Assembly (NCBI GenBank): GCA_018650465.1
Contig: JABIFY010000129.1
Span: 1 to 60,337, forward strand
DNA from: Alphaproteobacteria bacterium
Lineage (GTDB): Bacteria > Pseudomonadota > Alphaproteobacteria > UBA2966
DNA length: 60,337 nt
Direction of reading: 5' to 3'
A model generated the notes under the pieces. It was not told where the DNA came from. It saw nothing but the letters and a program-made list of their open reading frames with translations, and did no database searches. The position numbers and the translations under genes were made by a program. The stretch's first letter is position 1; every line of letters starts with the position of its first letter. This document shows, piece by piece, positions 1 through 60,337 of the stretch.

Positions 1-1
1 C

Positions 2-118
2 CTCAATGCCTTCAGAAAAGCCATGGTCAAAATGTCTGAATTGGAAATCCGCGACTATATGATGGCTTTATTCAAACCAAACATTCCTCGGAAACCGTTG
101 ATAGAGTTGGTGTTATGA
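2..118 (+). CDS. C-terminal end of an unidentified protein (enters from the left edge)
   Basis: This reading frame is open from the first bases of the window to a TGA and encodes the last 38 residues of a protein that begins outside. The residues are mixed charged and hydrophobic (including RDYMMALFKPN) and match no family I recognise. Its 3' end overlaps the antisense 3' end of the DUF805 gene by about 47 bases, so one of the two may be shorter than drawn. It could be a chance open frame, since 38 codons is short; confidence is low. Confidence 0.3.
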   Translation, partial: LNAFRKAMVKMSELEIRDYMMALFKPNIPRKPLIELVL

Positions 119-413
119 AAAGAGTCGGGTACTGTGGTCCCAACAAAGAAATAAGCATGAAAAAATACCACCAACCTGATTTATCTATATCGTGAAGTCT
201 TCGAACCGTCGTGGCCAGAGTGGGAATCATCAATACAACAAGATAGATTGATGACAAATAGGCCGTGCCATTCGCGAAAAGCTCAATATCGATCATCATA
301 AAAATAAACAATCCAATGCCGTAACAAAGCATATACAACCAGAATTCACTTCGGCTGGCACGATCCCTGAAGTTCGCGTAATTTGTTGTGACCGTGCTTT
401 TCAGCTTATTCAT
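72..413 (-). CDS. DUF805 family inner-membrane protein, C-terminus divergent or shortened
   Basis: DUF805 (YhaH-like) proteins are small inner-membrane proteins of unknown function. The N-terminal family signature is present (NYANFRDRASRSEFWLYML), followed by hydrophobic segments at about residues 33-50 and 60-78 and the hallmark RRLHDIDKSGWW at about 82-93. After SLLG the family normally continues with a further hydrophobic helix and a Gly/Asn-rich tail; here the sequence becomes polar (PQYPTLFITPTLS) and stops at 113 residues, so the tail is lost or replaced. The ATG chosen has AGGA seven bases upstream; an in-frame TTG lies 33 bases earlier. The gene is visibly AT-richer than its neighbours, which suggests transfer or decay. 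Confidence 0.7.
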   Translation of the reverse strand: MNKLKSTVTTNYANFRDRASRSEFWLYMLCYGIGLFIFMMIDIELFANGTAYLSSIYLVVLMIPTLATTVRRLHDIDKSGWWYFFMLISLLGPQYPTLFITPTLSTVSEECLV

Positions 414-673
414 TGTATTATCCTTTGTTACAAAATACTTTTTCAATCAATGATTTAATTCCCCCAACTTACCTTTACGCCCTTTTCAAGAGCAATAGAC
501 CTCTCTGTTTTTTCTTGTCCCGTGAATTCTTGCACTTAAATCAGTTAGATCGTTTCCGGTTTTCACGCAAACGCCCTTGATGAAAACATCTGCCTACAAT
601 TGAATAGTTGGCCATTGCGGGCTATAGCTCCCGGATTGAATTTCCCTCAAGTCTCCAAATGATCGAGGCCACA

Positions 674-1972
674 ATGATTCCGCGTTATTCTCGTCCTGAA
701 ATGGTTGCCATCTGGGAGCCCGAATCGAAATTCCAGATATGGCTCGATATTGAAACCTATGCCTGTGAAGCACAGGCTGAATTGGGTGTGATCCCGGCCG
801 AGGCAGTGGACGCCATTCGCGAAAAGGGGGCCTTTGAGGTCGCGCGTATTGACGAGATTGAACTGGAAACAAAGCACGACGTCATCGCCTTCCTGACTAA
901 CGTCGCTGAGTATGTGGGCGAGCCTGCTCGCTTCATCCATCAGGGCATGACGTCATCGGACGTTTTGGACACCTGTTTGTCGGTTCAGTTAACCCGCGCT
1001 ACAGATCTACTGCTGGCCGGGATGGATCGCTTGTTGGCCGCCCTGAAGACCCGCGCAGAAGAGCATAAAATGACGGTCTGCATGGGCCGCAGCCATGGCA
1101 TTCACGCTGAACCAACCACATTCGGCGTCAAATTGGCCCAGGCCTATGCGGAATTTGACCGCAACCGCGAGCGCCTGATCGCGGCCCGCATGGAAATTGG
1201 CACTTGCGCCATTTCCGGTGCGGTCGGCACCTTCGCCAACATCGACCCCGCCGTTGAAGAACATGTAGCCAAACGCCTCGGCCTGGAATTTGAGACCGTA
1301 TCCACGCAAGTTATCCCGCGCGACCGCCACGCCATGTATTTTGCCGTACTGGGTGTTGTGGCAAGCTCTATCGAGCGCCTGTCTACTGAAATCCGCCACC
1401 TGCAACGCACCGAAGTACGCGAAGCTGAAGAGTTCTTTGCCAAAGGGCAAAAGGGCTCCAGCGCGATGCCGCACAAACGCAACCCGATCCTGACAGAAAA
1501 CCTGACCGGCCTCGCCCGTCTGGTGCGCATGGCTGTGGTCCCTGCCATGGAAAATGTCGCCTTGTGGCATGAGCGTGATATTTCCCATTCTTCGGTCGAG
1601 CGTATGATCGGCCCGGACGCCACTGTCACTCTGGATTTTGCCCTGCATCGTATGGCTGGTGTGATCGAAAAGCTGACGGTTTATCCCGAAGCCATGCAGA
1701 AAAACCTCGATCAACTGGGCGGCCTGATCCACAGCCAGCGCGTATTGCTGGCTTTGACCCAGGCCGGTGTCAGCCGCGAAGACGCTTATCAGTTCGTCCA
1801 GCGCAATGCCATGCGGGTATGGTCCGAGGGTGCCAGTTTTCTGGAACTGCTAAAGGACGACGCCGAAGTCACCGCCGCTGTCTCAGCTGCTGAACTGGAT
1901 AACCTGTTCGACATGGCCTACCACACCAAACATGTCGATACGATTTTCCGCCGGGTATTTGGTGAGGGATAA
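674..1972 (+). CDS. purB: Adenylosuccinate lyase
   Basis: PurB catalyses two fumarate-releasing steps: SAICAR to AICAR in purine synthesis, and adenylosuccinate to AMP. The 432-residue product has the family length, the active-site TSSD near residue 88 and the lyase signature GSSAMPHKRNP near residue 266. The frame extends 22 codons upstream to a TTG, but the ATG giving MIPRYSRPEMVAIW matches the usual alphaproteobacterial start. It precedes the purine operon but is separated from purC by two minus-strand genes, so it is its own transcript. The identification is firm. Confidence 0.96.
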   Translation: MIPRYSRPEMVAIWEPESKFQIWLDIETYACEAQAELGVIPAEAVDAIREKGAFEVARIDEIELETKHDVIAFLTNVAEYVGEPARFIHQGMTSSDVLDTCLSVQLTRATDLLLAGMDRLLAALKTRAEEHKMTVCMGRSHGIHAEPTTFGVKLAQAYAEFDRNRERLIAARMEIGTCAISGAVGTFANIDPAVEEHVAKRLGLEFETVSTQVIPRDRHAMYFAVLGVVASSIERLSTEIRHLQRTEVREAEEFFAKGQKGSSAMPHKRNPILTENLTGLARLVRMAVVPAMENVALWHERDISHSSVERMIGPDATVTLDFALHRMAGVIEKLTVYPEAMQKNLDQLGGLIHSQRVLLALTQAGVSREDAYQFVQRNAMRVWSEGASFLELLKDDAEVTAAVSAAELDNLFDMAYHTKHVDTIFRRVFGEG

Positions 1973-1987
1973 CTTCAGCCGAGTAGA

Positions 1988-2362
1988 TCAGCCTTTGGTT
2001 AGCCAGTTTTCAGCCAATTTGCGGTCACTGAAAATTTCCAGTTCAAGATCGAAACTGACCGCAGTAGCTATTTTTGAAAATAACTGCATCAGGAAAGTGT
2101 ATGCCTGATTCGAAGGCAAAACGGCAATACGAGCGCGAATAATGCCCCTGCTTTGAAATTCTTCAATGATATTTGAAAAACCTTCAAATCCAATTTTTTC
2201 CTCAATCCCGACAACATCAACCAGAAGGAAAAGCTCTTTCTCTTCGAAATCGGCGAGTTTATCCCTGAAAAAATCAACCCAGTCAGAATCAACAATGTCG
2301 TGCTTTGGCCGAACATACAGGACCTTACCGCCCTTCAAAATCCAGCTGCAATCGAACTTCAT
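1988..2362 (-). CDS. Small STAS/SpoIIAA-like protein
   Basis: This predicted cytosolic protein of 124 residues alternates strands and helices and ends in LEIFSDRKLAENWL, the kind of ending (a helix finishing in A-x-x-W-L) seen in SpoIIAA-like/STAS-SEC14 proteins. A central LLVDVVGIEE strand and an ARIAVLPSNQAY segment fit that fold. The start at ATG with AAGG nine bases upstream gives MKFDCSWILKGG; an upstream in-frame extension of 42 codons looks non-coding. The gene is AT-rich and converges on purB, 15 bases from its stop. The family call is inference from pattern only; the function is unknown. Confidence 0.6.
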   Translation of the reverse strand: MKFDCSWILKGGKVLYVRPKHDIVDSDWVDFFRDKLADFEEKELFLLVDVVGIEEKIGFEGFSNIIEEFQSRGIIRARIAVLPSNQAYTFLMQLFSKIATAVSFDLELEIFSDRKLAENWLTKG

Positions 2363-2463
2363 CACATAAACCTTGCTGTCAAAACTGACTTTCGAATTTG
2401 GCTTGCTTTTGTAAAAAAACACTCGTCTTGGATCTTGGCCAGCTAAAATGCCTGCAATGACAA

Positions 2464-2506
2464 TAAAAAAAGCCGAACTCCCAATCAAGGATGCCCGGCT
2501 TTTTTC
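2464..2506 (-). terminator. Rho-independent terminator after the ATPase zeta subunit gene
   Basis: AAAAAAGCCG and CGGCTTTTTT form perfect 10-base arms around a 20-base loop, with T-runs on both strands. It lies 29 bases beyond the zeta-subunit stop and upstream of the STAS-like gene, so it ends the former on the minus strand. Confidence 0.75.
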
Positions 2507-2534
2507 TTCGAAAAGCTAAAAATTTATTCGCTTG

Positions 2535-2858
2535 TTACTCGCCGGCCTGGAGTTGACGGGTGGCTTCGACAAGCAGTTCAGCCATCTGGCCGCGGACGCG
2601 GTGTTCCGAGACATCAACGCTTTTGGCTTGCAAGTCGCCCCAGACTTTGCGGAAGACGTCTTCTTCGCCGGTTTCTTCGAAATCCGAGGCAATAACGTCG
2701 CGGGCATAGGCGTCGGCATCATCGCCGGACAGGCCGAGTTGTTCGGCAACCCACAGGCCCAGCAATTTGTTGCGGCGGGCATGGGCTTTGAAAGACAATT
2801 CCTGATCGTTGGCGTACTTGGCTTCCTGAGCCTTTTCGCGATCGTTGAAGTTGGTCAT
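2535..2858 (-). CDS. F1Fo-ATPase inhibitor zeta subunit (DUF1476)
   Basis: In Alphaproteobacteria the zeta subunit binds the F1 part of ATP synthase and blocks ATP hydrolysis. The 107-residue product has the family's length and hallmarks: an N-terminal inhibitory segment starting MTNFNDREKAQEAKYA, then a four-helix body with ARRNKLLGLWVAEQLG near residues 27-42 and the helix RDVIASDFEETGEEDVF. It is transcribed away from purC and closed by a strong terminator. DUF1476 proteins are essentially confined to Alphaproteobacteria, so this gene is one of the better taxonomic markers here. Confidence 0.93.
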   Translation of the reverse strand: MTNFNDREKAQEAKYANDQELSFKAHARRNKLLGLWVAEQLGLSGDDADAYARDVIASDFEETGEEDVFRKVWGDLQAKSVDVSEHRVRGQMAELLVEATRQLQAGE

Positions 2859-3176
2859 TGGAACGTAATCTCCATGGGGACAGCGTCATTTTGGGTCGAA
2901 ATACAGGATTCCGTGTTCGGGCCAAGGCATAGCCTCTGGGGGCGCGGGATGCAACCGTTGAAGAAACATTTTCATCTCCTGCCCTGATCTCTAAATGGGG
3001 ATCTATTTGGCGCTTTTACAGGGGATTTGTGATTATTTCAGCGTAAATTCGCACCCCCGTGCCGCAGCGTATGAATCACAGCCTCAACTTGTTGTAAACC
3101 AGGCCCGCTTCGGGTAGTGTCCGCCTCGTCCGATACCCATGTTTTCCGGCTGAAACAGCCGAGCCGAAGGCCCTTG
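2859..3176. other. Divergent intergenic region between zeta subunit and purC
   Basis: This 318-base stretch must hold the promoters of both genes. I see no good sigma-70 pair and no purine riboswitch. A perfect hairpin CGGCTG-AAA-CAGCCG lies at 3147-3161, just ahead of the purC ribosome binding site (GAAGG at 3165-3169), and could affect purC translation. Confidence 0.4.
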
Positions 3177-3956
3177 ATGTCACGCCGACGCCAAATATAT
3201 GAAGGCAAAGCCAAAATCCTGTTTGAAGGGCCTGAGCCCGGTACTGTCGTGCAGTATTTCAAGGATGACGCTTCGACCGCCGGTGCGACCATCGAAGATG
3301 CTGACCGTACCGGCACGATTATTGGCAAAGGCGTGCTGAACAACCGCATTTCCGAATATTTGATGACTCAAATCGGCGACATGGGCGTGCCAACGCATTT
3401 CATCCGCCGCCTCAACATGCGCGAACAATTGTGCCGCGAGGTTGATATCATTCCGCTGGTCGTCGTCGTGCGAAACTATGCCGCCGGATCGTTCGCCAAT
3501 CGTCTTGGCATAGTGGAAGGCACCCGCCTGCCCCGCACCATTGTTGAATTCCATTACAAGTCAAACGAATTGAAAGACCCGCTGGTCACGGAAGAGCACA
3601 TCGCCTGCTTTGGCTGGTCGTCACCGTCAGAGATCGACGAAATCATTTCCATGTCTCTGCGCACCAACGATTATCTCTCCGGACTGTTCATGGGCATTGG
3701 TATTCGTCTGGTGGATTTCAAACTTGAATTCGGTCGGTTTTTTATGAACGACGAAATCCGCACTCTTTTGGCTGACGAAATCAGCCCGGATAACTGTCGC
3801 TTGTGGGATGTGGAAACCAACGACAAGATGGACAAGGACCGATTCCGCCGCAACATGGGCGGCGAGGCCGAAGCCTATCAGGAAGTCGCCCGCAGGCTGG
3901 GCATTACACCAGAATCCGGACCGCGCGACCTGCCAGGTCCAACACTTATTCAATAG
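3177..3956 (+). CDS. purC: Phosphoribosylaminoimidazole-succinocarboxamide synthase
   Basis: PurC joins CAIR and aspartate using ATP to form SAICAR. The 259-residue product has the N-terminal [12 protein letters not shown] signature, the ATP-site segment DDAST near residue 28 and the LVDFKLEFG motif near residue 180. The ATG giving [11 protein letters not shown] fits family alignments and has GAAGG upstream; the frame extends 20 codons further without support. It starts the purC-purS-purQ-purL operon, with only about 30 bases before purS. Confidence 0.96.
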
Positions 3957-3985
3957 CGATCAAAACACGTAACCAGGAGACTGTG

Positions 3986-4228
3986 GTGAAGGCAATTGTA
4001 CACGTAACTTTAAAAAACGGCGTCCTGGACCCGCAGGGCAAAGCCATTGAACACGCTTTGGACGGCCTCGGATTTGACGGGGTCGGCGAAGTTCGCCAGG
4101 GCAAGGTTATCGAACTGGAGCTGGACGCCAGCGACCGGGATGCCGCCCGCACCCAGGTAACTGACATGTGCGAAAAGCTTTTGGCCAACACCGTGATCGA
4201 AGATTATTCGATCGATTTCACTGACTGA
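3986..4228 (+). CDS. purS: Phosphoribosylformylglycinamidine synthase, PurS subunit
   Basis: PurS is the small scaffold of the three-part FGAM synthase; it holds the PurQ glutaminase against PurL so ammonia can be channelled. The 80-residue product begins (GTG start) [15 protein letters not shown] and ends with the typical [16 protein letters not shown] lies six bases ahead of the GTG; an adjacent in-frame GTG one codon earlier is the only close alternative. It sits between purC and purQ as in other PurSQL-type organisms. Confidence 0.93.
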
Positions 4229-4236
4229 TTGATATC

Positions 4237-4926
4237 ATGAAAGCAGGCGTTATTGTCTTTCCCGGATCCAACCGGGAAATGGATATGGTGGATGCCCTGA
4301 CCCAAAGCATGGGCACGGCACCTGAGTTGATCTGGCACCGGGAAACAGAACTGCCGGATCTTGATTTAATCGTATTGCCGGGCGGTTTTTCCTACGGTGA
4401 TTATCTGCGCTCCGGTGCCATGGCGGCACGGTCGCCGGTCATGAAAGAAGTCATTCACAAGGCAAACGACGGTGTCGCTGTGCTGGGCGTGTGCAACGGT
4501 TTCCAGATGCTGACGGAAGCGGGGCTATTACCAGGTGCGTTGATGCGCAATCGCAGCCTTAAATTCATTTGCCGCGATGTCTATCTGAAAGTCGATGGTG
4601 AAAACCGGACGTTCTCTGGCAAATATAACAATGGCCAGGTGATCCGCATTCCGGTCGCCCATCACGACGGCAACTATTTTGCTGACGATGAAACGCTTGA
4701 CCGGCTGGAAGGTGAAGGGCATGTCGCCTACAGATATTGTGACGCGGATGGCGAAACCAGTGACCGCATCAATCCAAACGGCTCGGCCCGCCACATTGCT
4801 GGCGTTTACAATCAACGCGGAAACGTCCTTGGCATGATGCCCCACCCGGAAGATCACGTTGAGGCATTACAAGGCTGCACGGATGGCCGCGGCCTGTTTG
4901 ATGGCCTGGTGGAGGCGCTCTCATGA
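4237..4926 (+). CDS. purQ: Phosphoribosylformylglycinamidine synthase, PurQ glutaminase subunit
   Basis: PurQ hydrolyses glutamine to supply ammonia to PurL. It is a class I amidotransferase of 229 residues with the nucleophile elbow GVCNGFQ (Cys about 86), the oxyanion region [12 protein letters not shown], and His/Glu of the catalytic triad in PHPEDH near residue 203. It begins eight bases after purS and its stop overlaps the purL start (ATGA), which indicates translational coupling within the FGAM synthase operon. Confidence 0.96.
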
Positions 4927-7163
4927 CGACGCTCAAACACACCATGACGCCAACCGCTGTCATCGAGATCACAGCCGACGTCGTCGCTGAACACGGGCTC
5001 TCAGCAGACGAATATAAAATGGTCCTTGAGATCATGGGACGGGTACCGAACCTGACGGAATTGGGCATTTTCTCTGTCATGTGGTCGGAACACTGTTCCT
5101 ACAAGTCCTCCAAGAAATGGCTGAAGACTTTGCCGACAGAAGCCCCCTGGGTGATTTGTGGTCCTGGCGAAAATGCCGGAATTGTTGATATCGGCGACGG
5201 TCAAGCTGCTGTCTTCAAGATGGAAAGTCACAATCATCCGTCCTATATCGAACCCTATCAGGGTGCGGCGACCGGCGTAGGTGGCATCATGCGTGATGTT
5301 TTCACCATGGGTGCCCGCCCCATTGCCAATCTGAATGCCTTGCGTTTTGGCCAACCCGGCTTTGAGAAAACCCGCCACCTGGTTGACGGTGTGGTTGCAG
5401 GTATTGGTGGTTATGGCAACTGCATGGGCGTGCCAACGGTCGGCGGCGAAACCACATTCCATTCAAGTTATGACGGCAACATCCTGGTCAACGCCATGAC
5501 CGTCGGCCTGGCAAACACGGACAGCATCTTTTATTCCACGGCTGCGGGTATCGGCAACCCGGTCATCTATGTGGGTTCCAAAACCGGGCGTGACGGCATC
5601 CACGGGGCCACCATGGCTTCCACCGAATTCGATGAGGGCACAGAGGCCAAACGCCCGACGGTTCAGGTCGGCGACCCCTTCACCGAAAAACTGCTGCTGG
5701 AAGCCTGTCTTGAACTGATGGGCACTGACGCCATTGTTGCCATCCAGGATATGGGTGCTGCGGGTCTGACATCATCCTCATTTGAAATGGCGGGCAAAGG
5801 TGGCGTTGGCATCGAGATCAAGCTGGATCAGGTACCGCAGCGCGAAACCGGCATGACGCCCTACGAAATCATGTTGTCAGAAAGCCAGGAGCGGATGCTC
5901 ATGGTCCTGCACAAGGGCGCCGAAGACGAAGCCCGCAAGATTTTTGAGAAGTGGGAACTGGATTTTGCCGTTATTGGGCATTTGACCGAAACCGGCCGCA
6001 TGGTGTTAACCGTCGATGGGGAAACCGTCGCAGACCTGCCGATTGATCCACTGTCTGAAGCCTCGCCGGAATATGACCGGCCTTGGGTGGAAACACCCCT
6101 GCCCGCAACCCTTGATGCCGCCAACGTCGCACCGGATATTGATCCCATGCAGGCGCTGGCGAAACTGATGGCCTCACCTGATCTTTGTTCCAAACGCTGG
6201 ATCTGGGAGCAATATGATCACCTGGTCATGGGCCATACTCTGGAACGTCCGGGTGGTGATGCCGCCGTCGTGCGCATTCCCGGCCACAACAAAGCCCTGG
6301 CTGTAACCAGTGACTGCACGCCACGCTATTGTCAGGCCCACCCCAAAACCGGCGGTGCCCAGGCCGTGGCCGAAACATGGCGAAATCTGACAGCTGTCGG
6401 TGCCAAACCTTTGGCAATCACGGACTGCATGAACTTTGGCAACCCGGAGCGACCAGAGATCATGGGTCAGTTCGTCGGTGCCATTGAGGGTATGCGCGAG
6501 GCTTGCCTGGCCCTGGATTACCCCGTCGTTTCGGGCAATGTCTCCCTGTATAACGAAACAAAGGGCACGGGCGTACAGCCCACGCCGACCATCGGCGGTG
6601 TCGGGATCATTTCGGATATTGCGCACACAACCAATCTTGCCCTGAAAACGGATGGTGATTGCCTGATCGTCATTGGTGACACAAAGGGCCATCTGGGTGC
6701 GTCATTGTACGCCCGCGAAATTGCCGGCATTGAAGACGCCGACGCCGGTGCGCCGCCACCCGTTGATTTAGCAATAGAACGCCAAAACGGTGACTTTGTA
6801 CGTGGCTTGATCGAAAATGGTGAGATTAGCGCTTGTCACGATATTTCAGACGGTGGTTTGCTGGTTGCAATGGCGGATATGGCCCTTGCAGGCAATCGCG
6901 GCATCGAAATTGAAGCGCCGGACAATTTGCCACAACATGCCACGTTGTTTGGGGAAGATCAGGGGCGTTATATTGTCACTTGCTCCCCCCATTTCGCGGC
7001 ACAATTGATTAGCAAGGCTGGCAACGCCAACATTCCGGCGAAACATGTCGGAATTGTCGCTGGAAAGGCATTGAAACTGTCCGAAGATTGCGCCATATCT
7101 CTTGCAACACTGAGAGACGCGTTTGAGAACTGGCTGCCTGACTTTATGTCGCCGGACGATTAA
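4923..7163 (+). CDS. purL: Phosphoribosylformylglycinamidine synthase, PurL subunit
   Basis: PurL converts FGAR to FGAM with ATP and ammonia from PurQ. At 746 residues it is the short form that works with separate PurS and PurQ. The EHCSYKSSK motif near residues 56-64 and repeated AIRS-type ATP-binding halves ([21 protein letters not shown] and later CHDISDGGL) are clear. The start overlaps the purQ stop in ATGA; another ATG eight codons in ([10 protein letters not shown]) is a reasonable alternative. It ends the purine operon, 65 bases before bolA. Confidence 0.96.
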
Positions 7164-7228
7164 TCAGTCTATTCGGAATAAAGGTGCGTGCCGGTACAAT
7201 TGTTTGAGCAAACAGGAGAAGACCCCAC

Positions 7229-7462
7229 ATGGCGATGGAAGCCGCTGAAATAGAACGTTTGATCCGCGAGGGTATTCCCGACGCGGAAGTCCTGATTGAA
7301 GACCTTCGGGGTGATGGTGACCACTACGCGGCCCAGGTCACATCGCCTTCGTTTGCCGGTAAAAGCCGCGTACAGCAACACCAGATGGTCTACAAGGCCC
7401 TGAAAGGCAGCATGGACGCCGCCTTGCACGCCCTGGCGCTGACCACAGTCGCTGCTGAATAA
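7229..7462 (+). CDS. BolA family protein
   Basis: BolA-like proteins bind monothiol glutaredoxins through a shared [2Fe-2S] cluster and take part in iron regulation or Fe-S trafficking. This 77-residue protein has the class II KH-like fold pattern, with [31 protein letters not shown] split across residues 28-58 and the conserved histidines at about 31 and 51. AGGAG lies upstream of the ATG. A CGFS glutaredoxin gene follows 31 bases later, which supports a functional Grx-BolA pair. Confidence 0.9.
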
Positions 7463-7493
7463 ATTTCAAGATATTAAACAAGGAAATCCAGAC

Positions 7494-7835
7494 ATGAGTG
7501 ATAATCCCACAAACGATCGCATCCAGCAGGAAGTCGACAGTTCAGACGTCGTTCTGTTCATGAAAGGCTCACCGATTTTCCCACAATGTGGTTTTTCGTC
7601 CACAGTTGTTCAGGTGCTGACTCATGTTGGCGTCAAGTTCAAAGGCGTCGATGTGCTTCAGGACCCGCAAATCCGCGAAGGCATTAAACAGTTTTCTGAA
7701 TGGCCCACCATTCCGCAACTTTATGTCAAAGGCGAGTTCGTTGGCGGTTGTGATATCGTGCGTGAAATGTTTGAAAGCGGCGAGCTGGCGACCATGTTCA
7801 CAGATAAAGGTATTGATACCGAAGCTGCTGCCTGA
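7494..7835 (+). CDS. grxD: Monothiol glutaredoxin, Grx4/GrxD type
   Basis: CGFS glutaredoxins bind and transfer [2Fe-2S] clusters, usually with a BolA partner and glutathione. The 113-residue protein carries CGFS at residues 32-35, the FMKG segment before it, the [19 protein letters not shown] glutathione-binding region and the expected single-domain length. It is preceded by AAGGAAA and followed by a strong terminator, so it closes the purC-to-grxD gene run. Confidence 0.95.
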
Positions 7836-7853
7836 AGATTTGTCGCAGAATAC

Positions 7854-7889
7854 AAAAAAGGCGTCGGGTCATTCCGGCGCCTTTTTTTT
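7854..7889 (+). terminator. Rho-independent terminator after grxD
   Basis: The arms AAAAAAGGCG and CGCCTTTTTT are extended inward by a G-T wobble and CGG/CCG pairs, with a six-base loop and a run of eight T. It begins about 20 bases after the grxD stop. Confidence 0.85.
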
Positions 7890-8045
7890 ATGTGGCGATC
7901 TGCAATTATTCCAAACCGGTTGGATGATCAAGCACCACATACTTTTTGCCACGACAAACTCTGGTTTCCACATACGCGATTTGCCTCTACACTCGATTTC
8001 TATTGGCGCAGTTAAGTGCCGGAACGACTCGGGGGAAAAAGGTTT

Positions 8046-8297
8046 ATGGAAAAGCTGAAGACGATTGTAGAAGCAGCACTTGTTGATCTTGGTGACATCG
8101 TTGCCGAAGATCAAAAGACCAAAGCAGCCAAGATCATTGAAGCAGCCGTTATCAAGGGCATGCTGGAGGCGCAGCACCGGGCGGTCGACGCCTGTAATCG
8201 CGTAGGCGCTGCAGATCGCGATATGGCGCACAAAATCGCCACGGAAATTCGTCAAAAGAATGACGCATTGATTGTAAACCTGTCAGCGATGTATTGA
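8046..8297 (+). CDS. Small helical protein of unknown function
   Basis: The 83-residue product is predicted almost all alpha-helical, is rich in Ala, Ile, Lys and Glu, and has no signal peptide or membrane segment. No family is recognised. The ATG (MEKLKTIVEAALVDL) is preferred over an in-frame start ten codons earlier because GGGGG/AAAAAGG lies just upstream. Its stop TGA abuts the start of the following acetyltransferase gene, so the two are probably co-translated. Confidence 0.65.
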   Translation: MEKLKTIVEAALVDLGDIVAEDQKTKAAKIIEAAVIKGMLEAQHRAVDACNRVGAADRDMAHKIATEIRQKNDALIVNLSAMY

Positions 8298-8783
8298 TTG
8301 CGCAAAGCCTCTGAAACAATTTGCATTCGCCCCTTTCACAAGGATGATGCAGTCATAACGGCTGCCATCTTTTTTGACGCCGTCCAGTTGGGGAGTATTG
8401 CTCATTATGACGCGGCGCAAAGACACGCCTGGGCACCAGAGGTTCCAGACTGTTCGTCCTGGCTGAAACGCTTGAAGCCGCAGACCGTTCTTGTTGCTGT
8501 TCAGGATAGCAAAGTCGTCGGCTTCATGACCCTGCGTAGCGACGGCAACATTGATCTTGCGTTCGTCAGTCCGGGTCAAATTGGAACGGGCGTTGCCTAC
8601 AAACTTTACCAGGCCCTGGAAGCGAAGGCGATCTCGATCCATCTGAAGAAGCTGACCTCAGATGCCAGCCATATGGCCCGTCCCTTTTTTGAGCGTCAAG
8701 GCTGGCGGCTTGTCGCAGAGCAATCAGTTGCCAGAGGCAAGGTATTTCTGACCAATTTCCTGATGGAAAAATCACTGGATTGA
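8298..8783 (+). CDS. GNAT family N-acetyltransferase
   Basis: This 161-residue protein resembles the YafP-like GNAT group: an N-terminal CIRPFHKDDA strand-helix, an AHYDAAQRHAWAP segment, VLVAVQDSKVVGFMTL as the core beta-strands and a C-terminal ARPFFERQGWRLV motif. GNAT enzymes move acetyl from acetyl-CoA to an amine; the acceptor cannot be told here. The start is a TTG directly after the previous stop, with no Shine-Dalgarno, which fits coupling to the upstream gene; no ATG exists before the conserved region. Confidence 0.8.
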   Translation: MRKASETICIRPFHKDDAVITAAIFFDAVQLGSIAHYDAAQRHAWAPEVPDCSSWLKRLKPQTVLVAVQDSKVVGFMTLRSDGNIDLAFVSPGQIGTGVAYKLYQALEAKAISIHLKKLTSDASHMARPFFERQGWRLVAEQSVARGKVFLTNFLMEKSLD

Positions 8784-8818
8784 GCTACATTTCTCTGATG
8801 ACCTGAAGGGGTAATTTC

Positions 8819-9640
8819 ATGAAAGTTATATATATCTCGGCTGGCTTGATGCTGGCCTGTTTCGGCTCGGCAGTTGCGGCCGAACCTGTTCAACTCATCG
8901 ATACCCACATTCATTACAGCCATGATGCCTGGGACATGCTGCCCCCTGCACAAGCCATCAAGGTCCTGCGCAAGGCGGGTCTGAAACAGGCTTTTGTTTC
9001 CAGCTCCAGCGATGACGGTACACAGTTGTTGTACGGCCAGGCACCAGACCTGATCGTGCCGGTTCTTCGCCCCTATCGCAAACGCGGTGAATTAAGCACC
9101 TGGTTCAAAGACCCGACCGTTGTTGATATGATCGCGGATCGCCTGGCCAAAAACACCTATGCCGGTATCGGGGAGTTTCACATATTCGGGGATGATGCCA
9201 ATCGTCCGGTGATGAAAAGTGTCGTTCAGCTGGCCAGGAAATATGGCATCTTTTTGCATGCTCATTCTGATGCGGCTGCCGTTATTAATATCTTCAAACA
9301 AAATCCCCAGGCCCGTGTCCTGTGGGCCCATTCCGGCTTTGCTGAACCTGATGAAATCGGGGAAATGCTGACCCGATTTCCAAACTTGCGCGCAGATTTG
9401 GCCTTTCGTAATGACCATGCAACATCTGACAGCGTAGACCCGGATTGGCGTCAACTTTTTCTGGCCCACCCCGATCGCATTATGATTGGCACCGACACCT
9501 ATGCGCCTGAGCGCTGGTATTACGTTGTTGAACATGCCGACTGGACACGCGCCTGGTTGAAAGACCTGCCCGGAGACCTTGCAGAAAAGATAGCCTGGAA
9601 AAATGCCCAGGCACTGGCCGACTGGGCCCTCAAAAAATGA
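8819..9640 (+). CDS. Exported amidohydrolase-superfamily protein
   Basis: A 273-residue metal-dependent hydrolase of the amidohydrolase_2 type with a signal peptide (cleavage after about AVA, residue 20), so it should act in the periplasm. The metal-site residues are all in place: HxH at 30/32, Glu119, HAH near 147-149, His171 and Asp226 in GTDTY. The fold is a TIM barrel; the substrate is unknown. AAGGGG precedes the ATG. It is the first gene of a three-gene operon and overlaps the next start by four bases (ATGA), so its role is probably linked to the downstream YtkA-like and di-haem proteins. Confidence 0.85.
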   Translation: MKVIYISAGLMLACFGSAVAAEPVQLIDTHIHYSHDAWDMLPPAQAIKVLRKAGLKQAFVSSSSDDGTQLLYGQAPDLIVPVLRPYRKRGELSTWFKDPTVVDMIADRLAKNTYAGIGEFHIFGDDANRPVMKSVVQLARKYGIFLHAHSDAAAVINIFKQNPQARVLWAHSGFAEPDEIGEMLTRFPNLRADLAFRNDHATSDSVDPDWRQLFLAHPDRIMIGTDTYAPERWYYVVEHADWTRAWLKDLPGDLAEKIAWKNAQALADWALKK

Positions 9641-10050
9641 AACTGTCCTTGATTGCGACGTTGACCCTGGGCCTTTCCTGTTGGGCATTTTCCGCCAGGT
9701 CCTGCCCGATCATTGCCACAGACCATCAACTGACGGCCACAAGCGCCAAATACAATCTGGCCATAGTGGCCGCTCCCCTTCCCATCCGTGTCGGTCAGGC
9801 ATTTTCCCTGGCCCTGATTGTGTGCGACGAACAGAACCAGGGGTTTTCTGGAATAATCAAAGCCACCGCCAGAATGCCCCTGCACAATCACGGCATGAAT
9901 TATCAACCTTCAGCGACAGCATTGGGCAAAGGAAAATTTGTCCTGGACGGGTTTTTGTTTCATATGCCGGGCCAATGGCAATTTTCCTTTGATTTGAGGG
10001 ACGGTGAATTAATGGATCGCATCCAGATCAAATACCTGCTTGAGCAATGA
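9637..10050 (+). CDS. Exported YtkA/FixH-like small protein with a His/Met motif
   Basis: The 137-residue product has an N-terminal signal peptide and one beta-sandwich domain resembling YtkA-like/FixH-like domains. MPLHNHGM (Met80, His83, His85, Met87) plus His109-Met110 resembles a copper-binding surface. Trp114 lies in the GQWQF segment near the domain end. The mature part has two cysteines (about 23 and 63) that could pair. Start and stop overlap the neighbours by four bases each. Metal binding and any partnership with the next gene's peroxidase are inference. Confidence 0.7.
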   Translation: MKLSLIATLTLGLSCWAFSARSCPIIATDHQLTATSAKYNLAIVAAPLPIRVGQAFSLALIVCDEQNQGFSGIIKATARMPLHNHGMNYQPSATALGKGKFVLDGFLFHMPGQWQFSFDLRDGELMDRIQIKYLLEQ

Positions 10051-11249
10051 ACGTTCTAAAGAGCCTGTCCATATTACTGACGACGGCCATACTGACCATG
10101 CCTGGGGTTTTGGCGGCAGAAGATTTCTCTCCGTCTGAGCGGGCCACAATCCTCTCTCTGGGTCCCTGGCCACCCGCCTTGGTTCAGGATTCAGGCAATC
10201 GGGCTTCGGGTGACCTCAAGGCTATCGAGTTTGGCAAAAAGTTATTTAACGACAAACGTTTGTCAAAAGACGATCAGGTTTCCTGTGCAGATTGTCACAA
10301 GCCAGAGCTGGCCTTTACGGACGGCATGGCCTTGAACGAGGGGTACAAAAAAATCACCCGCAATACGCCTGCCGTCACAAATTTGCGTTGGAATAACTGG
10401 TTCGGCTGGGGTGGCGAGGCTGACAGTTTATGGGCTCAAAGCATTCGACCCATCCTGTCCCGCAATGAAATGGCAGCGACCCCATCCGGTATTCGCCGGG
10501 TCGTAATCAATGATCCCGACCTTTCATGCCGGTTCAAGGCAACTTTTAACCTGGACCCCGCTGGCCTGGGAAAACATGAACTTCTGGTTCTGATTGCCAA
10601 GGCATTGGCGGCGTACCAGGAAACGCTCGTCACTGACGTCACGGCGTTTGATCACTTCAGAGATGCCCTGCTGGCTGGTGATCGCAATGCCATGTCCCGC
10701 TACCCAAGGGCAGCAAGACGTGGCCTGAAAATATTCGCAGGGTCTGGCCGCTGTACCTTTTGCCATTTTGGCCCACGCTTCAGCAACGGTGAATTCAGCA
10801 ACATTGGCGTGCCTTTTTTTGTCGCTAAAGGCAAGGTTGATCAAGGTCGATACGGCGGCATCCGCACGCTCAAAAGAAGTCCCTACAACCTGCTGGGCAA
10901 ATTCAATGATGATGGCACAGCGAAAAATACGGTCCGCACGCAACACGTCACCCAGCGGCATCGCAACTGGGGTGAATTTAAAGTCCCCTCGTTGCGCAAT
11001 GTGGCCCGGACGGCACCCTATATGCATAACGGCAGCGTCGCGACTCTGGCAGATGTCGTTGAATTTTATTCCGACCTGAATGAAGAACGCCTGCATACAG
11101 ATGGAGAAAAGATATTGCGCCCCCTCAATTTAACGGATCAGAACAAGACTGATTTGCTGGCTTTCCTTGAGACTTTGTCGTCGGGACTTGTTACCAAACC
11201 AGGTTCGCCTGATCCCTTTCGCGAGTGTTCGTCAGTTTCCAGGCAATAA
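10047..11249 (+). CDS. Periplasmic di-haem cytochrome c peroxidase / MauG family protein
   Basis: This 400-residue exported protein has a signal peptide ending near AEDFSPSE and two c-type haem sites, CADCH at residues 80-84 and CTFCH at 236-240. TAPYMHNGS near 322-330 matches the conserved region that supplies the methionine ligand (Met326) of the high-potential haem. Family members reduce peroxide or, as MauG and MbnH do, oxidise side chains of a partner protein. Its N-terminal ILSLGPWPPALVQD segment resembles a subgroup distinct from classical CcpA. It ends the operon begun by the amidohydrolase and converges on the MarR gene. The actual substrate is unknown. Confidence 0.85.
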   Translation: MNVLKSLSILLTTAILTMPGVLAAEDFSPSERATILSLGPWPPALVQDSGNRASGDLKAIEFGKKLFNDKRLSKDDQVSCADCHKPELAFTDGMALNEGYKKITRNTPAVTNLRWNNWFGWGGEADSLWAQSIRPILSRNEMAATPSGIRRVVINDPDLSCRFKATFNLDPAGLGKHELLVLIAKALAAYQETLVTDVTAFDHFRDALLAGDRNAMSRYPRAARRGLKIFAGSGRCTFCHFGPRFSNGEFSNIGVPFFVAKGKVDQGRYGGIRTLKRSPYNLLGKFNDDGTAKNTVRTQHVTQRHRNWGEFKVPSLRNVARTAPYMHNGSVATLADVVEFYSDLNEERLHTDGEKILRPLNLTDQNKTDLLAFLETLSSGLVTKPGSPDPFRECSSVSRQ

Positions 11250-11266
11250 AACTCCAGTGACACTTT

Positions 11267-11797
11267 TCAGACGTCTTCTCCACCGAGACGATCGACATTT
11301 TGCCGCATCATCCGCATGACTTTCAAAAATACTTCGAGATCATCAGGTTCAACGCCCTGAATTAGATTTCGCTCACGCTCAAGGGCGACGGCCAGAATTT
11401 TGTCATGCAATCCATAACCACGCGCATTCAGCCACCAGATTTTCCGCCGATTATCCCTGTCTGAAGCTTTGAACTCCAGGTAGCCAAGTTCCCGCAAACG
11501 GCTGAGTGATCGACTGGTTGCCGCCTTGTCGAGGGAAATCACCTCACAAATCCGCTGGGCCGGAATGCGTGGTTCAATAGCCAGCATTGAAATCACACGC
11601 CATTCAGCAATGCCAATATCGAACGCCTGTAAATATAACCGGGATGCACCACGTGACAGGGCATTGTTTATGGCTGCAAAAAAGTAGGGAATATAAGACC
11701 CAGGGTCGACGACGGCGCGCCCTTTATGATCCTTCGTCGGGCTCGACCGTCGTCCGTCAGGACACAATTCTTTCGCCAACCTGGTAGATACCGTCAT
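11267..11797 (-). CDS. MarR family transcriptional regulator
   Basis: A 176-residue winged-helix repressor-type protein. The DNA-binding domain spans roughly residues 55-125, with IAEWRVISMLA, the recognition-helix region ICEVISLDKAATSRSLSRLRELGYLE and the wing SDRDNRRKIWWLNARGYGL. MarR proteins usually bind palindromes and are released by small aromatic ligands. The ATG sits 12 bases after the P450 stop, so both are one operon; a TTG three codons earlier is an alternative start. Two matching palindromes lie upstream of the P450 gene and are the likely operators. Confidence 0.88.
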   Translation of the reverse strand: MTVSTRLAKELCPDGRRSSPTKDHKGRAVVDPGSYIPYFFAAINNALSRGASRLYLQAFDIGIAEWRVISMLAIEPRIPAQRICEVISLDKAATSRSLSRLRELGYLEFKASDRDNRRKIWWLNARGYGLHDKILAVALERERNLIQGVEPDDLEVFLKVMRMMRQNVDRLGGEDV

Positions 11798-11809
11798 CAA
11801 GTTCAAACC

Positions 11810-13033
11810 TTACTTTTTGCCGAAACTGACTGGCAGACGATCCAGGGCCCGGATCGAGTGATTTGGCCGCCAAACTGCCTCTCCTGCAAATTCGATACTG
11901 CCAACCTTGTCGGCCAGAGCATTTGACACGGCTTCTACTTCCGCGCGGGCAATCACCTGGCCCACGCATCCGTGGATACCCAACCCCATGGCAAGGTGTC
12001 CGGCGGGCATGCGCGTGACATCAAATTTGTCTGGCTGCGGCCACTGACGTTCATCCCGGTTTGCTGACGCCAGGGAGCACATGATTTTGGTACCGTCGAC
12101 GATCTTGATGCCACTGACTTCTGTATCCACATTTGCTGTGCGAAAAAAGGAATGAACCGGGGAGGTAAAGCGCAGGGTTTCCTCAAAAGCTGGGCGCACA
12201 AGTTTCGGATCAGCTTTCATAATTTCGAACTGTTCCGGCCAGGTTGCCAGACACCAGATCAAACTGCCGATCCCGGTGACCGTCGTATCTACCCCGGCCG
12301 ATAATAACGAACGCACCAGCATGCCCGCTTCTTCTTCTGTGATTTCCCCGTCATCAGCCGCAGCATATATGGTTGCCCCAATCCCATCTGTGGACAAGTT
12401 TTCACGTTTACATCGTTCCATAATCCACGGCACGATGTCCGGTGCCTGAGCCATTGCACTTTGTCGTAATTCATTGTCGGGGCCAAGGGCATTAAAAACC
12501 ATGGCGCCATAATCGACGAGGCGTCGTGAATCTGTTTCGCTCAGTCCCACAGCTGCCGGGAAAACGGTCGTTGTGTAAGCCTCAGCCAGGTCAACAACGA
12601 TTTCACTGGTGCCTTTGGCCAACAGATCATCGACCAGTTTATCGGCAGCGATCTGAAAGCCTTCCTTCAGTGCCCTGATTGCCTTCGGCGAGAGGGCGCG
12701 GGCAATGACCGTTCGTGTTTTGGTATGATAAGGCGGGTCAACTTCCAGCACGACACTGGGCGGTCGCCAGGGTTCTTCCAGCTTGAAGTCCTGCAGGCCA
12801 ACGCCGCGTGAGGAGACAAAGCGTTCCCAGTCCGTAAAGACTTCCTTTGCTTCGAGGTAGCGCCCTGTGGCCAGGATGGCATATTTTGGAATATAGACAA
12901 ACGGCCCCTTCGCGCGAAGCTCGGAATAATAATCATAAGGATCGCGAAGTATATTATGGTCATAGGGATCAACATCCCAAACCGGTACATTCTCTGGCAC
13001 TTCGATTGCCATATGTCCCTCTATCATGTTCAT
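11810..13033 (-). CDS. Cytochrome P450, CYP199-like
   Basis: A soluble bacterial P450 of 407 residues. The I-helix AGVDTT (246-251), ExxR (Glu285-Arg288) and haem loop with Cys356 (GLGIHGCVG) are present; the loop has Met where most P450s have Phe. Segments such as SPVHSFFRT and SANRDERQWPQPDKFD resemble CYP199A enzymes, which demethylate or hydroxylate para-substituted benzoates; that substrate class is inference. AGGAGA sits six bases before the ATG. No ferredoxin or reductase gene is adjacent, so electron donors must come from elsewhere. The MarR gene follows in the same operon. Confidence 0.9.
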   Translation of the reverse strand: MNMIEGHMAIEVPENVPVWDVDPYDHNILRDPYDYYSELRAKGPFVYIPKYAILATGRYLEAKEVFTDWERFVSSRGVGLQDFKLEEPWRPPSVVLEVDPPYHTKTRTVIARALSPKAIRALKEGFQIAADKLVDDLLAKGTSEIVVDLAEAYTTTVFPAAVGLSETDSRRLVDYGAMVFNALGPDNELRQSAMAQAPDIVPWIMERCKRENLSTDGIGATIYAAADDGEITEEEAGMLVRSLLSAGVDTTVTGIGSLIWCLATWPEQFEIMKADPKLVRPAFEETLRFTSPVHSFFRTANVDTEVSGIKIVDGTKIMCSLASANRDERQWPQPDKFDVTRMPAGHLAMGLGIHGCVGQVIARAEVEAVSNALADKVGSIEFAGEAVWRPNHSIRALDRLPVSFGKK

Positions 13034-13048
13034 AATTTTCTCCTGCCC

Positions 13049-13076
13049 TGCATGAGTTGTGTTCACAACTCATGCA
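13049..13076. promoter_or_regulatory. Perfect palindromic operator O1 upstream of the P450-MarR operon
   Basis: TGCATGAGTTGTG and CACAACTCATGCA are perfect 13-base arms separated by TT, 16 bases from the P450 start codon. The shape and position are what a dimeric MarR repressor would use. Confidence 0.7.
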
Positions 13077-13089
13077 CCTTGCTTCAGCA

Positions 13090-13110
13090 CCAGTTGTGAT
13101 GTCAACTCAT
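13090..13110. promoter_or_regulatory. Second operator-like palindrome O2 with an embedded TTGACA
   Basis: AGTTG and CAACT arms around TGATGT repeat the core of O1 (AGTTGTG...CAACTCAT). The centres of O1 and O2 are 37 bases apart, about three and a half helical turns. On the minus strand the site contains a perfect TTGACA (13100-13105), which may be the -35 element, though no good -10 is seen 16-18 bases on. Confidence 0.55.
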
Positions 13111-13191
13111 TTCTTTCTTCGATCAGTTTTTCCAGTCGTTCGACCTCTGTTTCAATCTGGCTTGTAATTGCGTATTATTCAGACAACGAGA

Positions 13192-13301
13192 GTGTTTCAG
13201 GTTCAACTTGAAACACAGGAATGCGGCAAGACATTGAGCGGCAAGACATTGATATGTAATGAATATATCAGGCGAGGCGTTTCGGATTACTCCGAATACG
13301 C
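13192..13301 (+). repeat. Dispersed intergenic repeat, copy A
   Basis: It begins with a hairpin (GTGTTTCA / TGAAACAC), continues through a GGCAAGACATTGA... middle part, and ends in a second hairpin (GCGTTTCGGA-TTAC-TCCGAATACGC). The same three modules recur at 22728-22826, and the last two recur inverted at 24537-24619. It lies just upstream of the YaiI gene. Confidence 0.6.
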
Positions 13302-13332
13302 ATTAATTGTTTTTCTGGATTATTTTTGAGAA

Positions 13333-13785
13333 ATGGTCGAAATCTATATCGATGCAGATGCCTGCCCCGTCAAGGACGAAGTAATACGCGTCGCCGCCAG
13401 ACATGGTCTAAAAACATGGATGGTCAGTGATGGTGGTATTCGCCCCAGCCAAAGTCCGCTTGTCCAGATCGTCGTCGTGGCCCAGGGCGCTGATGCTGCT
13501 GATGACTGGATCGCGGACAATATTCAACAGGCCGACATCTGTATTACAAGTGATATCCCGCTGGCTGCACGCTGCCTGGAAAATGGCGCCTTCGCCTTGA
13601 AACCAAATGGGGAAGCCTTCACAGAAAGTGGCATCGGTATGGCCCTCGCTAATCGGGAACTGATGCAAAGCCTGCGTGAAACCGGCGAGATCACCGGTGG
13701 CCCCCGCCCCTTCAACAAATCAGACCGTTCTGCCTTTCTGGATCGCCTGGAAACGACGACACAGGCAGCCTTGCGTCATGACTAA
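13333..13785 (+). CDS. yaiI: UPF0178 (YaiI/YqxD, DUF188) protein
   Basis: A 150-residue member of the DUF188 family, a PIN-like fold of unsettled function. The signature VEIYIDADACPVKDEV opens the protein; DWIADNI...DICITSDIPLA near residues 58-78 and NKSDRSAFLDRLE near the end are also typical. The acidic residues in YIDADACP and TSDIPLA resemble a nuclease metal site, but activity is not established for the family. Its last eight bases overlap the start of the methyltransferase gene. Confidence 0.9.
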   Translation: MVEIYIDADACPVKDEVIRVAARHGLKTWMVSDGGIRPSQSPLVQIVVVAQGADAADDWIADNIQQADICITSDIPLAARCLENGAFALKPNGEAFTESGIGMALANRELMQSLRETGEITGGPRPFNKSDRSAFLDRLETTTQAALRHD

Positions 13786-15337
13786 AGCGCCAAAAAAACA
13801 GGGCCTGCGAGAGACCATTTATACTTCCCGCTATTACGGCCGCCAAAGTCCTGTCCTGATCAATTATCTCGCCAGGCGTAATAATGTCGCTGCGGCACCG
13901 GTTGATGCGCCATTTACTTATCTGGATCTGGGCTGTGGCAATGGCGTCAGCCTGAATACCCTGGCTGCCGCCTCACCCAACAGTCAGTTTTTTGGTATTG
14001 ACCTCATGCCAGAACACATCGCCAACGCGAACCGCATGGCCACTGAGGGCGGCATAAAAAATGCCACTTTTATTGAATTTGATTTCAGGGATATGGCGAC
14101 GCTTAAATTGCCAAAATTTGACTATATTACCTTGCATGGTGTTTACAGTTGGGTAAGCGAAAAAGAACGTAAAGACATCCGTGACCTGATTGGCCGACTA
14201 CTGAAACCCAACGGTCTGGTTTACGTCAGTTACAATGCTCTGCCAGGCAGTGCTGTCATCCAGCCTTTGCGTGACCTCTTCAAACAATATGCCGACGCTG
14301 TCTCCGGCAGCGCAACAGAACGCGCAGCAGAGGCCGTGAAGTTTCTCACAAACCTGAAAGATAATGGTGCCAAATACGTCAAGGATAACCCTGCTGTAAG
14401 CGATACCATCGACGATCTGAAGGAGCGAGATATCAACTATGTTGCTCATGAATATCTGAGCGACAACTACACCACCTTCAGCGTTAAGACGGTGGCCGCT
14501 GAAATGGCTGAAGAATCGCTCAAATTTTGCTGTGGAATGCCACAGGCACCAGCCTGGATCCGACGTAGCCAGTTACGAAAATTCCGTTATCTGCTCAGTT
14601 CGCGCTCCACCCAATTGGCCAAGGAAACCCTGACCAGTGTACTTTTGAATGAAAGTTTTCGGGCCGATATATATTGTCGAACAAATCATGACAGCGTTGA
14701 CGGTACCTCTGTCGAAACATTCATGCCTGCAATATTCGGTTCCACAAACTTGCTTCCCCTTGCCCATCCGCCTTCGCGAAACCTGAATGTGGAAGCCAAC
14801 AAAATTTTAGACATGGTGTCTCCTGGCGACGTTTCGATGCAGGCCATCAGCGAAACACCTGATGCACAGTTGCCCTCCATCGATCGATTGTGTGAATTTA
14901 TTCATTACATGGTTGAAGACAAACTTTTGCATCCCTTTGCCCGTCCCGCCAAGGATGTACCCGCCGAAACACCTGACAGTTATCGGATTGCATCGGCCTT
15001 TAATCGCAATATTCTAAACAGTCACCTGATCAGAACCGGGCACTGCGCCCTGGCATCCCCTGTCATCGGTGACGGTGTTGGCATTGACCTGATCACCGGC
15101 CTTTTCTTGCTGTCGCTGACCGATGAGACTGGCGAGAAACCGGTTACATATGTCGACAGAATGTTGAAAGCATCTGGCAGGTATTGGCGTCGCAATGGCG
15201 TCGCCGTGAAGGACCCGTCTGAAAGAACCGCATTACTAACCGAAGATCTGGATCACTTCACAGAATACCGCTTGCCGCTTTTGATCCGCCTCGGCATTGT
15301 TGAACCCATGGGTATCGAAGCCGTCATTAAGGAATAA
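13778..15337 (+). CDS. Class I SAM methyltransferase with a methyltransferase regulatory domain
   Basis: The 519-residue product has an N-terminal Rossmann methyltransferase (YLDLGCGNGVSLN near residue 48, FFGIDLMPEHI near 72) followed by a long region matching the PF10119-type regulatory domain (INYVAHEYLSDNY near 220 onward) and a C-terminal part. Such proteins occur near O-antigen or surface-polymer genes in other bacteria, but no such genes are here, so the substrate is unknown. The ATG overlaps the YaiI stop by eight bases; an in-frame region 34 codons upstream lies inside YaiI and was rejected. Confidence 0.85.
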   Translation: MTKAPKKQGLRETIYTSRYYGRQSPVLINYLARRNNVAAAPVDAPFTYLDLGCGNGVSLNTLAAASPNSQFFGIDLMPEHIANANRMATEGGIKNATFIEFDFRDMATLKLPKFDYITLHGVYSWVSEKERKDIRDLIGRLLKPNGLVYVSYNALPGSAVIQPLRDLFKQYADAVSGSATERAAEAVKFLTNLKDNGAKYVKDNPAVSDTIDDLKERDINYVAHEYLSDNYTTFSVKTVAAEMAEESLKFCCGMPQAPAWIRRSQLRKFRYLLSSRSTQLAKETLTSVLLNESFRADIYCRTNHDSVDGTSVETFMPAIFGSTNLLPLAHPPSRNLNVEANKILDMVSPGDVSMQAISETPDAQLPSIDRLCEFIHYMVEDKLLHPFARPAKDVPAETPDSYRIASAFNRNILNSHLIRTGHCALASPVIGDGVGIDLITGLFLLSLTDETGEKPVTYVDRMLKASGRYWRRNGVAVKDPSERTALLTEDLDHFTEYRLPLLIRLGIVEPMGIEAVIKE

Positions 15338-15427
15338 TTCTCGCCGTAATCACTGCTGACACAATGCTGTCAGTAGCCCCCTGTTATGTCTTGTTAATCA
15401 CACAACATGCATTCAGGGAAACAAACA

Positions 15428-16045
15428 ATGTATACACTTTACAGCTATCCGGTTTCACAGCATTCACGGCGCGTCATTGCCTTGCTGGAGGCTGCCGGTC
15501 TGGATTACGAAAACAGGCATGTGGCCATGGACAAGGGCGGTTTCATGAAGCCTGAATACCTGGCCATCAATCCAAACCATCAGTTGCCGACCTTGGTGGA
15601 CGGAAACATCAAAATCCATGAATCCAACGCGATCCTGCGTTATCTTTGCCTGAAACACGATTTGAAGGAATGGTATCCTGACGACCTTGCAAGCCGCGCG
15701 GCCATTGAACAATGGCTGGATTGGGGCCAGTGCCGTTTGGGACCTGCTGTTGTCGATATCGTCCTCAACACAGTCTTTATGGCCGAGAATGGTGACAAGG
15801 CTGCGATCAAACGAGGTCATGAAAAAATGGCTGAGTTGGCTCCGATCCTGAGTGCGGGACTGGAGAACCGGGATTTCCTCGCCGGTAATCAGCCAACCAT
15901 CGCGGATCTGTCCATTGCCAGCAACATCACGCATTTGGACTGGGCCGACGCTACGCCGACCGAGCCCAACATCACGAACTGGTTGACCCGGATTTGCTCG
16001 ATTGAAGGTTTCCGGAAAACCCTGCCACAAAAGCAGGCGGCCTGA
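15428..16045 (+). CDS. Glutathione S-transferase family protein
   Basis: GSTs conjugate or use glutathione; this 205-residue protein has the thioredoxin-like N-terminal domain (YSYPVSQHSRRVIALLEAAGLDYE, residues 5-28), the glutathione-contact NHQLPTLVDG...IHESNAILRYL, and a helical C-terminal domain with ADLSIASNI. AGGGA sits about ten bases before the ATG; an in-frame start seven codons earlier lacks one. It is a stand-alone gene whose substrate cannot be told. Confidence 0.92.
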   Translation: MYTLYSYPVSQHSRRVIALLEAAGLDYENRHVAMDKGGFMKPEYLAINPNHQLPTLVDGNIKIHESNAILRYLCLKHDLKEWYPDDLASRAAIEQWLDWGQCRLGPAVVDIVLNTVFMAENGDKAAIKRGHEKMAELAPILSAGLENRDFLAGNQPTIADLSIASNITHLDWADATPTEPNITNWLTRICSIEGFRKTLPQKQAA

Positions 16046-16121
16046 AGTGACTTGATCTGACGGGGCCTACTGCCATACTACTGACAGGTACAGCATGGGC
16101 CCCGTTCTTGTGGAGAAATTG

Positions 16122-16814
16122 ATGCGCCGGGCAGACAGATTGTTTCAGATCATACAGGTTTTACGTGGCGCCACACGTGCGCCGATTACAGCCCAACAGC
16201 TGGCGGAAGAACTGGAAACTTCCGCCCGAACGATCTATCGCGACATTGCCGATCTGATGGCCCAACGTGTGCCCATCCGGGGAGAGGCTGGTGTAGGATA
16301 TGTGCTTGAATCCGGCTATGACATGCCGCCATTGATGCTGACCACGGACGAGATCGAGGCTGCCTTGCTGGGCGCGCAGTGGGTTGCCACGCAAGGGGAT
16401 CCGGCTCTTGCCAGCGGTGCGCGAGATCTGATCGCAAAAATCAGCGATGTCGTTCCGGAAGACATGCGGCCAGTTGTTCTGAATCCTGTTTCATTGACGC
16501 CACCATTATCGGAAATCGAAAGCGATGCCATTGATATGCAGCAGCTGCGCTCGTGGATCAGGCGTCGCGGCAAGATCCAGATTAAGTACGCCGATCAAAA
16601 GGGCGCGGCGAGTGAGCGGATTATCTGGCCGATCGCTGTCGCCTATTTTAAAACGGTCAGGCTGATAGTCGCCTGGTGCGAAACGCGGGAAGATTTCCGC
16701 CATTTTCGCACCGACCGCATCAGCACGTCAGATTTTCTTGAGGACACCTATGCCACGCGAACCGAGGTTTTGCGTAAACAATGGTGGGATCAGGAAAAAT
16801 TACGGCATCAATAG
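16122..16814 (+). CDS. YafY-type HTH and WYL-domain transcriptional regulator
   Basis: The 230-residue protein has an N-terminal HTH_11 domain (MRRADRLFQIIQVLRG...TAQQLAEELETSARTIYRDIADL) and a WYL domain in the second half (IIWPIAVAYFKTVRLIVAWCETREDFRHFRTDRI). WYL proteins bind nucleic acids or ligands and regulate nearby genes. The start has GGAGA six bases upstream; an ATG nine codons earlier lies inside a stem (ACGGGGCC...GGCCCCGT) and lacks a binding site. Possible targets are the flanking GST and DUF1330 genes, which is inference. Confidence 0.9.
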   Translation: MRRADRLFQIIQVLRGATRAPITAQQLAEELETSARTIYRDIADLMAQRVPIRGEAGVGYVLESGYDMPPLMLTTDEIEAALLGAQWVATQGDPALASGARDLIAKISDVVPEDMRPVVLNPVSLTPPLSEIESDAIDMQQLRSWIRRRGKIQIKYADQKGAASERIIWPIAVAYFKTVRLIVAWCETREDFRHFRTDRISTSDFLEDTYATRTEVLRKQWWDQEKLRHQ

Positions 16815-16830
16815 ACCGCTGTCACCGGCC

Positions 16831-17112
16831 CTATTCCACGACGTAAAAAACCGTGTCCGCGCCTTCTTCACGCGTGGGAATAATCGCCTGATATTCAGGG
16901 GAGTTGTACCAGGCACGCGCGGCCTCAGCTGTCTCAAATTTCAAAACGACACAGCGTGGATGTTCGTGCGACCCGTTCAGGACATCAGTAACACCGCCAC
17001 TGATAACAAGCTCACCACCAAATTTCTTGACCAAGGGTCCAGCCTGGCTGCCATATTCCTGCAGTTTTTCCGGGTCTTTGGGTGTGTTGTTCACAATAAC
17101 ATAGGCGCTCAT
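16831..17112 (-). CDS. DUF1330 family protein
   Basis: A 93-residue single-domain protein of the dimeric alpha/beta-barrel type. Hallmarks are AYVIVNNTPKDPEKLQEY at the start, a central VISGG and RCVVLKFETAEAARAWYNSPEYQ. Function in this family is not known; the fold often binds small molecules or acts as a monooxygenase-like scaffold. GAGGAG lies eight bases before the ATG. It converges on the WYL regulator gene with a 16-base gap. Confidence 0.9.
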   Translation of the reverse strand: MSAYVIVNNTPKDPEKLQEYGSQAGPLVKKFGGELVISGGVTDVLNGSHEHPRCVVLKFETAEAARAWYNSPEYQAIIPTREEGADTVFYVVE

Positions 17113-17200
17113 TTTCTGTTCTCCTCGGGTGATTCCGGTTTAAAGAAAATCGCTTCAGTTTCATTTTTCGGCGCATACCTTTGGTTTGAAGAAACGCTGC

Positions 17201-17221
17201 GTTTCCGCCAGGCCCGGAAAC
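17201..17221 (-). terminator. Hairpin after the receiver-domain gene
   Basis: GTTTCCG and CGGAAAC are perfect seven-base arms around CCAGGCC. It lies about 30 bases beyond the response regulator stop on the minus strand. The T-tract is weak on either strand, so termination is uncertain. Confidence 0.35.
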
Positions 17222-17253
17222 TCTTTGCTTGATCATATCTGGCTACTGCAAAT

Positions 17254-17619
17254 TCAGTCTTCCAGGTATTGCAGTAGCTCCTTGGCCTTGAACGGCTTTT
17301 TCATGACGGCGGCTACTTCGTATTCAGCGACCAGATCTGAAAGCTTGCGACCATTGCGTTCTGTATAACCCGACATGACGATGATTTTGGTAAAGACCAG
17401 CGCACGCCTGATCATTTGAATAAGTTCAATGCCCTCAAGGCCTGGCATGAAGATATCCACCAGCATGGCGTCGTAGCGATTTTCGTATTGTCTTTCAGTG
17501 ATGTGTTCAATGACTTCTTCGCTGTCACTGATGACCTTTACGTCGTGCCCCTTCAGCCTCAGAAACGATGAAATCGAATCTGCAAGTGCTGTTTCATCAT
17601 CAATAATCAGGATTCTCAT
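17254..17619 (-). CDS. Single-domain response regulator (CheY-like receiver)
   Basis: A 121-residue lone receiver domain: acidic pocket IDDE (Asp7-Asp8), phospho-acceptor Asp55 in LVDIFMPG, switch Ser83 in VMSGY and Lys108 in KKPF. There is no output domain, so it signals by protein contact. No histidine kinase is nearby, so its partner is unknown. GGAGGG lies just three to four bases before the ATG; a TTG five codons upstream is the alternative. Confidence 0.92.
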   Translation of the reverse strand: MRILIIDDETALADSISSFLRLKGHDVKVISDSEEVIEHITERQYENRYDAMLVDIFMPGLEGIELIQMIRRALVFTKIIVMSGYTERNGRKLSDLVAEYEVAAVMKKPFKAKELLQYLED

Positions 17620-17676
17620 ATACCCTCCAGCCAATCAACCACCAGTACCCAAAAAGGAAAAAAGCCTGGTCAATAT

Positions 17677-17700
17677 GGTGATAGATTAGCCTTTATCACC
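17677..17700. promoter_or_regulatory. Inverted repeat upstream of the receiver-domain gene
   Basis: GGTGATA and TATCACC are perfect seven-base arms with a ten-base spacer, about 58 bases upstream of the start codon on the minus strand. It could be an operator or a leader hairpin. Confidence 0.35.
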
Positions 17701-17772
17701 TGGAAAACCAGCATATTTGCCATCACAAATCCGCCATTCCACGATTTTCAAAACTTTGATCCGGACCGATAC

Positions 17773-17801
17773 GAAAAAGGCCCGGAAATTAATCCGGGCC
17801 T
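17773..17801 (-). terminator. Rho-independent terminator after rpsD
   Basis: On the minus strand AGGCCCGGA pairs perfectly with TCCGGGCCT around a six-base loop, followed by TTTTCG. It begins about 25 bases after the rpsD stop. Confidence 0.85.
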
Positions 17802-17826
17802 CAATATCGTCTCAGTCAGATAAAAT

Positions 17827-18444
17827 TTAGCGGGAATAATATTCCACAACCAGATTTGGCTCCATCTGAACCGGGTATGGTACGTCTGCCAGGTTTGGAA
17901 TACGTACGAATGTACCGGTGCGTTTTTTCGCATCGACGTCCTGGTAGTCAGCCAACTCGCGTTCGTTGCTGTCGGTCGCTTCAATGACCAACGCCAGATC
18001 GCGGGACTTTTCCTTGACTTCGATAACATCACCAACGGCTACACGGTAGCTGGGGATGTTGACCTTTTTGCCGTTTACCTTGATGTGTCCGTGGTTCACG
18101 AACTGACGGGCGGCGAAGACGGTCGGCACAAACTTCATGCGGTAGATAACAGCGTCCAAACGACGCTCCAACAGACCGATCAGGTTTTCCGAAGTATCAC
18201 CCTTCACACGAACGGCTTCGTCATAGGTACGACGGAACTGTTTTTCGGTGATGTTGCCGTAATAGCCTTTCAGCTTCTGCTTGGCGCGCAGCTGAATGCC
18301 ATAATCACTGGGACGCCGCTTGCGGGCCTGACCATGCTGACCGGGACCGTAGTCACGGACGTTGACGGGGCTCTTGGGACGACCCCAGAGGTTAACACCG
18401 AGGGTACGGTTAATCTTGTATTTAGCTTGAATACGTTTGCTCAT
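17827..18444 (-). CDS. rpsD: 30S ribosomal protein S4
   Basis: S4 binds 16S rRNA first in the assembly of the small-subunit body and in some bacteria represses its own operon. The 205-residue product has the N-terminal domain ([15 protein letters not shown]) and an S4 RNA-binding domain ([15 protein letters not shown] and [21 protein letters not shown]), ending VEYYSR as usual. The upstream in-frame 31 codons are leader, not protein. It is monocistronic here, away from the alpha operon, with its own promoter and hairpin-rich leader. Confidence 0.97.
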
Positions 18445-18487
18445 GTGCTGTGCACTCGACTTTCTATAATACCGGAATTCTCTGTAT

Positions 18488-18508
18488 GGCCCCATTTTCG
18501 AATTGGGC
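18488..18508 (-). promoter_or_regulatory. Leader hairpin upstream of rpsD
   Basis: GGCCC and GGGCC form a stem flanked on both sides by GAATTC sequences (18474-18479 and 18512-18517) that can extend the pairing. It lies within the predicted rpsD leader, 44 bases before the start codon. Confidence 0.4.
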
Positions 18509-18530
18509 CTTGGAATTCTGAGCGGATGGG

Positions 18531-18570
18531 TTAACAAAACAACACGGCCCCGAACGATATCGGAGCCGTG
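18531..18570 (-). terminator. Terminator-like hairpin in the rpsD leader
   Basis: On the minus strand CACGGCTCCGA pairs with TCGGGGCCGTG (one T-G wobble) and is followed by TTGTTTTGTT. It follows the SGNH hydrolase gene but also lies about ten bases downstream of a good promoter for rpsD, so it may be an attenuator, a terminator for the upstream gene, or both. Confidence 0.55.
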
Positions 18571-18580
18571 AAGGGGCGGT

Positions 18581-18608
18581 TATATACTCATAAGTATGGC
18601 TAAGTCAA
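18581..18608 (-). promoter_or_regulatory. Sigma-70-type promoter for rpsD
   Basis: On the minus strand TTGACT (-35) and TATATA (-10) are separated by 16 bases. Transcription would begin near 18574 and give a leader of about 130 bases before the rpsD start. Confidence 0.6.
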
Positions 18609-18636
18609 ATGGCTCCGTACAATGCTGTCCGGCTTG

Positions 18637-19284
18637 CTATGAACCATCAAAAATCCCTTGTGCACTGCGGGTTACAGCTTGGCCCAAAATCTCATGCTGA
18701 TCCTGATCAAAATGGATTCCATCGCTGTCGCTTGTGCTAATCACTTCACCCGCATCAAGGAAATGGCTGTTAAAGAGCCCCGCAATGCCTTTGTAGTGGG
18801 CACCAAGCTGTTGCGACTTCGCCAATCCACCTTCAAATACATCCGCCAGCAGGCTCAGGCGGGCCAGTGGTGGTGGCGCGATCACAAGAGTTTCAGGCAC
18901 GATCCCACCATTTTTTGGCGCAATCGAGGCGACAATTTCCAGTAAGGGCTTGATGCCGCTGGCGATATCAAAAGCCGAAAGAGAGAACCGGCTTTTGAGG
19001 TCATTGGTGCCCAGCATGATAATCACCAAATCCAGCGGCAGATGTGTTTCCAGACAAGGCAGAAGATAGGGCTTGCCATTTTTGTGTGCGCCGTCGATTG
19101 GATCGTCGTGCACCGTCGTCCTGGCATTCAGGCCTTCTTCAATGACCAGGAAATCCTCACCAAGAAGTTGGCGCATGATGCCCGTCCAGCGCACATCCCG
19201 GTCATATCGTTCGATGACGCCAGGTGAAACGATAGGCTTGCAGCCCCAGGTATTGGAATCACCGTAGCAAAGAATATTCTTCAT
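18637..19284 (-). CDS. SGNH/GDSL hydrolase (arylesterase-like)
   Basis: A 215-residue cytosolic SGNH hydrolase. Block I is YGDSNTWG (Ser9 nucleophile), the GTND block is near residue 93, and Asp/His of the triad are in SDGIHFDQDQH near 190. The WGCKP and RWTGIMRQLL segments resemble the arylesterase/acyltransferase group that can also perhydrolyse esters. It is not fused to a signal peptide. Its substrate is unknown. Transcription continues toward rpsD, where a terminator-like hairpin follows. Confidence 0.88.
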   Translation of the reverse strand: MKNILCYGDSNTWGCKPIVSPGVIERYDRDVRWTGIMRQLLGEDFLVIEEGLNARTTVHDDPIDGAHKNGKPYLLPCLETHLPLDLVIIMLGTNDLKSRFSLSAFDIASGIKPLLEIVASIAPKNGGIVPETLVIAPPPLARLSLLADVFEGGLAKSQQLGAHYKGIAGLFNSHFLDAGEVISTSDSDGIHFDQDQHEILGQAVTRSAQGIFDGS

Positions 19285-19336
19285 GGCCGTACCTTCATGT
19301 CATTGATTTGCGCGCATCAAAATTCATTCCAGAGCC

Positions 19337-20161
19337 TCATTTCCCCTTTTTGAATTCTTCCAGGGCTTTCAGGCGGGCGAAATGCGTCAAGGATTTGATG
19401 ACACCACGCAAGGTTCGAACTTCTTGTTCCCGTAACTGGGCTTTTTGAAAAATATTGCGCAGGTTCTTCACCATATTGGGGCGCTTCTCTGGTGGGTGCA
19501 GAAAGCCTGAAGTATCCAGTTCGCTTTCCAGATGATTAAATAAATGCACCAGGTCTTCGTTGCTGGCCAAGGGTTCAACCTTGTTCCCCAGTCGGGCGCG
19601 CCCCCCCATATTCCCGTCGGCATGTTGGTGCGTACCGGACTGAAACCATTCGTAAGCCACCAACAATACGGCCTGTGCCAGGTTGAGCGATGCATAGGCC
19701 GGATTGACCGGGATTGCGATCACTGTCTGGGCCAGAGTAACATCGGCATTGCTCAGGCCATGACGTTCAGCCCCGAACAAAATACCGACCTTGTCACTTG
19801 CTGTGATGGCATCGCGCATCTCGAAGGCTGCTTCGCGTGCTGTGGCCTCTCGTTTGAACATGTCGCGTGGGCGTGCGGTTGTGGCGTAAAGTACATTCAG
19901 ATCCGCAACGGCTTCTTCCGTCGTCTCAAAAACCTGGACATTTTCAATCACCAGATCTGCCCCGGAAGACGACGTTTGCGCCTTTTCGCTGGGCCAACCG
20001 TCCCGCGGGTTAACAATGCGCATATCCGTCAAACCAAAATTCAACATGGCGCGGGCAGCCGTGCCGATATTTTCGCCCAGCTGTGGTTCCACCAGAATTA
20101 CGGCGGGTCCGCCCAGTACAGGCACTTGTTTGGGAATTGGTTTATGGTAAAAACTGGTCAT
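19337..20161 (-). CDS. trmJ: TrmJ-type tRNA (cytidine/uridine-2'-O-)methyltransferase
   Basis: SPOUT-class RNA methyltransferases of the TrmJ group methylate the 2'-O of residue 32 in tRNA. The 274-residue protein has the three SPOUT motifs: GENIGTAARAMLNFG near 33-47, FGAERHGLSN near 135, and IPVNPAYASLNLAQAV near 155, followed by a C-terminal helical extension. The ATG giving MTSFYHKPIPKQ is chosen; the 28 codons upstream fall inside rarD. It begins ten bases after rarD, so the two are co-transcribed. Exact target specificity is inferred from family. Confidence 0.88.
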   Translation of the reverse strand: MTSFYHKPIPKQVPVLGGPAVILVEPQLGENIGTAARAMLNFGLTDMRIVNPRDGWPSEKAQTSSSGADLVIENVQVFETTEEAVADLNVLYATTARPRDMFKREATAREAAFEMRDAITASDKVGILFGAERHGLSNADVTLAQTVIAIPVNPAYASLNLAQAVLLVAYEWFQSGTHQHADGNMGGRARLGNKVEPLASNEDLVHLFNHLESELDTSGFLHPPEKRPNMVKNLRNIFQKAQLREQEVRTLRGVIKSLTHFARLKALEEFKKGK

Positions 20162-20171
20162 GACAGCGGTC

Positions 20172-21077
20172 TTACGATTTTGCGCGGAAAGCCGCAAGTA
20201 TGGATGGCGTGGAATATAGTCCAAGGGCGAGCCAGATGCAGGCAAAAGTAATTATATGCGTTGTTGTCAGGGTTTCCCCCCACAGCCAGACAGCCCCGAC
20301 GAGATGCAAAGTCGGCGCGATATATTGTAGCAAGCCAACAGTCGAGAGACGCAGGCGACGGGCTCCTTCTGTAAAAAATATCAACGGGACAGCAGTAAAC
20401 ACGCCGATCACCAATAAATAAAATATTGTCTGACTATCATCTGGTGAAACGGTGGCCGTTCCTTGCGCCTCAAGCCACCAAACGTAGCCAATGGCGAACG
20501 GTGACAGCAAGGCAGTTTCGATCAATAACCCTTCTATCGCTTCAACCTTGGCGACCTTTCGCACATAACCATAAAGGCCAAACAATACCGCCATGCCAAG
20601 AGAGGCCCAGGGGAATACACCCAGGGTCAAGGTCTGGTTCAATACGCCAGCACCGGCGATCAGAACAGCGCCGACCTGTAGCCGCGACAGGCGTTCGCCC
20701 AAAAGAAAAAAGCCCAACAAAACACTGAACAGCGGGTTGATATAATAACCAAGGCTGACTTGCAGGACTTCACCGATATTCACAGCATAGACAAATACCC
20801 ACCAGTTCAGCCCTAGCAAGGCAGTTGTAATGACAAGCGTTCCCATCAACCGTTTTGAACGCAAGGCTGTTCGCAAACGCCGCCAACGATTGGTAACGGC
20901 AATCAGCAACAATAAAAACACAATACTGGAGAAAGTTCGCCAGGACAGGGTTTCCAGCGCCGGGACATGATCAACCAGTTTAAAAAGGTTCGGCAAGCCG
21001 CCCCAAATCAGAAACGCGCCCAGGCCAAAGGCCAACCCCTTCTGCACTTCGGCAGACTGTTCTTCCGGTGAAGACAT
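20172..21077 (-). CDS. rarD: RarD-type EamA transporter
   Basis: A ten-helix drug/metabolite transporter of 301 residues. The RarD signature GLAFGLGAFLIWGGLPNLFK opens the first helix, NWWVFVYAVN and LQVSLGYYINPLFSVLLG are typical, and the second EamA repeat includes GLLQYIAPTLHLVGAV. Substrate is unknown (RarD is named for chloramphenicol sensitivity but this is not proven to be its role). It lies between cimA and trmJ, all on the minus strand with short gaps. Confidence 0.92.
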   Translation of the reverse strand: MSSPEEQSAEVQKGLAFGLGAFLIWGGLPNLFKLVDHVPALETLSWRTFSSIVFLLLLIAVTNRWRRLRTALRSKRLMGTLVITTALLGLNWWVFVYAVNIGEVLQVSLGYYINPLFSVLLGFFLLGERLSRLQVGAVLIAGAGVLNQTLTLGVFPWASLGMAVLFGLYGYVRKVAKVEAIEGLLIETALLSPFAIGYVWWLEAQGTATVSPDDSQTIFYLLVIGVFTAVPLIFFTEGARRLRLSTVGLLQYIAPTLHLVGAVWLWGETLTTTHIITFACIWLALGLYSTPSILAAFRAKS

Positions 21078-21093
21078 TTCAGGTTTCAGTCAA

Positions 21094-22707
21094 TTAAGCC
21101 GAGGTGCCAGCGGGGGCACCGTCGCGAAAAAGTTTGTAGACGATTGAATCGAGCAAAGCCTGGAACGAAGCATCCACAATATTGGGAGAGACACCAACGG
21201 TCGACCATCGATTGCCATCCTTATCAACACTTTCGATCATCACCCGGGTAACAGCCCCGGTGCCTTCCTGACTGAGAATACGCACTTTGTAGTCCGCCAG
21301 TTCCAGGTCTTCGATATAGGAGGAATATTTGCCAAGGTCCTTGCGTAAAGCTTCATCGAGGGCGTTCACGGGACCATTGCCCTCGCCCGCCGACATAAGG
21401 GTCTCGCCATCCACGGTAACCTTCACAGTTGCTTCTGAAACAGTGACAAGTTCACCCTTCGCATTATGGCGGCGTTCAACCATCACCCGAAAACCATCGA
21501 CGTTAAAGTATTCAGGCACGTCGCCCAGGGCACGCCGGGCGAGCAACTCAAAACTCGCTTCGGCCCCGTCATAGGTATAGCCCTGAAATTCCTTATCCTT
21601 GACCTCGTTAACCAGGGACATGATGCGTTTGTCATCTGCGGCAACTTCAATGCCCATGTCAGCCAGTTGCATCAGTACATTGGCCTTGCCTGCCTGATCA
21701 GAAATCAGGATATGACGTTTGTTACCGGTTGATTCCGGTGGCACATGTTCATAGGTCCGGGGGTCTTTCAACACCGCAGAACCATGCACCCCACCCTTGT
21801 GGGCAAAGGCTGCTGATCCGACATAGGGCGCGTGGGCATCCGGCGCCTTGTTCAGCAGTTCATACAACAACCGCGAAGTATGGGTGAGTTGCTTGAGGCC
21901 GTCTGCAGTGATGCCGATCTCAAAACGATCAGCATAATCCGGTTTCAACATTAGGGTCGGAATGATCGATACCAGGTTTGCATTGCCGCAACGCTCGCCC
22001 AAACCGTTGAGGCTGCCCTGGATGTGACGCACACCTGCATTTACCGCAGCCAGGGTATTTGCCACCGCATTTTCGGTGTCGTTGTGGCAGTGAATGCCTA
22101 GGTGATCGCCGGGAATATGTTCAGTAATTTCACGCACGATGCGATCAATTTCATGAGGTAATGTGCCGCCATTGGTGTCACACAGGACAATCCATCGGGC
22201 ACCGGCCTCAAAAGCTGATTTGATGCAATTCAGGGAAAATTCCGCATTGGATTTATAACCATCGAAAAAATGCTCGGCATCAAACAGTGCCTCGCCTGAT
22301 TTTTCCACAGCCGCCGCAACACTATCGCCGATAAGTTCAACCGCTTCACCCAGTTCAATTCCCAAAGCGACTTCGGCCTGATAATCCCAGGTTTTGCCAA
22401 ACAAACAAACGGCATCCACATCCGCATCAATAACCTGCACCAGGCCCGGGTCATTATGGGCACTGCGACCGGCACGACGGGTCATGCCAAAAGACGTGAA
22501 TTTGGCATTTTTCAACTTGGGCCGGTTTTCGAAAAACTCCGTATCGGTTTGGTTTGCTCCGGGCCAGCCACCTTCAATATAGTCGATCCCCATTTTGTCC
22601 AAGGCTTCGGCAATGATGTATTTGTCCTCGACAGAAAAATCGACGCCTTGCGTCTGATTACCATCTCGCAATGTCGTATCGAACAGATAGAGCCGTTCCT
22701 TTGACAT
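21094..22707 (-). CDS. cimA: (R)-citramalate synthase
   Basis: CimA condenses acetyl-CoA and pyruvate to citramalate, giving a threonine-independent route to 2-oxobutyrate for isoleucine. The 537-residue product has the DTTLRDGNQTQGV catalytic motif, metal-binding HCHND near residue 204, and a C-terminal LeuA-dimer regulatory domain (VTVDGE...GPVNALDEALR) that normally mediates isoleucine feedback. The NQTQG form, rather than EQ-P-G, distinguishes this group from LeuA. AGAGGA precedes the ATG; the upstream 26 codons overlap repeat copy B and are leader. Confidence 0.93.
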   Translation of the reverse strand: MSKERLYLFDTTLRDGNQTQGVDFSVEDKYIIAEALDKMGIDYIEGGWPGANQTDTEFFENRPKLKNAKFTSFGMTRRAGRSAHNDPGLVQVIDADVDAVCLFGKTWDYQAEVALGIELGEAVELIGDSVAAAVEKSGEALFDAEHFFDGYKSNAEFSLNCIKSAFEAGARWIVLCDTNGGTLPHEIDRIVREITEHIPGDHLGIHCHNDTENAVANTLAAVNAGVRHIQGSLNGLGERCGNANLVSIIPTLMLKPDYADRFEIGITADGLKQLTHTSRLLYELLNKAPDAHAPYVGSAAFAHKGGVHGSAVLKDPRTYEHVPPESTGNKRHILISDQAGKANVLMQLADMGIEVAADDKRIMSLVNEVKDKEFQGYTYDGAEASFELLARRALGDVPEYFNVDGFRVMVERRHNAKGELVTVSEATVKVTVDGETLMSAGEGNGPVNALDEALRKDLGKYSSYIEDLELADYKVRILSQEGTGAVTRVMIESVDKDGNRWSTVGVSPNIVDASFQALLDSIVYKLFRDGAPAGTSA

Positions 22708-22727
22708 GACCGTTTCCTCTAACATGA

Positions 22728-22826
22728 GTGTTTCAGATTTGTTCTGAAACACAGGTTGATCGCAAGACCTTGAAAGGCAAGGCAAATATGAAACGAGGCA
22801 ATTCGGATTAGACCGAAATCGCTTTA
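22728..22826 (+). repeat. Dispersed intergenic repeat, copy B
   Basis: The first hairpin has perfect 10-base arms (GTGTTTCAGA / TCTGAAACAC), followed by ACAGG...GCAAGACCTTGAAAGGCAAG and the second hairpin ATTCGGATTAGACCGAAATCGC. The order and orientation match copy A. It fills most of the gap between cysS and cimA and would lie in the cimA leader RNA. Confidence 0.65.
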
Positions 22827-22878
22827 GCTATCTGGCGGTTAAATACCAGTATCATTCCAAAATAAAGTTTATCGCGTT

Positions 22879-24345
22879 TTAGACTGTGCGCCGCCATGTC
22901 GTGCCATCGGGCCCGTCTTCCAGCGTAATATTCGCCTCCAGCAGCAAATCACGAATAATATCAGATGTCTGAAATTCACGATGCTCCCGTGCCAGCTTAC
23001 GGAAATCGATCAGCAGGTTAATGCAAAGCTCGTAAATTGTGCCCTGCTGTTCGCCAGACATCTCATCCCATTTATCAATCGCCTGACGCACCTGTTCGTC
23101 AATGCGTTCCGCAATCTCCGGCAAGGGCTCAGCCAGTTTGTTCATGAACGAAATATCGTACTCAGTCGCATCCAGGCCTTTGAACCAGGCAGATTGAGAC
23201 TTCATCAACAGGCCCATCAGGTTTGCACCGCCCCGTAACTGACCAGCAGCCAGCGCATCTCCCTGGGAGGCTGCATTAGATAACTCGTGCAAAGCTGCAA
23301 TCGCCTTTGGCGTGTTCAGATCATCTTCCAGCGCTTCAATTACGGCATCACAAGCCAGCGGTTCGGCGTCCGCCGCCGCGCGATACCAACGATCCAGAAT
23401 AGTGCGTGACTCAGTAACGCCCCCCTCCGTCCAGTCCAGGGGCTGGCGGTAATGACTGGATAACATGTTCAAACGTATTGCCTCGCCCGGTGCGCCAGCC
23501 AGAATATCCCGCACCAGCAAGATATTGCCGATGGACTTGGACATCTTTTCACCTTCCACCGTGAGAAAGCCGTTGTGAACCCAATAGCGGGCAAACTCGG
23601 CTTCGTCGTGGGCGCAAGTCGACTGGGCGACTTCATTTTCGTGATGTGGAAAGACCAGATCACGACCGCCGCCATGAATGTCGAAAGTCATACCAAGATA
23701 TTCACGAGACATCGCTGAGCATTCGATATGCCAACCCGGCCGACCATACCCCCAGGGACTTTCCCAACCAGGTTGTTCCCCGGTGGAGGGTTTCCACAGT
23801 ACAAAATCGGCTGGATCTTTTTTGTAGGGAGCCACTTCGACACGGGCACCAGCAATCATTTCGTCGCGATTACGTCCCGAAAGCTTGCCATAATTCTTGT
23901 CCGTCTCTACAGCAAACAACACGTGACCGTCTGCCTCATAGGCATTTCCTCGGGCAATCAGGCGTTCGATCATGATGATCATTTGCGGAACGTGGTCGGT
24001 GGCGCGCGGCTCAATATCCGGTGGCAGGGCCCCAAGAGCCGCCATGTCTTCGTGATAGGCCTCTGTCGTGCGTGCCGTTATTTCATCAATGCTGTCGCCA
24101 GACTGTTCAGCTGCGGCAATAATCTTGTCATCGACGTCAGTGATGTTGCGCACATAGCGCACATGCTCGTACGATTTTTTCAGCAGCCGGTACAAAACGT
24201 CAAAGACAATTACAGGTCGGGCGTTACCGACATGGGCAAAGTCGTAGACAGTTGGGCCACAGACATACATGCCCACACGCCCTGGTGACAGGGGTTCAAA
24301 AAGCTGTTTTTCACGCGTCCTGGTATTGTACAGGGAAAGAGCCAC
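22879..24345 (-). CDS. cysS: Cysteinyl-tRNA synthetase
   Basis: A class I synthetase of 488 residues. The HIGH-type motif is [15 protein letters not shown] near residues 29-43, zinc-binding residues include WHIECSAMS near 215, and the KMSKS loop is EKMSKSIGN near 270. The start is a GTG giving (M)[13 protein letters not shown] with GAGGA upstream; the next 19 upstream in-frame codons are not conserved. cimA follows downstream, a pairing common in Alphaproteobacteria. Confidence 0.96.
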
Positions 24346-24536
24346 GAAACCGGTCCTCAAACATCTTGAATTGTTGTTTTGTAAACGGTTCCGCACCAAC
24401 ACAGGCCGTCGAAAAACATCGGGAAAATCTTGATATTAAGGCCAGACAGGTAACACGTTCTGTACCCGTGGTCCAACACCGAAGCCACTTTGAGATTAAT
24501 ATTGCCTGATTCCGCACAAAATCAATCCCGATTAGA

Positions 24537-24619
24537 GCGATTTCGGATTAATCCGAATCGCTTCGGTGAATATCTTCATTGCCTTTCAATGAAATAAGGG
24601 CATCAGGAGTTCCAAATAG
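24537..24619 (-). repeat. Dispersed intergenic repeat, copy C (inverted, partial)
   Basis: Read on the minus strand it gives ...CATTGAAAGGCAATGAAGATATTCA... then GCGATTCGGATTAATCCGAAATCGC. The middle and second-hairpin modules match copies A and B; the first hairpin module is degraded or absent. The second hairpin is nearly perfect here (24537-24561). It lies between cysS and nadE, directly beyond the nadE stop. Confidence 0.6.
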
Positions 24620-24622
24620 AAC

Positions 24623-26323
24623 TTAAAACTCTCTGGCGTCCCGGAAACGGTTGGTAATGGGGTACCGGCGGTCACGACCAAAGTTCCGCCCGCCGATTTT
24701 GACGCCCGGCGGTGCCTGGCGGCGCTTGTATTCCGCGATATTCAGCAAATGTTCAATACGACGCACATCCTGTGCCGAATGCCCCCGAGCGACGATTTCA
24801 TCGAATGGTAACTCATCCTCTACCAGGCACATCAGCATGTCGTCGAGGGCGTCATAAGGTGGCAAATTATCCTGATCTGTCTGGTTTTCACGAAGTTCTG
24901 CTGTGGGAGGCTTGTCGATGATATTCACCGGAATGACTTCACCACCGGGGGCATCGATACGTCCCACGGGCAAATTGGCATTGCGCCAGCGCGCCAGGTC
25001 AAAAACCACGGTCTTGTAGACGTCCTTCAGAACCGAAAAGCCACCGCACATATCTCCATACAGCGTGGCATAGCCCACTGACATTTCAGACTTGTTGCCG
25101 GTTGTCAGAACCATTGAGCCGAACTTGTTGCTCAGGGCCATTAAAGTCACGCCCCGGATACGGGCCTGAATATTCTCTTCAGTGGTGTCTGCTTCGGTGC
25201 CTTCAAACAGGCTGCCCAGCATGGCTTCATAACCTTCAACGGCTGGTTTGATGCCAACGCTGTCATATCGAACACCCAAGGCATCGGCACATTGTTTAGC
25301 GTCGTCCAGGCTTTCATCCACGGTAAAACGTGATGGCATCATCACACAATGGACCTTGTCGGCACCCAGGGCGTCAACGGCAACGGCGGCAGAAACCGCA
25401 GAATCAATGCCGCCCGACATGCCAAGAACGACACCCGGAAAATGGTTTTTTTGCACATAGTCTTCCAGACCAACTACCATGGCCGACCAGATCCCGGCCA
25501 ACTCATCCGGTTGCGGCGTCATCTCGCCCGGTGCACAAACCCATCCTTGCGGACCTCGCGACCATTGACTGACATCAACGCATTGCTGCCAGGCCGGCAT
25601 TTGCAGGGTCATCTCGCCATCGGCATTCAGCACAAAGGATGCACCATCAAAGACCAGTTCATCCTGACCACCGATCTGATTGAGGTAAACCAGGGGTAAT
25701 CCCGTTTCCTGGATACGAGCCTGCATCAAATCAAATCGGGTTGCGGTTTTGCCGCTTTCAAAAGGTGATCCGTTCAGCACCAACAGGATTTCAGCGCCCC
25801 TGTTCGCCAGATGTCGGGTGACATTTGGCGTCCAGACGTCTTCACAAATCGGCACGCCCAGTTTGACCCCTTTGAATTCAATGGGTTCGGGTAGATCGCC
25901 GGGCACAAACACCCGGACTTCATCAAAGACGCCATAGTTTGGCAGATCGACCTTGTGCCTTACCGCCTGAATTTCACCATCCGCCAGCAACAAAACTGCA
26001 TTGTGCGAAAGACGCGCCTTGCCGCCCTTGATCGATGCTGTATCCGTCGTGCGCCAGGGGGAACCCAGCAAAATGGCCGGACCGCCATCGGCAGTCTCTG
26101 CCGCCAGCGCATAGACCGTTTTTTCAATCGCATTCAGAAAGGAAGGCCTAAGCACCAGATCTTCCGGCGGATAGCCGACGATCATCAATTCACTGGTCAT
26201 CAGCAAATCGGCACCGGCAGACGCAGCCTGGCTCCGGGCTTCGCGTACCAGATCAGCATTTCCATCCAGATCACCCACACGCGGGTTCAACTGGGCCAAG
26301 GCAATAGCTAGTTGATCAGTCAT
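24623..26323 (-). CDS. nadE: Glutamine-dependent NAD+ synthetase
   Basis: NadE amidates nicotinate adenine dinucleotide to NAD. The 566-residue protein fuses an N-terminal nitrilase-type glutaminase (catalytic Glu in TSELMIVGYPP, Lys in RHKVDLPNYG, Cys in PICEDVW) with a C-terminal synthetase domain containing the P-loop GMSGGIDSAV. The ATG giving MTDQLAIALAQLNP is used; 17 upstream in-frame codons are not conserved. A nicotinate phosphoribosyltransferase gene precedes it, so two steps of the Preiss-Handler route are neighbours. Confidence 0.96.
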   Translation of the reverse strand: MTDQLAIALAQLNPRVGDLDGNADLVREARSQAASAGADLLMTSELMIVGYPPEDLVLRPSFLNAIEKTVYALAAETADGGPAILLGSPWRTTDTASIKGGKARLSHNAVLLLADGEIQAVRHKVDLPNYGVFDEVRVFVPGDLPEPIEFKGVKLGVPICEDVWTPNVTRHLANRGAEILLVLNGSPFESGKTATRFDLMQARIQETGLPLVYLNQIGGQDELVFDGASFVLNADGEMTLQMPAWQQCVDVSQWSRGPQGWVCAPGEMTPQPDELAGIWSAMVVGLEDYVQKNHFPGVVLGMSGGIDSAVSAAVAVDALGADKVHCVMMPSRFTVDESLDDAKQCADALGVRYDSVGIKPAVEGYEAMLGSLFEGTEADTTEENIQARIRGVTLMALSNKFGSMVLTTGNKSEMSVGYATLYGDMCGGFSVLKDVYKTVVFDLARWRNANLPVGRIDAPGGEVIPVNIIDKPPTAELRENQTDQDNLPPYDALDDMLMCLVEDELPFDEIVARGHSAQDVRRIEHLLNIAEYKRRQAPPGVKIGGRNFGRDRRYPITNRFRDAREF

Positions 26324-26627
26324 CCTGTTTATGTAGCGCGAGGACCACCAGGGCACAATATGGATCAGCCGCAAAAATGGGGACAGTTGGCATTTTTTCT
26401 CGGCCAGGCTTCATGGAAGAAGCCTCAAAATATGACGGGCCGGTGGATCACTCCACCGGCCCGAACCCTGATACAAAAGCCGACACGGGGGGCGCTTTGG
26501 CTTCTGTATCTGGTTGAGATTGTCACCAAACTCAACATGGATATTAGAAGCGGCATGTAACCGGAATATGTCGGTTTTGAAGTTTTTCGTAACTGCTTTG
26601 TAACAAATCACCTGTTTGGCGAAATAC
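26324..26627. other. Intergenic region upstream of nadE with a long hairpin
   Basis: This stretch holds one clear structure: CGGGCCGGTGGA and TCCACCGGCCCG, perfect 12-base arms around TCAC (26436-26463). On the minus strand it is followed by TCATATTTTG, so it may terminate the nicotinate phosphoribosyltransferase transcript. The open frame crossing the region on the plus strand is not convincing. Confidence 0.45.
26436..26463 (-). terminator. Strong hairpin with weak T-tract after the nicotinate phosphoribosyltransferase gene
   Basis: The 12-base GC-rich perfect arms with a four-base loop lie about 165 bases past the stop codon. The T-tract on the minus strand (ATATTTTG) is interrupted, so it may be an intrinsic terminator or an RNA-end stabiliser. 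Confidence 0.45.
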
Positions 26628-27767
26628 CTACTTTTTCAGCAGGAATTCACGGCCGATTTTGACGGTTTGGGCACCATCGTAGGAAATAATATCTGCTGTG
26701 GCATAGGTTTCAGCCCAGTTTTCCGGCAAAAATGACCCCGTACCAACGACATCAACGGGCGCTGAAACACTGCCCATAATGCGGCATTTTGAGGCATTAA
26801 ATCCGGAACTGACAACAATTTTGACCTTATCAAAGCCGGCATTGTCCAATACTTCGCGCAAATGGAAGACGGCTGCGGCCGAAACACCGGTACCGACCAG
26901 CCATTTCAGCTCGTTTTCACTGCGATATTCCCGGATCCCTTCTGGTGCATGACGTTCCATCACTGCATAGGAACTTTGTGGGTTCAGTCCCTCGACAAAA
27001 CGGCCACCGTGGGTGTCCAGTCGGATCGACAACTGCCCATCTGCTGCCAGTTCGGGAAAGCGTTTGCAGACTTCAAGCGCGTCCGTAATTTCCTGACCAA
27101 AGAAATCGACCAACACGACCAATGGCACTTCAGGATAGGTATCGTGAAACATTTCGGCGGCCCGCAAGGTTGATCCCGCATACCCGATCAGAGCATGTGG
27201 CATGGTTCCAAGACCCGTTTCATTGCCAAACCAGTGGGCTGTCGCATCTGTCGCGTTGCCAATAAAGCCAATGGCATCCGTATCTCGCCGGGCAGCATCT
27301 GATCCGACCGAGGCCGCATAGGCCATCAGATTAGCCATTTCCTGACCGGCACAATGGCGGGAGTCGAAAGCCATAAAGCCGGACCTGGGCATGGCGGTGC
27401 ACATATCATAGGCGTTCATGGCGGCAACGCAGGCTGCGCCAATCTTCTGCAGATACAGTGTTTCCAGATCGACAAGATCGACAAAGGAGCCGGTGATGTA
27501 AAGCAAAGGCTCGCCGCCACCAGCTTCCTCACCTTCCCCGAAGCGTTCCTCAATATCGACTTCAATGCCGCGCTTTGCGGCCATCGATTTGATCCAGTCA
27601 ACGGCAATACGGGTGGCGAAACGTACCGGACGGCGCATAAAAACGGCATAGGTGACCGTTTTGTCGCCATGGCGTGCAACAGTTTCCCGTGTTCGGGAAA
27701 AATACTTGTCAGTGTAGGCTGAAACGTCGCCGTCAGCCTGGGCGTTTGCCTTAACGTCCGCCGTCAT
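26628..27767 (-). CDS. Nicotinate phosphoribosyltransferase, short form
   Basis: The enzyme makes nicotinate mononucleotide from nicotinate and PRPP in NAD salvage. The 379-residue product shows SAYTDKYFSRTRETV at the start, the conserved GTMPHALIGYAGS near 191, LVDFFGQE near 222 and SGFNASKC near 325. It resembles the shorter bacterial/archaeal-type NAPRTases rather than E. coli PncB. nadE lies downstream on the same strand. Confidence 0.87.
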   Translation of the reverse strand: MTADVKANAQADGDVSAYTDKYFSRTRETVARHGDKTVTYAVFMRRPVRFATRIAVDWIKSMAAKRGIEVDIEERFGEGEEAGGGEPLLYITGSFVDLVDLETLYLQKIGAACVAAMNAYDMCTAMPRSGFMAFDSRHCAGQEMANLMAYAASVGSDAARRDTDAIGFIGNATDATAHWFGNETGLGTMPHALIGYAGSTLRAAEMFHDTYPEVPLVVLVDFFGQEITDALEVCKRFPELAADGQLSIRLDTHGGRFVEGLNPQSSYAVMERHAPEGIREYRSENELKWLVGTGVSAAAVFHLREVLDNAGFDKVKIVVSSGFNASKCRIMGSVSAPVDVVGTGSFLPENWAETYATADIISYDGAQTVKIGREFLLKK

Positions 27768-27778
27768 TTTCGTTCCGC

Positions 27779-29164
27779 CTAAAAAGCTTCAGCTGCAACC
27801 GCAATGGGCGAAACTGTCCGACGCTTGCGCAAGGTATCAGCAATCAGGAAAGCCAGTTCCAGACTTTGCGAGGCATTCAACCGTGGATCACAATGTGTGT
27901 GATAACGATCTGCCAGTGTATGCTCGGTAATGGCCTGGGCGCCACCGATACATTCGGTCACGTCCTGCCCGGTCATTTCAAAATGAACACCGCCGGCCCA
28001 GGTGCCTTCACCTTCGTGCACTTCGAAAAACTGACGAACTTCTGTCAGGATGCTGTCGAAGGGGCGAGTTTTGTAGCCTGTGTCAGCTTTGATTGTATTG
28101 CCATGCATCGGATCACAGGACCAAACCACTTTCTGTCCTGCCTTTTCAATGGCCCGGATCAGATGCGGCAGGTTCTCATGCACATTGTTGGCCCCCATAC
28201 GGGAAATAACGGTCAATCGGCCAGCTTCATTGCGTGGGTTCAACAATTCACACAAGCGCACCAGATCGTCAGGGTCCATGGTCGGACCAGCCTTGATGCC
28301 AATGGGATTACAAATGCCACGCATGTATTCGATGTGGGCACTGTTCAGCTGCCGGGTACGATCACCGATCCAAAGCATGTGGGCCGAAGTATCGTACCAG
28401 TCACCCGACGTGGAATCGACGCGCGTCATGGCCTCTTCATAACCAAGCAACAGCGCTTCATGCGAGGTATAAAACTCGGTCTGGCGCATTTCCGGCACAG
28501 CGTCGGGTGTCACGCCACAAGCGGCCATGAATTCCAGTGATTCGGAGATACGGTCCGCCAGTTCCTGATATTTTTCGCCCGTGTCGGTACCGGCAACAAA
28601 ACCCATGTTCCAGCCGTGCACGCGGTGCAAATCGGCATAACCGCCCTGGGCAAATGCGCGCAGCAGGTTCAGGGTTGCGGCGGATTGGCTGTAAACCTGT
28701 AAAAGGCGTTTAGGATCGGGTTCGCGTTCTGCGGCCTCAAAGGCCATGCCGTTGACCATGTCGCCACGGTAACTGGGCAGTTCAACACCATCGATGGTTT
28801 CAGTGCCGGCACTGCGCGGTTTGGCGAACTGTCCGGCCATACGCCCGACCTTGACCACAGGCGATGCCCCGGCATAGGTCATGACAACGGCCATCTGCAT
28901 CAAGACGCGGAAGGTATCGCGGATATTGTCAGCGGAATATTCAGCAAAGCTTTCGGCACAGTCGCCGCCTTGTAACAAAAAGGCGCGGCCTTCGCCGACG
29001 TCTGCCAGGGCGCTGCGCAACTTGCGCGCTTCTCCGGCAAAAACCAGAGGTGGATAACGCCGCAATTCGGCCTCCACATCCTTCAGCTCACTACCATTTT
29101 TGTAAACAGGCTGTTGCTCGATCGGCAAGTCACGCCAGCTATCGGGCATCCATTTGGTCGCCAT
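27779..29164 (-). CDS. 3-deoxy-7-phosphoheptulonate synthase, class II
   Basis: This enzyme commits erythrose-4-phosphate and PEP to the shikimate pathway. The 461-residue product has the plant-like class II features: QGGDCAESF near 67, [14 protein letters not shown] near 107, [10 protein letters not shown] near 350 and [15 protein letters not shown] near 385. Family regulation by aromatic amino acids cannot be judged here. The ATG ([14 protein letters not shown]) is chosen; 28 upstream codons are poorly conserved. It begins a run leading to the NAD genes, with an 11-base gap. Confidence 0.95.
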
Positions 29165-29278
29165 AACACCGCTCTCCAATAGATCGCAATTCAAATTTGG
29201 ACCAGCATATAGGCCGGAATACTGGAGAAATTCAAGCAATTGCGCCAAATAACTCGTTTTAAAGCATGTTAGCGGCTT

Positions 29279-30088
29279 TTACCCAATCAACAGGGGATAA
29301 GTCGCAGACGTCATGGCGTCGCCATCTTTCAAACCGGCTTCACGCAAGGGCTCGCTCGTGCCAGGGCGGGTATCATAATAGGCATCATCGCCGGTGTAGC
29401 GCACCGTGTAGCCCCGCCGCCGCCGGTCCTGACGGAGATTTCCGCCAGCGCCGTGGACGGTCAGACCATGAAATACATAGACATCGCCCGGTTCCAGGTC
29501 CCACGTTACCAGATCGTAGTCCCCCAAGTTCGCATCAATATCGGGCATGGCCTCGTAATCGTCATTCTTTTCATAGTCATTGCCCGCCGTGTTCTTGCCA
29601 AACTTTTCCGGCTGAAACCAACGGTCCCACTTGTGGGAGCCTCGAACAAAATTCAGAGCCCCGCTATCTTGTGTCACCGGATCCAGAGACATCCAGAAGG
29701 ACATCACATGCCGGCCCCGCACCGGCCAGTAAGGCTGATCATTATGCCAGCGGGTTGGATTGGTGGTCCCTGGTTCTTTCACAAACAACTGGTCATAAAG
29801 AAGATTAATGCGCTGAGATGCAAAAAACTGTTGGGCCAGACCTGGCAAGACGGACTTGTGGCAAAATTCATGGAAACAGCTGTCATTCTGCCAAATGCGC
29901 AGATTCCCGTGAAAGCGTCCTTTGCCGTCTTCAGAGTCATAGCCATGATAAAACGGACCCGGACTTGCGATATCACGCTCAATTGCGGCCGCAAGCTTTT
30001 CTTGCCAGCTCTGATCAATCACGCCACGCAGGACGCAGGCACCGTCTTCTTCGTATGACTTCAAATCAGCGTCGGAAACCTGGAACAT
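29279..30088 (-). CDS. Phytanoyl-CoA dioxygenase (PhyH) family protein
   Basis: A 269-residue non-haem iron, 2-oxoglutarate-type oxygenase. The facial triad is His115, Asp117 (RWHNDQPYW) and His212 (TVHGAGGN), and an Arg in RRGYTVRY near 224-230 fits the 2-oxoglutarate anchor. PhyH relatives hydroxylate many substrates (acyl-CoAs, ectoine, toxins), so the substrate is not known. It starts seven bases after the glutathione reductase stop and is probably in its operon. Confidence 0.9.
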   Translation of the reverse strand: MFQVSDADLKSYEEDGACVLRGVIDQSWQEKLAAAIERDIASPGPFYHGYDSEDGKGRFHGNLRIWQNDSCFHEFCHKSVLPGLAQQFFASQRINLLYDQLFVKEPGTTNPTRWHNDQPYWPVRGRHVMSFWMSLDPVTQDSGALNFVRGSHKWDRWFQPEKFGKNTAGNDYEKNDDYEAMPDIDANLGDYDLVTWDLEPGDVYVFHGLTVHGAGGNLRQDRRRRGYTVRYTGDDAYYDTRPGTSEPLREAGLKDGDAMTSATYPLLIG

Positions 30089-30095
30089 GTTCGCC

Positions 30096-31472
30096 CTATT
30101 CTGCTGCTTTTTCCTGAGGTGGTGTCCATTTGTCGCGCATGGTGACAAATTCTTCCGCCGAGGTTGGATGAATACCCAGTGTGGCATCAAACTGTTGTTT
30201 GGTCGCCCCCATTTTTACGGCAATGGCGACACCCTGGATAATCTCGGCCGCATCAGCGCCGACCATGTGCACACCGACCACTTTCTGGCTGGCTTGATCC
30301 ACAATCAGTTTCATAAAGGTTTGCTCATCATTGCCTGACAACGTGTGTTTCAGGGCCCGGAAAGTCGATTTATAAAGATCAAGCTCACCATAGTGCGCCC
30401 TGGCTTCAGCTTCAGTCATGCCAACGATGGCACAGGATGGCTGCGAGAAAACCGCGTGAGGTACGTCTTTGTGATCCGGGCTGGTCGGCTCTCCCAGATA
30501 GAGCGTTCGCGCCAGGGCCATGCCCTCCATCAATGCAACCGGCGTCAGTTCAACCCGATTTGTGACATCGCCAATTGCATAAATGTTGGGCACGGTCGTC
30601 TGACTGAAGTCATCGACGACGACACCGCCCCAGGCATTGCGCTCAACCCCAACAGTTTCCAGACCCAGGCCGTCCACATTGGCATGACGACCCGTGCCAA
30701 ATAGCACGGCATCAACCTCGGTTGTGGTCCCGTCCGTTAAAGTCAGAACCAGGCCGGTTGGTGTTTTTTCAATCGCTGTCACATTGGTGCCTGTGCGCAG
30801 GTTCAGCCCCTTCTTAACCACTTCTTTTGCCAGATGGTTACGCACATCGTCGTCAAAACCGCGCAAAATTTGTTCACCGCGATAATATAGGGTCGTGTCA
30901 GCGCCCAAACCATTCAGGATACCGGCAAATTCGATAGCGATATAACCACCACCGACGACCGCAGCCCGTTTTGGCAAATCCGGCAAGTGAAAGATTTCAT
31001 TCGAAGTTATGGCATGTTCTATGCCAGGAATTTTCGGCAGTGTCGGCTTGCCGCCCGTCGCAATCAGTATGGTATCGGCGGTTACTTTTTTACCCGCAAC
31101 ATCCAGCGTGTGGGCATCCACAATCACGGCACGCCCCCGATAAGTTTCAACGCCCGCGTTTCCAAGGATGGTGCCATAAATACTTTCCAGGCGGTCGATC
31201 TCTTTGTCTTTGGCGGCGATCAGGGCGGGCCATGAAAAGCTGGATTCTCCGACCGTCCAGCCAAAACCGGCAGCATCTTCAAAGTCTTCAGCGAAATGAC
31301 TGGCATAGACCATCAGTTTTTTGGGCACGCACCCCCGGATCACGCAGGTGCCGCCAAAGCGGTATTCCTCGGCAATACCAACACGGGCACCGAAGGATGC
31401 CGACATGCGGCTGGCCCGCACCCCGCCAGAGCCCGCACCAATAACAAAGAGGTCGTAGTCATATTCCGCCAT
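30096..31472 (-). CDS. gor: Glutathione-disulfide reductase
   Basis: Gor keeps glutathione reduced with NADPH and FAD. The 458-residue flavoprotein has the FAD dinucleotide fold (LFVIGAGSGGVRA), redox-active disulfide GGTCVIRGCVP (Cys43, Cys48), the NADPH-binding GGGYIAIEFAG near 170 and the C-terminal HPTSAEEFV with the active-site His-Glu. The ATG giving MAEYDYDLFV is used. A PhyH gene follows with a seven-base gap, and a class II aldolase gene diverges upstream. Confidence 0.95.
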   Translation of the reverse strand: MAEYDYDLFVIGAGSGGVRASRMSASFGARVGIAEEYRFGGTCVIRGCVPKKLMVYASHFAEDFEDAAGFGWTVGESSFSWPALIAAKDKEIDRLESIYGTILGNAGVETYRGRAVIVDAHTLDVAGKKVTADTILIATGGKPTLPKIPGIEHAITSNEIFHLPDLPKRAAVVGGGYIAIEFAGILNGLGADTTLYYRGEQILRGFDDDVRNHLAKEVVKKGLNLRTGTNVTAIEKTPTGLVLTLTDGTTTEVDAVLFGTGRHANVDGLGLETVGVERNAWGGVVVDDFSQTTVPNIYAIGDVTNRVELTPVALMEGMALARTLYLGEPTSPDHKDVPHAVFSQPSCAIVGMTEAEARAHYGELDLYKSTFRALKHTLSGNDEQTFMKLIVDQASQKVVGVHMVGADAAEIIQGVAIAVKMGATKQQFDATLGIHPTSAEEFVTMRDKWTPPQEKAAE

Positions 31473-31641
31473 TATTTTATTCCATATCAGAAAGAAGCCA
31501 CACAATTGCCGACAATCGGCGCGGCGAAGTCAATTGATGATAACATATAAGGACAAATTTCAGTTCTGCCAGTGACGAGGCAGTCACAAAATCGCCAGCC
31601 TCACTCTCCAGCTTGCATCTATCGACCTTACCGTGTCATTT

Positions 31642-31660
31642 TGTGACCATTAATGTGACC
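31642..31660 (+). promoter_or_regulatory. Direct repeat TGTGACC upstream of the class II aldolase gene
   Basis: Two identical TGTGACC units with a 12-base period lie 25 bases before the start codon. They may be a regulator-binding direct repeat; the evidence is only their exact repetition and location. Confidence 0.3.
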
Positions 31661-31684
31661 GATCATTCAACAGGACAAAGATAT

Positions 31685-32440
31685 ATGAGCAGCCATCAGG
31701 ACGTTATTCAGGAATTGCGACTGGACCTTGCTGCCGGTTTGCGCTGGGCCGCCAGACATAATTTGCATGAAGGTGTGGATAATCATTTCTCCATCGCTGT
31801 GCCCGATGAAGATGGCATTTCCAGGGGGGAGCGCTTCCTGATCAATCCCTATGGCTGGCACTGGTCAGAAATAACGGCCTCTTGCCTGGTCTATTGTGAC
31901 AAGGATGGCAACGTGCTGGAAGGCGACAATTGGGTCGAAGATACCGCCTTTCATATCCATTCAAAGGTTCATATCGCCAAGCCGGATGCAAAAGTCGTCC
32001 TGCATACTCATCAGCCCTACGCCACCGCCATTTGCACCCGTAAAAATGGCCGATTGCAGATGGCCGAACAAAATGCCCTGATGTTCAAAGACCGTATTGC
32101 CTACGATGATACCTATAACGGTCTCGCCGCCAACAGTGACGAAGGTGAGCGCATTGCCCGCACCATGGGCAATCGTTCAGTCGGATTTTTGGCCGGTCAT
32201 GGCGTTGTCGTCTGCGGTGGCAGCATGGCCGAAGCCTACACGGACCTTTATTACCTGGAACGCGCTGCCATGTTCCAGATCATGGCCGGATCGAACGGCG
32301 GTGAGCTGAACGAAGTTGCCGAAGATGTGCAAGTCCTGACCGCCCAGCAAATGGCCGACGACCGCCCCTTGCTGACCAGTCGCCATTTCAACGCCCTCAG
32401 GCGGATTTTGGATAAGGAAGAGCCGGAGTATCGGCACTAG
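31685..32440 (+). CDS. Class II aldolase/adducin family protein
   Basis: A 251-residue protein of the zinc aldolase/adducin fold. HTH (His107, His109) in VVLHTHQPYA and His172 in AGHGVVV supply the metal ligands. The family includes fuculose and ribulose phosphate aldolases, but many members related to this one are unassigned. The ATG is preceded by AGGACAAAG; 24 upstream in-frame codons are not conserved. It is divergent from gor and converges on a DapA-like gene. Confidence 0.88.
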   Translation: MSSHQDVIQELRLDLAAGLRWAARHNLHEGVDNHFSIAVPDEDGISRGERFLINPYGWHWSEITASCLVYCDKDGNVLEGDNWVEDTAFHIHSKVHIAKPDAKVVLHTHQPYATAICTRKNGRLQMAEQNALMFKDRIAYDDTYNGLAANSDEGERIARTMGNRSVGFLAGHGVVVCGGSMAEAYTDLYYLERAAMFQIMAGSNGGELNEVAEDVQVLTAQQMADDRPLLTSRHFNALRRILDKEEPEYRH

Positions 32441-32510
32441 CAATAGCTTCATTCTGATGAAGTAACATCAGGGCCGTTACTCTGGAATTCAGCAGGGCCC
32501 AGCCAAATCC

Positions 32511-32657
32511 GGTGCCTGGCACAAGCGCCTTCGCGAAGCTGCCTGGCTCCGCATTTGGCGGAGATTTCAGAACAAAAGTGACCTATGTCTTGTCGTTCGC
32601 AGATTTTGCAAACAACGGCCGGAAAAGCGGAGCCAGGCATGAAGAATGCCAGGCACC
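32511..32657. repeat. REP-like nested inverted repeat
   Basis: GGTGCCTGGCA (32511-32521) pairs with TGCCAGGCACC (32647-32657), and TGCCTGGCTCCGC (32540-32552) pairs with GCGGAGCCAGGCA (32627-32639). Each half also has its own internal hairpin. The element sits between the convergent 3' ends of the aldolase and DapA-like genes and resembles paired REP sequences (REPINs) or a small non-coding mobile element. Confidence 0.65.
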
Positions 32658-32695
32658 GTTTTTCCTCAACCTTTCGCCAGTATGACGGTAACTGT

Positions 32696-33613
32696 TTACA
32701 GGCCTCCCAAATCCTTCGACCACCTGTTCAACACCTGCATGCCAAATTCCGTTGGTTGTTGAGCGGGGGCCCGGTCGTTGGGCTCGGCCAGTCCCAGTCT
32801 TCTGGCGGCAAGGCGTTTGCCGTAACACAGAAGATGATCCACTGATGTCATCAGGAAGCTGAGAAGCGGCAGGGCCTGGGCGAAAATCCGGTCGGCTTGT
32901 GCTTCATCACCAGACATATAGGCTTCGAATATCGCCACGTGAATGTCGATGGTTTCAACGCCGGGCACCATGCCGTCACAACCCGCCCGCAGACTGTCCA
33001 CGTGTTCCATGCCATTGCGGCCGTTCAACAGTTTGTAGACACCACCGGTGGCCTCAGCCAAACCGGCGATATAGGTGGCCGGTCCTTCAGCTTTAATAAT
33101 AGAGACATTGGGATGGTTTTTATTAAGGCTTGCAAAGCCCTGGTTCGACAAACCAATGCCAATATATTCCGGTGCATTCTGAATACCGACGGGCACGGGC
33201 GAGGCATCGGCCACAGCCCCATAAAAACGGATCAGTTCGGCTTCTGAAGCACCGCGTACGGGTGGTGGCTGCAAAACAACCCAGGCCACACCGGCATCAG
33301 CAGCGTGCGTGATCGCCGCTGATTGTCCAGCGATGTTGTTTTCGGCAATGGTAACCGACAATGGCACTCGCCCGGCGATCTGTTCTGCCACCCATTCGAC
33401 CAGAGTGCGGCGTTCTTCCGTCGACAGTTTGTTGGTCTCGGTCGCCAGTCCACCCACGGCTATGCCATGACAACCGGCGTCGATGCAGCCATCAACCTGG
33501 CGGCGCATAGCCGCGCGGTCCAGGCCACCCCTGTCATCAAAAAAAGCATAGAGCATGGGGTAGATCCCCCGCACGTCGGCAAGCTTGTCTTCACTATCAG
33601 TGGATTTTGTCAT
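32696..33613 (-). CDS. DapA/NAL superfamily protein with altered catalytic tyrosine position
   Basis: A 305-residue TIM-barrel protein of the dihydrodipicolinate synthase / N-acetylneuraminate lyase superfamily. The Schiff-base lysine is present (SIIKAE, Lys174), and GLATETNKLSTEE near 55-67 stands in the GTTGE-type loop. The tyrosine of the family's YNxP motif is replaced by Gln145 (GIQNAPEY). It is thus unlikely to make dihydrodipicolinate; it may be an aldolase or hydrolase acting on another keto acid. It diverges from the reductive-dehalogenase-like gene with a 104-base gap. Confidence 0.85.
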   Translation of the reverse strand: MTKSTDSEDKLADVRGIYPMLYAFFDDRGGLDRAAMRRQVDGCIDAGCHGIAVGGLATETNKLSTEERRTLVEWVAEQIAGRVPLSVTIAENNIAGQSAAITHAADAGVAWVVLQPPPVRGASEAELIRFYGAVADASPVPVGIQNAPEYIGIGLSNQGFASLNKNHPNVSIIKAEGPATYIAGLAEATGGVYKLLNGRNGMEHVDSLRAGCDGMVPGVETIDIHVAIFEAYMSGDEAQADRIFAQALPLLSFLMTSVDHLLCYGKRLAARRLGLAEPNDRAPAQQPTEFGMQVLNRWSKDLGGL

Positions 33614-33717
33614 GCCTCACCTTAACCAATATTTTCACCAATTTACATTGCGTCAGTGCAGGTATCCTGATTTATGGAAAATACGATGTGTATGAGACGA
33701 CGATCCGGAGTATCTGA

Positions 33718-34956
33718 ATGAGTGAACGCGCGACATCCCCCGACGGCTGGCCTGCCAACAAACCGGTAGACAACAAAGCTGACTGGAAGCGCTTTGAAGC
33801 CAGCGACAAGGCTGCCGGTTTTGAGATCAGCGACGACTTTGAACGCTTTGATCAGCGCAATGACATGTTTAATCGCGCCTTCTGGGATGATGAGGTGATC
33901 ACCGATCACGTCACCGCTTTTTTTCAGGCCTATATTCATCCCAAACCACGCAAGGCGGACGGCTTCACACAATGGGACTATGCGCTGTTAAATGCGTCAT
34001 GGTCGGTGTCTAACGAATTTTCGGCCCGCGGAGGAAAGACAGGCGTGCGCGAAGGGTTCCTGGATCCCTTCAAGAAGTTTACGCCGCTTGCGCCCACAAA
34101 AGTTGACATCGACGATCCAGAGAAAGCCGCCAGTCGCCTGAAAAAGGTTGCCGAGTTTTTTGGCGCTGATGCCTTTGGCATCACTGAATATGACGAACGC
34201 TTCGCCTATGCCTCAATGGCAGACGTGCGCACCAACGAGCGGGAAGAAAAGTTCAACCCTGTGACGGAAGGCATGACGAGCGTCATCATTGTCGGCCACG
34301 GTATGGATTTTGGCCTGGTCCGGTCCTACCCCTCAGCCCTCGGCGCATCCGCCACAGGCCGTGAATATTCCCGTGAAGCCGCTGTTGCAACATCTATCGC
34401 AAGCTTCATACAAGGCCTTGGCTATAATGCCATCGCGTCCTCCAATGACAGCGCCCTGACGATCCCCTACGCTATCAAGGCGGGCTTGGGGGAATATGGC
34501 CGCAACCAGATGGTTATTACGCCAGGACACGGGCCGCGCATCCGGTTTTCAAAAATCTTCACGGATATGCCGCTGGCCCACAACAAGCCGATCAAAAGCG
34601 GTGTCACAGAAACCTGCAACGTTTGCCAAAAATGCGCCGATGCCTGTCCACCAAAAGCCCTGCCCTATGGCCCACCAAAAGAAGGTGGTGAAAACCGTTC
34701 CACCATCAAGGGCGTTAAAAAGTGGTCAGCCAATTGCGAAAAATGCTTTTCTTACTGGACAAAAATGCATGCCGATTGTGCCATCTGCATGCGGGTTTGC
34801 CCCTACAACAAAGACTTTTCAAAGTGGTACATGCGCCTGTTCCGCGACTTGTTGAATTCACCCTTGCGCAAGGTCATGCTGTGGCTGGATGACAAGCTGA
34901 AATTCGATGCCCGAAAGCCACCGCACGAGTGGTGGGGTGATACACCAGCACCCTAA
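33718..34956 (+). CDS. Soluble reductive-dehalogenase-like cobalamin/Fe-S protein
   Basis: The 412-residue protein has the C-terminal architecture of RdhA: a GREYSRE tyrosine (Tyr217), GYNAIASSNDSALTIPYAIKAGLGEYGR split near 235-262, GPRIRFSKIFTDMPL near 272-286, then two Fe-S sites (Cys300/303/306/310, and Cys340/343 with Cys354/357/361). RdhA enzymes use cobalamin to reduce carbon-halogen bonds. There is no Tat signal and no RdhB anchor gene, so it should be cytoplasmic. Relation to QueG is more distant. Function is inferred; see the finding. Confidence 0.82.
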   Translation: MSERATSPDGWPANKPVDNKADWKRFEASDKAAGFEISDDFERFDQRNDMFNRAFWDDEVITDHVTAFFQAYIHPKPRKADGFTQWDYALLNASWSVSNEFSARGGKTGVREGFLDPFKKFTPLAPTKVDIDDPEKAASRLKKVAEFFGADAFGITEYDERFAYASMADVRTNEREEKFNPVTEGMTSVIIVGHGMDFGLVRSYPSALGASATGREYSREAAVATSIASFIQGLGYNAIASSNDSALTIPYAIKAGLGEYGRNQMVITPGHGPRIRFSKIFTDMPLAHNKPIKSGVTETCNVCQKCADACPPKALPYGPPKEGGENRSTIKGVKKWSANCEKCFSYWTKMHADCAICMRVCPYNKDFSKWYMRLFRDLLNSPLRKVMLWLDDKLKFDARKPPHEWWGDTPAP

Positions 34957-34979
34957 GCCTCTGACTATCAGGCTTTTTT
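34955..34979 (+). terminator. Rho-independent terminator overlapping the rdh-like stop and the holC 3' end
   Basis: AAGCCT and AGGCTT pair around a nine-base loop, followed by TTTT. The left arm uses the stop codon bases and the right part lies within the last codons of the convergent holC gene. Confidence 0.6.
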
Positions 34980-35417
34980 CTCCCAACCACCGGTCGGTGT
35001 TTGTTGCCAATAGGTCAAATCGTGACCGGCATCCTTGCGGATTTTCCAGCGACTGCGCGCGGCTTGTACCGCCTCTTGATCGTGGCCATCAAACAAATCC
35101 AGCACACGGTCAAATTTACTGAAATCGGGAATGTCGACGCCATCCACCAGGGCCAGGACACTGGCGGCATTGGGGTTTTCATCATGCGTGGTCAGGTAAA
35201 TAGGCTGGTCTGCAGCGGGGCCGTCTTCGGCTGATCCGTGTGGTAAAAAACTGTCTGGGTCGTACGTCCACAAGGCCAAATTGAGTTCTGCAACATGGTC
35301 TTCCGATCCCGCAATGACGACGGTTCGCATGCCAGCCGAATGGGCTTTTTCAAGAATTTTGGGCAAGGCAAATTTTAAAGGTGTGCGTTCCAGGTGATAG
35401 AAACTAACCTCAGTCAT
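34968..35417 (-). CDS. holC: DNA polymerase III chi subunit
   Basis: Chi links the clamp loader to single-stranded DNA-binding protein. The 149-residue product begins MTEVSFYHLERTPLKFALPKILEKA, as alphaproteobacterial HolC proteins do, and has ALWTYDPDSFLPHG near 48-61 and the NAASVLALVDG region. Six upstream in-frame codons were excluded. It follows pepA by 24 bases on the same strand, the usual pepA-holC pairing. Confidence 0.92.
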   Translation of the reverse strand: MTEVSFYHLERTPLKFALPKILEKAHSAGMRTVVIAGSEDHVAELNLALWTYDPDSFLPHGSAEDGPAADQPIYLTTHDENPNAASVLALVDGVDIPDFSKFDRVLDLFDGHDQEAVQAARSRWKIRKDAGHDLTYWQQTPTGGWEKKA

Positions 35418-35441
35418 TGCCCTGCCCTCAATCAATCAAAC

Positions 35442-36944
35442 TCAGACTTCGTAATTGTCGGCAACCAGGCGATCCAGCAAACGCACACCAAAGCCTGTGC
35501 CACCCTTAGGCACGGTTGGCTTGGCCTTGGTCGACCAGGTCATACCGGCTATGTCCAGGTGCGCCCATTTGGTGTCATTTGTGAAGCGCTTGAGGAACTG
35601 GGCTGCCGTGATTGAGCCAGCACCCTCGCGTCCGGTATTTTTAACGTCGGCAATATCGGAGCTGATATTGTTGTCATATTCCTGATGCAGTGGCATGCGC
35701 CAGACCAGTTCGTCCTCGTCATTACCCGCCTGGTGCAGGGCATTTGCCAAATCATCATCTGAGGCAAACAAGCCTGCATGAACATGGCCCAGCGCCATAA
35801 TCATAGCGCCGGTCAACGTCGCCAGATCAATCATCGCTGACGGCTTGAAACGCTTTTGCGTGTACCAAAGAGCATCGGCCAGTACGAGACGCCCTTCGGC
35901 ATCCGTGTTGTCAATTTCGATAGTTTGTCCCGACATGGATTTGACCACGTCGCCCGGCTTCTGGGCTGTGCCAGACGGCATGTTTTCGACTAAACCAATA
36001 ACGCCAACAACGTTCGCCTTTGCCTTGCGACCGGCCAGGGCCGTCATCAAGCCAACAACCACACCGGCACCGCCCATGTCCCACTTCATATCGCCCATGC
36101 CAGCACCTGGCTTGAGGGAAATACCGCCGGAATCAAAGGTCACGCCCTTGCCAACAACGGCCAGCGGCTTTTGTTTGGCGCTGGCTGGTGCACCGTTCCA
36201 TTGCATGACCACAAATTGCGCTTCGTGCTGACTGCCAGCTGCGACGCCGAGCATGGCATGCATGCCCAATTTAGCCATGCGGGCAGCCCCCATGACTTCA
36301 ACCTTGACGCCCAGCTTGCTTAGCTTTTTGGCTTCGGCAGCAAAAGTGACGGGATACAGCACATTGCCGGGTTCAGACACCAAATCACGGGTAACAACGA
36401 CGCCATTGGCAATCTTGTTTTTGATGGCCCAGGCTTTCCTGGCAGCAGCAGCCCCTTTGACAGCAACGGCAACAGATTTCAGGGTTGGTTTTTTATCCGC
36501 CTTTTCGGTCGTGCGGTATTTGTCGAAGCGATAACTGGCCAGACTTGCGCCAAAGGCAACTTCGGCGGCGGCATCGGCCGCCGCAACTTTGCCTACTTTG
36601 CCGCGGACAGCATCGACGACAATGGTCAACTGTTTTTCACCGGAACCATTCATTTGCCCAACCAGCTTGCCACCCGCATCCTGAAGCCCCAGGACACTGA
36701 CCTTGTCAGCCTTGCCCAGACCAAACAACACGATGCGGCTGACAGACAGGCCTGTTGGCGCATTGATTGCAACAATCTGACCTTTTGCGCCAGTAAAACG
36801 GCCATTGTTCATGGCTTTGCTCAGCGCCCCTTTGGTCGATTTGTCGAGGGCCTTGGCAGAGGCACCCATGGCCTTGTCTGCATGGACAGCAACAGCAACG
36901 GCGCCAGCACGTGGCAGGGAATGTTCGGAAATGGAGATTTTCAT
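35442..36944 (-). CDS. pepA: Leucyl aminopeptidase
   Basis: PepA is a hexameric two-metal M17 aminopeptidase that trims peptides. The 500-residue protein has VGKGVTFDSGGISLKPG near 260 and the signature NTDAEGRLVLADAL near 337, which hold the Lys, Asp and Glu metal ligands. The ATG giving MKISISEHSLPRAG is used. Its neighbours are holC downstream and the divergent lptF upstream, a familiar order in Proteobacteria. Confidence 0.95.
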   Translation of the reverse strand: MKISISEHSLPRAGAVAVAVHADKAMGASAKALDKSTKGALSKAMNNGRFTGAKGQIVAINAPTGLSVSRIVLFGLGKADKVSVLGLQDAGGKLVGQMNGSGEKQLTIVVDAVRGKVGKVAAADAAAEVAFGASLASYRFDKYRTTEKADKKPTLKSVAVAVKGAAAARKAWAIKNKIANGVVVTRDLVSEPGNVLYPVTFAAEAKKLSKLGVKVEVMGAARMAKLGMHAMLGVAAGSQHEAQFVVMQWNGAPASAKQKPLAVVGKGVTFDSGGISLKPGAGMGDMKWDMGGAGVVVGLMTALAGRKAKANVVGVIGLVENMPSGTAQKPGDVVKSMSGQTIEIDNTDAEGRLVLADALWYTQKRFKPSAMIDLATLTGAMIMALGHVHAGLFASDDDLANALHQAGNDEDELVWRMPLHQEYDNNISSDIADVKNTGREGAGSITAAQFLKRFTNDTKWAHLDIAGMTWSTKAKPTVPKGGTGFGVRLLDRLVADNYEV

Positions 36945-37152
36945 AGTCGGGTCCTGAAATGATTGGTTCGTATCGAGAGAGGACACTTTGTACGCGCCCT
37001 CTGGATTGGCGCTATCTTATCGTGCCGCGCCACAATTAAAAGCCCCACCCGGTATCATCTTGCACCTGACTTATTTATGGCCTTGCAGGTACCCACTTTG
37101 GCCGATACATGTTAGGTAGAACGGGTCCGGAAAAACAGGTATAACGCACCGC

Positions 37153-38280
37153 ATGAACGGTCTGAATCGCTATATTTTCCGCCAACTCATGGCGCCACTG
37201 GTGTTTATCACGCTGGTGCTTACCGGTGTGGTTTGGCTAACCCAGAGCCTGCGATTTGTTGACATGATCGTTAACCGGGGTCTGTCGGCTGGCGAATTCC
37301 TCTATGTCACACTGTTGTTGATGCCCGGTGTTTTGGTTCTGATCTTGCCAATCGCGCTTTTTTGCGCTGTGCTTTATGCCTACCACCGCCTGAACTATGA
37401 CAGTGAACTGGTGGTCATGCGGTCTGCCGGCATGAGTCAACGTGCTCTGGTTTTCCCGGCTCTGGTCATGGCGATGGTTGTTGTCGTTGTCACCTACGTT
37501 TTTGTTATGTACCTGACCCCCCTGGGCTTTCGGACGTTCAAAGACAACCATGATTCTGTACGCAGTAATTATGCCTCGGTGCTGATCCAGGAGGGTATTT
37601 TCAACGAATTGATGCGCGGCATTACTGTTTATGTGCGGGCCCGCGGCGAAGATGGTGAATTGCGGGGTATCCTGGTGCACGATAATCGCGATGTCACCAA
37701 ACCAGTAACTGTCATGGCGGAACGGGGCCTGCTACTGGAGACCGCTCAAGGTCCCCGATTCGTAATGGAAAATGGCAATCGCCAAGAGGTTGGGAAAACA
37801 TCCGGTCAATTGTCCCTGCTTTATTTTGATAAATATGCACTTGATCTGGGACGCCTGACAGACCCGCCCGGCAAACGCTGGCGAGAACCAGGTGAGCGCT
37901 ATTTGTCTGAACTGCTAAACCTTGAAGATACTGATGATGATCGCAGAAATGCTGATCGCATGATGGCTGAAGTCCACAAGCGGATCAGCCACCCCTTGCA
38001 TGCCTTTGTTCTTGTGTTGATCGCTCTGGCAGGCCTGCTGTCGGGGGAATTTAACCGTCGGGGAGAGTGGCAACGGATTGCGACCGTTTCCTGTGCTGCC
38101 CTGGCCTTCGAGATAAGCGCCCTGGCCCTCGTGCCCCTGGTAAGTAAAACGCCCACATTGGCACCAGCAATGTATCTGAGCATCTTGGCTGTTGGCGCCA
38201 TAGCAATTTGGTGGCTGGGACGCAATGGCCGCCCGGCAAGACGTGGACGCCGCGGCAATCCTGCGGCGCCCGCACTATGA
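37153..38280 (+). CDS. lptF: LPS export permease LptF
   Basis: LptF pairs with LptG as the membrane part of the LptB2FG ABC transporter that extracts LPS from the inner membrane. The 375-residue YjgP/YjgQ protein starts LNRYIFRQLMAPLVFITLVLTGVVWLTQSL, has two transmembrane bundles (about 15-120 and 278-365) and a periplasmic beta-jellyroll between them. ATGA overlap with lptG shows translational coupling. It starts the lptF-lptG-lptD-surA-pdxA-rsmA run. Confidence 0.94.
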   Translation: MNGLNRYIFRQLMAPLVFITLVLTGVVWLTQSLRFVDMIVNRGLSAGEFLYVTLLLMPGVLVLILPIALFCAVLYAYHRLNYDSELVVMRSAGMSQRALVFPALVMAMVVVVVTYVFVMYLTPLGFRTFKDNHDSVRSNYASVLIQEGIFNELMRGITVYVRARGEDGELRGILVHDNRDVTKPVTVMAERGLLLETAQGPRFVMENGNRQEVGKTSGQLSLLYFDKYALDLGRLTDPPGKRWREPGERYLSELLNLEDTDDDRRNADRMMAEVHKRISHPLHAFVLVLIALAGLLSGEFNRRGEWQRIATVSCAALAFEISALALVPLVSKTPTLAPAMYLSILAVGAIAIWWLGRNGRPARRGRRGNPAAPAL

Positions 38281-39371
38281 GGATTTCGCCGGTTTTATCG
38301 CTCTATATCGGCAAACGATTTCTGTCGGATATCGGTCTGATTTTTGCTGTGCTGCTGGGCCTGATTTTTATTGGAGATCTCGTCGAATTGATGCGCCGTG
38401 CCTGGAATAAAGACACTGTTACGCTCTGGCTGACAATTGAACTGGCACTGTTGAAGTTACCTTATATGGCACAAAAGGTGGCACCATTCGCGGCTCTGTT
38501 TGGTTGCATGTTGGCTTTTGTTCGTTTGACCAGGTCACACCAGTTGGTCGTTGCCCGCTCGGCCGGCATTTCGGTATGGCAGTTCATGCTACCAGCTGTT
38601 GCCATCGCCTTTATTGGTGGTGCCTTGATGGTTACCGTTTTCAACCCCCTGGTTTCCGCCACCATGTCGCGGTTCGAATCTCTGGAGGCAGAGCATTTTC
38701 GTGGCCGGGCCAGTTCGCTGGCGGTTTCTTCATCTGGTCTTTGGCTGCGCCAGGCTGACGCCGGTGGCCAGTCCGTCATTCATGCCCTGCGCGTTACGGG
38801 CGAGGGAACAGAACTGGAAAATGTCATCATCTTCTTGTACAGCGATCAGGATCGGTTTACGGGTCGCATAGACGCAAAATCAGCTGTGCTTGAACCTGGT
38901 TTCTGGCATCTGAAGGATGCCCTGGTCACTGCCCCCAATCAAACCGCGCTGAGGCACGAAAACTGGCGGCTGAAAACGTCGCTGACACTGGAGCAAATTC
39001 AGGATAGCTTTGCCTCTCCCGATACCATGTCGTTCTGGGAATTACCGGCATTTATTGATACGCTTGAGACTGCGGGATTCTCGGCCTTGCGCCACAGGCT
39101 GCACTGGCATTCATTATTGGCAGCACCGCTATTGTTGTTTGCCATGGTGCTTTTGGCCGCCAGTTTTTCACTACGGTTGACGCGCAAAGGCGGGATCGGT
39201 TTGTTAATGGCAGGCGGGGTTGGAGCAGGTTTTATTCTCTATTTCCTGACAGATGTTTCACTTGCTCTGGGCATGTCGGGCGGAATCCCGGTCATCCTGG
39301 CAGCCTGGGCACCGGCTCTGACAAGCACCTTGCTTGGCCTTGCCACTCTCCTGCATCTAGAGGATGGCTGA
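38277..39371 (+). CDS. lptG: LPS export permease LptG
   Basis: The second permease half of LptB2FG. The 364-residue protein starts RISPVLSLYIGKRFLSDIGLIF and shares the YjgP/YjgQ layout: N-terminal helices, a periplasmic domain (VSSSGLWLRQADAGGQSVIHALR near 155-180), and C-terminal helices. The ATG overlaps the lptF stop by four bases and its own stop overlaps the lptD start by one base. An earlier in-frame start falls inside lptF and was rejected. Confidence 0.93.
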   Translation: MRISPVLSLYIGKRFLSDIGLIFAVLLGLIFIGDLVELMRRAWNKDTVTLWLTIELALLKLPYMAQKVAPFAALFGCMLAFVRLTRSHQLVVARSAGISVWQFMLPAVAIAFIGGALMVTVFNPLVSATMSRFESLEAEHFRGRASSLAVSSSGLWLRQADAGGQSVIHALRVTGEGTELENVIIFLYSDQDRFTGRIDAKSAVLEPGFWHLKDALVTAPNQTALRHENWRLKTSLTLEQIQDSFASPDTMSFWELPAFIDTLETAGFSALRHRLHWHSLLAAPLLLFAMVLLAASFSLRLTRKGGIGLLMAGGVGAGFILYFLTDVSLALGMSGGIPVILAAWAPALTSTLLGLATLLHLEDG

Positions 39372-41563
39372 TGCCGCATTGGAATTGTGTTTTCGAAAAA
39401 ATCGGCAAGGTCCTCGCAGCACCCTTTGGCTTTGTCGTCATATTTTGCGTTCTCTTTTTGACCGTTGCTCAAGGACCTGTATTGGCGCAGTCTGGCGCAA
39501 AAGACAGCAATATTCTCTTTTCTGCAGACGCCCTGACACATGATCAGGAGTTGGGCACAGTGCAAGCCACGGGCAATGTTGAAATCGCCAGCGACGACCG
39601 AATTCTCAGGGCCGATTCTGTTTCCTACAATCAATTAACCGAAATCGTAACCGCCTCCGGCAATGTCGCCATCATGGAGCCGACGGGCGAAGTAATGTTT
39701 GTGGATTATGCCGAGCTTGGTGAGGGCTTGAAAACCGGTTTTGTCAAAAGCCTGCGCTTGCTTCTGACCGACAAGTCTCGCTTTGCGGCGGCTGAGGCTG
39801 TGCGAGAGGACGGCAACAAAACGGTTATGTCCCGCGCCGTTTACTCTGCCTGTAATCTCTGCGCCAAAAATCCGGATCGGGCACCTTTGTGGCAAATCAA
39901 GGCTATTGAGGTCGTGCATAACCAGAAGGCCAAACGGATCGACTACAAGGATGCTTTTCTCGAAATCTATGGTGTCCCCGTCCTTTACACCCCATTTTTT
40001 TCTCATCCCGACCCAACGGTTCAGGCAAAGTCCGGTTTTCTGGCACCGCGCTATGGCTCCTCTACAGACTTGGGCGGGCGCATCGATATCCCCTATTACC
40101 TTCGTCTGTCAGAACATCGTGACGCCACAATTACACCGACCATAACGACGAACGAAGGGATTATTCTGGCTGGTGAATACCGCGAAAAAACCCGGACTGG
40201 TGAATGGAATGTAGACGCAAGTATTACCCGGGCCGATGAACGTGACGCACAAAATTCAAAAACCGGACGGAAAATTGTCCGGGGTCATACCTATGTTGAA
40301 GGTAACTTTCAAATTGATCCGGTTTGGCGTTGGGGTGTGAATGCCCGGCGCACAACAGATGACACATATCTGCGCCGATACGACATCAGTTCGACCGACA
40401 ACCTGACCAGCAATCTATTTGTTGAAGGCTTCAATGGCCCGCACTATGCGTCGGCAAATGCCTATGCCTTCCAGGGTTTGCGGGAAACAGATGACCCTGG
40501 CGACACCCCCTTCGTCCTGCCGTCTCTTGAATACAACTGGACCGGCCAGCCAGACCAGGGTGGTGACCACTATTCCTTTGACGCCAACGTGCTCTCACTT
40601 TATCGCAGTGATGGCCAGGATACCCTCAGGCTGTCGCTGTCCGGTGCCTGGGAGCGGCCTTTGATTACGAATGGTGGATCAATTATCAATTTCAGTGCTT
40701 TGTTGCGCGGTGACGGATACCACGTCAGCAGCATGCCAGACCCATCGAATCCTGGCTCTACAAAAGACGGCCTGCGCGGGCGTGTGCTGACCCAGGCTGC
40801 TGTAGACTGGCGTTTGCCCTTTGTTCGACAGGAAGGTTCTGTTCGACAGGTCATTGAACCTGTAGCCATGGCCATCCTCTCCCCTTATGGCGGCAATCCA
40901 ACGGGGATACCAAATGAAGATTCGCTTAGTTTTGAATTTGACGACACAAACTTGCTCAGTAAAAACCGCTTCGCCGGGATCGATAAATGGGAAGGTGGGC
41001 CGCGCGCCAATTTCGGCATCAGAACCAGTATTTATGGTGCCAGCGGAGGATATACAACAGCCATGTTCGGCCAGTCCTGGCGTCTAAAGGCCGATACCAC
41101 TTTCGGGGATCGCACCGGCCTTGAAGACAAGCGGTCAGATTATGTGGGCCGCCTGTTGGTGTCGCCATCGAAATATGTCGACTACATTCATCGTCTGCGC
41201 CTTGATCGAGATAGTTTTACGATCCGGCGAAATGAATTTGATTTATCCCTCGGCCCCGATGCCTGGAAGGTTAATATTGGTTATTTGTCCTTGAGCCAGG
41301 AACTTGCCGCTAATGGCCTCTCAAGCCGCGAGGAAATCAGATTTTCGGGAAACGTAGAGCTGACTAAATTCTGGTCAGCGTCCGCTCATTCCCGTCGGGA
41401 TCTGACGACTGACGGCGGCTCAATCAATCACGGCATAGGGCTTGTCTACGAAGATGAATGCGTTGTTTTCAGCTCCGAATACGATCGAACTTTCACAGTC
41501 GACCGCGACATCAGACCCGCTTCAACATTTTTCTTCAAGTTCAGCTTGAAACATCTGGGATAA
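39371..41563 (+). CDS. lptD: LPS-assembly outer-membrane protein LptD
   Basis: LptD forms, with lipoprotein LptE, the outer-membrane gate that places LPS in the outer leaflet. The 730-residue product has a signal peptide (ending near VLAQSGA), an LptA-like jellyroll (ILRADSVSYNQ, TGNVEIASDD) over about residues 40-150, then a beta-barrel. VYSACNLCAKNPDRAPLWQIKA near 157-178 is a typical conserved cysteine segment. The start overlaps the lptG stop. Confidence 0.94.
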   Translation: MPHWNCVFEKIGKVLAAPFGFVVIFCVLFLTVAQGPVLAQSGAKDSNILFSADALTHDQELGTVQATGNVEIASDDRILRADSVSYNQLTEIVTASGNVAIMEPTGEVMFVDYAELGEGLKTGFVKSLRLLLTDKSRFAAAEAVREDGNKTVMSRAVYSACNLCAKNPDRAPLWQIKAIEVVHNQKAKRIDYKDAFLEIYGVPVLYTPFFSHPDPTVQAKSGFLAPRYGSSTDLGGRIDIPYYLRLSEHRDATITPTITTNEGIILAGEYREKTRTGEWNVDASITRADERDAQNSKTGRKIVRGHTYVEGNFQIDPVWRWGVNARRTTDDTYLRRYDISSTDNLTSNLFVEGFNGPHYASANAYAFQGLRETDDPGDTPFVLPSLEYNWTGQPDQGGDHYSFDANVLSLYRSDGQDTLRLSLSGAWERPLITNGGSIINFSALLRGDGYHVSSMPDPSNPGSTKDGLRGRVLTQAAVDWRLPFVRQEGSVRQVIEPVAMAILSPYGGNPTGIPNEDSLSFEFDDTNLLSKNRFAGIDKWEGGPRANFGIRTSIYGASGGYTTAMFGQSWRLKADTTFGDRTGLEDKRSDYVGRLLVSPSKYVDYIHRLRLDRDSFTIRRNEFDLSLGPDAWKVNIGYLSLSQELAANGLSSREEIRFSGNVELTKFWSASAHSRRDLTTDGGSINHGIGLVYEDECVVFSSEYDRTFTVDRDIRPASTFFFKFSLKHLG

Positions 41564-41722
41564 AGCGTCCAAGCCGCTTATGCGCAACAATAACAAGAAA
41601 TCCTCGCTGCCCTTGTAGGTAGCCTGTAACCTGACGTAAATTAGCAACCTGAATTATTCATTTAATAAATAATGTGTCTGTCTGAAAATCGAAATCACTC
41701 AAGACACCGGAGTTAAAGCGGC

Positions 41723-42994
41723 GTGAGATCAATATTTTTTTCAATGGTGCCCTGCTTGGCCATCTTGGTGATGATAATTTTCAGCGTTATCAAGCCGGTT
41801 GAGGCTCAGGTCGTCGGCATCGCGGCAGTGGTGAATGACGAAATTGTCTCGGCTTATGACGTCAAATTACGCCAGGATATTATTTTATCATCTGCCGGGA
41901 TCAAGCCAACAAAGGAGGCGCGCAGACGCAATCGAGCCCAGGTCCTTCGCGCGCTGATCAACGAAAAACTCCAATTACAAGAAGCCAAGCGCCTCAATAT
42001 TTCAGTCAGTTCATCTGAGATTGAACGGGCCAAGCGACAGATCGAATCACAGAACAAACTTCAGGCCGGTACCTTTTCAAACTTTATGCGTGAACGCGGA
42101 TTACCCGAAGCGGCCGTCATCGCTCAACTGCGCAGTGAAATAGTCTGGAATACAGTCCTTCGCCGCAAGCTAAACCCCAAGATTCAAATAAGTGACGAAG
42201 AAATTGCGGAGGTTTTAGCCCGCTACAATAAGGCTCAGGGACTTCAGGAGCGACAAATCGCCGAAATCTTTCTGCCCGTCGACACCCCAAAGCAAGAAGC
42301 AGAAGTCGCCAACACGACCCGGCGATTAATCGCCCAGATGAAAAAAGGCGCGCCTTTTACAGCTATTGCCCGGCAATTTAGCCAAAGTAACACAGCGCGA
42401 AACGGTGGCGTGGTTGGGTGGATTCTGGAAGGACAACTGGCTCCTGAACTTGAAACAGCCCTTTCGGGAATGAAACCCGGAACTTTCACCAAACCGATAC
42501 GCACGGCTGAAGGATATTACATTCTGTTCCTCAGGGAATTACGTCGGGTTGGTGTGGCTGACCCCATGACTGCCGAAGTCACGCTAAAACAGATAGCGCT
42601 ACCCCTTGTCAAAGATGCATCAGGCGAGGCCCTTCAAAAACAAATGCAAAAGGCAAATTCCTATGCAGCAACTTTAAAAGGTTGCGACGATATTGACCGT
42701 ATCGCCAAGGAAATTAAAACGCCGGGAAGCGGTAATGTTGGCACCTTGAAAATTGGCGAACTACCGAGCAAATTTCGCGATATCGTCAGCCAACTTCAAA
42801 TCGGCCAGGCCAGCACACCGGTTAGAACTGATCAGGGCTTGCACGTGTTGATGGTTTGCAAACGCGTCGAAGCGCCAACTTACCGCCCAACAACCCAAAT
42901 AGTTGCCCAAAGTCTGGGAGAGCAAAGGCTTGGCATGATGGCACGGCGTTATATGCGTGACCTGCGCCGTACAGCCGTTATCGATCTACGTTAG
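41723..42994 (+). CDS. surA: Periplasmic peptidyl-prolyl isomerase / chaperone SurA
   Basis: SurA escorts outer-membrane proteins, including LptD, across the periplasm. The 423-residue protein has a signal peptide (to about VEAQ), a SurA N-domain (NDEIVSAYDVKLRQDIIL onward) and two parvulin domains, one near 170-275 (FSQSNTARNGGVVGWI) and a weaker one near 285-390. The start is a GTG with GGAG about 12 bases upstream. It follows lptD by about 160 bases and ends just before pdxA. Confidence 0.92.
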   Translation: MRSIFFSMVPCLAILVMIIFSVIKPVEAQVVGIAAVVNDEIVSAYDVKLRQDIILSSAGIKPTKEARRRNRAQVLRALINEKLQLQEAKRLNISVSSSEIERAKRQIESQNKLQAGTFSNFMRERGLPEAAVIAQLRSEIVWNTVLRRKLNPKIQISDEEIAEVLARYNKAQGLQERQIAEIFLPVDTPKQEAEVANTTRRLIAQMKKGAPFTAIARQFSQSNTARNGGVVGWILEGQLAPELETALSGMKPGTFTKPIRTAEGYYILFLRELRRVGVADPMTAEVTLKQIALPLVKDASGEALQKQMQKANSYAATLKGCDDIDRIAKEIKTPGSGNVGTLKIGELPSKFRDIVSQLQIGQASTPVRTDQGLHVLMVCKRVEAPTYRPTTQIVAQSLGEQRLGMMARRYMRDLRRTAVIDLR

Positions 42995-43001
42995 TCACGA
43001 A

Positions 43002-44033
43002 ATGTCCGCACTTTCTACATTGCCAACGGTCGTCACAATGGGTGACCCGGCCGGGATCGGCGGTGACATAACCTTGATGTGTTGGTCAAATCGTCAGCAT
43101 CTGAACCTGAAGCCTTTTTTTGTGCTTGATGATCCGGACCGGCTGGCAGCACTGGCTTTACAGCTGGGTCTGAAAATTGATGTTGAAATCATTGCAACAC
43201 CGGCTGAAGCCGTAACCGTATTTGATCGAGCCTTGCCGGTCATGCCCTTGTCTAAACCCCTGCAATCAACCTCCACACAGGCAAGACAAGCTTCTGCCGA
43301 CATGGTAATCGAATCTCTTGATCGGTCTATCGATTTTGCCATGCAGGGCGATGTTGCCGCCCTTGTTACAAATCCAATCCACAAGGGCAATTTGTACGCA
43401 GCAGGATTTCAACATCCCGGTCACACCGAATATCTTGCGGCCCGTGCAGCCGGGATATCAGGAGACAATGTGCAGCCTGTGATGATGTTGGCTTGCAAGG
43501 AAATTCGTGTCGTTCCGATTACCATCCACACCTCCCTGCGCCAGGCCCTGGATGATTTATCAACCGACCTTATTGTTCAAACAGCGGACATATGCATCCA
43601 GGCCCTGCAACAGGAATTTGGTTTGATGACACCGCGTCTGGCCTTTGCGGGCCTGAACCCACATGCGGGCGAAGGCGGTAATATGGGTCGCGAAGAGATA
43701 GAAATAATCCAGCCAGCGATTGATGTCTTGCGCGCCCGTGGCATTCACTGCCTGGGCCCCTTGTCTGCAGATACCATGTTTCATAGCGAAGCCCGGCAGT
43801 CCTATGACGTGGCCTTGTGCATGTATCATGACCAGGCGCTTATTCCGATCAAGACAATCGATTTTGATAACGGCGTCAATGTTACTTTGGGATTGCCCTT
43901 TATCCGCACCTCCCCCGATCACGGCACGGCGTTCAGCCTCGCCGGAACCGGGAAGGCCAGTTACAACAGCATGGCCGCAGCCCTGAAAATGGCTGCCGAT
44001 ATGGCAACGAGCAAGAGTTTCACCAATGACTGA
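43002..44033 (+). CDS. pdxA: 4-hydroxythreonine-4-phosphate dehydrogenase
   Basis: PdxA oxidises 4-phosphohydroxy-threonine in pyridoxal phosphate synthesis. The 343-residue protein carries VTMGDPAGIGGDI at the start, metal-binding His in HPGHTEYLA near 138, and LNPHAGEGGNMGREE near 220. The ATG giving MSALSTLPTVV is chosen over an in-frame start inside surA. It overlaps rsmA by eight bases, the conserved surA-pdxA-rsmA order. Confidence 0.95.
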   Translation: MSALSTLPTVVTMGDPAGIGGDITLMCWSNRQHLNLKPFFVLDDPDRLAALALQLGLKIDVEIIATPAEAVTVFDRALPVMPLSKPLQSTSTQARQASADMVIESLDRSIDFAMQGDVAALVTNPIHKGNLYAAGFQHPGHTEYLAARAAGISGDNVQPVMMLACKEIRVVPITIHTSLRQALDDLSTDLIVQTADICIQALQQEFGLMTPRLAFAGLNPHAGEGGNMGREEIEIIQPAIDVLRARGIHCLGPLSADTMFHSEARQSYDVALCMYHDQALIPIKTIDFDNGVNVTLGLPFIRTSPDHGTAFSLAGTGKASYNSMAAALKMAADMATSKSFTND

Positions 44034-44853
44034 CCTGCCGCCACTGCGCGATGTAATCTCGAAATACGGTCTGGCGGCCAAAAAAAGCCTGGGTCAAAAC
44101 TTTCTGCTGGATCTCAACCTGACAGGTCGCATTGCCCGTGCCGCCGGAAACCTTGAACATTGTACGGTTCTGGAAATTGGACCAGGCCCTGGCGGCCTGA
44201 CACGTGCCTTGCTCGACAATGGTGCACACAAGGTCATCGCCGTGGAACGCGACAGCCGCAGCATCGAAGCCCTCAAAGATGTGCAGGCCGCCTATCCCGG
44301 TCGCCTGGAAGTGATTGAAGGCGATGCCCTGAAACTGGACCTTTCCATTTTACCGGAAGGCCCCGTCAAGATTGTCGCGAATTTGCCCTACAATATTGGC
44401 ACGGCATTGCTGATCCAATGGCTCGAAAACCTGGAGAGATTTGAAGGCCTGACCCTGATGTTTCAACGAGAGGTCGGCGACCGTTTGACCGCTAGCCCTG
44501 GGGAAAAAAGTTATGGTCGGTTATCTGTGCTGGCCCAACGTTTGTGTTATGTGGAAAAAATGTTTGGCGTGGACCGAAATGCTTTTGTGCCACCACCCAA
44601 GGTTTGGTCCAGTATCATAGGTTTTCAACCAAGGGCCAAACCCCTTGCACAAGCCGATCCGAAAGTACTTGAAGCGGTCACCCGGGCGGGCTTTGGTCAA
44701 CGTCGCAAAATGTTGCGCTCAAGCCTTAAAACCCTGGGTGTTGATGCCGAGGCTTTGTGTAAAGCCGCCAACATAGACCCAACGGACAGAGCCGAAAAAA
44801 TAGATGTAGCAGGATGGTGTGCGCTGGCGCGGGCGCTGGAAGATATATCTTGA
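44026..44853 (+). CDS. rsmA: 16S rRNA (adenine-1518/1519-N6)-dimethyltransferase
   Basis: RsmA (KsgA) dimethylates two adenines in the helix 45 loop late in 30S assembly. The 275-residue protein has KKSLGQNFLLD at the N-terminus, SAM-binding EIGPGPGGLTRALL near 49-62 and the catalytic NLPYNIGTALL near 118. The C-terminal FGQRRKMLRSSLKTL is also typical. It overlaps pdxA and converges on gmk with an eight-base gap. Confidence 0.96.
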   Translation: MTDLPPLRDVISKYGLAAKKSLGQNFLLDLNLTGRIARAAGNLEHCTVLEIGPGPGGLTRALLDNGAHKVIAVERDSRSIEALKDVQAAYPGRLEVIEGDALKLDLSILPEGPVKIVANLPYNIGTALLIQWLENLERFEGLTLMFQREVGDRLTASPGEKSYGRLSVLAQRLCYVEKMFGVDRNAFVPPPKVWSSIIGFQPRAKPLAQADPKVLEAVTRAGFGQRRKMLRSSLKTLGVDAEALCKAANIDPTDRAEKIDVAGWCALARALEDIS

Positions 44854-44861
44854 GTTTTTCT

Positions 44862-45500
44862 TCAGGCCTCTGATCGCAAACGCTTTACAAAATCGACCAG
44901 CCCGGTGCTGCGCTCGCGACGAAGGCGTTCAGCACGCAAAATCGCCCGGAGGCTGGCAACACTGCGGTCAAAGTCGTCATTGACAATAATGTAGTCATAT
45001 TCCGCCCAGTGGCTCATTTCATCAGCAGCCTGAGCCATGCGTTTCTCAACGACGTCAACAGGGTCCAAAGCACGCGCACGTAACCGACGTTCCAGCTCAC
45101 TTGTCGACGGTGGCAAGACAAAAATACTGACGAGATCATCGCGGGCATTCTGTGCCAATTGCTGGGTACCCTGCCAATCAATGTCAAACAGGACATCGCA
45201 ACCACTTTCCAGAGCCGCAGTGACCGGGCCGGAAGGGGTGCCGTAGTAATGATCAAAGACTTTTGCGTGTTCCAGCATTTCACTGCGATTGACCATCAAA
45301 TTGAATTCAATCTTGTCTGTGAAATAATAATCCACCCCTTCAACTTCCCCCTTGCGAGGTGGTCGGGTTGTGGCTGATACAGACATGACAATGTTTGCTT
45401 CTTCATCCAGCAAACGCCGGGCAATAGATGTTTTGCCTGCTCCTGAAGGAGAAGATAAAACAAGCATCAGGCCTCTTCGGCCAATGTCGGTACTCGTCAT
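44862..45500 (-). CDS. gmk: Guanylate kinase
   Basis: Gmk phosphorylates GMP to GDP. The 212-residue product has the P-loop LSSPSGAGKTSIARRLL near residue 15, the GMP-binding SVSATTRPPRKGEVEGVDYYF near 40-60 and DIDWQGTQQL near 108. It lies downstream of yicC with a 23-base gap, an order seen widely in Proteobacteria. Confidence 0.96.
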   Translation of the reverse strand: MTSTDIGRRGLMLVLSSPSGAGKTSIARRLLDEEANIVMSVSATTRPPRKGEVEGVDYYFTDKIEFNLMVNRSEMLEHAKVFDHYYGTPSGPVTAALESGCDVLFDIDWQGTQQLAQNARDDLVSIFVLPPSTSELERRLRARALDPVDVVEKRMAQAADEMSHWAEYDYIIVNDDFDRSVASLRAILRAERLRRERSTGLVDFVKRLRSEA

Positions 45501-45523
45501 CCAGTTAGTTCCGTTGCCAAAAA

Positions 45524-46399
45524 CTATTCAATATTCTGCACCTGTTCGCGCAGCCGGTCGATAACAGTTTTGAGATCCAGGCCGATTCGGGTCAATTCAT
45601 TATCCGGGGCTTTGGAGCACAAAGTATTGGCTTCACGATTAAACTCCTGGGACAAAAAATCAAGCCTGCGTCCGATAACACCACCCTCAGCCAGCAATTC
45701 ACGGGCCGCCGCAACGTGCGCGTCAAGTCGATCTATTTCTTCACGAATATCGCTTTTAACAGCCAGCACTGCGGCTTCCTGAATAATTTTGTCCGGGTCT
45801 GCCTGCAGCCCAGCCTCCAAAATCGCGTTGACCTGTTCCTTCAAACGAGCCCGAATGGCATCGGGCTGGGCGGCGGCGCAAACTCTTGCGGCTTTGCTCA
45901 GGCCTTCAATTTCATCAATTTGCTGCTTCAGGACCTCGCCAATACGTGCGCCTTCTTCTTGCCGGGCCACGATCAGCGATTGAAGTACATCTTCAAGACT
46001 GAGTAAAACCTCCTCAAAACGCCGTTCAGTAACGTCCTTGTCTTCATCTTCCTGCTCACGCGTCTCGACGACGCCACGTACGGCGAACAGTCCGTCAATG
46101 CGGGCGGCCTCTACCCCAGGTGTGTCGGTGAATTCTGCGGCGACATCAATCAACCGGGACAGTAATTCGCGATTAACTGAATATTCAACATCGCCTGATT
46201 TACGCTGTGTCTGTAAGTTGAGATTAATACTGCCGCGTGAGAACAAGGCTGTAATTCGCGCCCTGGCTTTGGCATCGATCTGATCCATACCACCAGGCAA
46301 TCGACAGCGGATATCGAGGCCGCGACCATTGACGCTCTTGGCTTCCCAAACCCAGGAAACCATGTCGTCGGAACCATCACTGCGGGCAAAGCCCGTCAT
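45524..46399 (-). CDS. yicC: YicC family endoribonuclease-like protein
   Basis: YicC proteins are stress-linked RNases. The 291-residue product has the N-terminal MTGFARSDG, KSVNGRGLDIRCRLP near 21-35, a long helical middle and the conserved C-terminal GRRLDFLSQEFNREANTLCSKA...DLKTVIDRLREQVQNIE. The ATG is set by the invariant MTGFA; 44 upstream in-frame codons are rejected. Upstream lies a divergent SDR gene rather than mltG, which separates it from the fab cluster. Confidence 0.92.
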   Translation of the reverse strand: MTGFARSDGSDDMVSWVWEAKSVNGRGLDIRCRLPGGMDQIDAKARARITALFSRGSINLNLQTQRKSGDVEYSVNRELLSRLIDVAAEFTDTPGVEAARIDGLFAVRGVVETREQEDEDKDVTERRFEEVLLSLEDVLQSLIVARQEEGARIGEVLKQQIDEIEGLSKAARVCAAAQPDAIRARLKEQVNAILEAGLQADPDKIIQEAAVLAVKSDIREEIDRLDAHVAAARELLAEGGVIGRRLDFLSQEFNREANTLCSKAPDNELTRIGLDLKTVIDRLREQVQNIE

Positions 46400-46511
46400 G
46401 CTGTTGAGAGGCAAGTCGCCCTCCGATAGTCTGAATACAGGGTATGGTGCGTTACTACAGGTGATTGTCCGCCGGATCAACAGTCGGGGATAACATGACA
46501 GGGAAAATAAG

Positions 46512-47267
46512 GTGAAAAAATTTATCGGCATTCTAATAACGGGGGCCTCGTCAGGGGTCGGTGAAGCTCTCGCTCTACATTATGCGACACAAGATGCGAC
46601 CTTGTTTTTATCGGGCCGAAACAAGGAGCGACTGGATGCCGTCGCTGAACAATGCAGAACGCGTGGAGCGGTCGTTTTCCCTGAGGTTCTGGATGTCACA
46701 AATGAGACGGGAATGGCCGACTGGATCAGGCAATGTGAAGACCACCACCCACTTGATCTTGTTATTGCCAATGCAGGGATATCCGGCGGCACTTCCGGTG
46801 GTCTGGATGCCGCAACCCGTGAAGTGTTTGCAGCAAATATTGACGGTGTGCTGAATACTGTGCATCCGGCATTGACGGGCATGCGGGCTCGAAAGTCGGG
46901 TCAAATTGCTATTGTCAGCTCTCTGGCGGGGCTGATCGGCATGCCAAGTGCCCCGGGCTATAGTGCCAGCAAGGCAGCTGTTCGCGCCTATGGTGAAGCC
47001 CTGCGTGGCCGCTATGGCAAGGAGGGAATTGGTGTCAGCGTGATCGTACCTGGTTTCATCACCAGCGGCATCACCGCACAAAACCGTTTTCCTATGCCCT
47101 TTCTGATGTCTGCAAAAAAAGCCGCCGGAATTATCGCCAAAGGTCTTGCCCGCAACAAGGCACGTATCGCCTTTCCCTGGCAGATGTACGGCTTGCTGTT
47201 AATGATTTCCGCTTTGCCAATGTGGCTTATTGACCGGCTGTTTTCCAGGTTGCCTGACAAAACCTGA
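46512..47267 (+). CDS. Short-chain dehydrogenase/reductase
   Basis: A 251-residue classical SDR. The cofactor loop is TGASSGVGEALALHYA near 10-25, NAG near 88, catalytic Ser near 136 and YSASKAAVRAYGEALRG with Tyr and Lys near 149-153. A C-terminal hydrophobic stretch (WQMYGLLLMISALPMWLIDRLF) suggests membrane attachment, as in lipid-acting SDRs. The start is a GTG preceded by AAATAAG. The gene lies on the opposite strand between mltG and yicC. Substrate unknown. Confidence 0.88.
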   Translation: MKKFIGILITGASSGVGEALALHYATQDATLFLSGRNKERLDAVAEQCRTRGAVVFPEVLDVTNETGMADWIRQCEDHHPLDLVIANAGISGGTSGGLDAATREVFAANIDGVLNTVHPALTGMRARKSGQIAIVSSLAGLIGMPSAPGYSASKAAVRAYGEALRGRYGKEGIGVSVIVPGFITSGITAQNRFPMPFLMSAKKAAGIIAKGLARNKARIAFPWQMYGLLLMISALPMWLIDRLFSRLPDKT

Positions 47268-47290
47268 TTTCGGGATCAGGGTTCTTTATT
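47263..47290 (+). terminator. Short hairpin over the convergent SDR and mltG stops
   Basis: CCTGAT and ATCAGG pair around TTCGGG and overlap both stop codons; GTTCTTTATTTA follows on the plus strand and TTTTGTC on the minus strand. The stem is only six bases, so this is a weak candidate. Confidence 0.35.
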
Positions 47291-48364
47291 TAGTGCGCGT
47301 TGCAGGCGGCGCCATTTGGCAACATTGTGGTTATGAGCAGTCAAAGTCGCAGCAAAAACGTGCCCCCCGGTTCCGTCCGCTACAAAATAGAGGTCTTTTG
47401 TCTCTAGTGGATGTAGCACGGCTTGAACGGCGGCCCGTCCTGGCAGACAAATTGGAGATGGCGGCAATCCCTTGTGGACATAGGTATTCCAGGCGTGGCG
47501 GGATTTCAGGTCGGCACGACTAAGCGCCCGGTCAAGAGGCCGGTCTGGTGACAATCCATAAGCAACAGTGGGATCCGACTGCAGACGCATGCCGCGGCGC
47601 AAGCGATTTACAAAAACACCGGCGACATGTTCACGCTCGGCAGACTTGCCGGTTTCCTTTTCCACAATGGAGGCCAGAACGAGGGCTTCTGCCATGGTCT
47701 TAAAGGGCAGGTCTTGCGCCCGCCTCCCCCATTCTTCGGCCAACAGTTTTTGCTGGCCCGTCCGCATGCGCTTGAGAATACCGCGGCGCGTGTCGCCCCA
47801 TTTGTAGTGCCAGGTTTCAGGTAGCAACTCACCTTCGACCATAGCAACACCACCTGCAAGATCCAGATCGCCTTCCAGGCCGTCAGCCGCAAGAATGAGT
47901 TCCAGGGCCTGCGGCGTTTGCAATCCTTCAGCGATGGTCAACTTGCGCACAACCGTTTCACCGCGAATCAAGATGTGCATAACCGCTTTGGCACTGACGG
48001 CTGGCGGGAACTCAAATTCCCCGGCCTTAAGTTTTGTGCCGGTCTTGCTGATACGTGTGGCAATGGCAAAAACTTCGGCCCGGCGTATGACGCCAGCTTT
48101 AGCCAGGCGTCTGGCAATCGCATTGACGCCTGACCCTTTGGGCAGAACGACGACAACAGTTTCCGTCGCCGGCCCAGGCGCATTAAAAGCCGAAACACCC
48201 CAGGCAAAAATGCCCAGTGTTGCTGTCACGACAAATGCTGTCAGCAACAAAACCAGACGCACGATCCAGCGTCGACTCACTGACTTCTTATGGGGAGTTA
48301 AGCGTCGTTCCAGCGCAAGGGCGGACGATTTTAGCTGTTTTTCAAAAGCTTCGTCGTCCGACAA
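47276..48364 (-). CDS. mltG: Endolytic murein transglycosylase MltG
   Basis: MltG cleaves nascent glycan strands and sets their length. The 362-residue protein has one N-terminal transmembrane helix (about 33-55), a LysM-like region (VVLPKGSGVNAIARRLAKAGVI) and the catalytic YceG domain with LASIVEKETGKSAEREHVAGVFVNRL, which contains the key Glu, and QSDPTVAYGL. The start appears to be a TTG with AAGG upstream, ten bases after the fabF stop; no earlier ATG exists. It ends the fab cluster. Confidence 0.93.
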   Translation of the reverse strand: MSDDEAFEKQLKSSALALERRLTPHKKSVSRRWIVRLVLLLTAFVVTATLGIFAWGVSAFNAPGPATETVVVVLPKGSGVNAIARRLAKAGVIRRAEVFAIATRISKTGTKLKAGEFEFPPAVSAKAVMHILIRGETVVRKLTIAEGLQTPQALELILAADGLEGDLDLAGGVAMVEGELLPETWHYKWGDTRRGILKRMRTGQQKLLAEEWGRRAQDLPFKTMAEALVLASIVEKETGKSAEREHVAGVFVNRLRRGMRLQSDPTVAYGLSPDRPLDRALSRADLKSRHAWNTYVHKGLPPSPICLPGRAAVQAVLHPLETKDLYFVADGTGGHVFAATLTAHNHNVAKWRRLQRALNKEP

Positions 48365-48373
48365 CGGATCGCC

Positions 48374-49630
48374 TTACGGGGCTTCCTTGAAGACAACAGA
48401 GGCGTTGGTGCCTCCAAAGCCAAAGGAATTGGACAACACAGCCTTGATGGGGCGTTCTTTCGCCTGCAAGGGCACAAGATCAATGTCACAACCGTCCGAT
48501 GGGTCTTCAAGGTTCAGCGTCGGCGGGGCAACATTGTCCCGCATAGCCAGGATCGAGAAGATTGCTTCGACCGCACCCGCAGCCCCCAACAAATGACCAA
48601 TGGCCGATTTGGTGGATGACATGGACAGGTTATAGGCCGCATCGCCAAACAAGCGCTTGATCGCACCCAGTTCAATTTCATCACCCAACGGCGTCGACGT
48701 GCCATGGGCATTAATGTAGTCAATATCTTCCGGGTTCAGACCAGCATGCCCAAGAGCACCTTTCATGGCCCGGAAACCACCGTCACCATCAGCGGCAGGT
48801 GCCGTGATGTGATGGGCATCGCCGGACAGGCCATAACCGCCAACTTCGGCATAAATATGTGCGCCACGGGCCTGGGCATGTTCCAGAGATTCCAGCACCA
48901 CAGCACCGGCACCTTCACCCATCACAAAACCATCGCGGGCTTTGTCCCAGGGCCGGGAGCCACGTTCCGGTTCATCATTGAAATTGGTCGACAAGGCCTT
49001 GGCGGCAGCAAATCCGGCAATGCCTATGCGACAAATTGCGGCTTCGGCGCCTCCGGCAACCATCACATCCGCATCGCCGTACTGGATCAACCTTGCGGCA
49101 TCACCAATGGCGTGTGCACCTGTAGAACAGGCGGTTACCACAGCATGGTTAGGCCCTTTGAAACCGTATTTGATCTGCAACTGCCCTGAAAGCAGATTGA
49201 TCAAAGCCGACGGAATGAAAAACGGGCTGACCCGGCGGGGTCCGCGTTCATGCAGGATAATGGCCGTATCTGCAATCGCTTGCAGACCACCAATACCTGA
49301 ACCCATCATTACACCCGTGCGACAGCGGTCTTCCTCGCTTTCAGGCTTCCAGCCACTGTCTTCAATGGCTTGTTGCCCGGCAGCCATGCCGTACAAAATA
49401 AAGTCGTCAACCTTGCGCTGGTCTTTGGGGGCCATCCAATCATCTGCAATGAAGGCCCCCTCACCTTCCCGCGGCAATTCGCAGGCGATGTGGCAGTTGA
49501 TGTCACTGGCATCAAAGCGGGTGATTTGACCTGCACCGGATTTACCGGCAAGCAAGCGCGACCAGGTTTCTTCAACCCCACAAGCCAGCGGGGTGACCAG
49601 ACCAAGACCAGTGACAACAATTCTTTTCAT
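48374..49630 (-). CDS. fabF: 3-oxoacyl-ACP synthase II
   Basis: FabF elongates acyl-ACP chains with malonyl-ACP. The 418-residue product has the active-site Cys in ACSTGAHAIGDA near 168, His in NAHGTSTPLGD near 308 and His in KSAIGHLLGAAG near 345. The ATG is fixed by MKRIVVTGLGLVTPL. It follows acpP by seven bases and precedes mltG. Confidence 0.96.
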   Translation of the reverse strand: MKRIVVTGLGLVTPLACGVEETWSRLLAGKSGAGQITRFDASDINCHIACELPREGEGAFIADDWMAPKDQRKVDDFILYGMAAGQQAIEDSGWKPESEEDRCRTGVMMGSGIGGLQAIADTAIILHERGPRRVSPFFIPSALINLLSGQLQIKYGFKGPNHAVVTACSTGAHAIGDAARLIQYGDADVMVAGGAEAAICRIGIAGFAAAKALSTNFNDEPERGSRPWDKARDGFVMGEGAGAVVLESLEHAQARGAHIYAEVGGYGLSGDAHHITAPAADGDGGFRAMKGALGHAGLNPEDIDYINAHGTSTPLGDEIELGAIKRLFGDAAYNLSMSSTKSAIGHLLGAAGAVEAIFSILAMRDNVAPPTLNLEDPSDGCDIDLVPLQAKERPIKAVLSNSFGFGGTNASVVFKEAP

Positions 49631-49637
49631 GAGCGGA

Positions 49638-49874
49638 CTAGCTGGCTGCTTCTGAAAGGTGGCCAATGGCGTCATTGACGGTCAGAATTTTTTCCGCGAT
49701 ATCGTCGGGAATTTCAACGCCAAATTCTTCTTCAAATGCCATAACCAGTTCAACAGTATCCAGGCTGTCTGCGCCCAAATCATCAATGAAGCTGGCAGTG
49801 TCAGTTACTTTATCAGCCTCGACACCCAGGTGTTCGATGACGATCTTTTTGACGCGATCGGCGATATCACTCAT
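49638..49874 (-). CDS. acpP: Acyl carrier protein
   Basis: AcpP carries growing acyl chains on a phosphopantetheine arm attached to the serine of [10 protein letters not shown] (about Ser37). The 78-residue acidic protein begins [17 protein letters not shown], typical of Alphaproteobacteria. AAGGA lies eight bases before the ATG. A promoter candidate and long leader lie upstream, as expected for the extra expression ACP needs within the fab cluster. Confidence 0.97.
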
Positions 49875-50041
49875 ATGTCTGTTCCTTAAAATAGGTTCTG
49901 TTTTATCTGTTCGGCGGCTGGCAGAAATGGGTGAACAACGCCTTGCGGAACAGTCCACTTCATTTTGCCTGTCGGATCAATACCGGAATGCGGCGCGAAG
50001 CCTCAAAAAGTACTGTTCCTTGTCATTTGGTGCGGTTTGGT

Positions 50042-50070
50042 AACATAAATTCCAGGCCTTGCAAAGCCAA
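50042..50070 (-). promoter_or_regulatory. Candidate promoter for acpP
   Basis: On the minus strand TTGGCT and TATGTT are separated by 17 bases, about 170 bases upstream of the acpP start and just after the fabG stop. It would let acpP be transcribed apart from fabD-fabG. Confidence 0.4.
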
Positions 50071-50105
50071 TGAAGCGCAATCGAAGATGATCGGGAAAAA
50101 TCCCT

Positions 50106-50843
50106 TTAAATCATCGCCATACCGCCGTTCACATGTAATGTCTGTCCGGTCACATATGCCGCTTCTTCGCTGGCCAGATAGACCACGGCAGCAGCGATGT
50201 CATTTACCTGGCCCAGACGACCAGCCGGGATGGCTTCGATCAGCTTTACTTTCTGGGCATCTGGCAGGGCATCTGTCATGGGTGTTTCAATAAAACCAGG
50301 GGCGACACAGTTCACGGTGATTGTGCGTGAAGCCACTTCCTGGGCCAATGCCTTGGACATGCCCACCAGGCCGGCTTTTGCCGCCGCATAGTTGGCCTGC
50401 CCCGGATTGCCGGTCGTGCCGACAATGGACGTAATATTGATAATACGGCCCCAGCGCGCCTTCATCATGCCACGCAGACAGTTTTTGGCGAGCTTGTAAG
50501 ACGACGTTAGATTGACGTTGATCACATCCTGCCATTCATCGTCTTTCATGCGCATGGCGAGGTTATCGCGCGTGATACCAGCGTTATTCACCAATACATC
50601 AACACTGCCCATGGCTTCGGTCGCCTGTTTGATCAGGCCTTCGACTGATTCTGCGTCGCTCAGGTTACAGGGCAATACATGGCAGCGATCACCCAGTTCG
50701 GCAGCCTTTGCATCCAAAGCTTCCTTGCGCGTGCCAGAAAGCCCGACAGTGGCCCCCTGGGTATGAAGCGCTGAGGCAATGGCCCCACCAATTCCGCCGG
50801 AAGCACCGGTAACGAGGGCATTTTTTCCTGTTAAATCAAACAT
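50106..50843 (-). CDS. fabG: 3-oxoacyl-ACP reductase
   Basis: FabG reduces 3-oxoacyl-ACP with NADPH. The 245-residue SDR has TGASGGIGGAIASALH near 12-27, NNAGITRDNLAMRM near 86-99 and the active-site YAAAKAGLVGMSKALA near 151. It ends YVTGQTLHVNGGMAMI, the usual FabG tail. It follows fabD by about a dozen bases within the fatty-acid cluster. Confidence 0.96.
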   Translation of the reverse strand: MFDLTGKNALVTGASGGIGGAIASALHTQGATVGLSGTRKEALDAKAAELGDRCHVLPCNLSDAESVEGLIKQATEAMGSVDVLVNNAGITRDNLAMRMKDDEWQDVINVNLTSSYKLAKNCLRGMMKARWGRIINITSIVGTTGNPGQANYAAAKAGLVGMSKALAQEVASRTITVNCVAPGFIETPMTDALPDAQKVKLIEAIPAGRLGQVNDIAAAVVYLASEEAAYVTGQTLHVNGGMAMI

Positions 50844-50854
50844 GAACGATAATC

Positions 50855-51820
50855 CTACAAACTGTTCAGAAATTCTTCGATATCAGCGGGGCCCTGAATG
50901 GCACTGCCGGTGACTTCTTTGTCGATACGCTTGGTCATGCCGGTCAAAACTTTGCCGGTTCCCATTTCGACCATGGTATCAACACCGGCGTCACGCATGG
51001 CTAGCACGCATTCGCGCCAGCGCACACGGGCCGTGACCTGCGCCACCAGCAATTTCTTTATGGTCTCAGGATCACTGACGGCCTGGGCTGTCACATTGGC
51101 CACAACCGGCACGCGCGGTAGCATGACGTCAATCTCATCAAGCGCTTCCGCCATGCGATCTGCCGCCGGGGCCATCATGGAACAATGGAAAGGTGCGCTT
51201 ACAGGCAAGCTCATGGCCTTGCGAATGCCGCGTTCCTTGGCCAGTTCAATGGCATATTCAACCGACGCCGTGCTGCCACTGATGACGATCTGGCCGGGTG
51301 CATTGTCATTGGCCGCCGTACAGACGCCCGGCTCATGGCCGTTTTCAGGATCACCCGCAGCAGCGTCAGCAGCAATAGCTTCAACGGCATCCAGTTCAGC
51401 GCCCAATATGGCCGCCATGGCACCTTCACCAACCGGCACAGCTTCCTGCATGGACAATCCGCGTGTGCGCAACAGTTTGGCCGTCACCGCTAGCGGAACC
51501 GCGCCCGCCGCTGTCAGGGCCGAATATTCGCCGAGACTGTGGCCCGCCACAAAACTTGCGAGATCAGGCAAGGCGACTTTGCCCTCTGCTTCAATCGTGC
51601 GCAAAACGGCCACACTGACCGCCATCAAGGCAGGTTGGGCATTATGCGTCAGGGTCAGGTCTTCTTTTGTGCCCTCAAACATCATGGCTGAAAGCTTCTC
51701 ACCCAGGGCATCATCGACTTCTTCAAAGACCTCCCGCGCCGAAGCAAAAGCCTCCGCCAGATCCTTGCCCATACCAGGCGCTTGCGAGCCCTGCCCCGGA
51801 AATAAAAACGCACGTTTCAT
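50855..51820 (-). CDS. fabD: Malonyl-CoA:ACP transacylase
   Basis: FabD loads malonyl onto ACP. The 321-residue product starts MKRAFLFPGQGSQAPGMGKDLAEAF and has the nucleophile elbow GHSLGEYSALTAAGAV near 97-112 with its Ser, plus the VSAPFHCSMMAPA segment carrying the catalytic His. Six upstream in-frame codons were excluded. It is the first gene of the fab cluster, divergent from rpsF. Confidence 0.96.
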   Translation of the reverse strand: MKRAFLFPGQGSQAPGMGKDLAEAFASAREVFEEVDDALGEKLSAMMFEGTKEDLTLTHNAQPALMAVSVAVLRTIEAEGKVALPDLASFVAGHSLGEYSALTAAGAVPLAVTAKLLRTRGLSMQEAVPVGEGAMAAILGAELDAVEAIAADAAAGDPENGHEPGVCTAANDNAPGQIVISGSTASVEYAIELAKERGIRKAMSLPVSAPFHCSMMAPAADRMAEALDEIDVMLPRVPVVANVTAQAVSDPETIKKLLVAQVTARVRWRECVLAMRDAGVDTMVEMGTGKVLTGMTKRIDKEVTGSAIQGPADIEEFLNSL

Positions 51821-52040
51821 GTTGATACCCAACTCCATAGCCTGATCAATTAAGTTGTCCTCTTTATAAGTCAGTCGAAAGATCAGGGACAGGGGTGAAT
51901 ACCAGGAAGCTGCAAGGATTTCGACAACCTTTTGCGCTACAAACCAGTCATAAAGTCAAAATTCCGCGCAGTTTCTATCTTCCCCGGTAAAATTTCCCGA
52001 TTTCTTGTTGCCAGCCGGTATTGTAACGACGATTCATAGC

Positions 52041-52068
52041 TTGCGCTGCAGCGCAATATCTGTATATT
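52041..52068 (+). promoter_or_regulatory. Promoter of the rpsF operon with an embedded palindrome
   Basis: TTGCGC and TATATT are 16 bases apart. The -35 element is the left part of a perfect 16-base palindrome, TTGCGCTGCAGCGCAA (52041-52056), which could be bound by a regulator. Confidence 0.5.
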
Positions 52069-52083
52069 CCGCCGCTCACTATA

Positions 52084-52143
52084 ACTCCTTGCCGGAATCC
52101 TCCGGCTATGCCCGTTTGTGGGCTGAGTTCAGCCAAAAGGAGT
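52084..52143 (+). promoter_or_regulatory. Structured rpsF leader that can hide the ribosome binding site
   Basis: ACTCCTT (52084-52090) is fully complementary to AAGGAGT (52137-52143), which contains the rpsF Shine-Dalgarno. Between them lie a perfect hairpin GCCGGA-ATCC-TCCGGC (52091-52106) and two mutually exclusive stems (GCCC/GGGC at 52110-52123, GGCTG/CAGCC at 52121-52134). The layout fits an S6:S18-type autoregulatory leader, which is inference. Confidence 0.5.
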
Positions 52144-52151
52144 GCATGCGC

Positions 52152-52625
52152 ATGTCGCTGTACGAAAACATTATTCTCGTGCGGCCAGACGTTTCTGCCG
52201 CACAGGTCGAAACACTGGCCCAGGAATTCACCAAAGTTATCGAAACTGGTGGTGGTTCCGTTCCCAAAACAGAACACTGGGGTCTTCGTAACCTCGCCTA
52301 TCGGATCAAGAAAAACCGCAAGGCACATTACGTTCTCATGAACATTGATGCACCCTTTGAGGCGGTCCACGAGATGGAACGTCTGATGGGTCTGAATGAA
52401 GACGTCATGCGGGTTTTGACCATTCGCGTTGACGAATTGAACGAAGAGCCTTCCGCTGTCATGCAAAGCAAGACGGCCCGTGACGAACGTCGCGTACGTC
52501 GTGATGACGAAAATGACAAAGGCCGTGGTGACAAGAAACCCGAAGCCGCTAAAACTGAAGCCGCCGCACCGGCTCCCGCAGCTGATGCACCTGCTGCTTC
52601 TGAAGATAAAGGAGACGCAGCATGA
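52152..52625 (+). CDS. rpsF: 30S ribosomal protein S6
   Basis: S6 pairs with S18 on the 30S platform. The 157-residue product has the core [39 protein letters not shown] near 53-72 and [11 protein letters not shown] near 92, followed by a long charged, Ala-rich tail ([21 protein letters not shown]...). The ATG nine bases after AAGGAG is chosen; another ATG two codons earlier is too close to the binding site. It overlaps rpsR by four bases. Confidence 0.95.
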
Positions 52626-52867
52626 GTACTGCAAGTGCAGGCGGACGCCGCCCATTCTTCCGTCGTCGGAAGTCTTGCCCGTTCTCTGGTGCCAATTCAC
52701 CAAAGATCGATTACATGGACACAAAACTGCTTCAGCGCTTTGTCTCTGAGCGTGGCAAGATTGTGCCAAGCCGCATCACTGCGGTTTCAGCCAAAAAGCA
52801 ACGTGAGCTGGCAAAGGCGATTAAACGCGCCCGTTTCCTGGCTCTCTTGCCTTACGTGCTGGGCTAG
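52622..52867 (+). CDS. rpsR: 30S ribosomal protein S18
   Basis: S18 binds S6 and 16S rRNA. The 81-residue basic product contains [14 protein letters not shown] near 9-22, [19 protein letters not shown] near 29-47 and the signature [19 protein letters not shown]. Its ATG overlaps the rpsF stop. A DUF2232 membrane protein gene follows with a 26-base gap. Confidence 0.97.
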
Positions 52868-52893
52868 GATCAGCGCAGCCTTGCGCAATAACC

Positions 52894-53874
52894 ATGCATA
52901 TGTCGAGACACACTCTCAGTGGAATGGGTGCAGGGGCTTTAAGCGCCCTGCTCTACCTCACGGTCCAATGGCCGTCGCCGGGGGCGTTGATTCTCGCTTA
53001 TTTGTCACCACTGCTTCTGTATCTGGTTGGCTTCAGTCTCGGCGCGACCGCCGTACTGATCGCCATGCTAACCGGTACACTGGTCGCCTTCCTGGCGGGC
53101 AGCTGGCTCGATGCTCTGGCCTACGCGGTCCTCAATGCGGCACCCGCCGCCTTGTTGGTTCACCTCAGCCTGATGTCGAGAACGTCCCCGGACGGCCAGA
53201 CAACCGTGTGGTATCCACCGGGTCAGCTTTTGACCTGGCTGGCGACCGGTGCGAGCCTTCTGTTCATGGCCGTACTGGCCTGGACGTCGCAGAACGAAGG
53301 TGGCCTGTGGTACGGGTTGGAAAGCTTCATGCAAAGCATGGTGCAGACCTTCGCGGCTGCGGGCAACAAGGCACCGACCGTCCAGTTGCAGGATGCCGTG
53401 GCGAAGATGTCGTCACTGCTGCCGGCAATGGTGGGCGTCTCGTGGATGACAATGCATGTAGTCAACGGCTTGTTGGCGCTGGGTCTGGCCATTCGTTTTG
53501 GCTGGAACCTGCGACCGGCAGCGGACATCGCGCACTTACAGGTGCCAAAAAGCCTGTTTTACGCCCTGGCAATCGCCCTGGCGTCTGCGTTTCTGTCCGA
53601 CATGATGGGTTTGATGGCCCGCACTATCGCCATCTATCTGCTCTACCCGTACATCTTCGCTGGGTTAGGCATCGTCCATCTCGGAGCACGGTTGGTAAAG
53701 GCGCGCGTGGCCTTGTTGCTGATTTTTTACCTTTTGCTGTTCATTCTCGGCTGGCCATTGATATTGGTTGCCGGGCTTGGAATGATTGATCAATGGGCTG
53801 GATTACGTCGCCGCATCAGCGGATTGCGTAGCCACCCTGAAAATGGCCAAGATAACGGCCAGGAGAAAGAATGA
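52894..53874 (+). CDS. DUF2232 integral membrane protein
   Basis: A 326-residue polytopic membrane protein, with about eight hydrophobic segments (for example ALILAYLSPLLLYLVGFSLG, LLIFYLLLFILGWPLILVAGL). DUF2232 members are unassigned and in Alphaproteobacteria are regularly found between rpsR and rplI, as here. Some related proteins are S-component-like transporter subunits, but no evidence for that is visible. Its end overlaps the rplI start (ATGATG). A longer frame covering the same DNA is a shadow. Confidence 0.88.
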   Translation: MHMSRHTLSGMGAGALSALLYLTVQWPSPGALILAYLSPLLLYLVGFSLGATAVLIAMLTGTLVAFLAGSWLDALAYAVLNAAPAALLVHLSLMSRTSPDGQTTVWYPPGQLLTWLATGASLLFMAVLAWTSQNEGGLWYGLESFMQSMVQTFAAAGNKAPTVQLQDAVAKMSSLLPAMVGVSWMTMHVVNGLLALGLAIRFGWNLRPAADIAHLQVPKSLFYALAIALASAFLSDMMGLMARTIAIYLLYPYIFAGLGIVHLGARLVKARVALLLIFYLLLFILGWPLILVAGLGMIDQWAGLRRRISGLRSHPENGQDNGQEKE

Positions 53875-54515
53875 TGGAAATTATCCTGCTGGAAAGAGTT
53901 GAGAAACTCGGTCAGATGGGCGATGTCGTCACTGTCAAAGACGGATTTGCTCGTAACTACCTTTTACCTCAGAAAAAAGCCCTGCGGGCCAATGAGTCAA
54001 ATCGCAAGGATTTCGAAACCAAGCGTGTGGATCTGGAAGCCCAGAACCTGACGCAAAAAACCGAAGCTGAATCCGTTGCTAAAAAGATGGAGGGCATTTA
54101 CTGCTCGCTGATCCGTCAAGCCAGTGAAGGTGGTCAGTTGTACGGTTCTGTTTCAGCCCGCGATATTGCAGAATCAGCAACCGCTGCCGGTTTTGCCGTT
54201 GGTCGCAACCAGGTTCAACTGGACCGCGCCATCAAAATGCTGGGTATCCACCCGATCCGCGTTCAGTTACACGCCGAAGTATCTGTCAGCATCAATGTAA
54301 ATGCTGCTCGTACGGAAGAAGAAGCTGAAGCCCAACAGGCTGCCGACGAAAAAGGCGAAAGCACAAACGTTGCTGCCGAAGCTGCTGATGATGTGGCTGA
54401 AGTTCAGGTTGAAGAAATCTTCGAAGACGGTGCACAAGCCGACGCCGAAGCTGAACTTGGCGACGACGAAGCTGAAGCTGAAGCGCCCGCTGAAGAAGCT
54501 GAAGAACAAACCTGA
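53871..54515 (+). CDS. rplI: 50S ribosomal protein L9
   Basis: L9 binds 23S rRNA near L1 and spans two ribosomes in polysomes. The product of 214 residues opens M(M)EIILLERVEKLGQMGDVVTVKDGFARNYLLP and includes the C-domain (GQLYGSVSARDIAE, IRVQLHAEVSVSINVN). Beyond about residue 148 it carries a 60-residue Glu/Asp/Ala tail. Two adjacent ATGs are both possible starts, with AGGAG five or eight bases upstream. A strong terminator follows. Confidence 0.95.
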   Translation: MMEIILLERVEKLGQMGDVVTVKDGFARNYLLPQKKALRANESNRKDFETKRVDLEAQNLTQKTEAESVAKKMEGIYCSLIRQASEGGQLYGSVSARDIAESATAAGFAVGRNQVQLDRAIKMLGIHPIRVQLHAEVSVSINVNAARTEEEAEAQQAADEKGESTNVAAEAADDVAEVQVEEIFEDGAQADAEAELGDDEAEAEAPAEEAEEQT

Positions 54516-54540
54516 TCACGATCAGATCAGCGAAAAATCA

Positions 54541-54573
54541 GGGCGGCCCGGTCATACGGGTCGCCCTTTTTTT
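54541..54573 (+). terminator. Rho-independent terminator after rplI
   Basis: GGGCGGCCCG and CGGGTCGCCC pair with one G-T wobble around a six-base loop, followed by seven T. It lies 25 bases after the stop. Confidence 0.88.
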
Positions 54574-54593
54574 GGTTCTAGCCCGTCTTTAAT

Positions 54594-55781
54594 CTATCCC
54601 GTCGCACAGGCCCCTGCCCGGTCTTCAAATCCTGAAGAGGCAATGCGATCTTCCTTTGCGGACAAGAATGGCAAAGTTGGCCACCAGCGAACAAATTGCT
54701 GATCGGTACCCGGCCTCACGCTTTCGCCAATCCGGGGAGAGGCAACTTTCACACCGCACTTTTCACCTGCCGCTATGGTGCGTTCAATCGGTGCGGTCCA
54801 GCTGTGCATAGCCAACTCGAACGTCCCCCAATGAACCGGAATTAAAGTCTTGCCACCAACCATGCGGTGGGCCTGTACAGCCTGTTCCGGCCCCAGATGC
54901 ACATCCATCCAGCGTTTGTTGTAGGCACCGGTTTCAATCATGGTCACGTCAAATGGTCCGTAGCGTTCACCAATTTCACTAAAGCCATCAAACATCGCCG
55001 TATCGCCACTGTAATATGCCCGATGGTCCGGCCCGATAAAGGCCCAGCCCGACCACAAGGTTTTGTCTTTGTCTGACTGCGTGATCGCCCTACCGGAAAA
55101 ATGTCGGGCGGGTGTTGAGACGAGCTTCAGACCTTTGACATCCAGGCTGTCCCACCAGTCCAGTTCAATAATTTGGCCTTTAGCCACACCCCAATGTTCA
55201 AAATGCGATCCCACACCCAGCGGCATGATGAACTTCACGCCTGATTTTGCCAGCTTCAGAATTGTCGGGTGATCCAGATGGTCATAATGGTCATGTGATA
55301 TCACAACTGCATCAAGCTTTGGCAAATCTTCCAAGGCCAGTGGCGGCCGGTGGAAGCGCTTGGGACCGGCCCAGGTAAAAGGGGACGAACGCTCACCCCA
55401 AACCGGATCGATCAAAACACGATAACCGTCAATTTCGACCAGCAAAGTGGAATGACCCAGCCACGTCACCCGCAGGCCATTCGCTGGCTTGACCGCGAAA
55501 TCACTTGCCGTCCGATCCATCACGGCCAAGTCCTGTTCCGGGGAGGAATTGGGGTTATCGTCAAGTATCCAGTCGACAAGGATGGGTAATAAATCAGGAT
55601 CCTTACGCGGAATTACATCATTGAACGTTTCTCCACCCCACTGTGGTGAAGCATTAATCCGGGCCAATCTCTCACCCTCGGGCGGCGTGCCGATGGCAGC
55701 GCATCCTGAAAAGGCAGCGGCGGAAACCGCGGCGACGACAGCCAGCAGGGAGAATTTGAACACGCGTGATTTCAGAAACAT
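54594..55781 (-). CDS. Metallo-beta-lactamase-fold lipoprotein (RomA/NAPE-PLD-like)
   Basis: A 395-residue exported hydrolase. The N-terminus has a signal with a lipoprotein-type cysteine (FSGC, Cys27). The MBL motif HDHYDH sits at 163-168, with further ligands near GDTAMFDG (290s) and HWGTFE (near 335). The WLGHSTLLVEIDG start and overall length fit the RomA/UlaG-like, NAPE-PLD-related group that often hydrolyses phosphodiesters or lactones. Substrate unknown. It is the last of three minus-strand genes placed between rplI and dnaB. Confidence 0.87.
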   Translation of the reverse strand: MFLKSRVFKFSLLAVVAAVSAAAFSGCAAIGTPPEGERLARINASPQWGGETFNDVIPRKDPDLLPILVDWILDDNPNSSPEQDLAVMDRTASDFAVKPANGLRVTWLGHSTLLVEIDGYRVLIDPVWGERSSPFTWAGPKRFHRPPLALEDLPKLDAVVISHDHYDHLDHPTILKLAKSGVKFIMPLGVGSHFEHWGVAKGQIIELDWWDSLDVKGLKLVSTPARHFSGRAITQSDKDKTLWSGWAFIGPDHRAYYSGDTAMFDGFSEIGERYGPFDVTMIETGAYNKRWMDVHLGPEQAVQAHRMVGGKTLIPVHWGTFELAMHSWTAPIERTIAAGEKCGVKVASPRIGESVRPGTDQQFVRWWPTLPFLSAKEDRIASSGFEDRAGACATG

Positions 55782-55846
55782 ATGGCCTCTTTCGAAAGTG
55801 TCAGACTTATATTGGTTGTCAAAACGCGCGGTTCAAGCCAGCGGTC

Positions 55847-56617
55847 TCAGGACAGGTCCTTAAGTCTTTTGACGTCAGTGAGATAAGGTAACTTATTCCG
55901 TGCCTGTTCAATCTTGGCCAGGTCAATTTCTGCAAAGATCAGTTCTTCATCAGCTCCGGCGCGAACCACATCCTTGCCATCTGGTCCAACTATGCAACTG
56001 GCCCCCAATAAGGTCATGTCATTTTCATGTCCGGCATGGTTGGCATATGCAAGCCAAACTCCATTTTCAAAGGCTCGTGTCGGCATCATTTGAAACGCGA
56101 CGGATCGCCATTCCTGGAGCAGTGCTGTTGGCACGATGATCAATTGCGCACCCGCCTGGGCAGCCGCCCTTGCCGTTTCCGGAAATTCAGCATCAAAGCA
56201 AATCAGGATTGCACATCGTACGCCCTTCAGATCAAACAGGACCTGGTCCGATCCTGATGAAAAATATTTCGCTTCAAATCCAGGTGGCAAAATCATCTTG
56301 CGCTGGTTGGCAATAATTTGGCCGGCGGCATCGATGCAAACCGCTGAATTAAATAATTTGCCATAGTCGCGTTCCGGATATCCATAGACAATGGCGCATT
56401 CCTGCTCCACCGCCAGCTCTGCTATTTTCTCTGAAAAAGGCCCATCGAATGGTTCCGCAAGGTCGGGCAACTGATCGCCAACATTATAACCAGACATGAA
56501 AAGTTCGGGGCAGACAACCAGATCGAATTGGCAATCGGACATGGCAGCGGCAAGGCGGGCAAGGCGTTGGTCGGCATCAAGCCCACCGCAGTCTGATTGA
56601 AAAACACCGACCCGCAT
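55847..56617 (-). CDS. Carbon-nitrogen hydrolase (nitrilase superfamily)
   Basis: A 256-residue nitrilase-fold amidase. The catalytic triad is Glu38 (PELFMSGY), Lys107 (NQRKMIL) and Cys140 (ICFDAEFPE). Length and motifs suit aliphatic amidase or N-carbamoyl hydrolase-like members; the substrate is not determined. It starts three bases after the M24 gene ends, so the two form an operon and may act in one degradation route. Confidence 0.9.
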   Translation of the reverse strand: MRVGVFQSDCGGLDADQRLARLAAAMSDCQFDLVVCPELFMSGYNVGDQLPDLAEPFDGPFSEKIAELAVEQECAIVYGYPERDYGKLFNSAVCIDAAGQIIANQRKMILPPGFEAKYFSSGSDQVLFDLKGVRCAILICFDAEFPETARAAAQAGAQLIIVPTALLQEWRSVAFQMMPTRAFENGVWLAYANHAGHENDMTLLGASCIVGPDGKDVVRAGADEELIFAEIDLAKIEQARNKLPYLTDVKRLKDLS

Positions 56618-56620
56618 GGT

Positions 56621-57778
56621 TCAGTGATTCACAGTCAAGATTTCGCGTGGATAAGTGGTCAAATAATCGCATCCTGTTTCAGTGACAACGATCGAGTCTC
56701 CTATACGTCCACCTAACTTGCCATCCACCGAAATGCCGCCATCTACAGCGAAGGTCATGCCCGGTCGCAGGATTGTGCTATCCCCGGCCTTGAGTTCCGG
56801 TGTCTCCAGATAAGACATGCCGATGGAACGACCGGTTCTGTAACCTGTTGTATATCCGCGTTCGGCATAGACTTCATCAGCGGCCTCGGCAATGGATTGT
56901 GCCGTCACACCAGGGCGGATCGCTGCAATGGCAGCCTGCTGGGCATCAATCGCAGCCTGTTGCACACGTGCGGCCTCGTCCGATATTTCCTTGATGAAGA
57001 ACATTCGGTCGAATCCCAGTTTGTATTGCTTGAACTGGGCCATGTTGCAAAAACAAAAATAGACAGGGTCGCCTTTTTCCAGAAGTTTGACGCTGGCCCG
57101 TCGGTGCACCATCGATGTATCCCGGCCGGACTGCATGACCTGAAGGTTATGAATCATGGGGGAGATGAAAGATTCCCATCCGCGCGCTGTCAAAAAACCG
57201 GCGGCTTTTCGCGTGCCTGCATTGATGACAGCCAGGGCGGCTTCATATTCCGGTGCGCCTTCGGCCAGGGCGCCCTCGGCAGCTGACATCATGGCACCGG
57301 CGATTTCACCGGCCTGGCGCATGACATGTATTTCTTCGGGTGATTTCACCATTCGCATGGCACCCAGAAAACCAGAGATATTGGTCAGACCCGTGCCAGG
57401 CCTTTGATCCTGAAACCAGTTGCGGACAATCGCTGGCAAGGCAGCTGCTTCGATCCCTATTTCTTTGACATCATCGCCTAGCGCGCGTGACAGCACATTT
57501 TCCCACCGATCAGGCCCGGAATCCTCCCAGGTCCTGACGTCATCGATCCAGGTCATGGCACTCACCATTTCACTTTCCATGGCGGGGGTAATCACCACTG
57601 GTGCTTCACCTGGTCGTACGATCAGAAATGTCGGGCGGCCAAACTCAATAGACAGATAACCCCAGAACCCTGCGAGGTAGGCGATGGAGCTTTCATCTGT
57701 AATGAGCGCTATGTCTGTTTTTGCATCTCGAAGGCGAGTTTGAAACTCTTGCGTTCGTTGGCGTGCCTGTTCCAGCAT
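56621..57778 (-). CDS. M24-family (creatinase/prolidase-fold) protein without canonical metal ligands
   Basis: A 385-residue pita-bread-fold protein with a creatinase N-domain and an M24 C-domain. The M24 substrate-side histidine is kept (His225 in SMVHRRA). At the usual metal-ligand positions it has FCFCN for the first Asp region (about 241-245), Arg317 for His (TGRSIGM), Asp346 for Glu (FAVDGG) and Gly360 for Glu (RIGD). It may be a metal-independent hydrolase like creatinase, or inactive. A nitrilase gene follows at three bases. Confidence 0.85.
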   Translation of the reverse strand: MLEQARQRTQEFQTRLRDAKTDIALITDESSIAYLAGFWGYLSIEFGRPTFLIVRPGEAPVVITPAMESEMVSAMTWIDDVRTWEDSGPDRWENVLSRALGDDVKEIGIEAAALPAIVRNWFQDQRPGTGLTNISGFLGAMRMVKSPEEIHVMRQAGEIAGAMMSAAEGALAEGAPEYEAALAVINAGTRKAAGFLTARGWESFISPMIHNLQVMQSGRDTSMVHRRASVKLLEKGDPVYFCFCNMAQFKQYKLGFDRMFFIKEISDEAARVQQAAIDAQQAAIAAIRPGVTAQSIAEAADEVYAERGYTTGYRTGRSIGMSYLETPELKAGDSTILRPGMTFAVDGGISVDGKLGGRIGDSIVVTETGCDYLTTYPREILTVNH

Positions 57779-57883
57779 TTGCTAAACTTCCTTTGGTTGA
57801 AGCACGGGTTTCTTATTGCATGAGAAGTTATGCATCCCGGTTCGTCAAGCGATTGCCTGACAGGATTACCAGGTCACAAAAAG

Positions 57884-57936
57884 TTATCCCCATGATTCAC
57901 GTAATTAAAAAGTTGATTCCCTGATTTTTATCCACA
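57884..57936. promoter_or_regulatory. DnaA-box pair upstream of dnaB
   Basis: TTATCCACA (57928-57936) matches the DnaA-box consensus exactly and TTATCCCCA (57884-57892) differs by one base; both have the same orientation and their starts are 44 bases apart. The DNA between them is AT-rich. They lie 65-120 bases before the dnaB start codon. Confidence 0.55.
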
Positions 57937-58001
57937 GGTTCGTTAGCCCGTGTTTGATATCACTATCCCAATCAGCTTCCTCATTGCGTATAGTGCCGCT
58001 C

Positions 58002-59531
58002 ATGGAAAATTCGGCATCTTCACCTCTACTTTCGCCCGTTGACGACTTCGATCAGATCGACGGCCCCGGCTATCGGGAACAGCCCAGCAATGCGGAGGCT
58101 GAACAGGCCCTGTTGGGGGCCATTTTGATCAATAATGAGGCGGCCCATAGGGTCAATGCCTTTTTGATGGATGAGCATTTTTTCTGGCCGGTGCATGGCC
58201 GCATTTTTGGTGCCGCGAACAAGCTGATTGAGCGCGGACAAATTGCCACGCCAACAACCCTGAAAACCTATTTCGACAGGGACGAGGGGCTGGCCGATGT
58301 GGGCGGCTCGGATTACCTGGCACGCCTGGCGTCAGCCGCCACCACAATTATCAATGCCGAAGCCTATGGCAACGCCATTTATGACCTCTATCTTCGCCGC
58401 GAACTCATTGATATTGGTGAAGATATGGTCAATGGTGCCTATGATTCAGGCGTTGACGACGAGGCCGTTAAACAGATCGAACTGGCCGAAAAACATCTCT
58501 TTGATTTGGCGGAAAAAGGCGTCTCTGATGGCGGTTTTGTGCCCTTCAAGACTTCCCTGACCGAAGCTGTGCTGGCGGCTGAAGCTGCCTACAAACGTGA
58601 TGCAAGTCTGACAGGTGTAACCTCTGGTCTGACAGACCTTGATGAATTGCTGGGAGGGATGCACCGATCTGACCTGGTTATCCTTGCCGGGCGACCCAGT
58701 ATGGGCAAGACAGCCCTGGCCACCAATATCGCCTTTAACGCAGCCAAAGCCTGGCACGACAATAATGGCAAGGACGGGGCCGTTGTGGGCTTCTTTTCCC
58801 TGGAAATGTCGGGCGAACAACTGGCCACGCGTATTCTGTCAGAACAATCTGAAATCTCCAGTCACAAGATCAGACGCGGTATGGTTTCCAGTGATGATTT
58901 CCACACAGTTGCCCGTGTGGCGCGGGAGCTGGAAGAGCTACCGTTTTTCATTGACGATACACCAGCCCTTTCCATTGGCGCGATCCGGACCCGCGCCCGT
59001 CGCATGAAGCGACAGCATGGTCTGAGCATGCTGGTGATCGACTATCTGCAGTTGATCAAGGCAAACAGCGCCAAGGAAGGCCGGGTCCAGGAAGTCACCG
59101 AAATCACCCAGGGCCTGAAAGCCATTGCCAAGGATCTGGACATTCCGGTTCTGGCCCTCAGCCAGCTCAGTCGTCAAGTAGAAAACCGGGACGACAAACG
59201 CCCGCAGTTGTCGGATTTGCGCGAATCAGGCTCCATCGAGCAGGACGCTGACGTGGTGATGTTTGTTTATCGTGAAGAATATTACTGGAGCCGTCTGCAT
59301 CCCCGCCCCGCCATCGCCCGCAAAGACGAGACCGAAGCCGAGTTTATTCTGCGCCAGCAGCAGTGGAACGAAGACTACATGCGTGAAGGTCGCGCCGGCG
59401 AAGCAGAAATCATTATTGCCAAGCAAAGGCATGGTCCTACCGATACGGTGAACGTATACTTCAGCAACCAGTTCACCCGATTTGGCAATCTCGACAAAGA
59501 GGACCAGGGCCCCGATGACGTTGGTTTCTAA
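58002..59531 (+). CDS. dnaB: Replicative DNA helicase
   Basis: DnaB is the hexameric fork helicase. The 509-residue product has the N-terminal DnaG-contact domain (NAEAEQALLGAILINNEAAHRV), Walker A GRPSMGKTALA near 227-237, Walker B LVIDYLQLI near 343 and the SRQVENRDDKRPQLSDLRESGSIEQDAD region. No intein is present. The ATG giving MENSASSPLL is chosen, with 16 upstream in-frame codons rejected. alr overlaps its end by 17 bases. DnaA boxes lie upstream. Confidence 0.96.
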   Translation: MENSASSPLLSPVDDFDQIDGPGYREQPSNAEAEQALLGAILINNEAAHRVNAFLMDEHFFWPVHGRIFGAANKLIERGQIATPTTLKTYFDRDEGLADVGGSDYLARLASAATTIINAEAYGNAIYDLYLRRELIDIGEDMVNGAYDSGVDDEAVKQIELAEKHLFDLAEKGVSDGGFVPFKTSLTEAVLAAEAAYKRDASLTGVTSGLTDLDELLGGMHRSDLVILAGRPSMGKTALATNIAFNAAKAWHDNNGKDGAVVGFFSLEMSGEQLATRILSEQSEISSHKIRRGMVSSDDFHTVARVARELEELPFFIDDTPALSIGAIRTRARRMKRQHGLSMLVIDYLQLIKANSAKEGRVQEVTEITQGLKAIAKDLDIPVLALSQLSRQVENRDDKRPQLSDLRESGSIEQDADVVMFVYREEYYWSRLHPRPAIARKDETEAEFILRQQQWNEDYMREGRAGEAEIIIAKQRHGPTDTVNVYFSNQFTRFGNLDKEDQGPDDVGF

Positions 59532-60337
59532 GGCACAATCCAATACATCTTCATCTGATTCTTTACCTGATTCCGGCCCGGATTATGCTGCCGCCACCCT
59601 GACCATCAATCTCGATGCAATAATGGCCAACTATCGTCAGCTCAGTGAGACTTTCACTGGTCGCCATGTGGCCGCTGCCGTCAAGGCCAATGCATATGGC
59701 ACAGGCCAGGCATGTACGGCCCCTGCTTTGTTCAAGGCGGGCTGCCGGATTTATTTTGTCGCCGTCCTCGCCGAAGCGGTTGAACTACGGGAAATTCTTG
59801 GCCCCGAACCTGAGATATACGTGCTGGCCGGCGTAAACACCGCGGAAATACCCACTTTCATCGACCATGACTTGCGCCCTGTGCTCAATCACCTGGGACA
59901 GATCGACGACTGGTCCGGGGCGGCAAAATCGGACGAAAACTCAAGACCCGCTGCATTGCACGTTGACACCGGCATGGCCCGGCTCGGTTTACCGGATTAT
60001 GAATTCCGCACCTTGCTGGCTGAACAGGATCGCCTGACAGGTATCGATCTGAAATTGACCATGACCCACCTGGCTAATGGGGACGAGCCGGACAATCCGG
60101 CCAATGGCATGCAACGGGATCAGTTCCGCGAAATAGCCGCCCATTTCCCTATTGCAGAAGCCAGTTTTGCCAATGGCGCAGGCATTCTTCTGGGCCCGGA
60201 ATTTCACTTTGATGTGGCGCGCGCGGGCCTCGCCCTTTATGGCGGAAATCCTTTCGGGACCGGCCCCAATCCCATGTCGGAAGTCGTTCATTTAAAAGCA
60301 AAAATCCTGCAGGTCCGCGAGATTGACAGCCCCCAGG
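59515..60337 (+). CDS. alr: Alanine racemase, truncated by the right edge
   Basis: Alr makes D-alanine for peptidoglycan using pyridoxal phosphate. About 274 residues are visible before the window ends. After a variable 26-residue N-terminus come TLTINLDAIMANYRQL, the PLP-lysine in AAVKANAYG (about residue 56), HVDTGMARLGL near 150 and the conserved RAGLALYGGNP near 240. The only upstream ATG overlaps dnaB by 17 bases, a coupled dnaB-alr arrangement known in this class. The C-terminal catalytic tyrosine domain is outside. Confidence 0.93.
   Translation, partial: MTLVSKAQSNTSSSDSLPDSGPDYAAATLTINLDAIMANYRQLSETFTGRHVAAAVKANAYGTGQACTAPALFKAGCRIYFVAVLAEAVELREILGPEPEIYVLAGVNTAEIPTFIDHDLRPVLNHLGQIDDWSGAAKSDENSRPAALHVDTGMARLGLPDYEFRTLLAEQDRLTGIDLKLTMTHLANGDEPDNPANGMQRDQFREIAAHFPIAEASFANGAGILLGPEFHFDVARAGLALYGGNPFGTGPNPMSEVVHLKAKILQVREIDSPQ

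Follow-up and report, generated by a model that had tools for sequence, protein, structure and literature searches.

Results

Organization of the P450-marR operon

The window (the whole stretch of 60,337 nucleotides that was analyzed) carries, in this order on the minus strand, a pair of twin sites, a cytochrome P450 gene and a marR gene (Table 1), which agrees with the arrangement given in the preliminary description. The AGGAG sequence upstream of ATG 13033 makes this codon the best choice for the P450 start, and marR begins 3 bp (TTG 11806) or 12 bp (ATG 11797) beyond the P450 stop on the same strand. As judged from these gene positions, the predicted operator and marR belong to one putative transcription unit, the layout of an autoregulated repressor operon. 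No [2Fe-2S] ferredoxin gene lies beside the window P450. On the convergent plus strand, positions 8819-11249 encode an amidohydrolase, a 137-aa protein without Pfam match and a MauG-MbnH-like diheme enzyme, and the same cluster also adjoins marR in the genus mate L014.

Table 1. Genes and predicted regulatory features of the P450-marR operon in the window
Feature	Position	Strand	Details
MarR-family regulator, presumed repressor of its own operon	11267..11806	-	179 aa from TTG; 176 aa from ATG 11797
CYP199-family cytochrome P450, 407 aa	11810..13033	-	Pfam p450; CYP199A2 match; 51 relatives
Shine-Dalgarno AGGAG of the P450 gene	13040..13044	-	Sequence
Perfect palindrome with promoter-proximal operator (predicted)	13049..13076	.	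TGCATGAGTTGTG-TT-CACAACTCATGCA; conserved in relatives
Proximal operator core (predicted)	13056-13069		GTTGTGAACACAAC on minus strand
Expected -10 position	13077..13082	-	GCAAGG, poor match; placed by 17-nt spacer rule
Distal operator (predicted)	13087..13110	.	GTTGACA-N3-CAAC in 21/21 aligned pairs
Distal operator core (predicted)	13093-13106		GTTGACATCACAAC on minus strand
TTGACA, -35 hexamer within the distal operator	13100..13105	-	ACA invariant at core positions 5-7

The P450 had been described as CYP199-like, and the homology searches upheld this assignment. Its best solved structure was CYP199A2 (2fr7, E 8.4e-125), with 192 of 390 aligned columns identical (49%). This identity lies above the value of at least ~40% to named CYP199 members that we used for the family, and below the ~55% or more to CYP199A members used for the subfamily; named CYP199A members share as little as 51% identity (PMC11530827). 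Residues equivalent to Arg92, Ser95 and Ser244 of CYP199A4 are kept, as are the equivalents of Arg84, Ser87 and Ser237 of PbdA (reference numbering from PMC11530827), which hold the substrate carboxylate in CYP199 enzymes (PMC11530827). The alignment also displayed conservation of the heme Cys and the Asp-Thr pair, and the hydrophobic pocket was mostly kept; conserved positions include Phe182, Phe298, Val295, Asp251 and Thr252 (CYP199A4 numbering). The window P450 thus shares its family and the carboxylate-holding Arg/Ser residues with CYP199A2 and CYP199A4 of Rhodopseudomonas and with PbdA/PbdB of Rhodococcus RHA1, but differs in its limited identity to CYP199A2 and in having Leu for Phe185 and Val for Gln203 (CYP199A4 numbering). 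Correspondence of this Leu to the F185L known from engineered CYP199A2 (PMC7011507) was considered and rejected after numbering, because Phe185 of CYP199A2 equals Phe182 of CYP199A4 and is conserved, and the Leu occupies CYP199A4 position 185. Judged from sequence, the substrate is most likely a para-substituted aromatic acid that undergoes O-demethylation or hydroxylation.

The regulator scored above the Pfam cut-offs for both MarR_2 (39 bits vs. 27) and MarR (25.5 vs. 24.6). A structure model made from 23 orthologues (pLDDT 82.8) had the MarR fold with its recognition helix; the best Foldseek match was 3nrv (E 1.2e-7, TM 0.61/0.74), and further down the list stood HosA (with 4-hydroxybenzoate), PcaV and HcaR, all of them sensors of aromatic acids. 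Orthologues of marR were identified in 28 loci. The recognition-helix signature DKaaxSR is common to the window MarR, its relatives and the MarRs recovered by the held-out search described below, and the MarR paralogue of the same genome reads TKQSLSR, not DKaaxSR.

Twin sites and promoter layout

The two elements on which the preliminary description had been built, a perfect palindrome and a second copy of its core, were both recovered. The palindrome, 15 bases above the P450 start codon, consists of 13-nt arms (13049-13061 and 13064-13076) that are 100% complementary across a 2-nt gap. The other element, at 13087-13110, is a 79% identical copy over 24 nt and lies 37 bp away, start to start. 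No other palindrome with arms of at least 13 exists in the 60-kb window, and none arose in 20 first-order shuffles of it. The genome-wide search for further sites, as proposed earlier, returned none for the palindrome (allowing three mismatches or fewer) or for the paired GTTG-N6-CAAC core, each of which was found once in the whole 4.8-Mb genome, at this locus. Single sites of the form GAGTTG-N6-CAACTC (one mismatch) numbered nine vs. six in the reversed control, and two of the nine were those upstream of the P450, so that no wider regulon is claimed. Two further repeats were observed in the intergenic region that separates the operon from the divergently oriented YaiI/DUF188 gene, namely an exact tandem duplicate of GCGGCAAGACATTGA at 13223-13252 and an inverted repeat, GTGTTTCAGGTT-G-AACTTGAAACAC, at 13192-13216, which is unlike the MarR core.

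The TTGACA noted earlier in the second site is present and is read on the minus strand. The distal site is predicted to be an operator half-site and the -35 box at once, because all 21 distal sites of the aligned pairs contain GTTGACA and the corresponding positions of the proximal site are variable. A TATATT -10 box is located 17 bp on from the -35, between the two sites, in L016, L019 and L064 (L numbers denote the loci compared), and the -10 hexamer of L014 is weak. With the spacing of these relatives, transcription in the window would begin around 13070, within the proximal site; the corresponding -10 position was absent from the output of a promoter scan of the window.

Conservation of the predicted paired operators in related operons

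With one genome scanned per species, 51 relatives of the P450 were obtained. When all loci were searched for GTTG-N6-CAAC, 59 sites were found vs. 7 expected, and these sites were paired at 31-39 bp, mostly 36-38. Such a pair was present in 22 of 52 loci and in none of 520 first-order shuffles. The flanks of the core are asymmetric in relatives and form no long stem; the long 13-base perfect arms are peculiar to the window genome, and the GTTG-N6-CAAC core is the part conserved elsewhere.

The pair precedes the first operon gene in Rhizobiales, Rhodobacterales, Emcibacter and a Thiothrix MAG. It stands before the P450 gene in the window, L014, L016, L019, L038, L054 and L064, and before livK or its equivalent in L017, L021, L030-L033, L036, L041, L045, L046, L051 and L060. 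Cultured relatives that carry it include Alloyangia (L045), Salipiger (L041) and Rhizobium (L030). Since the pair tracks the front of the operon, be it P450 or livK, chance or coding constraint would not explain its placement. The pair of L055 is ~1.3 kb from the P450 gene, and in L040 strict pairs lie before the neighboring TRAP-transporter and ferredoxin genes, with one perfect site in the P450 promoter. In L127, which shares its contig with L040, predicted operators of the same type were observed at 1571-1622 and 6808-7078, before ferredoxin-dctPQM, P450-marR and another dctP; one MarR may coordinate the ferredoxin, the P450 and two TRAP transporters on this contig.

The usual operon of the relatives comprises livKHMGF, P450, [2Fe-2S] ferredoxin, ferredoxin reductase and marR. 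Some loci are shorter, with P450-ferredoxin-marR (L054) or P450-marR (window and L014); L021-L023 have P450-marR without ferredoxin behind transporter genes. In L019, ferredoxin-marR is divergent from the P450 and a TonB receptor, and a single site (L019:233-246) was observed there before a phthalate-dioxygenase-reductase-like gene, possibly encoding the P450 reductase of that locus. By gene order, the window operon appears to be a reduced form of livKHMGF-P450-ferredoxin-reductase-marR. The missing ferredoxin had been regarded as unusual; its absence is real, and most orthologous operons have one, but it is not unique to the window, given the ferredoxin-less P450-marR of L014 and L021-L023. 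By homology, no P450-type ferredoxin was detected in the window genome, the best match to the P450-linked ferredoxin of the relatives being an isc-type ferredoxin beside hscA (43%), and the ferredoxin reductase of the relatives had weak matches there (best 25% identical). A phthalate-dioxygenase-reductase-like protein (34%) encoded elsewhere in this genome is a lead, not evidence.

Association of the pair with marR

Of 29 loci with a marR orthologue, 20 had the strict pair, as against 2 of the 23 loci lacking one (Fisher p 1.3e-5, with loci counted irrespective of kinship). The preliminary description had made its reading depend on the palindromes recurring upstream of orthologous operons; the twin site does recur there, and it tracks marR. 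Nine loci have marR and no strict pair. Of these, L018, L022, L023, L024 and L043 lie on contigs that begin within the operon, and the L027 contig begins at the site; the pair of L056 contains one mismatch, and L039 and L062 each contain a single perfect site. In L016 and L064 the pair is present and marR is absent from the available locus sequence, and the L016 contig ends just past a divergent ferredoxin gene resembling that preceding marR in L019. Mapping the marR label onto the P450 tree gave at least six to nine changes, and the link between pair and marR thus does not represent one inherited block.

Using the pattern GTTGACA-N3-CAAC-N17-25-GTTG-N6-CAAC, a single match was obtained in each of 18 of the 26 genomes behind the loci, never two, and the reversed control never matched. 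Across 385 genomes of the class, the pattern was present in the window genome and its genus mate and absent from the 383 others. A held-out search of 394 genomes from the family of the L045 genome gave 11 matches, seven of which were new places, and all seven are near a MarR gene of the same type. In five of them the match falls between marR and a divergently oriented P450 gene whose product belongs to another family (~25% identical to the window P450), and the one such P450 that was searched matched GcoA/SyoA-type O-demethylases (E 1e-35 to 1e-47, 6g71 best). A sixth is ~3.5 kb away from a liv-marR operon; the seventh immediately precedes a gene of the syringate/vanillate O-demethylase type, and marR lies 4 kb from it. 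These results suggest that this MarR group is tied to the oxidation or O-demethylation of methoxylated aromatics. The divergent marR/P450 arrangements with the predicted twin operator between them were observed in Rhodobacteraceae (L120, L122, L123, L125 and L126, near 9450-9600), with flanks that are mostly GTG/CAC rather than GAG/CTC. At L124:9500-9550, the twin site precedes a gene matching DesA/LigM models, and a related MarR is 4 kb away.

Discussion

The twin sites are very probably the operators of the adjoining MarR, which would make the P450-marR operon autorepressed and released by an aromatic acid. With a MarR dimer bound at the distal site, the -35 box would be covered, since TTGACA is within that site, and a second dimer, ~3.5 helical turns away, would cover the transcription start and the initial transcribed region; RNA polymerase would thereby be shut out, and both P450 and marR would be kept low. 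An aromatic-acid ligand, most likely of the substrate class of the P450 itself, would release MarR and induce the operon, and the candidate class is a para-substituted benzoate or cinnamate, for example 4-methoxybenzoate. MarR as the binder, the repression, the inducer and the electron donor are what we infer here. Most likely, this is a MarR-autorepressed system that takes up a para-substituted aromatic acid and O-demethylates or hydroxylates it, cut down in the window to the P450 and its regulator.

Another regulator of the genome could bind the sites, with the neighboring marR being incidental, and the two loci that carry the pair with no marR in their available sequence (L016 and L064) would fit such a case. 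We consider it quite improbable, given the strong bias of the pair toward loci with marR, the held-out search that led to MarR relatives even beside a different P450 family, and the occurrence of the pair once per genome, as fits a local regulator; moreover, MarR dimers typically bind short palindromes of the size seen here. If MarR is accepted as the binder, it might still act as an activator, or the pair might serve a DNA loop or a cooperative tetramer instead of simple steric blocking. The fixed spacing near 37 bp and the weak -10 of the window would suit such a mode, but the location of the -35 in the distal site and of the start at the proximal site is the usual layout of repression, and the -10 boxes of some relatives (L016, L019 and L064) are good, which leaves this mode unlikely.

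It is highly improbable that the 28-base palindrome is an RNA hairpin (an attenuator, a leader stem or an mRNA stabilizer) and not a protein site, even though a perfect stem lies so close to the start codon. What is conserved is just the GTTG-N6-CAAC core, around which relatives have no long stem; the start expected inside the palindrome would leave the full stem untranscribed; and the pair also stands before unrelated genes, namely livK, desA-like, ferredoxin and dctP. Operators of the adjoining MarR are thus the reading favored here.

MarR repressors of aromatic catabolism are already known, and the window case, well supported by comparison, appears to be an ordinary type of switch. CouR of Rhodococcus jostii (PMC4737184), PcaV, HosA and HcaR share the MarR fold and the local control of an aromatic-acid catabolic operon; their sequence identity to the window MarR is ~20%, their ligands are known, and having a P450 as target and a twin GTTGACA-type operator is a feature of the window MarR group, not of these proteins. 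LIV-type ABC or TRAP transporter genes occur in the orthologous operons behind the same predicted operator, a resemblance in transporter type to CouPSTU (ABC) and TarPQM (TRAP) of R. palustris (PMC3610893); the window operon has no transporter gene. In Bacillus subtilis, the MarR-type repressor PchR/YvmB acts on several 14-bp palindromic boxes to control both yvmC-cypX, a P450 operon, and its own gene (PMC4992311), a likeness to the window in MarR-type control of a P450 operon and the regulator gene via palindromic boxes. It differs in its P450 (pulcherriminic acid), divergent layout, link to iron and box, and is likened here by arrangement, not as an orthologue. Autoregulated repressors beside a P450 gene and relieved by a small molecule are also represented by CamR-camDCAB (P450cam) and Bm3R1 (P450BM-1/BM-3); however, CamR and Bm3R1 are TetR-family repressors, and the window regulator is a MarR.

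For lignin-derived methoxybenzoates, the CYP199 enzymes serve as model biocatalysts. Our literature search found no regulator (MarR) of any CYP199 operon and no match to the exact operator strings; the conserved twin operator together with MarR provides a directly testable regulator for a CYP199 operon and a possible biosensor part. Furthermore, the operator motif retrieves additional aromatic-oxidation operons, including those with other P450 families and a LigM-type demethylase. We tentatively propose that DKaaxSR MarRs and the twin GTTGACA-type operator might constitute a switch specialized for the O-demethylation of aromatics in Alphaproteobacteria, possibly serving unrelated demethylases, namely CYP199 P450s, GcoA/SyoA-like P450s and DesA/LigM-type enzymes.
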